A stretch of DNA of 21,656 nt from a virus. Each line of letters begins with the position of its first letter. The first letter of the stretch is position 1. The notes beneath the pieces are model-generated. The model made no database searches, was not told where the DNA came from, and saw only the letters and a list, made by a program, of their open reading frames with translations. A program made the translations under genes and the position numbers. The stretch is taken from positions 1 through 21,656 of IMG/VR virus record IMGVR_UViG_3300030202_000518. One strand, 5' to 3'. Positions 1 through 21,656 of this stretch are shown one piece after another.

Positions 1-625
1 TTAGGACGGCAACACGGCCATCGCTAGAGACACCCTTTTCGTCAAGGGCAGCAGCTGCATCATAGAATGCAGACACCAGGTTAGCCGCAACATATGCGTC
101 TGAATCATTGGTAGTAGAACCAACACGGATCTGAGTACCACCGGGCTCCACATAGTTAGTAGCACTAATAGGAGAAGCCTGACGTGCACCACGTGCAATA
201 GCACGGAATGCAAGACGGTCATACTTTTCTGCCAAAGCATAGCCGATCTTACGTGAGATCTCAGAGCGCAGATCGTAATGAGACAGAACTTCATCAAGTT
301 CGTAAACGAATGCACTGGAGATCAAAAGATCGTCTACCGTGATGGTCTTCTCAGCCACCGGGGGTGCACCATTGGTATCACCCAGGATGCTGTTACCAGG
401 AGTATGGAACTCAGACTTGGTACGACCTGTGAAGATGAACTGCAAAGATTTGCCGTTCTTAAGTGTACGCTTCATGATCAGATCACGAGCGATCGTATTG
501 TTCTGGAAGCCTTTGAACATCTCGCCGCTGAAAAGCTTGAGATACAGGGCGCGTTTATCACCAGAAAGATTAGCCTGGCCCAGCTGAGTAAGCTGAGCAG
601 GGTTTACAGTAGATTGAAAAGCCAT
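1..625 (-). CDS. Major capsid protein, N-terminal part (T7 gp10-like), cut by window edge
   Basis: This is the first 208 codons of the major head protein; the gene continues beyond base 1. It starts at the ATG at 625-623 with MAFQSTVNPAQLTQLGQANL, the usual opening of cyanopodovirus capsid proteins. The segments LKLFSGEMFKGFQ, IFTGRTKSEFHTPG and SSAFVYELDEVLSHYDLR match the N-arm and E-loop region of the T7 gp10 (HK97-fold) family. The protein would form the icosahedral shell on the scaffold encoded upstream (3801-4454). Between scaffold and capsid lie the photosynthesis genes, as in other marine T7-like cyanophages such as P-SSP7. A 150-bp structured leader precedes it. Identification is by recalled family features, not a search. 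Confidence 0.93.
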   Translation of the reverse strand, partial: MAFQSTVNPAQLTQLGQANLSGDKRALYLKLFSGEMFKGFQNNTIARDLIMKRTLKNGKSLQFIFTGRTKSEFHTPGNSILGDTNGAPPVAEKTITVDDLLISSAFVYELDEVLSHYDLRSEISRKIGYALAEKYDRLAFRAIARGARQASPISATNYVEPGGTQIRVGSTTNDSDAYVAANLVSAFYDAAAALDEKGVSSDGRVAVL

Positions 626-781
626 TTTTATAGAGAGTTATTATAGACTCTCTGAACGTTCAGAGTTATTTAATTGTATATGTGTGGTCTATCCCACCGT
701 CTAGACGGCAGCTAAGGTATCCGCGTACGGGCTTAGTGCCATAGAGCAGGAGGGGGAATCGAACCCCCTCTACACCATCTG
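626..781 (-). promoter_or_regulatory. Structured leader before the capsid gene (multiple hairpins)
   Basis: This gap holds no gene but is packed with inverted repeats. From the capsid start outwards: GAGAGT/ACTCTC at 634-653, a perfect 16-bp palindrome CTCTGAACGTTCAGAG at 650-665, a perfect 12-bp palindrome CCGTCTAGACGG at 697-708, a 9-bp stem with one bulge at 707-740 (GGCA-CTAAG against CTTAG-TGCC), and a tRNA T-arm-like hairpin at 750-770. The first two overlap and could be alternative structures. A TATAAT sits at 643-638 but without a convincing -35. The role could be mRNA processing, stability or late promoter activity; the sequence alone does not say which. Confidence 0.7.
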
Positions 782-783
782 CT
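745..783 (-). other. tRNA T-arm-like hairpin with bulged outer stem
   Basis: On the minus strand a 7-bp stem GAGGGGG/CCCCCTC encloses the 7-nt loop TTCGATT, which fits the tRNA T-loop pattern (TTCRANY). AGCAG and CTGCT then form an outer 5-bp stem with an 8-nt bulge. No D-arm, anticodon arm or complementary 7-bp acceptor is present, so it is not a complete tRNA. It lies at the stop codon of the basic protein at 782-1090. No T-run follows, so it is not a typical intrinsic terminator. A related hairpin lies at 2598-2616. Confidence 0.6.
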
Positions 784-1090
784 ATTTACGTTTTTTCTTT
801 TTAATCATCATCGATGCACTAGGAGTCGGTGTAGGAGGTTTTGATCCCCGAGCGTCTAGCTTACCTTGACCTGCGAATTGAGCAAGTTTTGCTGCTTTAC
901 CTTTAGAAAAACCTAGCTCGTTACGATAAAAGTTTCTAGCGAAAGCTTCCTGTTGATTCTTTGGTGCCTGCTTGTGCAAAGGTAGAGTCTTGCCTTTTTT
1001 AGCTGCTCTATCTGCTGCGGGATGTTTACTACCAACAGTAATGAACGCTTTAGCTTTAAACTCCTTACGTTTTTTTCTTTCTTTATCCAT
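782..1090 (-). CDS. Small Lys/Arg-rich protein, unknown function
   Basis: A 102-aa, strongly basic, low-hydrophobicity protein, with KERKKRKEFKAKAF at the N-terminus and MIKKKKRK at the C-terminus. The centre (about residues 40-80) carries NFYRNELGFSKGKAAKLAQFAGQGK. It has no signal peptide, membrane segment or cysteines. It is the last gene before the capsid leader and could bind nucleic acid or be a minor virion component, but no catalytic motif is visible. Upstream is a row of small genes after psbA. I recognise it only as a type of basic small protein common in cyanophages and do not assign a function. Confidence 0.75.
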   Translation of the reverse strand: MDKERKKRKEFKAKAFITVGSKHPAADRAAKKGKTLPLHKQAPKNQQEAFARNFYRNELGFSKGKAAKLAQFAGQGKLDARGSKPPTPTPSASMMIKKKKRK

Positions 1091-1113
1091 TTTAAATAAC
1101 AGAATAGTGTGAT

Positions 1114-1221
1114 CTAGCCGATCTCTTTATACACTACACCACGATAACGGAGAGCGTCAGTGTGATAACGCTGTGCTTTCTTTTTCTGTGATGTGAGGAA
1201 ACGAATGAGATTGATAGACAT
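1114..1221 (-). CDS. 35-aa basic microprotein
   Basis: A 35-codon frame starting MSINLIRFLTSQKKKAQRYH and ending LRYRGVVYKEIG. It has a good ribosome site, GGAGA, a few bases before the ATG, which supports translation. The ending with an RYRGVxY segment resembles the motif in several short cyanobacterial and cyanophage proteins (DUF4278-like), but this one is too short for a firm match. It sits between the 54-aa protein (1265-1429) and the 102-aa basic protein (782-1090) and is probably co-transcribed with psbA. Confidence 0.6.
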   Translation of the reverse strand: MSINLIRFLTSQKKKAQRYHTDALRYRGVVYKEIG

Positions 1222-1264
1222 AATAGTTCTCCGTAGAACCCTAGCCCCGTTCCATGCTAGGCAA

Positions 1265-1429
1265 TTATGCGTCTAGTTCGATCTCTAATACCATACGATT
1301 GAACTGCATCTCTAAGAACTCAATGTCAAGCTGTTCCTGCGGATGACCACCGGACCAATTCTTTTTGTATTCTTGTAGAGCATTACGAATAATACGTGCA
1401 GCCCCATCGTCAATAGATAATTCAAACAT
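1265..1429 (-). CDS. 54-aa hypothetical protein downstream of psbA
   Basis: This frame starts 17 bases after the psbA stop codon: MFELSIDDGAARIIRNALQE at the N-terminus and IEFLEMQFNRMVLEIELDA at the C-terminus. The two predicted amphipathic helices separated by a WSGGHP turn, and the regular acidic/basic pattern, look like a real protein. There is no clear Shine-Dalgarno sequence; a GACGGC/GCCGTC hairpin lies just upstream, inside the end of psbA. Function unknown. Confidence 0.65.
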   Translation of the reverse strand: MFELSIDDGAARIIRNALQEYKKNWSGGHPQEQLDIEFLEMQFNRMVLEIELDA

Positions 1430-1446
1430 AGATGAACGTACGAAGA

Positions 1447-2523
1447 TTAGCCGACGGCAGGAGCCGTCAGCGCCACTGGAGTAGTCTCAGCAGATGCCAA
1501 GTCCAGTGGGAAGTTGTGGGCATTGCGTTCATGCATGACTTCCATACCGAGACCAGCTCGATTCAGGATGTCTGCCCACGTATTGATAACATGCCCTTGG
1601 CGATCAGTGATGGATTGATTGAAGTTAAATCCATTGAGGTTGAACGCCATGGTGGAGACGCCGAGGGCGGTAAACCAGATACCCACGACGGGCCACGCAG
1701 CAAGGAAGAAGTGGAGACTGCGGCTGTTGTTAAAAGAAGCATACTGAAAAATAAGACGACCAAAATATCCATGTGCAGCTACGATGTTATACGTCTCTTC
1801 TTCCTGTCCAAACTTATATCCTTTGTTATGGCTTACCTCTTCAGTAGTCTCACGGATAAGGCTGGAGGTAACCAGAGAGCCATGCATAGCAGAGAACAAA
1901 GCGCCGCCGAAGACGCCAGCAACTCCCAGCATATGGAATGGATGCATAAGGATATTATGTTCCGCTTGAAAGACCAACATATAGTTGAAAGTACCAGAGA
2001 TACCGAGCGGCATTCCGTCAGAGAAGGATCCTTGTCCAAAGGGATAGACAAGAAAGACGGCAGTAGCAGCAGCAACTGGTGCGCTGTATGCAACAAAGAT
2101 CCATGGGCGCATTCCTAGCCGGTAGCTAAGTTCCCATTCTCGTCCCATGTAAGAGAAAACACCGATAAGGAAATGGAAGACGACCAACTGATACGGTCCG
2201 CCGTTGTAAAGCCATTCGTCAAGTGAACCGGCTTCCCAGATGGGATAGAGATGTAGCCCAATTGCGTTTGAACTGGGTACGACAGCTCCTGAGATAATGT
2301 TGTTTCCGTACAGGAGGGATCCTGCAACTGGTTCACGAATGCCATCGATGTCTACTGGGGGTGCGCCAATAAAGGCAATGATAAAACAGGTTGTAGCAGC
2401 TAGCAGGGTTGGAATCATGAGGACTCCAAACCAGCCAACGTAAAGTCGGTTGTTTGTAGAGGTAACCCAGGAGCAAAACTCATCCCAGTTACTTCGTTGT
2501 TGTCTTGCAAGTGTTGTGGTCAT
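1447..2523 (-). CDS. psbA: Photosystem II reaction-centre protein D1
   Basis: A complete 358-aa D1. It binds the pigments, quinone and most Mn-cluster ligands of photosystem II in the thylakoid membrane; phages carry it to replace damaged host D1 during infection. Visible residues (about one behind the usual numbering): TyrZ Y160, D169, His ligands H197, H214, H251 and H271, S263 at the QB site, and the Mn-cluster C-terminus H331, E332, D341 and A343, followed by a 15-residue tail removed in the host. The sequence [11 protein letters not shown] places Glu at position 130, the high-light D1:2 type. Five transmembrane helices are evident. The ATG at 2523 is not preceded by a Shine-Dalgarno sequence. 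Upstream are hli and two tiny basic genes. Confidence 0.99.
1453..1468 (-). other. Hairpin at the 3' end of psbA
   Basis: GACGGC and GCCGTC form a 6-bp stem with a 4-nt loop within the last codons of psbA. No T-run follows. It may protect or pause the psbA message, or simply reflect the Ala/Pro/Gly codons there. Confidence 0.4.
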
Positions 2524-2629
2524 TGAAAGTAATAGTGCATTGTCGTTCTGTAGTCAGTAAGTAAGACCAGTTTAAAGACTTGGCTGTCTAGAGCTAGGGG
2601 AGGAATTGCACCTCCCTTATTCTATTTAG
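2524..2629 (-). promoter_or_regulatory. psbA upstream region with hairpin at 2598-2616
   Basis: A gene-free stretch between the 49-aa basic protein and psbA. It holds the hairpin GGGAGG-(7-nt loop)-CCTCCC at 2598-2616, followed on the minus strand by CTAGCTCTA. The hairpin and its flanks resemble those at 745-783: both follow a Lys-rich reading-frame end with TAAATAG, both have a 7-nt loop ending ATT, and both are followed by GCTCTA. I see no convincing sigma70 promoter and no Shine-Dalgarno sequence in front of psbA. Confidence 0.55.
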
Positions 2630-2779
2630 CTATTTTTTCTTAGCAGTCTTAGCTGCTTGCTTAAATTGTTTAGCAGTAGGAGCACCTTTGCTCCCTGCGC
2701 TGCGCATCTTTTCTCCACTGCCAGCCGCAATACGTTTACGCTTAGCGTGGATGTTTGCATAGAGACCAGGTTTAGCCAT
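2630..2779 (-). CDS. 49-aa basic conserved phage microprotein
   Basis: This frame starts MAKPGLYANIHAKRKRIAAG, continues SGEKMRSAGSKGAPTAKQF and ends in KTAKKK. The KPGLYANIHxKRxRIxxGSGEKMR pattern is one I recognise from many tailed phages, always as a small hypothetical protein, sometimes near structural genes. It is highly basic with no hydrophobic segment. It begins two bases after the 19-aa gene's stop codon and is part of the hli-psbA transcription unit. Confidence 0.8.
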   Translation of the reverse strand: MAKPGLYANIHAKRKRIAAGSGEKMRSAGSKGAPTAKQFKQAAKTAKKK

Positions 2780-2781
2780 GA

Positions 2782-2841
2782 CTATTTCTTTTTAGGTGGA
2801 CGACCTTTCTTTGTTCCGTATGTTCCTTTACCTTGTGGCAT
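2782..2841 (-). CDS. 19-aa basic microprotein
   Basis: MPQGKGTYGTKKGRPPKKK, encoded in 20 codons, with its ATG overlapping the hli stop codon as TAATG. The same G-K-G-T-Y-G pattern followed by GRPPKKK is familiar from other phage genomes as an ultra-short frame. The tight overlap upstream and the 2-base gap to the next gene support it being translated. Function unknown. It is too short to be certain without comparison across phages. Confidence 0.6.
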   Translation of the reverse strand: MPQGKGTYGTKKGRPPKKK

Positions 2842-3011
2842 TACCAGACTCCAGGGATAAGTTGACCAGTGATTGCGTAAGCACCAAGAGCCGCCAAGAC
2901 GCCAAGCATAGCAAGACGACCATTAAGCTTCTCAGCCTTTTCATTGTGAGTTTCAGTTACATCCATGATTTGCATAGGTGGTTCGGTGGGCCAAATTTGT
3001 GTATCGTTCAT
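2841..3011 (-). CDS. hli: High-light-inducible protein
   Basis: A 56-aa one-helix member of the chlorophyll a/b-binding family that binds chlorophyll and carotenoid and protects photosystem II. The signature ExxNGRxAM is complete (E27, N30, R32, M35), followed by a transmembrane helix (about 33-48) and the ending TGQLIPGVW. I place the start at the ATG at 3011, which overlaps the upstream stop codon as TGATG; a slightly earlier in-frame ATG at 3023 would run into the preceding gene. The hli-then-psbA order in front of the capsid is the standard arrangement in marine T7-like cyanophages. Confidence 0.95.
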   Translation of the reverse strand: MNDTQIWPTEPPMQIMDVTETHNEKAEKLNGRLAMLGVLAALGAYAITGQLIPGVW

Positions 3012-3352
3012 CAGAACGTCCACTTGACACCTGCCTTGGTGCCATAGGAACTGGCTTCGTCGCCAGTCATGAACGAGACCTCACCATAGAGATCAACGGA
3101 TTCCGACAGAGCCATGGATGCACCGACCTTACCAGACAGTTCCAGCTCAGCATCTTCACCATCAGCACTGACGATAGCAGGACCGCCCTGGATATACCAG
3201 TTGTCGCCTTCGTAACCCACGTGATTATCAATAACGGTGGCACTGTAATCGTTACCAGACCAGCCAGAGTTCGCTTCTACATTAACGTACGGACCAGCAA
3301 TAGCGCCTTGAGCACAGCCGAGGAGGAAACCGGCAGCAATAATAGATTTCAT
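3011..3352 (-). CDS. Small secreted outer-membrane-barrel-like protein
   Basis: A 113-aa protein with a clear signal peptide (MKSIIAAGFLLGCAQGAIA, cleavage expected after residue 19). The mature part has alternating hydrophobic and polar strands typical of a small beta-barrel, ending GTKAGVKWTF, with the terminal Phe preceded by alternating residues that the BAM machinery recognises. Very similar short proteins starting GPYVNVEAN occur in other cyanophages. It would go to the host outer membrane, where it could alter the surface (for example superinfection exclusion or permeability); that role is inference. The start overlaps the lysozyme-like gene's stop codon by 4 bases (ATGA). Confidence 0.75.
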   Translation of the reverse strand: MKSIIAAGFLLGCAQGAIAGPYVNVEANSGWSGNDYSATVIDNHVGYEGDNWYIQGGPAIVSADGEDAELELSGKVGASMALSESVDLYGEVSFMTGDEASSYGTKAGVKWTF

Positions 3353-3801
3353 TGTAGTTTGTTTAGAAAAGAATAAGTATGTTTTGTTCGATTACCATGA
3401 ACACCCCAGCCTAACCAGTAGTATGCAGCATTCATATAGTAAGGGACTGTCTGATGGTTAGTCAGAAATGAGCTAAGGTCATCCCTAAATCTTAGCTCAT
3501 GAATCATGTAAGCTGTCTGACATTCTAAAGAACTAGGATCAGCATTCTGTTTAGCACAGAAAGTACCTAGTCCATCATAGCGATGCTTGGATGTCCATTG
3601 GATTATACCATAGCCACCCTTAAGACATTGATCGTAAGGGATGATAGCACCTCCCTGACAGACGCTTGATTTAAATGTTGACTCCTGATAGATGTTGCCC
3701 ATGATAACAGCAAGGGCAGTTCGATCTGTTACACCAGCAGAAGTCTGTAGTTGTTCTAGAACGTACTGCTCTTGTACAGTACATTGTGGGCATTCAATCA
3801 T
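3349..3801 (-). CDS. Lysozyme-like protein (phage tail-lysozyme fold)
   Basis: A 150-aa protein whose pattern NIYQESTF ... GYGIIQWT ... RYDGL is typical of the phage tail lysozyme domain (PF18013-type), a peptidoglycan-cleaving transglycosylase/lysozyme fold; E40 in YQES would be the catalytic acid. It has five cysteines (C4, C7 and others) but no signal peptide or membrane helix. It could be the endolysin, since no T7-like amidase is seen in this window, or a virion-associated wall hydrolase. The start overlaps the scaffold stop codon as TGATG. Located between head-assembly genes and an outer-membrane protein, an unusual place for a lysin in T7. Confidence 0.7.
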   Translation of the reverse strand: MIECPQCTVQEQYVLEQLQTSAGVTDRTALAVIMGNIYQESTFKSSVCQGGAIIPYDQCLKGGYGIIQWTSKHRYDGLGTFCAKQNADPSSLECQTAYMIHELRFRDDLSSFLTNHQTVPYYMNAAYYWLGWGVHGNRTKHTYSFLNKLQ

Positions 3802-4454
3802 CAGAAAGCAAGGTCAGAATTTTCAAGTTTAGCCATGACATCTGATCGATATGCAGGATCACTATCATAACGTGGATCACTCATAGCCTGCACAAGTTCT
3901 GATTGACTACGGAACACAGCATTAGATTCAGCAGAACCACGACCAGTCAGAAGCTGTCCTTCAGAACCAACGGCATCTGTGTATTTATTATTCAATGCTT
4001 GGACTGCAAAGTAAATAGAACTTGCATTACCAGATCCCATTACAGAATCATACATACCGATCTCTTCTTTAGAAAGACTATCAGCAGCCCAACGCATCAT
4101 GTCTTGGTATGTTTTTTCACCGCCACACATTTTAAACAACTGTTGAGCTTGCTCTTCTGTCAGTTGTTCATCGTTAGTTTCTTCCGTTTCTTCTGACTCT
4201 TCTGACTCTTCTGAGTCGGTTTCTGCTGGCTCACCCTCGTCTTCGGTGGTTTGTACTTCATCACGGGGTTCACCAAGTTTCTTCTGTAGTTCTAGGTAGG
4301 CTTGTTCAAGAGATTGTGGGCTATCAAACTTACCTGCCAACAACTGTTGCTGTTCAGATTCATTAGCCTCAGCAATAGCCAGAGACTCTTGCTCATCAGC
4401 ATTCAATTCAGGTTGATCTGCCGGTGCATCAGTGGAAGTTAGTGTTTCGCTCAT
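3801..4454 (-). CDS. Capsid assembly scaffold protein (T7 gp9-like)
   Basis: A 217-aa very acidic protein; residues about 65-105 are almost wholly Glu, Asp, Ser and Thr, encoded by a short tandem repeat of 9 bases (around 4190-4216). The N-terminal part ends in FDSPQSLEQAYLELQKKLGE, the scaffold segment found in T7-like phages. The C-terminal part SELVQAMSDPRYDSDPAYR is characteristic of the coat-binding end. It acts as an internal scaffold during procapsid formation and then leaves. The ATG overlaps the portal stop codon as ATGA, as expected for portal-scaffold pairs. Confidence 0.9.
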   Translation of the reverse strand: MSETLTSTDAPADQPELNADEQESLAIAEANESEQQQLLAGKFDSPQSLEQAYLELQKKLGEPRDEVQTTEDEGEPAETDSEESEESEETEETNDEQLTEEQAQQLFKMCGGEKTYQDMMRWAADSLSKEEIGMYDSVMGSGNASSIYFAVQALNNKYTDAVGSEGQLLTGRGSAESNAVFRSQSELVQAMSDPRYDSDPAYRSDVMAKLENSDLAF

Positions 4455-6028
4455 TGAGTATTAGGTGGTTGTTGTTGTTGTTGCATAGCTTGCATCTGAG
4501 CTTGCTCTCGCTTCTGTTCAACAGCAGCCATTTGTGGTGCTGACTGTTGAGCCATCATAGCTTGCTGTTGTTGCATGGCTTGCTGCTGTTCAGCTTGGAT
4601 TTCTTGCATACTCTTTACAAGGTTGAGTACGTCAATACCAGATGCAGCAGCCAAACGTTTGACAACTTCTTCTGGATTAATAAACTGTTGAATAGCTTGT
4701 GGACCCATTGTTTGGGCAATGACTTGCAAGAATTGACCGAGACTTTCACGGTCTTGACCACGACCTAGTGCATTGATACCAGCAACAATAGTTGGCTTAA
4801 CAATATCACCTTTAGGTAGACGTGGGATGTCTCCAGATTTTTGAGCCACGCTTAGCTTACGGTTGAGGTAAGGGACGAGGAACTCAACAGTCAACAGGGA
4901 GAATAGTCCACCGAGTTGCTGTTCCAATTCCATTTGTGTCATACGAACCTCTTCCGCAGTGGTGCGCTCACTCTGTCTCACATTGAGAATAAGGAATGCT
5001 TCACTAAGACGTTGCGAAAGTGTGCCTACCATTTGATAAGCAGTTTGGAAGTCAGCTGTCTTCCCAACCTGTACAACACCAATGTCATCAGGGCGTCCCT
5101 GAATGATAGCACCGTTGCCTGCCTTGGCAAGCGTCGATGGTTTGGTGGAGGAGCTTGGGCTGACAGTGAATACAATCTTAGCAGCTGCTGCGCTGCCTTC
5201 AACCAGGGCTTGTGACAGAGCTTCAAGTGACTTTAGATCACCGATGAATTCCTCTACCCTACCACGTCCGTAGACTTCACCGTCTACGTGATTGAATCGT
5301 AGCACCAACCAGGGGTTGGAGTCAAGGGGAGATTTACTCATTGACTTAGGAAGCACTTGATCGTCTACCTCCTGATGCCACACCCAACGGTTGTTGTCTA
5401 GGATAACGTGTGTATAAACATCACATTCATCATCTTGACGTGTTGTATTATCAGAGGGTGAATTAGGTTGCGGTTCCTTATAATCTGGATTAAATTTTTT
5501 CAGTAATTTTTTCGAGATTGTTTCCTTTGTTACAATTTCAATAACATTACCGTTACCATCTCTATCTACTACATATCGGTTCAAAGGATAAAGCTTTAGC
5601 CCATCCTTACCCATAAAGATAAGAGCATTTCCAGCTACTACAAGATGCTTTAGTGCTTGATGAACGATAACACGATCACTAGAAGCCGCGATGGATTCCA
5701 TGATAGTGCGTTCAACTTTAGCAAACGACAAGTCTAGTTCAGATCTAATCTGTGGTCCCAACTCTTGAGGCAAATTAATATCATTAACCTGTAGCTTAAA
5801 GAAACTAGTTTGAGGTGGTAGCAATGCAAGCATTAGTTTACTTGCAAGAGTTACCACACCCTTAGCTCCCTGTGATTGCCATGGGGTTGTAAGTTTAAGT
5901 GAGCCTTTAGTATAAGTCTCATCTTCACGGATGAGATAAGGTAGAGTTAGATCTGCTGCTTGTCTAGCAGTGTTTAAGAACTGTGAACGGTCCGAAGACA
6001 ATCTGTCATATCGTGTTTTTGCTGTCAT
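4451..6028 (-). CDS. Portal (head-tail connector) protein, T7 gp8-like
   Basis: A 525-aa protein close to the T7 portal length (536). N-terminal TARQAADLTLPYLI, LTTPWQSQGAKGVVTLASKL and LLPPQTSFFKL are hallmark T7-like portal segments, as is the central WLVLRFNHVDGEVYGRGRVEEFIGDLK. The C-terminal 60 residues are a Gln/Met-rich tail (long CAG/CAA runs, seen as GTTGTTGTTG on the plus strand). It forms the dodecameric ring for DNA entry and exit. The start codon at 6028 follows the coiled-coil gene by six bases. Confidence 0.96.
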   Translation of the reverse strand: MTAKTRYDRLSSDRSQFLNTARQAADLTLPYLIREDETYTKGSLKLTTPWQSQGAKGVVTLASKLMLALLPPQTSFFKLQVNDINLPQELGPQIRSELDLSFAKVERTIMESIAASSDRVIVHQALKHLVVAGNALIFMGKDGLKLYPLNRYVVDRDGNGNVIEIVTKETISKKLLKKFNPDYKEPQPNSPSDNTTRQDDECDVYTHVILDNNRWVWHQEVDDQVLPKSMSKSPLDSNPWLVLRFNHVDGEVYGRGRVEEFIGDLKSLEALSQALVEGSAAAAKIVFTVSPSSSTKPSTLAKAGNGAIIQGRPDDIGVVQVGKTADFQTAYQMVGTLSQRLSEAFLILNVRQSERTTAEEVRMTQMELEQQLGGLFSLLTVEFLVPYLNRKLSVAQKSGDIPRLPKGDIVKPTIVAGINALGRGQDRESLGQFLQVIAQTMGPQAIQQFINPEEVVKRLAAASGIDVLNLVKSMQEIQAEQQQAMQQQQAMMAQQSAPQMAAVEQKREQAQMQAMQQQQQPPNTQ

Positions 6029-6034
6029 CAGATT

Positions 6035-6775
6035 TTACACATTTAATGTTTTGGCGGAACCTTTACCAGGGACTGGAGCTGAGAAACCTGCTGCACCGAT
6101 GGCGGGCATCGTTGATTTAGGTCTCCGCTGGAAACCAGCAGTCCCACCTCTCATTGCATTAGCTGCAGGACCAAGTCGGTAGTCAGTTTGCTGCCCGCCG
6201 CGTGCCATATTACTAGCTGAGGTACGTTGTGCTGTTTCAAACTCTTGCTGTTGTGTTTGATACTGACGTTGAAAATCTTGCTCAGCTTGTATTCGCTGTT
6301 GATTCATTGCTGTCAGTTGGTTTTGAAAACCAGTCTCACGTTCTCTAGCTGCCTCTGCTGCTGTGTTCATAGCTGCTGTCTGAGCGTCAAACCTTGTCTG
6401 ATTGTCTATACGCATCTGATCTAGAAACGATCTGTTTTCGTCCTGCACTCTTTGCAGATCGGCAGCAGCAGCGTCACGGGAATCCTGCAAATCCTTAGCA
6501 TATTGTTCCCTATCAATCCTCAGCTGCTCTAATAGATCTTCATACCTACTATCAGTATTGACTTCAGGATTTGTTGAAGGATCTGTTAGACTAGAAGGGT
6601 CAGGCTTAGGTGTTATTGGATTGTCTTTTAGATAGTTTTCAATTTTTTTAATATCATTGTCACTATCTAGAGTTCTAATACCTATTTTACCGAGGTATGA
6701 ATCCAGTTCACTTCTAAAACCTGAGCTACCACGATCTAATCCTAAAAGACTTGCAGCTCTATCGGTATAACTCAT
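6035..6775 (-). CDS. Coiled-coil protein upstream of portal, probable virion or assembly protein
   Basis: A 246-aa protein. Residues about 75-190 are rich in Gln, Arg, Glu and Ala with long helical heptads (for example QLRIDREQYAKDLQDSRDAA), predicting a coiled coil. The N-terminal 45 residues (SYTDRAASLLGLDRGSSGF) and the Gly/Ala-rich C-terminus are less ordered. Its position before the portal matches the T7 gp6.7/gp7-type minor virion genes. No enzyme motif. The ATG directly follows the stop codon of the 60-aa gene. Confidence 0.75.
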   Translation of the reverse strand: MSYTDRAASLLGLDRGSSGFRSELDSYLGKIGIRTLDSDNDIKKIENYLKDNPITPKPDPSSLTDPSTNPEVNTDSRYEDLLEQLRIDREQYAKDLQDSRDAAAADLQRVQDENRSFLDQMRIDNQTRFDAQTAAMNTAAEAARERETGFQNQLTAMNQQRIQAEQDFQRQYQTQQQEFETAQRTSASNMARGGQQTDYRLGPAANAMRGGTAGFQRRPKSTMPAIGAAGFSAPVPGKGSAKTLNV

Positions 6776-6958
6776 TTAATTTTCCTCCATGTAACGCTCG
6801 ACCCACTCAACAACACTGCGTTGACCAGATCGGTACATAATTTTTTCCATTGTATCGTCAGGTGTAGGGTTGGTGGGTGGGAAAGTTTCTTCTAGTTGAT
6901 GGAGAAGACCACGGGCTTGCATGCCTACGGTCTCAAGCATACTGGGGGAGATTGACAT
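6776..6958 (-). CDS. 60-aa conserved cyanopodovirus small protein
   Basis: I set the start at the ATG at 6958 (MSISPSMLETVGMQARGLLH), overlapping the RNR beta gene by 26 bases; an open frame further upstream would be shadow sequence of RNR. The C-terminal segment DTMEKIMYRSGQRSVVEWVE with the acidic end RYMEEN looks conserved and helical. It sits between nucleotide-metabolism genes and head genes like the small T7 gp6.5-type genes. Function unknown. Confidence 0.7.
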   Translation of the reverse strand: MSISPSMLETVGMQARGLLHQLEETFPPTNPTPDDTMEKIMYRSGQRSVVEWVERYMEEN

Positions 6959-7649
6959 TACTATGCTCAAAGAAAGCTGGCATTCTAGCAGATTTAGTTG
7001 CAGACAATTCTGGGGCTCGGCCCTCATACATTAGCCGATCGCTAGAATCCAGCCAAAATTTTTTGTCTAAATATTTATCGGTAGTATTAATACTTAGTGG
7101 TTGCATTACCCAACTGATAGTTGCCTTCCTGAGTTTATCAAGAGAAGGACTGATGTTATACCCCAGCTCAGTATGAACCAGACTATTGGTAGCCACGTGA
7201 ATTTGTTCATCTCTAGAAATATCAGCAGAAACCGTTCTCATCCCAGCGTCACCATTAAAGCGGAAGAATGGTAGAAGAACGAAGAAAATCGCACGTTCGG
7301 CAACCATCGCTTTGGTGATCGTATGATCTGGATGTGTCTCCCAAGCGGTCCTAAGCCGAAGGGCTTCCGCCTCAGCCTTCTGATCAACACCGTAAGCATT
7401 GGCGATGTAACCAAGTGCGAGGTCATGGTTTTCTTCATCTTTAATGTTGGATTCCAATATTTCACGGGCCAACATTGGTACTTCACTATTGAGGGCATCA
7501 CTGATAAAATCTCCCACAGGTAGTTCCATATGTCGTAATGCAAGCGCACGGAGAATTGCTTCTTCGGCACCATCTTTGCATGTACCAGCAGTTGTCTGTA
7601 CTGGTGTCCATTTGCGCTTCCGCGCCATTAGTTTTTCGTAGGGGTTCAT
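6933..7649 (-). CDS. nrdB: Class I ribonucleotide reductase small (beta) subunit, Tyr-less type
   Basis: A compact 238-aa ferritin-like protein. Two ExxH motifs (E72-H75 and E148-H151), each with a Glu 30 residues earlier (E42 and E118), supply six candidate metal ligands. Beta subunits build the radical cofactor and pass it to the alpha subunit, here encoded immediately upstream with an ATGA overlap. The residue four after the first His, normally the radical Tyr, is Leu (L79). Typical bacterial beta proteins are 320-380 aa, so this is strongly reduced, as known for cyanopodoviruses whose RNR was once annotated as class II. The start at 7649 is chosen because it makes the coupled overlap. Confidence 0.85.
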   Translation of the reverse strand: MNPYEKLMARKRKWTPVQTTAGTCKDGAEEAILRALALRHMELPVGDFISDALNSEVPMLAREILESNIKDEENHDLALGYIANAYGVDQKAEAEALRLRTAWETHPDHTITKAMVAERAIFFVLLPFFRFNGDAGMRTVSADISRDEQIHVATNSLVHTELGYNISPSLDKLRKATISWVMQPLSINTTDKYLDKKFWLDSSDRLMYEGRAPELSATKSARMPAFFEHSNVNLPQYA

Positions 7650-9034
7650 TCTGCACAATCACATTGAGGTTCAGGTGCCTCGTCATAAAAAAGTGATTCA
7701 AGATACTTGTCAACGTCTTCTTCATCCAAAGCAGCATATGCACTTGACTTGTCTTGAACATCACCCATTACTTGGAGACTATAATAAAGAGAAGTCTGGG
7801 GCGATTCAAGCCACTCCTGGATAAACACCTCATCATACGTGACCACATCGGACCACGAATTGAAGCTGTAACCATGTAGAAGTCCAGTTCTATTAAGTAG
7901 AGTCATGATGCCATCGGCAACACGTTTGTAGGCTTCCCAGCCCACCTTAGAGGCGATCTCTACATCACCATAGTTGTAGGTTTGTACTCCGAAAGTACCG
8001 CTGTCGCGATCGACTGTCTGCGAGATAGGTGGAGCGATTTCTGGTGTGCAAGTATAGCCGTCCAGATCCACGCTTCGATAACTGCAACTGGCGGTTGGTG
8101 CAATAGCAAAGGCTCGAACCATGTTGTTACGGCGAGCAACTCCAGAGGCGAGATCAACACCAGCGGCAATTTGTGATACAAGTTCATAAGCGGGAGATCG
8201 GATAATTTCACCAGTGTTATATTGCTCTAGTGCTCGACCAAATTGATCGTATGTTACTCCATAGCGACGGAGTAAGTTTGCAAGCCCGAGCATTCCAAGA
8301 CCAACTTGTCTGTCGGTTTCACTTGGGAGATATTCTCCGCTGCTTCCGACACCTGTTTTACTATGGAGTTCGCACAGTTGGGACATACCTTCAAAGAAAG
8401 CGTTAGGGATGTCGTCGAACTCACAGGCACCGAGATTGATATGTTGGAGTAGACAGGTGCCTCGACTGGGCAAATACACTTCAAGGCACACGTTACCACG
8501 GATTCTTTTTCCTTCATTGTCATACTTTACTTTGTTAAGCCAAATGTCACCTGATTTAATGCCGAAGAGGAGTTCTTCCTTAAACGTACACCCCTCCCAC
8601 CATTCGGAGGTGATGTTGATGCATCTCTTAACCCACGGAAGTTCGGATCTAGGAGTGAGAATAAAGTCACGAGCATCAGGGTGGGATAAATCAAGGTGAC
8701 AAACAATCGCACCATTGCGATAGGTTCCACCGCGCCTGAGGATTTCATTTAACGTTGAGTAGATTTTAGCAAAGGATACTGGCCCGCTTGCAATAAGCTT
8801 GTCATTTCCTTTAACTGATTCTGTTCCTTTGGGTCGCAACTTCGACAGGTGGATCGCGCAACCTGCTCCATTTCGTAGAGCATGACTAGCAAATTTCCAG
8901 CTTGCTTCAATTCCATTTGGTCCCTCCATTGAGTCTTCAACGGTGAATACCGTGCACGACACCGGTAAGCGAGACGTTGGATTATCCATCCAAGATTGGA
9001 CACGTCCCGTGCGAGAAATATAAGTTGCAGTCAT
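7646..9034 (-). CDS. nrdA: Class I ribonucleotide reductase large (alpha) subunit
   Basis: A 462-aa catalytic subunit that reduces ribonucleotides to deoxyribonucleotides for phage DNA synthesis. Visible: C27 in the PVSC segment, the thiyl-radical Cys C183 in NVCLEV with E185, its disulfide partner C194 eleven residues later preceding the NLGAC segment, and PTASCSYRS. The C-terminus carries a C-D-C pair (458/460) in place of the usual wider-spaced redox cysteines. It is far shorter than E. coli NrdA (761 aa) and lacks the N-terminal ATP cone, so overall-activity regulation by dATP is unlikely. The ATG overlaps the MazG-like stop codon (ATGA). Confidence 0.93.
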   Translation of the reverse strand: MTATYISRTGRVQSWMDNPTSRLPVSCTVFTVEDSMEGPNGIEASWKFASHALRNGAGCAIHLSKLRPKGTESVKGNDKLIASGPVSFAKIYSTLNEILRRGGTYRNGAIVCHLDLSHPDARDFILTPRSELPWVKRCINITSEWWEGCTFKEELLFGIKSGDIWLNKVKYDNEGKRIRGNVCLEVYLPSRGTCLLQHINLGACEFDDIPNAFFEGMSQLCELHSKTGVGSSGEYLPSETDRQVGLGMLGLANLLRRYGVTYDQFGRALEQYNTGEIIRSPAYELVSQIAAGVDLASGVARRNNMVRAFAIAPTASCSYRSVDLDGYTCTPEIAPPISQTVDRDSGTFGVQTYNYGDVEIASKVGWEAYKRVADGIMTLLNRTGLLHGYSFNSWSDVVTYDEVFIQEWLESPQTSLYYSLQVMGDVQDKSSAYAALDEEDVDKYLESLFYDEAPEPQCDCAE

Positions 9035-9414
9035 GGTTTAATCAGATCGTTCAAAACAGGTGGTTGATAGTTTGGTCCTTTAAGAACCTTGCCGTCAGCA
9101 CGGCGCATAGGTGTACCATCCAAAGCAAGCTTGGACATATTTGATTTATGGACACGATCAAGGGCTTCCTCTAGATCCCACTCCATATTTTCAGCATATT
9201 GAAAGCAGACGTACACTAGATCTGCAAGCTCTTTTAGTTCTTCTGCGTAGCCTTCTCTAAGAGCTGCATACATGAACTCTTTAAACTCTTCAGCGATCAA
9301 ATCCCGTTGCATAGTCCGGTTGTCCATGGAATTGCTTACCCCATAGGCTGTCCTGAACTGTATCGCTTGATCTGATAGAGACTGCTTCTGTAGATGTTGT
9401 GTTGTCAAGTTCAT
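9031..9414 (-). CDS. MazG-like nucleoside-triphosphate pyrophosphohydrolase
   Basis: With the ATG at 9414 the protein is 127 aa. It carries the MazG/all-alpha NTP-PPase signature: EExxE at residues 42-46 and ExxD at 62-65 (ELADLVYV), followed by RVHKSNMSKL and GKVLKGPNYQPP, an ending typical of phage MazG-like proteins. It would hydrolyse (d)NTPs or an alarmone-like nucleotide and so modulate host physiology or clean the nucleotide pool; the substrate cannot be told from sequence. It overlaps the DUF3310 gene in another frame and is coupled to RNR. Confidence 0.85.
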   Translation of the reverse strand: MNLTTQHLQKQSLSDQAIQFRTAYGVSNSMDNRTMQRDLIAEEFKEFMYAALREGYAEELKELADLVYVCFQYAENMEWDLEEALDRVHKSNMSKLALDGTPMRRADGKVLKGPNYQPPVLNDLIKP

Positions 9415-9592
9415 TTTCAAGATAGTGGATAGCCTTTTTAATGTCAGCCGCTTTCGTCTCAGCAGACTTGTGACCGGCTCTGCAAATATATTTAATAGCA
9501 CAGCCTAGATGATAATTCAGTTCCCAGTCTCGGATTGCGTCCCAGCATTCGATCGATCCACGGGTGTAATAGGCTGGGGAGAAATGTGCCAT
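9290..9592 (-). CDS. DUF3310 domain protein
   Basis: A 100-aa protein. The N-terminal part, ECWDAIRDW ... NYHLGCAIKYICRAGHK followed by DIKKAIHYLENEL, matches the DUF3310 pattern found in many phages, including the C-terminal part of T7 gp1.7. The last 35 residues (after residue 65) overlap the start of the MazG-like gene in another frame by 125 bases, an unusually long overlap even for this genome. In T7 the related protein is a nucleotide kinase, so a role in nucleotide metabolism is plausible but not shown here. Confidence 0.85.
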   Translation of the reverse strand: MAHFSPAYYTRGSIECWDAIRDWELNYHLGCAIKYICRAGHKSAETKAADIKKAIHYLENELDNTTSTEAVSIRSSDTVQDSLWGKQFHGQPDYATGFDR

Positions 9593-9792
9593 TGTGCTAG
9601 TAGTTGTCCTACGTTGTTGGTTAAAATAAAATTAGTCTTTTGCAGTTGCAAGAATAGCTCAATCATTTGATCAGGTGGACACCTTTTTAGCAATTCTTGC
9701 ATCCTCTTTAGTTTAAACTCTTGTTCTAGAGTTATTTCAGTCACTGGCATTGGTGGGAGTCCATAGTATGGGTCTGTTTGTTTTGAAGTCAT
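9517..9792 (-). CDS. nblA: NblA-like phycobilisome degradation adaptor (candidate)
   Basis: A 91-aa protein. Residues about 19-67 begin with TLEQEFKLKRMQ, continue with PPDQMIELFLQLQ and end LLAQW. This follows the whole NblA helix-turn-helix pattern: LEQxF start, DQ after the turn, regular Leu spacing and a Trp ending. In cyanobacteria NblA bridges phycobiliproteins to the Clp protease so the antenna is broken down under nutrient stress; phage NblA proteins have been reported. The basic residue expected before the terminal Trp is Ala/Gln here. A 24-residue hydrophilic tail follows. The ATG at 9792 overlaps the exonuclease by 56 bases; M15 at 9750 is an alternative start. Function is inference. 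Confidence 0.65.
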   Translation of the reverse strand: MTSKQTDPYYGLPPMPVTEITLEQEFKLKRMQELLKRCPPDQMIELFLQLQKTNFILTNNVGQLLAQWHISPQPITPVDRSNAGTQSETGN

Positions 9793-10465
9793 AATCGTTA
9801 GCAGTTAGTATCTTAGCTAATCTAGCATTGAGTAGTGCTTCATCACTTGTAAGACCTTTGGACTCAAAAGCTTTTACAACGCTATCCCAAGTGTAGCCAT
9901 GTTCAGAAAAAAATTTTATGCTAGTTTTTACACCAAAACCGGGTGCACCAGAGTAACCATCTGTGCTGTCACCAGCAAGAGTTTGGATAAGAAACCATTC
10001 CCAACCAGATTGTTCATCTATTGTAAAAGTTTCATCTAGATTGTAGAGTGTACCGGGTATCTGTTTCATGTCCTTATCAGGGGACACAATAACACATTCA
10101 TCATTTGATGTGGCATAAATACCCATGGCATCATCTGCCTCTAGTTGTGGCGTTCTGATAACACGATAGTAGTCATGTAATTTATGAATTACACGCCTGT
10201 ATCCACAAGGTTTTTTACGATTACGGTGGCCTTTGTAGTTTTTGGCAATTGACTTACGAAAATTAACAGCATCACTAAAGAATAGAATAACATCAGCATT
10301 AAAGAAAGCTGATTTAATTTTATTTAATTCTCTAGTAACATTAGCATATGCTTCACTAAATCTACTACCGACCATGATCACATCATCGCCCCAGTCTATG
10401 TCATACTCAGCAGAAGCGCAGGCTTTATAGACAATGTAATCAGCATCGATTAGTAGAGTAGTCAT
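9737..10465 (-). CDS. 5'-3' exonuclease (FEN/T7 gp6-like)
   Basis: A 242-aa member of the PIN/FEN 5' nuclease family. Acidic metal ligands: D7 and D9 (LLIDADYIVYK), E109/D111/D112 (EADDAMG) and D130/D132 (SPDKDMKQIP). The helix-hairpin segment GDSTDGYSGAPGFGVKT follows. It would remove RNA primers and help degrade host DNA, as T7 gp6 does. The ATG overlaps the 40-aa upstream gene's stop codon (ATGA). Length is slightly under T7 gp6 (300 aa). Confidence 0.92.
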   Translation of the reverse strand: MTTLLIDADYIVYKACASAEYDIDWGDDVIMVGSRFSEAYANVTRELNKIKSAFFNADVILFFSDAVNFRKSIAKNYKGHRNRKKPCGYRRVIHKLHDYYRVIRTPQLEADDAMGIYATSNDECVIVSPDKDMKQIPGTLYNLDETFTIDEQSGWEWFLIQTLAGDSTDGYSGAPGFGVKTSIKFFSEHGYTWDSVVKAFESKGLTSDEALLNARLAKILTANDYDFKTNRPILWTPTNASD

Positions 10466-10584
10466 TTACCTTGTCCCCTACTCATCTTACGATCACCCCT
10501 AGGTTTAGATAGCTTACCTTGACCTTGAGATGTTTTCTTCTTAGTACTTTTAATTTCCTGTCCGTTTTTCTTTGAATAAAGCAT
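10462..10584 (-). CDS. 40-aa basic microprotein between polymerase and exonuclease
   Basis: MLYSKKNGQEIKSTKKKTSQ is followed by a GQGKLSKPRGDRKMSRGQGK C-terminus with a repeated GQGK element. The gene is linked at both ends: its ATG overlaps the DNA polymerase stop codon as TAATG and its own stop codon overlaps the exonuclease start (ATGA). This exact fit is the main evidence. Highly basic and probably disordered; function unknown. Confidence 0.65.
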   Translation of the reverse strand: MLYSKKNGQEIKSTKKKTSQGQGKLSKPRGDRKMSRGQGK

Positions 10585-11867
10585 TAATGGGTTTCACTCC
10601 AGTTGTTTCCGGTGGTTGCTTCCGCGTCGATGCGGATTCGCATGTTGTAGTACTCCCCAGCTGCTGTAGCGCTGTATACCAGGGATGTTGATAAATCTTC
10701 GGTGCACTCTGGGGCACACTCGAATTGAAGCTCGTCATGGATAAATCCTAATTGTGAGGCGCAAATGCCTATGTCATTCATTATGCCCTGGTTAATTACT
10801 AACCAACGCTTCGCGATTACACCGGCCCCCGACTGGAGGCAGTAGTTCAGCGCTTTGTGAGGTGAATCAACCGCAATTTTTCTACCATCGATAGACTTGA
10901 TGAACCCTTTTTCTGAAGCTTTTTTGATAGCTGTAAGTAGCTCCCCAAGTCCTTCAACCGCGTCAACATATGCTGCACGGATTTCTTTGCCTTTCTTTTT
11001 AGCTGCATTGGTAGGTAGTTGTGGATCAAAACTGTGTCCGATTTTTTCGTCACCTGCACCGTATAAAAAAGCATAGGTTACGGTTTTCACTTGTCGTCTT
11101 GAGATTCCGATCTTGTCAGCATTAATTTGGTGGATGTCATCCTCAAGTAATAGCTTTGCGTATCTTCCTTGATCATACCTTGCAAGATAATGAGCGAGCA
11201 TCCGAAGCTCGATACCACTAAGATCAGCACCAACCATACGTAAACCCGGACTTGGAATAAAGAGTCTTCTAAATCTTTCATCAGCGGGAACTTGAGCTAA
11301 ATTTGGAGATCGGTGGGCTGCTCTATGGGTATTAGTTGCGACAGAACAATGATGATGGATTCTACTAGCAGTCGTACATAGCTTGAGCCATGCGTTGGTG
11401 CCTTCGGAGATCATCCCCAAGCTCTTCGTAATATTTAGACATTTCAGAAACTCCAAAGCAATCGATGGTCCACCTGATGCAGCCATCTCCTTCAACACAA
11501 CTTCGTCGATAATCGGCTTCCCAGTAGGTGTCAGTTGCTTCGGATTCCAGCCATGAAATGTTTTGAGGATCCATGATATATGATCTCGTGATGTTGGGTT
11601 TAGTTCTTTTAGTCGTGTGAATGGTGCATCTTTGACATACCCCTGCGTTCGATTATTTCGTTTAGGAGTAAACTCTGATCCCGCAACGTAAGGGTGCCTG
11701 TCACGTAGTAGCTGATAAGTTTGCTCAAGCTCTCGTCTGAGAGTAGATGCAAGTTCCCATGCAGCGCGTTCATCAAAGTACCATCCATGCACCTCTTGGT
11801 TAGTGAGAAGTTGGGCGACTTCATGTTCTAATTTGACCCATTCAGGTATGGTTGAAAATGTTTCCAA
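10584..11867 (-). CDS. DNA polymerase, polymerase domain (family A, T7 gp5-like), separate frame
   Basis: A 427-aa frame with the complete polymerase domain: motif A with D215 (GADLSGIELRMLAHYLAR), motif B (R258, K261, Y269-G270 in AFLYGAGDEKIG) and motif C HDE at 377-379. The stretch matching the T7 thioredoxin-binding loop is much shortened (about residues 60-95), so a processivity clamp like T7's is doubtful. There is no ATG at the front: the first possible start is TTG at 11867, inside the exonuclease-domain frame, with no Shine-Dalgarno sequence. The domain therefore depends on a -1 frameshift, re-initiation, or correction of a one-base indel. See the exonuclease domain at 11828-12367. 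Confidence 0.9.
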   Translation of the reverse strand: METFSTIPEWVKLEHEVAQLLTNQEVHGWYFDERAAWELASTLRRELEQTYQLLRDRHPYVAGSEFTPKRNNRTQGYVKDAPFTRLKELNPTSRDHISWILKTFHGWNPKQLTPTGKPIIDEVVLKEMAASGGPSIALEFLKCLNITKSLGMISEGTNAWLKLCTTASRIHHHCSVATNTHRAAHRSPNLAQVPADERFRRLFIPSPGLRMVGADLSGIELRMLAHYLARYDQGRYAKLLLEDDIHQINADKIGISRRQVKTVTYAFLYGAGDEKIGHSFDPQLPTNAAKKKGKEIRAAYVDAVEGLGELLTAIKKASEKGFIKSIDGRKIAVDSPHKALNYCLQSGAGVIAKRWLVINQGIMNDIGICASQLGFIHDELQFECAPECTEDLSTSLVYSATAAGEYYNMRIRIDAEATTGNNWSETH

Positions 11868-12367
11868 AGTTTGTTAGTAACAACAACGTCTTGTATCATG
11901 TAATCTTGCATTTCTTGTGACCACTCCTTCCAATCTGTATCCTTACCAAACGTACCTTTATGTTCATCCAAACGATAGCCATAGGCTTCTAATGAATGAC
12001 GACCATACAACTTAAGAGGCATGTCTTTCCAGACACGTTTCTTATCTATGTCTAGTAAGTCTGGGTGATACAAACGACTGAGCAAAAGAGTATCCAAGCA
12101 ATCACCAATACGTCTAAACCAGGGGTATAATTTATTGATGATAGCAAGATCGTACCCAATAATGTTATGACCAATAAGACAATCAGCGTCTTCAAGGTAC
12201 TGAATACCTCTGACAATTGGTTCAGCAGCCTGTTTATCTGTTGCATGTTTAAAGGACTGATCATTGAACACCATTGTTTGGTCAGTTTCTGTATCATAAA
12301 TACAGAGACAGTGAATCTTGGTAGCATCACAGAGTAAACCGTCCGTTTCTAAATCAAAGACCAGCAT
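11828..12367 (-). CDS. DNA polymerase, 3'-5' exonuclease domain, separate frame
   Basis: A 179-aa frame equal to the N-terminal proofreading domain of T7 DNA polymerase. D5 and E7 (MLVFDLETDG) occupy the same positions as in T7 gp5, with further acidic ligands D73 (GHNIIGYDL) and D160 (QDVVVT). Near the point where homologs continue into the polymerase domain, this frame runs into LWKHFQPYLNGSN and stops at 11828, while the polymerase frame begins 40 bases earlier at -1. Adding one base to the T4 run (AAAA at 11855-11858 on the plus strand) would fuse both into one normal polymerase. The ATG overlaps the preceding microprotein's stop codon (TAATG). Confidence 0.9.
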   Translation of the reverse strand: MLVFDLETDGLLCDATKIHCLCIYDTETDQTMVFNDQSFKHATDKQAAEPIVRGIQYLEDADCLIGHNIIGYDLAIINKLYPWFRRIGDCLDTLLLSRLYHPDLLDIDKKRVWKDMPLKLYGRHSLEAYGYRLDEHKGTFGKDTDWKEWSQEMQDYMIQDVVVTNKLWKHFQPYLNGSN

Positions 12368-12489
12368 TACTTACCAGACCACTTGTACGTCTTATCGACG
12401 AACTGTGCTTTCTTAATCATCTCCTCTGTAGGTGGGTTAGGTTTAGAAATCAGTTGAGGGATCGAAGTCTTCTGTTGCTTGTGTTTCAT
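12367..12489 (-). CDS. 40-aa microprotein overlapping primase-helicase end
   Basis: MKHKQQKTSIPQLISKPNPP continues as TEEMIKKAQFVDKTYKWSGK. It starts inside the last codons of the primase-helicase (47-base overlap, different frame), and its stop codon overlaps the exonuclease-domain start as TAATG. A later ATG at 12420 has a good AGAGGAG ribosome site immediately upstream and would give 17 residues. The composition past the overlap (FVDKTYKWSGK) looks protein-like. No function assigned. Confidence 0.5.
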   Translation of the reverse strand: MKHKQQKTSIPQLISKPNPPTEEMIKKAQFVDKTYKWSGK

Positions 12490-14053
12490 GGAATTTACAG
12501 GTAGATAAGTCATAGTTCAATCGGCAAGCAATGCCTGTTTCCCCAGAGTAGCGATTCTTGAGAACTCTAACAGTTGTATGAGAGTGTTTAGATCCACTCT
12601 GCTGATTTCTTTCGAGTCCAATAACTGCATCGCTAAGTTGAGCGATTGCCGCACTTCCTCTAAGTTGTCCGAGTGTAACACGTGCACCTTCTTCATGATT
12701 TTGGTCCGATGATGTGCGCTTAAGATGTGAAACAAGAAATAAAGCTATACCAGTTCGCTCAACAAGCGACCTGAGTTTAGTCATAGTAGTATCGATCATT
12801 CGCCGCTCGTCTCCATCAAGTCCACTAAGGAGGATGGAGAGGTGATCCAAGAAAATGATTCTACAGTCGAGACCTTGTGCCAGGTACTCAATCCGATTAT
12901 AGATAACATCAGGATCATAGGAGCCGAAACCGTCAAACAAATAAAGATCCCAATTAGCCATCGAAGCATCGAAAGCTTCCGTAAGTTCTGCATGACTATG
13001 TTCACCCATATGCAATGCTTTGCCTACAACAGGGGACATCAGTCCGAGAGCAGTACGGCGGTTTGACTCCTCAAGTGCCAGGTATCCAACCCTTTCTCCG
13101 TTTGATAACAGGTGAGCAGCCAAGTCTCTACAAACGGAAGACTTCCCTTGTCCCGATCCTGAAGTAATTGTAACAAGCTCTCCGTACCTGATCCCGTGAA
13201 GCTTTGCTTGTAGTCCTTGAAACTGGTATTCATGATCCGATGGAGGTGATGGTGTTGTAACTAATTCGAGTAGAGATTTACCGTCTACAATACCATCAGG
13301 ACGATACTCTTTACGTTTAAAGAATGCATCGTCAATAGCCTTGTAATCGTTAGCCTGTAAAGCGTCTGAGAGGTCTTTGTAAGCCTCTAGACGGGCGATG
13401 AATGCCCTACCAGGTGGTAGTACACCAGCTGCCTCTTCAGCAGCCTTTTGTCCGGCTTCATCAGAATCAAACCAAAGTACAATCTCTTGGTATCCTTGGA
13501 GAAATTCTAGGTTCTTTTGTATAGCTTTTTTAGCACCAGCTGCCCCACTTGGCAGTGACACAACAGGCCATGTTGGGAATAGTTCTGCATAAGATACACA
13601 GTCTAACTCACCTTCTGTGATGATGATACGTTTACCACTGTTTCCCCAAAGATATTGGGCAAAGAATGTACCAGGTGAATCACCTTCGTAAGTAAACTGT
13701 TTGTCCTTGGTTTTAACCTTAGCACCTTTTACAATGCCAGACTGATCATGATAGTAAAACCTTAGCTTATCTCCATCACGATATACTTTGTATTTTTCAC
13801 AGGTTTGTTGAGAGATTTTACGTTTCTGCAGCCGTTCGGCTGAGCCTTTAATCTGCACGCGATTTGTTTGATGAATGTGTATTGGTTCTTCATCACCTGG
13901 AGTATATGCATGACACACAAAACAATAACTGTGACCATCAGAGTAGACACTATTGCCATCTGATGAGCCACAATTGTTACATGCCTCATGCCGAATAAAC
14001 TCAGATGAGCCAGTCAAGGGGGATGTTTTGAAATGATGTCCAAAGGATTCCAT
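12443..14053 (-). CDS. Primase-helicase (T7 gp4-like)
   Basis: A 536-aa bifunctional enzyme that unwinds the fork and makes RNA primers. Zinc finger C25-C28...C44-C47 (ACNNCGSSDGNSV ... CFVC), TOPRIM residues E147/E149 (TEGELD) and D196/D198 (FDSD), Walker A GSGQGKSS (299-306), Walker B IIFLDH with D403, and the downstream SHLKR and LGQLRGSAAIAQLSD motifs. The C-terminus is acidic and ends in Phe (EDFDPSTDF), like the T7 tail that binds the DNA polymerase. I chose the ATG at 14053, giving about the T7 distance to the zinc finger and a 53-base overlap with the endonuclease gene; the open frame further upstream is shadow sequence. Confidence 0.97.
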   Translation of the reverse strand: MESFGHHFKTSPLTGSSEFIRHEACNNCGSSDGNSVYSDGHSYCFVCHAYTPGDEEPIHIHQTNRVQIKGSAERLQKRKISQQTCEKYKVYRDGDKLRFYYHDQSGIVKGAKVKTKDKQFTYEGDSPGTFFAQYLWGNSGKRIIITEGELDCVSYAELFPTWPVVSLPSGAAGAKKAIQKNLEFLQGYQEIVLWFDSDEAGQKAAEEAAGVLPPGRAFIARLEAYKDLSDALQANDYKAIDDAFFKRKEYRPDGIVDGKSLLELVTTPSPPSDHEYQFQGLQAKLHGIRYGELVTITSGSGQGKSSVCRDLAAHLLSNGERVGYLALEESNRRTALGLMSPVVGKALHMGEHSHAELTEAFDASMANWDLYLFDGFGSYDPDVIYNRIEYLAQGLDCRIIFLDHLSILLSGLDGDERRMIDTTMTKLRSLVERTGIALFLVSHLKRTSSDQNHEEGARVTLGQLRGSAAIAQLSDAVIGLERNQQSGSKHSHTTVRVLKNRYSGETGIACRLNYDLSTCKFHETQATEDFDPSTDF

Positions 14054-14354
14054 GCTTGTCGCACCATTGTGCGTAAGTGGTTTTACTTTTCTTGCTAATT
14101 TTATTGAAGGGTGCCTGAAAGACCATACGTAAATCAATCTCAGGGTGTTGTTGAATAACAGCCTTGATCTTACGGCGATCATCAGGTTCCCATAGTCCTT
14201 TACATTCTAAGTATATTCCATTTGGCAGTACAAAGTCAGGTGTGTAATTGAAATGAATTTCATAAGGAACCTTAGTTGATTCATACTCATACTTGACACC
14301 CAACTCAACCATCAGATCAGCAACCTTTTCTTCGAGTCCTGATCTAAATGCCAT
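14001..14354 (-). CDS. Endonuclease I / Holliday-junction resolvase (T7 gp3-like)
   Basis: A 117-aa protein of the T7 endonuclease I family: RSGLEEKVADLM (catalytic Glu), YTPDFVLPNGIYLECKGLWE with the Asp and E-x-K metal site, then DLRMVFQAPFNKISKKSKTTY and W-C-D-K-H-G. It cuts branched DNA and, in T7, helps break down host DNA. T7 gp3 is 149 aa, so this lacks its basic tail. It starts on the SSB stop codon (TGATG). Confidence 0.95.
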   Translation of the reverse strand: MAFRSGLEEKVADLMVELGVKYEYESTKVPYEIHFNYTPDFVLPNGIYLECKGLWEPDDRRKIKAVIQQHPEIDLRMVFQAPFNKISKKSKTTYAQWCDKHGILWTSFQNIPLDWLI

Positions 14355-14920
14355 CAGAAATCATCCTCGTCTTCTTCTGTACTAGTAGTGATGTTGGGTT
14401 CAGAAGCTTTGAAGCCTTCAGTCTTACCAAACAATGCAGCTACATCTTCAGCAGCCATATCACCAGTGTCTACACCAGCTCCTGATTGCAAAGACACCAG
14501 TTGTACACCAACCAGTTTAAGGCTTGTGCCGTAAGTGACTCCATCTTTGAGGATATATGGTTTCTGATAAAACGCCAGCTTAACTGTGCTACCAGAATAC
14601 ATGGGTGTATTCGCGTCTGTGACAGGTGTACCTTCGGTATCGACAACAGGTGGACGGTTCTCTTCATTCCAGCTGAACTTAACTTTGAACTGGTTGTCTG
14701 CAACCTCTTCCCATGGTTCAGGCTTGAGTACAGAACGCTTAGGATTCTTCAGCTTACCTTGTGCCCATTCGAGAGACTCAGTACGGTCTTCCTCCAGGGC
14801 GTCAACCATCTCGCTATTGACAATAGCAGAGAGGGAATAGCCAAACTTACTTGGCTTCAGTACAGCTTGATAACCCTCAAGGATAACAGGCTGTTCAGTT
14901 TTGTGGATAGTGCGTGGCAT
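14354..14920 (-). CDS. Single-stranded DNA-binding protein (T7 gp2.5-like)
   Basis: A 188-aa protein with the gp2.5-like OB fold (QAVLKPSKFGYSLSAIVNS, KVKFSWNEENRPPVVD, GSTVKLAFYQKPY, GVTYGTSLKLVGVQLVSL) and a highly acidic C-terminal tail EEDEDDF ending in Phe. In T7 that tail contacts DNA polymerase and primase-helicase. It coats ssDNA during replication and recombination. The ATG overlaps the RNA polymerase stop codon as TAATG. Confidence 0.95.
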   Translation of the reverse strand: MPRTIHKTEQPVILEGYQAVLKPSKFGYSLSAIVNSEMVDALEEDRTESLEWAQGKLKNPKRSVLKPEPWEEVADNQFKVKFSWNEENRPPVVDTEGTPVTDANTPMYSGSTVKLAFYQKPYILKDGVTYGTSLKLVGVQLVSLQSGAGVDTGDMAAEDVAALFGKTEGFKASEPNITTSTEEDEDDF

Positions 14921-17265
14921 TAACAGAAAAAATAAGTGGATTCAATTACGGATTCTGGTTGCAGATCTCCAATAATCGGTGGATCAGTCTCCGCTTCTAT
15001 TTGATTAGCGAAGTCTTGTAGGTAATCATGCTCTGCAAATAAATGCATATATGTCTCCCGTACTACTGAACTTAACAGTTCCATATCTGTAGCACGACAT
15101 AACACTGAGTCATGAATTAAGGCAATCGGTGCATAGAAAGACAATGCACTGAAATGTAGTAGTGAAGCGTCGAGTGAATGTATTAAATTAGGAGCTGTTG
15201 CATTCTTGTGGTGTTGCTTATCAACTTTGTTACTATCTTCAGTAGCAACGGTGAGTTTACAACGACCAAGTAACTGTAGCTCAACTTGAATAGTTTTAGG
15301 TTTCATCAACCGTTGGTTAACGACAAAACCAGATGGTGTTACCCACTTTAGTTCCGTCTTACCTCTATCAATAGCTTTAGCTACTTCACTCTCAATCCAT
15401 GACATAACAGCCATAGGACCAGGTACAACAGTATCCATTGCCTCTCTAACGGCGACAACAGTCTTAGTTAGATCGTCCTTTTCAATCTCAACACCTTTCT
15501 CTTTTAGTGCGTCCTTGATGTACCCACGATTTGAAAAAGGTTTAGCATTGTAAGGTACTGTCATGACTACACGTTTGACTACCTTTCTATCCATATAATT
15601 ACGGATAGAATTAGGGCAGAAAGGAGCAGCAGTATTAGCAACGACAGCATAAGCATCCTGCGGTTTATCAGACGGTATTACATTAACTAGACTAGCAGTA
15701 GATTTATCTCTAGCTAATCCAGCTAGTATTTGTAACCCACTACATGTAGCGTCAGTAGCAACTATACCACCTGTTGTTGTTCTATCTTTAATTAAGACAC
15801 AATGATAGTACTCATCACAAGCAGCTAAGAATTGCCACGGCTCTGCCGCCTCTTCCCACTCGTGAATGTGTCGGATAGGATCACAAGCGACCATAGAAAT
15901 AATATGAGTATTTTCTGATACCCATTTTAATCTATCTTCAATAGTCTCTTTATCCTTACCATAAGTAGTAGCAACTTGGAAAGCTAACCATTTCTCAGCA
16001 TACTTATTCATCGTTGCTTCTTTAGCAAATCGAAGTAGACTTTTTCCAAAGTCAGTATCTTGAGGAGTTAAGTGTGATGGAATTGGGTAAGCTCTTCCAC
16101 GGTAGTCAAAGCTCCAAGGTAGATAGAATCTATCCTTATCTTTAAACCTTGCTACTGCTTCCATTGTCATTCGAGTTCTACAAGATTTTCTAAACTCTTG
16201 AGCTTGTAAGTCATGGACTACTTTAGCTCTTCGTTTATAATCTTGTCTTGACTCTTTATTAATATCAATATCTACCGGTTTAGGTGGTAGATCATGATGC
16301 ATAATAGGGAGGAACTTACCGACAGCTCGTTCCATTCTATCTAGTTCTTCCGCTACCTTTACTGTGAAAGGATTTAAACGGTAAGCCACCTTCTGAATTT
16401 TGTTTAGAAATTCAATTGGTGTTTCTCCCTGTATAGATGTGGGGTTACCGCGTCTTACCAAATGATGCCCAGCCATGATCTCATTTAGGAAATAACCACC
16501 GCATGCCTCATTGCTCCAATCCCTTGGAGGTATAAGCATAGGCCATGCAACAGGGCTAAATAGTTCAGCATTCCTCATGATTTCATCCTTCATCTCCAAG
16601 AATTCTGGAGTAGGGATGACATGTTGGATTTTTCTGCGTCCTTGCTGATGAATGTGTCGGGTAAACCAACCACTAGTCTCCATAATGCAGTCTAGTAACC
16701 AACCACCAAGTTGAACACGGTTTTTACTACCCCAGGTTTGCCATTGTTGAACATTATATCTGTTCATCAATGTGCGTATGTTAACTAGTTTTTGTTGTGT
16801 ACCACTAGAACTGTGCCAATAACGTTCTTTTAGTTTATACAACAAACCAGGTGCTGTTCTTTCATAGTGTCTCATCTGACACTCTTGTTCAACAGCTAAC
16901 CCAATAGCCTCACAAACGCCTACAACCCCGTTGGATTTATCCTTATGACTGAATACCCTGTCAAAGCATACCTTGAGTGCTATAGCGGCAGCAGCAAGGG
17001 GCTCAACATCAACTAGATACTGTTGTATCTCTTTGAATGATTTACCTGCCTGTCCTTTCTTTAACCTGGCGTTAGTATCTTCAATACGTGCCACCAACAA
17101 AGGCAAAAGGGCATCAATAGAAGCAGCTCCGTAAACACTAGCAGACGCATAGGATTTGTTCTCTAAATCACGGGTATTTTTATGTAGCTTGTTTAGTCCG
17201 TGTGCAATGGCAGCACGTTCTAGCTTGATTTGTGCGTCTAGCTCTTGTTCAGTCGGAATCAGCAA
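14920..17265 (-). CDS. Single-subunit phage RNA polymerase (T7 gp1-like), TTG start
   Basis: A 781-aa T7-type RNA polymerase that transcribes middle and late genes. Numbered from the TTG: D387-YRGR segment (WSFDYRGRAYPIPS), catalytic D505 (TDATCSGLQ), K564-R565 and Y572 (VVKRVVMTVPYN), and H718-D719 (ALIHDSV). The C-terminus is YFFC instead of T7's FAFA. There is no ATG near the N-terminus. The best start is TTG at 17265: AGGAG at 17279-17275 lies 9 bases upstream, and homologs begin near PTEQELDAQIKLE. A longer frame from another TTG at 17340 lacks a ribosome site and is mainly covered by the 42-aa frame upstream. Confidence 0.95.
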   Translation of the reverse strand: MLIPTEQELDAQIKLERAAIAHGLNKLHKNTRDLENKSYASASVYGAASIDALLPLLVARIEDTNARLKKGQAGKSFKEIQQYLVDVEPLAAAAIALKVCFDRVFSHKDKSNGVVGVCEAIGLAVEQECQMRHYERTAPGLLYKLKERYWHSSSGTQQKLVNIRTLMNRYNVQQWQTWGSKNRVQLGGWLLDCIMETSGWFTRHIHQQGRRKIQHVIPTPEFLEMKDEIMRNAELFSPVAWPMLIPPRDWSNEACGGYFLNEIMAGHHLVRRGNPTSIQGETPIEFLNKIQKVAYRLNPFTVKVAEELDRMERAVGKFLPIMHHDLPPKPVDIDINKESRQDYKRRAKVVHDLQAQEFRKSCRTRMTMEAVARFKDKDRFYLPWSFDYRGRAYPIPSHLTPQDTDFGKSLLRFAKEATMNKYAEKWLAFQVATTYGKDKETIEDRLKWVSENTHIISMVACDPIRHIHEWEEAAEPWQFLAACDEYYHCVLIKDRTTTGGIVATDATCSGLQILAGLARDKSTASLVNVIPSDKPQDAYAVVANTAAPFCPNSIRNYMDRKVVKRVVMTVPYNAKPFSNRGYIKDALKEKGVEIEKDDLTKTVVAVREAMDTVVPGPMAVMSWIESEVAKAIDRGKTELKWVTPSGFVVNQRLMKPKTIQVELQLLGRCKLTVATEDSNKVDKQHHKNATAPNLIHSLDASLLHFSALSFYAPIALIHDSVLCRATDMELLSSVVRETYMHLFAEHDYLQDFANQIEAETDPPIIGDLQPESVIESTYFFC

Positions 17266-17377
17266 TAAACTCTTCTCCTGCGGACTTGCTTTGCGTGTAT
17301 GTGAAATCGTAACACTGAGCCAGCTCAGGGTAGTCTTCAACTAGTTCTTCAAATTGTTCAGTCGAAATCAAACTCAT
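17249..17377 (-). CDS. 42-aa acidic microprotein before RNA polymerase
   Basis: MSLISTEQFEELVEDYPELA is followed by QCYDFTYTQSKSAGEEFIADSD. It overlaps the upstream 105-aa gene by 20 bases and the RNA polymerase start by 17 bases, each in different frames, and its last codons contain the polymerase ribosome site (AGGAG). AAGGA precedes its ATG with short spacing. The acidic helical N-terminus looks genuine. Translation through it could couple with polymerase expression. Function unknown. Confidence 0.55.
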   Translation of the reverse strand: MSLISTEQFEELVEDYPELAQCYDFTYTQSKSAGEEFIADSD

Positions 17378-17675
17378 CGTCCTTGTGTGGTTTAACAAAT
17401 TGTAGTTCTGAATCAGTACATACTATAAATTCAGAGTTATTTAACATTAGTTGCCTAACTTTATTCTTGGCAGCATGATGCTTTTGATATACATATTCTT
17501 TAATTTTACCTTTTGGTGTGGTTTCTCTAATGATACAACACACAGAGGATGGTAGTTCCCAACCTCTGAGCTTCCAATCTACAAATTCTTCGTAAGTTGG
17601 TGAATATAGAAACTCATCAGGTACTTCCTTCCATTGTTGCCAGTTGTTAGGGAGATACGGTTTTTTACCACTCAT
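17358..17675 (-). CDS. 105-aa hypothetical protein upstream of RNA polymerase
   Basis: The N-terminal part LPNNWQQWKEVPDEFLYSPT and a WKLRGWELPSSVCCIIRE segment resemble small proteins seen at this place in other cyanopodoviruses. The middle (GKIKEYVYQKHHAAKNKVRQ) is basic, the end (HKDDEFDFD) acidic. No known domain. The ATG overlaps the 55-aa gene's stop codon region by 11 bases. I can place it but not give it a function. Confidence 0.75.
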   Translation of the reverse strand: MSGKKPYLPNNWQQWKEVPDEFLYSPTYEEFVDWKLRGWELPSSVCCIIRETTPKGKIKEYVYQKHHAAKNKVRQLMLNNSEFIVCTDSELQFVKPHKDDEFDFD

Positions 17676-17832
17676 CGTTGTCTAAATAAACATCCTTAAG
17701 TTTAGAGGAGCCACCGGACAATTCAGCAGCAGCCCATAAGGCATGTTCTAAATTGGGTGCAAGTAACCACTGCACCTGCTCGTCTGTTGTGACATAACGC
17801 CACATCTTGAGGGTTTGTTTTTTTAGCATCAT
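17665..17832 (-). CDS. 55-aa hypothetical protein
   Basis: MMLKKQTLKMWRYVTTDEQV continues with a VQWLLAPNLEHALWAAAELS helix and the acidic end KDVYLDNDEW. The pattern, a substituted-strand start followed by an Ala-rich helix, resembles small modification or inhibitor-type domains, but no family is certain. The start ATGATGA overlaps the stop codon of the upstream membrane peptide; either ATG (17832 or 17829) is possible. Its end overlaps the 105-aa gene by 11 bases. Confidence 0.65.
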   Translation of the reverse strand: MMLKKQTLKMWRYVTTDEQVQWLLAPNLEHALWAAAELSGGSSKLKDVYLDNDEW

Positions 17833-17948
17833 TTCTTTGAATAGTACTTAGAGGTGATACGGTTTGAGCGCTGCCATATGATAGCAGTGCTGAACAATCC
17901 TACCATACCAACGATGGCAAGAATAATGTTGGACTCATTCCATTGCAT
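17829..17948 (-). CDS. 39-aa single-span membrane peptide
   Basis: The N-terminal MQWNES is followed by a 19-residue hydrophobic helix NIILAIVGMVGLFSTAIIW and the basic end QRSNRITSKYYSKK, so it predicts as one transmembrane span with a positive C-terminus in the cytoplasm. It could be a tiny holin-like or membrane-inhibitory peptide. Position before the RNA polymerase argues for an early anti-host role rather than lysis, but this is inference. A run of eight T residues directly precedes the ATG. Confidence 0.6.
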   Translation of the reverse strand: MQWNESNIILAIVGMVGLFSTAIIWQRSNRITSKYYSKK

Positions 17949-18018
17949 AAAAAAAACTGCGTCCTTGCTGGTGTGAATGTGGAATGGCGACACAACTGAT
18001 GTGCCGCCTATGTGTTAC
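17949..18018 (-). terminator. Strong hairpin after the ArdA-like gene, with downstream T8 run
   Basis: On the minus strand GGCGGCACA and TGTGTCGCC (18008-18000 and 17994-17986) form a 9-bp stem with one G-U pair and a 5-base loop. It lies 10 bases after the ArdA-like stop codon. A run of eight T residues follows, but about 30 bases later, so a simple intrinsic terminator is uncertain. It may mark the boundary between early genes and the RNA polymerase block, or be a processing site. Confidence 0.5.
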
Positions 18019-18354
18019 TTAGACGTTACGATTGAAGAAGTAATACTCATAATTGAAGTAAACTTCGAAGTAATCATATTGCAAACTTTGGTGCCATACC
18101 ATCTCGTAATCAATAGCAGACTGGAGAAAGATTGGCAGTGCGTCAAGCTCGTGGCTGTAACAATCCTCGACTAAATTCTCACTGAATGCCTCAACACTTG
18201 GGAAGCAACCAGAGTATGCATTCTCAAGATCCTCAGCATCATCCAACCCATAACCTTGCAACTCTTTGACAAACATGTCGATAAGATGCTCAGCATCAGT
18301 CTCAAGAATGTTGGATACAATTTCTTGAATAGGTGTCAACGTAGTTTGAGTCAT
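18019..18354 (-). CDS. ArdA-like anti-restriction protein, short form
   Basis: With the ATG at 18354 this is 111 aa and strongly acidic. The part from about residue 40 follows the ArdA (PF07275) C-terminal pattern: AYSGCFPSVEAFSENLVED, then LPxxLQSAIDYExVW, then LQYDYFEV and YYFFNRN. ArdA proteins mimic bent DNA and block type I restriction enzymes. Full ArdA is about 165 aa; here the first domain is missing or reduced. Early placement before the polymerase fits an anti-host role. No Shine-Dalgarno sequence precedes the ATG. A general-purpose DNA mimic with another target is the alternative. Confidence 0.65.
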   Translation of the reverse strand: MTQTTLTPIQEIVSNILETDAEHLIDMFVKELQGYGLDDAEDLENAYSGCFPSVEAFSENLVEDCYSHELDALPIFLQSAIDYEMVWHQSLQYDYFEVYFNYEYYFFNRNV

Positions 18355-18389
18355 GATGTTGTAAATGTGTTGTTTGATGAGTGACAATG

Positions 18390-18629
18390 TCAGGCAGCAA
18401 TCGGGAAGCAAGACACACCGTCAGCTTTGCAGAACTTGTTAACCCACTTGCCGAAAGACTCGACATTGTGGAACAAAATGTCAAACATTGCGTCTTCGTC
18501 GATGTTGCTGTAGAGATACTGATTGCCGTTTTTGTAGGTAACCAGTGCTTGATTGTGCAGAGGAGAAACCTCAAGCTGATCAATCATAGTGGATTTGATG
18601 GTGTTGCGTGCAGCAGGAATAAAGAACAT
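18390..18629 (-). CDS. KTSC-domain protein 1
   Basis: A 79-aa protein with the KTSC fold pattern (strand-strand-helix): PLHNQALVTYKNGNQYLYSN, then DAMFDILFHNVESFGKWVNK. The KTSC domain occurs alone in many phages and at the C-terminus of lysyl-tRNA synthetases; its function in phages is unknown. It is related to the neighbour at 18704-18958, sharing the order x-V-P-x-x-x-x-x-x-T-Y-x-Y-x-N-V-type strands and S-G-x-W-V-N-x near the end. It is preceded by twin hairpins (18655-18693) and has no Shine-Dalgarno sequence. Confidence 0.7.
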   Translation of the reverse strand: MFFIPAARNTIKSTMIDQLEVSPLHNQALVTYKNGNQYLYSNIDEDAMFDILFHNVESFGKWVNKFCKADGVSCFPIAA

Positions 18630-18654
18630 TGTGTATGTGAAATAAGGTGAATAG

Positions 18655-18693
18655 TGTAGATGTGAAGTCTACAGAGAGAGCACGTATGCTCTC
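18655..18693 (-). repeat. Twin hairpins before KTSC gene 1
   Basis: Two neighbouring inverted repeats: TGTAGA/TCTACA (7-base loop, 18655-18673) and GAGAGC/GCTCTC (6-base loop, 18676-18693). They fill the gap between the KTSC genes. The first matches a hairpin at 18981-18999 with a compensating base-pair change, which suggests conserved RNA structure. Confidence 0.7.
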
Positions 18694-18703
18694 AGTGTAA
18701 ACA

Positions 18704-18958
18704 TCAAGCGTAGTTGAATGCTACCTTGTGCATGTCATGCAGTCGCACAAAGTTGTTATACTGTTTGGCGAGGACATTTTCGTTAACCCACAATCCCAAC
18801 GACATGTTAGGGTTGAGGATGAGATTGAGAATAGCACGACGGCTAACATTGTGATACTCGTAAGTACCTGTGCTAAATGTAGCAATGACTTTACCACGTA
18901 CAGGATCAACAACCATAGAATCTACAGCGTCAGAAGTACGAACAGGAATGCGAATCAT
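18704..18958 (-). CDS. KTSC-domain protein 2
   Basis: An 84-aa protein: DAVDSMVVDPVRGKVIATFS leads into TGTYEYHNVSRRAILNLILN and SLGLWVNENVL, the KTSC order (two strand hairpin, Y-x-Y-x-x-V, then a helix and a final strand with W-V-N). It is a tandem paralog of the gene at 18390-18629, from which it differs much in sequence. A C-terminal LAKQYNNFVRLHDMHKVAF extension is extra. It has twin hairpins upstream (18981-19020) and no Shine-Dalgarno sequence. Confidence 0.7.
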   Translation of the reverse strand: MIRIPVRTSDAVDSMVVDPVRGKVIATFSTGTYEYHNVSRRAILNLILNPNMSLGLWVNENVLAKQYNNFVRLHDMHKVAFNYA

Positions 18959-18980
18959 AAGTGAATGTGTTAGTGAATGA

Positions 18981-19020
18981 TGTAGCTATGAATGCTACAG
19001 ACAGGCGTAATATTGCCTGT
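18981..19020 (-). repeat. Twin hairpins before KTSC gene 2
   Basis: TGTAGC/GCTACA with a 7-base loop (18981-18999) and ACAGGC/GCCTGT with an 8-base loop (19001-19020), separated by only one base. They occupy the 71-bp gap between the 68-aa gene and KTSC gene 2. Same architecture and spacing as 18655-18693. Confidence 0.7.
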
Positions 19021-19029
19021 GTGTAACAA

Positions 19030-19236
19030 TCAACCGTAGTGAGTATCCATGAACTCGTCAAGAGTATATGTGTCGTCAGTGGATGTCTCGTTGATGAGAT
19101 CGTCAAGTGACATAGTCTGCAGATGAGTGAGATACTCAGAAGGTGACATGTCAACGTCGGGATCGAAGTCGTCATGACACAAGAACTCGTACTCGGAATG
19201 CAGAGCAGAGATGAGTTGAGAGCGTGTGTAAGTCAT
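19030..19236 (-). CDS. 68-aa conserved cyanophage small protein
   Basis: MTYTRSQLISALHSEYEFLC continues HDDFDPDVDMSPSEYLTHLQ, with an acidic ending TDDTYTLDEFMDTHYG. This helical, acidic type with the CHDDFDPDVD segment is one I recognise as a widespread hypothetical of marine cyanophages, T4-like included. I chose the ATG at 19236, directly after the promoter at 19243-19271; the longer frame from 19305 would translate through that promoter. Function unknown. Confidence 0.75.
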   Translation of the reverse strand: MTYTRSQLISALHSEYEFLCHDDFDPDVDMSPSEYLTHLQTMSLDDLINETSTDDTYTLDEFMDTHYG

Positions 19237-19242
19237 GCTGTA

Positions 19243-19271
19243 AGTATGGCAGAAAATGAGTGAGAAGTCAA
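19243..19271 (-). promoter_or_regulatory. sigma70-type early promoter, copy 3
   Basis: TTGACT at 19271-19266, a spacer of 17 bases, and TGC-CATACT with -10 at 19248-19243 (extended -10 TGn). Upstream it carries CTGTCTACTACCTC as in copy 1. Predicted transcription start coincides with the ATG at 19236. One of three near-copies (others 19464-19492 and 20053-20081). Confidence 0.8.
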
Positions 19272-19286
19272 GAGGTAGTAGACAGT

Positions 19287-19457
19287 TTACCAGTTGACAT
19301 TCCATGTGCCTTCGTTAGCACCAGCATCACGCGCAGCACGGCGACACTGACGCTGCATTAGTTCGTGCTCGATGCACTCACGTGCAATGCTCGCGAGATA
19401 CTCATTCGATGCAAATACACCGTTGCTGTAGTTAGTGAGTTTGGTTGTTTTGTTCAT
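19287..19457 (-). CDS. 56-aa early protein, unknown
   Basis: MNKTTKLTNYSNGVFASNEY is followed by a helix LASIARECIEHELMQRQCRR and a Gly/Asn-rich end NEGTWNVNW. The start at 19457 is chosen because promoter copy 2 ends six bases before it. A longer frame from the ATG at 19523, overlapping the upstream stop codon, would translate through the promoter. Charged helical middle, no known domain. Confidence 0.65.
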   Translation of the reverse strand: MNKTTKLTNYSNGVFASNEYLASIARECIEHELMQRQCRRAARDAGANEGTWNVNW

Positions 19458-19463
19458 ACTGTT

Positions 19464-19492
19464 AGTATGGCACGGATTGGATGGAAAGTCAA
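19464..19492 (-). promoter_or_regulatory. sigma70-type early promoter, copy 2
   Basis: TTGACT at 19492-19487, 17-base spacer, TGC-CATACT with -10 at 19469-19464. The upstream sequence GTGTCCACCATCAC is a diverged form of the CTGTCTACTAC seen at copies 1 and 3. The predicted start falls on the A of the ATG at 19457. Confidence 0.8.
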
Positions 19493-19519
19493 GTGATGGT
19501 GGACACTTGTAACATTGGT

Positions 19520-19699
19520 TCATAATGGTTGATAGTACACATGTTCTACGCTGTTGCTGATTTCATGATGCTGAACACCATTGATCTTTGCTGGTTTGTT
19601 ACGCTTACCCTTTGGTACTTTGTTACACCATAGCAGTGTCTTCATTGGTTTAGCGCCGCGTGTGAATGTGACATCCTTGAGTTTAACTTTGCTCATCAT
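19520..19699 (-). CDS. 59-aa basic protein, unknown
   Basis: Starts MMSKVKLKDVTFTRGAKPMK, continues TLLWCNKVPKGKRNKPAKIN, with the end HHEISNSVEHVYYQPL. The ATG at 19699 overlaps the upstream stop codon (TGATG); the next ATG at 19696 is equally possible. Basic, small and beta-strand-like, probably a compact early protein. No family recognised. Confidence 0.6.
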   Translation of the reverse strand: MMSKVKLKDVTFTRGAKPMKTLLWCNKVPKGKRNKPAKINGVQHHEISNSVEHVYYQPL

Positions 19700-20028
19700 C
19701 AATTACGAGGAAAGGTGTAACCGTGCTCAAACTCTACAGTCTCATTGTTATCAGTAATGAACCACTCATAGTTCTTCTGATATACACCACAACGTGTGCC
19801 ATCACACAGTGAGTTGATGATAGCATTTAAACGTGATTTAGTCGTGTTAGTCTGCCATCCACCATCATAAATCTCAACACTGTTGTTGTCAATGGTGGCG
19901 ATAAGATTCTTGTGTAGATACACACAGCACACATCACGTGATGGTGAATACATAACCTCTGTGTTGTCTTTATGCCAGTCATTCTTGTTAACAACTGCAC
20001 TGCACATTTGACGTTCGATGAGTCGCAT
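19699..20028 (-). CDS. 109-aa early phage protein
   Basis: The C-terminal part TTKSRLNAIINSLCDGTRCGVYQKNYEWFITDNNE followed by FEHGYTF resembles a type of small phage protein found in T7-like and T4-like cyanophages (NAI-x-VYQK-x-W-x-GYTF). The N-terminal half has the strand-like MCSAVVNK and DVCCVYLHKNLIATID. It follows promoter copy 1 with an AGAGG element before the ATG. Likely the first gene of the early operon; function unknown. Confidence 0.7.
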   Translation of the reverse strand: MRLIERQMCSAVVNKNDWHKDNTEVMYSPSRDVCCVYLHKNLIATIDNNSVEIYDGGWQTNTTKSRLNAIINSLCDGTRCGVYQKNYEWFITDNNETVEFEHGYTFPRN

Positions 20029-20052
20029 AACCTCTGTGTCTTGTATGCATAT

Positions 20053-20081
20053 AGTATGGCACAGCTCAACGCTGTTGTCAA
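20053..20081 (-). promoter_or_regulatory. sigma70-type early promoter, copy 1
   Basis: A perfect -35 TTGACA (20081-20076), 17-base spacer, and -10 CATACT (20058-20053) preceded by TGC. Upstream is CTGTCTACTACATG. About 24 bases of leader with an AGAGG element separate it from the ATG at 20028, unlike copies 2 and 3. Confidence 0.82.
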
Positions 20082-20167
20082 CATGTAGTAGACAGACGTT
20101 AAAGTGGCGCGACAGATGCTGTGCAATATTTACACGGATACGTGTACCACGTTAAATATTATTTAGC

Positions 20168-20267
20168 AGTGCAATCGCTCGCACTTCGTGCTCGCTCGTG
20201 GCGCAGCAGGTTGATACTTTGCAACAGGATTGAGGGAGCGAGCGATAGCGAGCGGCAGGATTGCACT
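20168..20267. repeat. 100-bp imperfect inverted repeat (long stem)
   Basis: Paired blocks: AGTGCAATC (20168-20176) with GATTGCACT (20259-20267); CGCTCGC (20176-20182) with GCGAGCG (20248-20254); GCTCGCTC (20190-20197) with GAGCGAGC (20236-20243). The first two stems share base 20176, so one pairing may shift by a base. Internal loops separate the stems, with about 38 bases at the apex. GC-rich within AT-rich surroundings. Confidence 0.75.
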
Positions 20268-20317
20268 AATGAGTATATTTTATAGCCCCATGGGGGATTT
20301 ATTTGTAATACTAATAT

Positions 20318-20345
20318 ATGCTATGCCTTCACAAATTTCTGTCAA
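20318..20345 (-). promoter_or_regulatory. Possible sigma70 promoter in the gene-free region
   Basis: Perfect -35 TTGACA (20345-20340) and TAGCAT (20323-20318; 4 of 6 consensus bases) with a 16-base spacer, directed towards the early genes. Weaker and different from the three repeated promoters. Confidence 0.4.
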
Positions 20346-20489
20346 AATTTAACGCCTGTTTCTCCCGATAATACGGTTTACACACTTTAAACTCGACATA
20401 ATCATTAATATACGGGGGTAAGTACTCCCAAACACGTAAGCAGTTTTGCATACTAACCATATTAGCGGTACATATAAGCCAAAAAGAGA

Positions 20490-21119
20490 CTAAGTTCCCC
20501 ATACTGCGTTATAAATAATAGGAAAAGCATTTTTAACCAAGTCTTTAGCCCCTTGAGCGACTAGTTGGTGTTCATATTGTGTACCATTAGCGGTACGGAG
20601 GTCAATATAGTGAATCCAGGAGCGGAGTGTACCGTTCATGTAAAGTTTAGTAGGTGAGGACAGTGGAAGTACATCTCTTGCACATTCTTTAGCGACACCT
20701 GCTGCTAACATTTCATCATATAGCTTTTTATTTAATTCAAACAGTTGTTTAGCTTTAAGTTGGAGGTCTTGTTTAGTAAATGGATCTAGATCATCAATAC
20801 TATTCTGTCTATTCTTAGTATCTTGTCTACGAAGATCAGGGATAACAGGTTCCGCCATGACAGCGGCATATCTTTGAGAGAACTCTTGGAAAGAGAATGA
20901 ACGGTGACGTAGGATTTGACTAGCAACACTTCGGGTTGTGTTAATTTCTACACACATATTAACCATTTCAAAGGGAGACCAATGCTTATGTTTAATAAGA
21001 TATTTAATAAGACCTGTATAATTAGTACTATCTTGATTAGCTGGGTTAGACACTCTAGCCATATAAGCTATGAGCTGTTCTGCATCGGGTGTAACGTGGA
21101 TTAGATCTACGGTATGCAT
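20490..21119 (-). CDS. thyX: Flavin-dependent thymidylate synthase
   Basis: A 209-aa ThyX that makes dTMP from dUMP using methylene-tetrahydrofolate, FAD and NADPH. The ThyX signature RHRxxSxxxxSxR is complete at residues 71-83 (RHRSFSFQEFSQR); HWSPFE (46-51) and the substrate-binding region LPLSSPTKLYMNGTLRSWIH follow. The start is the ATG at 21119 (MHTVDLIHVTPD). The gene stands alone between the terminase and the early region, and supplies thymidine together with the RNR pair elsewhere in the window. A TATACT lies a few bases before the ATG but without a -35. Confidence 0.96.
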   Translation of the reverse strand: MHTVDLIHVTPDAEQLIAYMARVSNPANQDSTNYTGLIKYLIKHKHWSPFEMVNMCVEINTTRSVASQILRHRSFSFQEFSQRYAAVMAEPVIPDLRRQDTKNRQNSIDDLDPFTKQDLQLKAKQLFELNKKLYDEMLAAGVAKECARDVLPLSSPTKLYMNGTLRSWIHYIDLRTANGTQYEHQLVAQGAKDLVKNAFPIIYNAVWGT

Positions 21120-21305
21120 ACAGTAGTATAAGTTGTGATGGGATTAATAAAGGATGGTATTTGTAATATAAACAGTACTCCAAGATTCAGTACTAGTAAA
21201 GGAGGAATGAGAGCTTGTCTCGAATTCCTCCCTTGAGCAGTCGGGTCCACCCTTCCCTTCTGCCTATAGATGTGGGGTTAAGCTAGTGAACGAACTTCGT
21301 TCGCC
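21120..21305 (-). other. Hairpin-rich gap after the terminase
   Basis: About 185 bases without a gene. It holds a 7-bp inverted repeat GAACGAA/TTCGTTC (21288-21302) directly after the terminase stop codon, a T7-promoter-like core (21259-21269) and a 12-bp hairpin (21201-21231). This is the expected place for the end of late transcription and the genome terminus. Confidence 0.6.
21201..21231 (-). terminator. Terminator-like hairpin downstream of terminase
   Basis: GGAGGAAT-GAGA pairs with TCTC-(GA bulge)-ATTCCTCC around the loop GCTTG, giving a 12-bp stem. On the minus strand it is followed by TTTACT, a short U-tract only, so termination is likely but may need the phage polymerase. It separates the late operon from thyX. 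Confidence 0.6.
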
Positions 21306-21656
21306 CTAAACCCAGGTAGGGACTGAGTTTTTTGTGTCTCCTTTAGCTTGCTGTCTTTGCTGATAATTCATACCCATAACGAGATGATTAGCAGAGGATT
21401 GAGGATCATCAAAGAACTCTTCTAACATTTGATTCCACTCTTCACGTTTACGATTTTTAATAGCTTCCTGGGCTGAGATACCCATAGCATCTGTAAAGTA
21501 CTTAACACCTTGTGCGAGAGCGTCTAATCTATCGTCGTGTTTAACTGCGCCTTTTTCACGACACATACGGCTCATCTGATAGAAGAGCATATACATCAAT
21601 CGTTTTTCAGGGGCTTCATCGGGATTAGATTTGAAGTCCCATTCAATGACGGAACG
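21306..21656 (-). CDS. Terminase large subunit, C-terminal end (T7 gp19-like), cut by window edge
   Basis: The last 116 codons of the DNA-packaging motor, starting beyond the window. The end of the nuclease domain is visible as GAVKHDDRLDALAQGVKYF, containing the conserved HDDRLDAL with its metal-binding Asp. This is followed by a helical tail AQEAIKNRKREEWNQMLEEF and the variable end SVPTWV. In T7-like phages this is normally the last large gene. No other packaging gene is in view. Confidence 0.9.
   Translation of the reverse strand, partial: RSVIEWDFKSNPDEAPEKRLMYMLFYQMSRMCREKGAVKHDDRLDALAQGVKYFTDAMGISAQEAIKNRKREEWNQMLEEFFDDPQSSANHLVMGMNYQQRQQAKGDTKNSVPTWV

Follow-up and report, generated by a model that had tools for sequence, protein, structure and literature searches.

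Cyanobacterial NblA, a protein of about 60 aa, binds the chaperone ClpC near its N terminus and phycobiliprotein near its C terminus (PMC4103541). The gene is also carried by viruses, including the freshwater cyanophages Ma-LMM01, MaMV-DC, and PaV-LD, and in Ma-LMM01 it overlaps a ribonucleotide reductase gene (PMC4103541). PMC9602691 credits Nadel et al. 2019 with the prediction of nblA in 14 marine or estuarine cyanopodovirus isolates, places the marine cyanopodovirus genes in a cluster separate from freshwater cyanophage nblA, and describes phycobilin loss when freshwater phage NblA and NblA from marine viral metagenomes were expressed in model cyanobacteria. Most recently, many oceanic cyanophages were reported to encode antenna-degrading NblA (Nadel et al. 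2025, Nature 648:434, as cited in PMC12892361).

Here, we studied a candidate phage nblA on a fragment of a virus genome, a 21.7-kb IMG/VR record that was analyzed over its whole length of 21,656 nucleotides (the window) and holds a single NblA-type copy. Because such genes have already been reported in marine cyanopodoviruses, this one is an ordinary member of the published marine cyanophage NblA family and will hold little surprise for a specialist in 2026. The 14 isolates would probably carry the same gene, since only one NblA match occurs per genome in S-TIP37, S-RIP2, MedDCM-OCT-S04-C24, and six other viral records.

The window and its conserved gene slot

The window encodes the gene set of a T7-like cyanopodovirus (split DNA polymerase, exonuclease, ribonucleotide reductase, connector, and scaffold), along with hli, psbA, thyX, and a terminase fragment. 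Over 7 kb, the named phage nearest to it is MedDCM-OCT-S04-C24 (Pekhitvirus), an uncultured Mediterranean virus with 75.6% DNA identity, and marine Synechococcus isolates come next. Searches of the window with Rfam and for tRNAs gave no matches. The DNA polymerase (10584-12367, minus strand) is divided between two overlapping frames, one ORF encoding the exonuclease (12367-11828) and the other the polymerase (11867-10584); it is likewise annotated as split in S-TIP37 and P-SSP7, which could reflect a programmed frameshift or a true split. Elsewhere, a beta barrel resembling a cyanophage outer-membrane protein (3011-3352, minus strand; PF24653, E=1.1e-38) adjoins a phage tail lysozyme-like ORF (3349-3801).

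The nblA-like gene occupies 9792-9517 on the minus strand, with both its ATG start and its stop inside these coordinates, and encodes 91 residues. Upstream is a T7-like, gp6-like 5'-3' exonuclease gene (9737..10465; phrog_107, E=4.6e-62; Pfam 5_3_exonuc_N), whose 3' end overlaps the nblA start by 56 nt (9737..9792, residues 1-19, including LPPMP). Downstream is a gene for a DUF3310 or nucleotide-kinase-associated small protein (9290..9592; PF11753, E=8.6e-10), which overlaps the nblA end by 76 nt (9517..9592, the stretch that encodes the 23-residue tail). A MazG-like nucleotide pyrophosphohydrolase (9031..9414; phrog_671; PRA-PH), a ribonucleotide reductase large subunit (7646..9034; phrog_367, E=3.5e-51), and a ribonucleotide reductase beta-subunit-like protein (6933..7658; phrog_6799, E=1.3e-134) follow. 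All of these genes lie on the minus strand, as do psbA, encoding photosystem II D1 (1447..2523; Photo_RC, E=5.3e-90; 92.5% identical to the D1 of S-SBP1), and a gene for a high-light-inducible protein, hli (2841..3023; phrog_178, E=1.1e-22). Gene order and profile matches thus agree with the initial annotation, which had placed the candidate directly before nucleotide genes and had noted psbA, found here at 2523-1447.

The same slot is used in S-TIP37, S-RIP2, and P-SSP7. Wherever enough flanking sequence was available, the exonuclease gene lies upstream of nblA (99/99 loci), overlapping it in the common cases, and DUF3310 lies downstream (114/114). No annotation marks the orthologue in the records of S-RIP2 and S-TIP37; elsewhere it is labelled P60_24 or exonuclease. 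Marine and estuarine T7-like cyanopodoviruses (S-RIP2, KBS-P-1A, S-TIP37, S-SBP1, and S-CBP4) share not only the slot but also the length class and the conserved residues, and the window protein is 42-46% identical to these orthologues.

When bacterial genomes were searched for a possible host source of the gene, only two MAG contigs (L120 and L121) came up, both with the order exonuclease-nblA-DUF3310-MazG-ribonucleotide reductase. Given this phage gene order, we rejected them as evidence for a host gene and consider them most likely misbinned cyanophage DNA. The contigs had been binned as Gammaproteobacteria and Planctomycetota MAGs, and L121 is quite divergent.

Membership in the NblA family

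The residue pattern that first pointed to NblA is present in the ORF: TLEQEF at 21-26, DQ at 41-42, regular Leu spacing, and LLAQW at 64-68. The boundaries shift slightly, as the core ends at W68 rather than at residue 67 and is followed by a tail of 23 rather than 24 residues. The conserved N-terminal xxEQxF block reads LPPMPVTEITLEQEF in the window, and E23, Q24, and F26 are invariant across 67 relatives.

Profile searches were informative mainly when extended to these relatives. The window protein alone matches Pfam NblA (PF04485) over residues 20-65 with E=3.7e-4 and 21.3 bits, below the curated cut-off of 25 bits, so that the search proposed in the initial annotation yields a match of subthreshold score; the NCBIfam NblA model gives E=1.7e-5, with a score far below its cut-off of 100. 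Among orthologues, 13/14 match Pfam NblA (best E=8.4e-8), and five records with the gene in this slot, S-TIP37 among them, exceed the Pfam cut-off, reaching 33.7 bits. When a profile of the phage family was compared with all PDB chains, all four solved NblA chains (3cs5, 2q8v, 2qdo, and 1ojh) outranked the others with E-values from 2e-5, for 3cs5, to 0.01. Alignment of the phage family with host NblA in hhalign gave 96.7% probability and E=4e-10 over 58 columns, pairing LPPMP..TLEQEF of the phage with LPPLP..SVEQQF of the host. A host-NblA profile, built from three sequences, scored the real sequence at 16.9 bits, above all 16,888 scored shuffles (maximum 12.2). The window protein also matches PHROG 27006 (E=3.4e-9), a phage family of unassigned function whose library label is not NblA.

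Cyanobacterial NblA (PF04485; 3cs5, 1ojh, 2q8v, and 2qdo) resembles the phage family in its LPPxP motif (present in the form from S. elongatus), its xxEQxF block, its layout of two helices (predicted for the phage protein), and its terminal LLK-type end; it differs in sequence (~19% identity), and the window protein lacks the Lys and has a tail. Taken together, profile, profile-profile, synteny, and selection evidence bear out the original identification, and sequence comparison supports placing residues 19-68 in the NblA family. It is the relatives that carry this identification, through the orthologue matches to Pfam, the family profile, and the profile-profile alignment. Such nblA genes are easily missed, both by annotation and by Pfam cut-offs applied to single sequences. 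The orthologue in P-SSP7 (3001-3312), the most divergent sequence, is without a Pfam NblA match.

AlphaFold2 places helices at residues 22-37, 40-53, and 55-67 of the window protein, with mean pLDDT of 61.9 over the full length and 71.8 over the core (about 60-80 across it). This prediction, of moderate confidence, is consistent with the expected helix-loop-helix, although Foldseek searches of PDB and BFVD with the full-length and core models, themselves of moderate confidence, returned no NblA structure.

An ORF that overlaps both neighbours and was passed over in annotating S-RIP2 and S-TIP37 might be spurious, a chance frame between two overlapping genes. However, the frame is open in all 119 extracted locus sequences (66 distinct proteins; the 119 include repeats of one contig). 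The core (residues 19-68; 9589..9738, minus strand), which is the portion of the gene essentially free of neighbour overlap, differs from its closest relatives at 18-22 of ~30 synonymous sites and at 1-4 of ~117 nonsynonymous sites. This substitution pattern shows strong purifying selection on the core in the nblA frame, outside the overlaps. ORF 9792-9517 is a real gene, and the chance that it is spurious is close to nil. Alternatively, the product could be an anti-host or regulatory helical protein with a function unrelated to NblA, the likeness having arisen by convergence of a short two-helix protein. Its shortness, the weak single-sequence score, and a low-confidence model that found no structural match would all fit such an origin. 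Convergence would nonetheless have to explain why four independent NblA structures head the matches of the phage-family profile, why the LPPxP and xxEQxF block aligns with host NblA free of gaps, and why 13/14 members match NblA, and we regard it as highly improbable.

The C-terminal lysine and the tail

The initial annotation remarked that the residue before the terminal Trp, normally Lys, is replaced and that target binding might differ. The replacement is real, with Ala66 where a host NblA (LLKHQW in 1ojh) has Lys, and Ala occupies this position in the whole clade of the window; S-TIP37 has Thr. It is not special, as it recurs within the family. Leu64 is invariant among 67 distinct relatives, and position 66 is Lys in 43 of them; the remainder carry Ala, Thr, Gln, Ser, Ile, Val, Gly, or Glu. 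Parsimony requires 7 changes at the position on a weakly resolved tree. With Lys missing in about a third of relatives, we rejected the idea that its loss is peculiar to this phage. The Lys of the LLK-type end is a residue of the binding site, not a criterion of the Pfam NblA family. Bienert and colleagues are said to have described, in 2006, the importance of the C-terminal Lys of host NblA for phycobiliprotein binding. The replacement may tune binding, though it is not unusual.

The DUF3310 gene starts at 9592, within nblA codon 67, so the tail (residues 69-91) is read wholly out of frame from the DUF3310 start. Tail length among relatives ranges from 0 to 34 residues (11 in S-TIP37, 23 in the clade of the window), and tails of 10 or 23 residues occur on near-identical cores. 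In two loci (L037 and L038), a ~0.9-kb insertion with an HNH-like ORF parts nblA from DUF3310, and NblA ends one residue past the Trp where the insertion removes the overlap. Constraint in the NblA frame is weak across the tail (pN/pS 0.74, vs. 0.34 for the core). We conclude from these comparisons that the tail is a by-product of the overlap with the DUF3310 gene, because its length varies on near-identical cores, it is lost upon insertion, and it is weakly constrained. An added functional part, as the initial annotation had suggested, was rejected: the tail is absent without the DUF3310 overlap and dispensable in relatives. Since gene overlap shapes the nblA tails, differences in them are poor grounds for inferring a change of function. 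At the other end, overlap with the exonuclease gene likewise covers codons 1-19, yet their LPPxP motif also occurs in S. elongatus NblA. As a separate observation, the ~0.9 kb that lies 3' of nblA and before DUF3310 in L037, L038, and L069 carries two small ORFs beside the possible HNH endonuclease ORF.

Putative function and target

The gene very probably encodes a marine cyanopodovirus version of NblA, a Clp adaptor acting against the host antenna. It would be made together with the replication and nucleotide genes, and the protein would adopt a helix-loop-helix fold and probably pair, as host NblA does, into a four-helix dimer. The conserved N-terminal stretch would contact the host ClpC chaperone and the C-terminal end phycobiliprotein, so that antenna proteins would be handed to Clp protease, lowering host light capture and freeing amino acids, and phage PsbA and Hli would keep photosystem II running during antenna loss. 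ClpC and phycobiliprotein binding, antenna loss, and phage benefit are projected here from what the literature describes for other NblA proteins. By the same analogy, we infer that the window protein would degrade phycobilisomes, and it is plausible that this breakdown feeds phage synthesis.

A related reading keeps the NblA ancestry and the Clp-adaptor role but moves the target away, at least mainly, from the phycobilisome, for example to another light-harvesting or photosystem protein or to free phycoerythrin. At the C-terminal binding end, Ala replaces the Lys throughout the clade of the window, the Lys was lost several times elsewhere, and an orthologue exists in a Prochlorococcus phage, as such a shift might predict. 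However, 43/67 relatives keep the Lys, the core is otherwise conserved, and the nearest phage isolates have Synechococcus as host, which bears phycobilisomes; these points make a changed target unlikely. We likewise give little chance to the more specific proposal that an oceanic podoviral NblA clade without the C-terminal Lys has shifted to another antenna or photosystem target while still serving Clp. Although a phycobilisome-directed adaptor remains our preferred reading, Prochlorococcus, the host genus of P-SSP7, lacks phycobilisomes. Since P-SSP7 has an orthologue, phycobilisomes need not be the sole target of the family.
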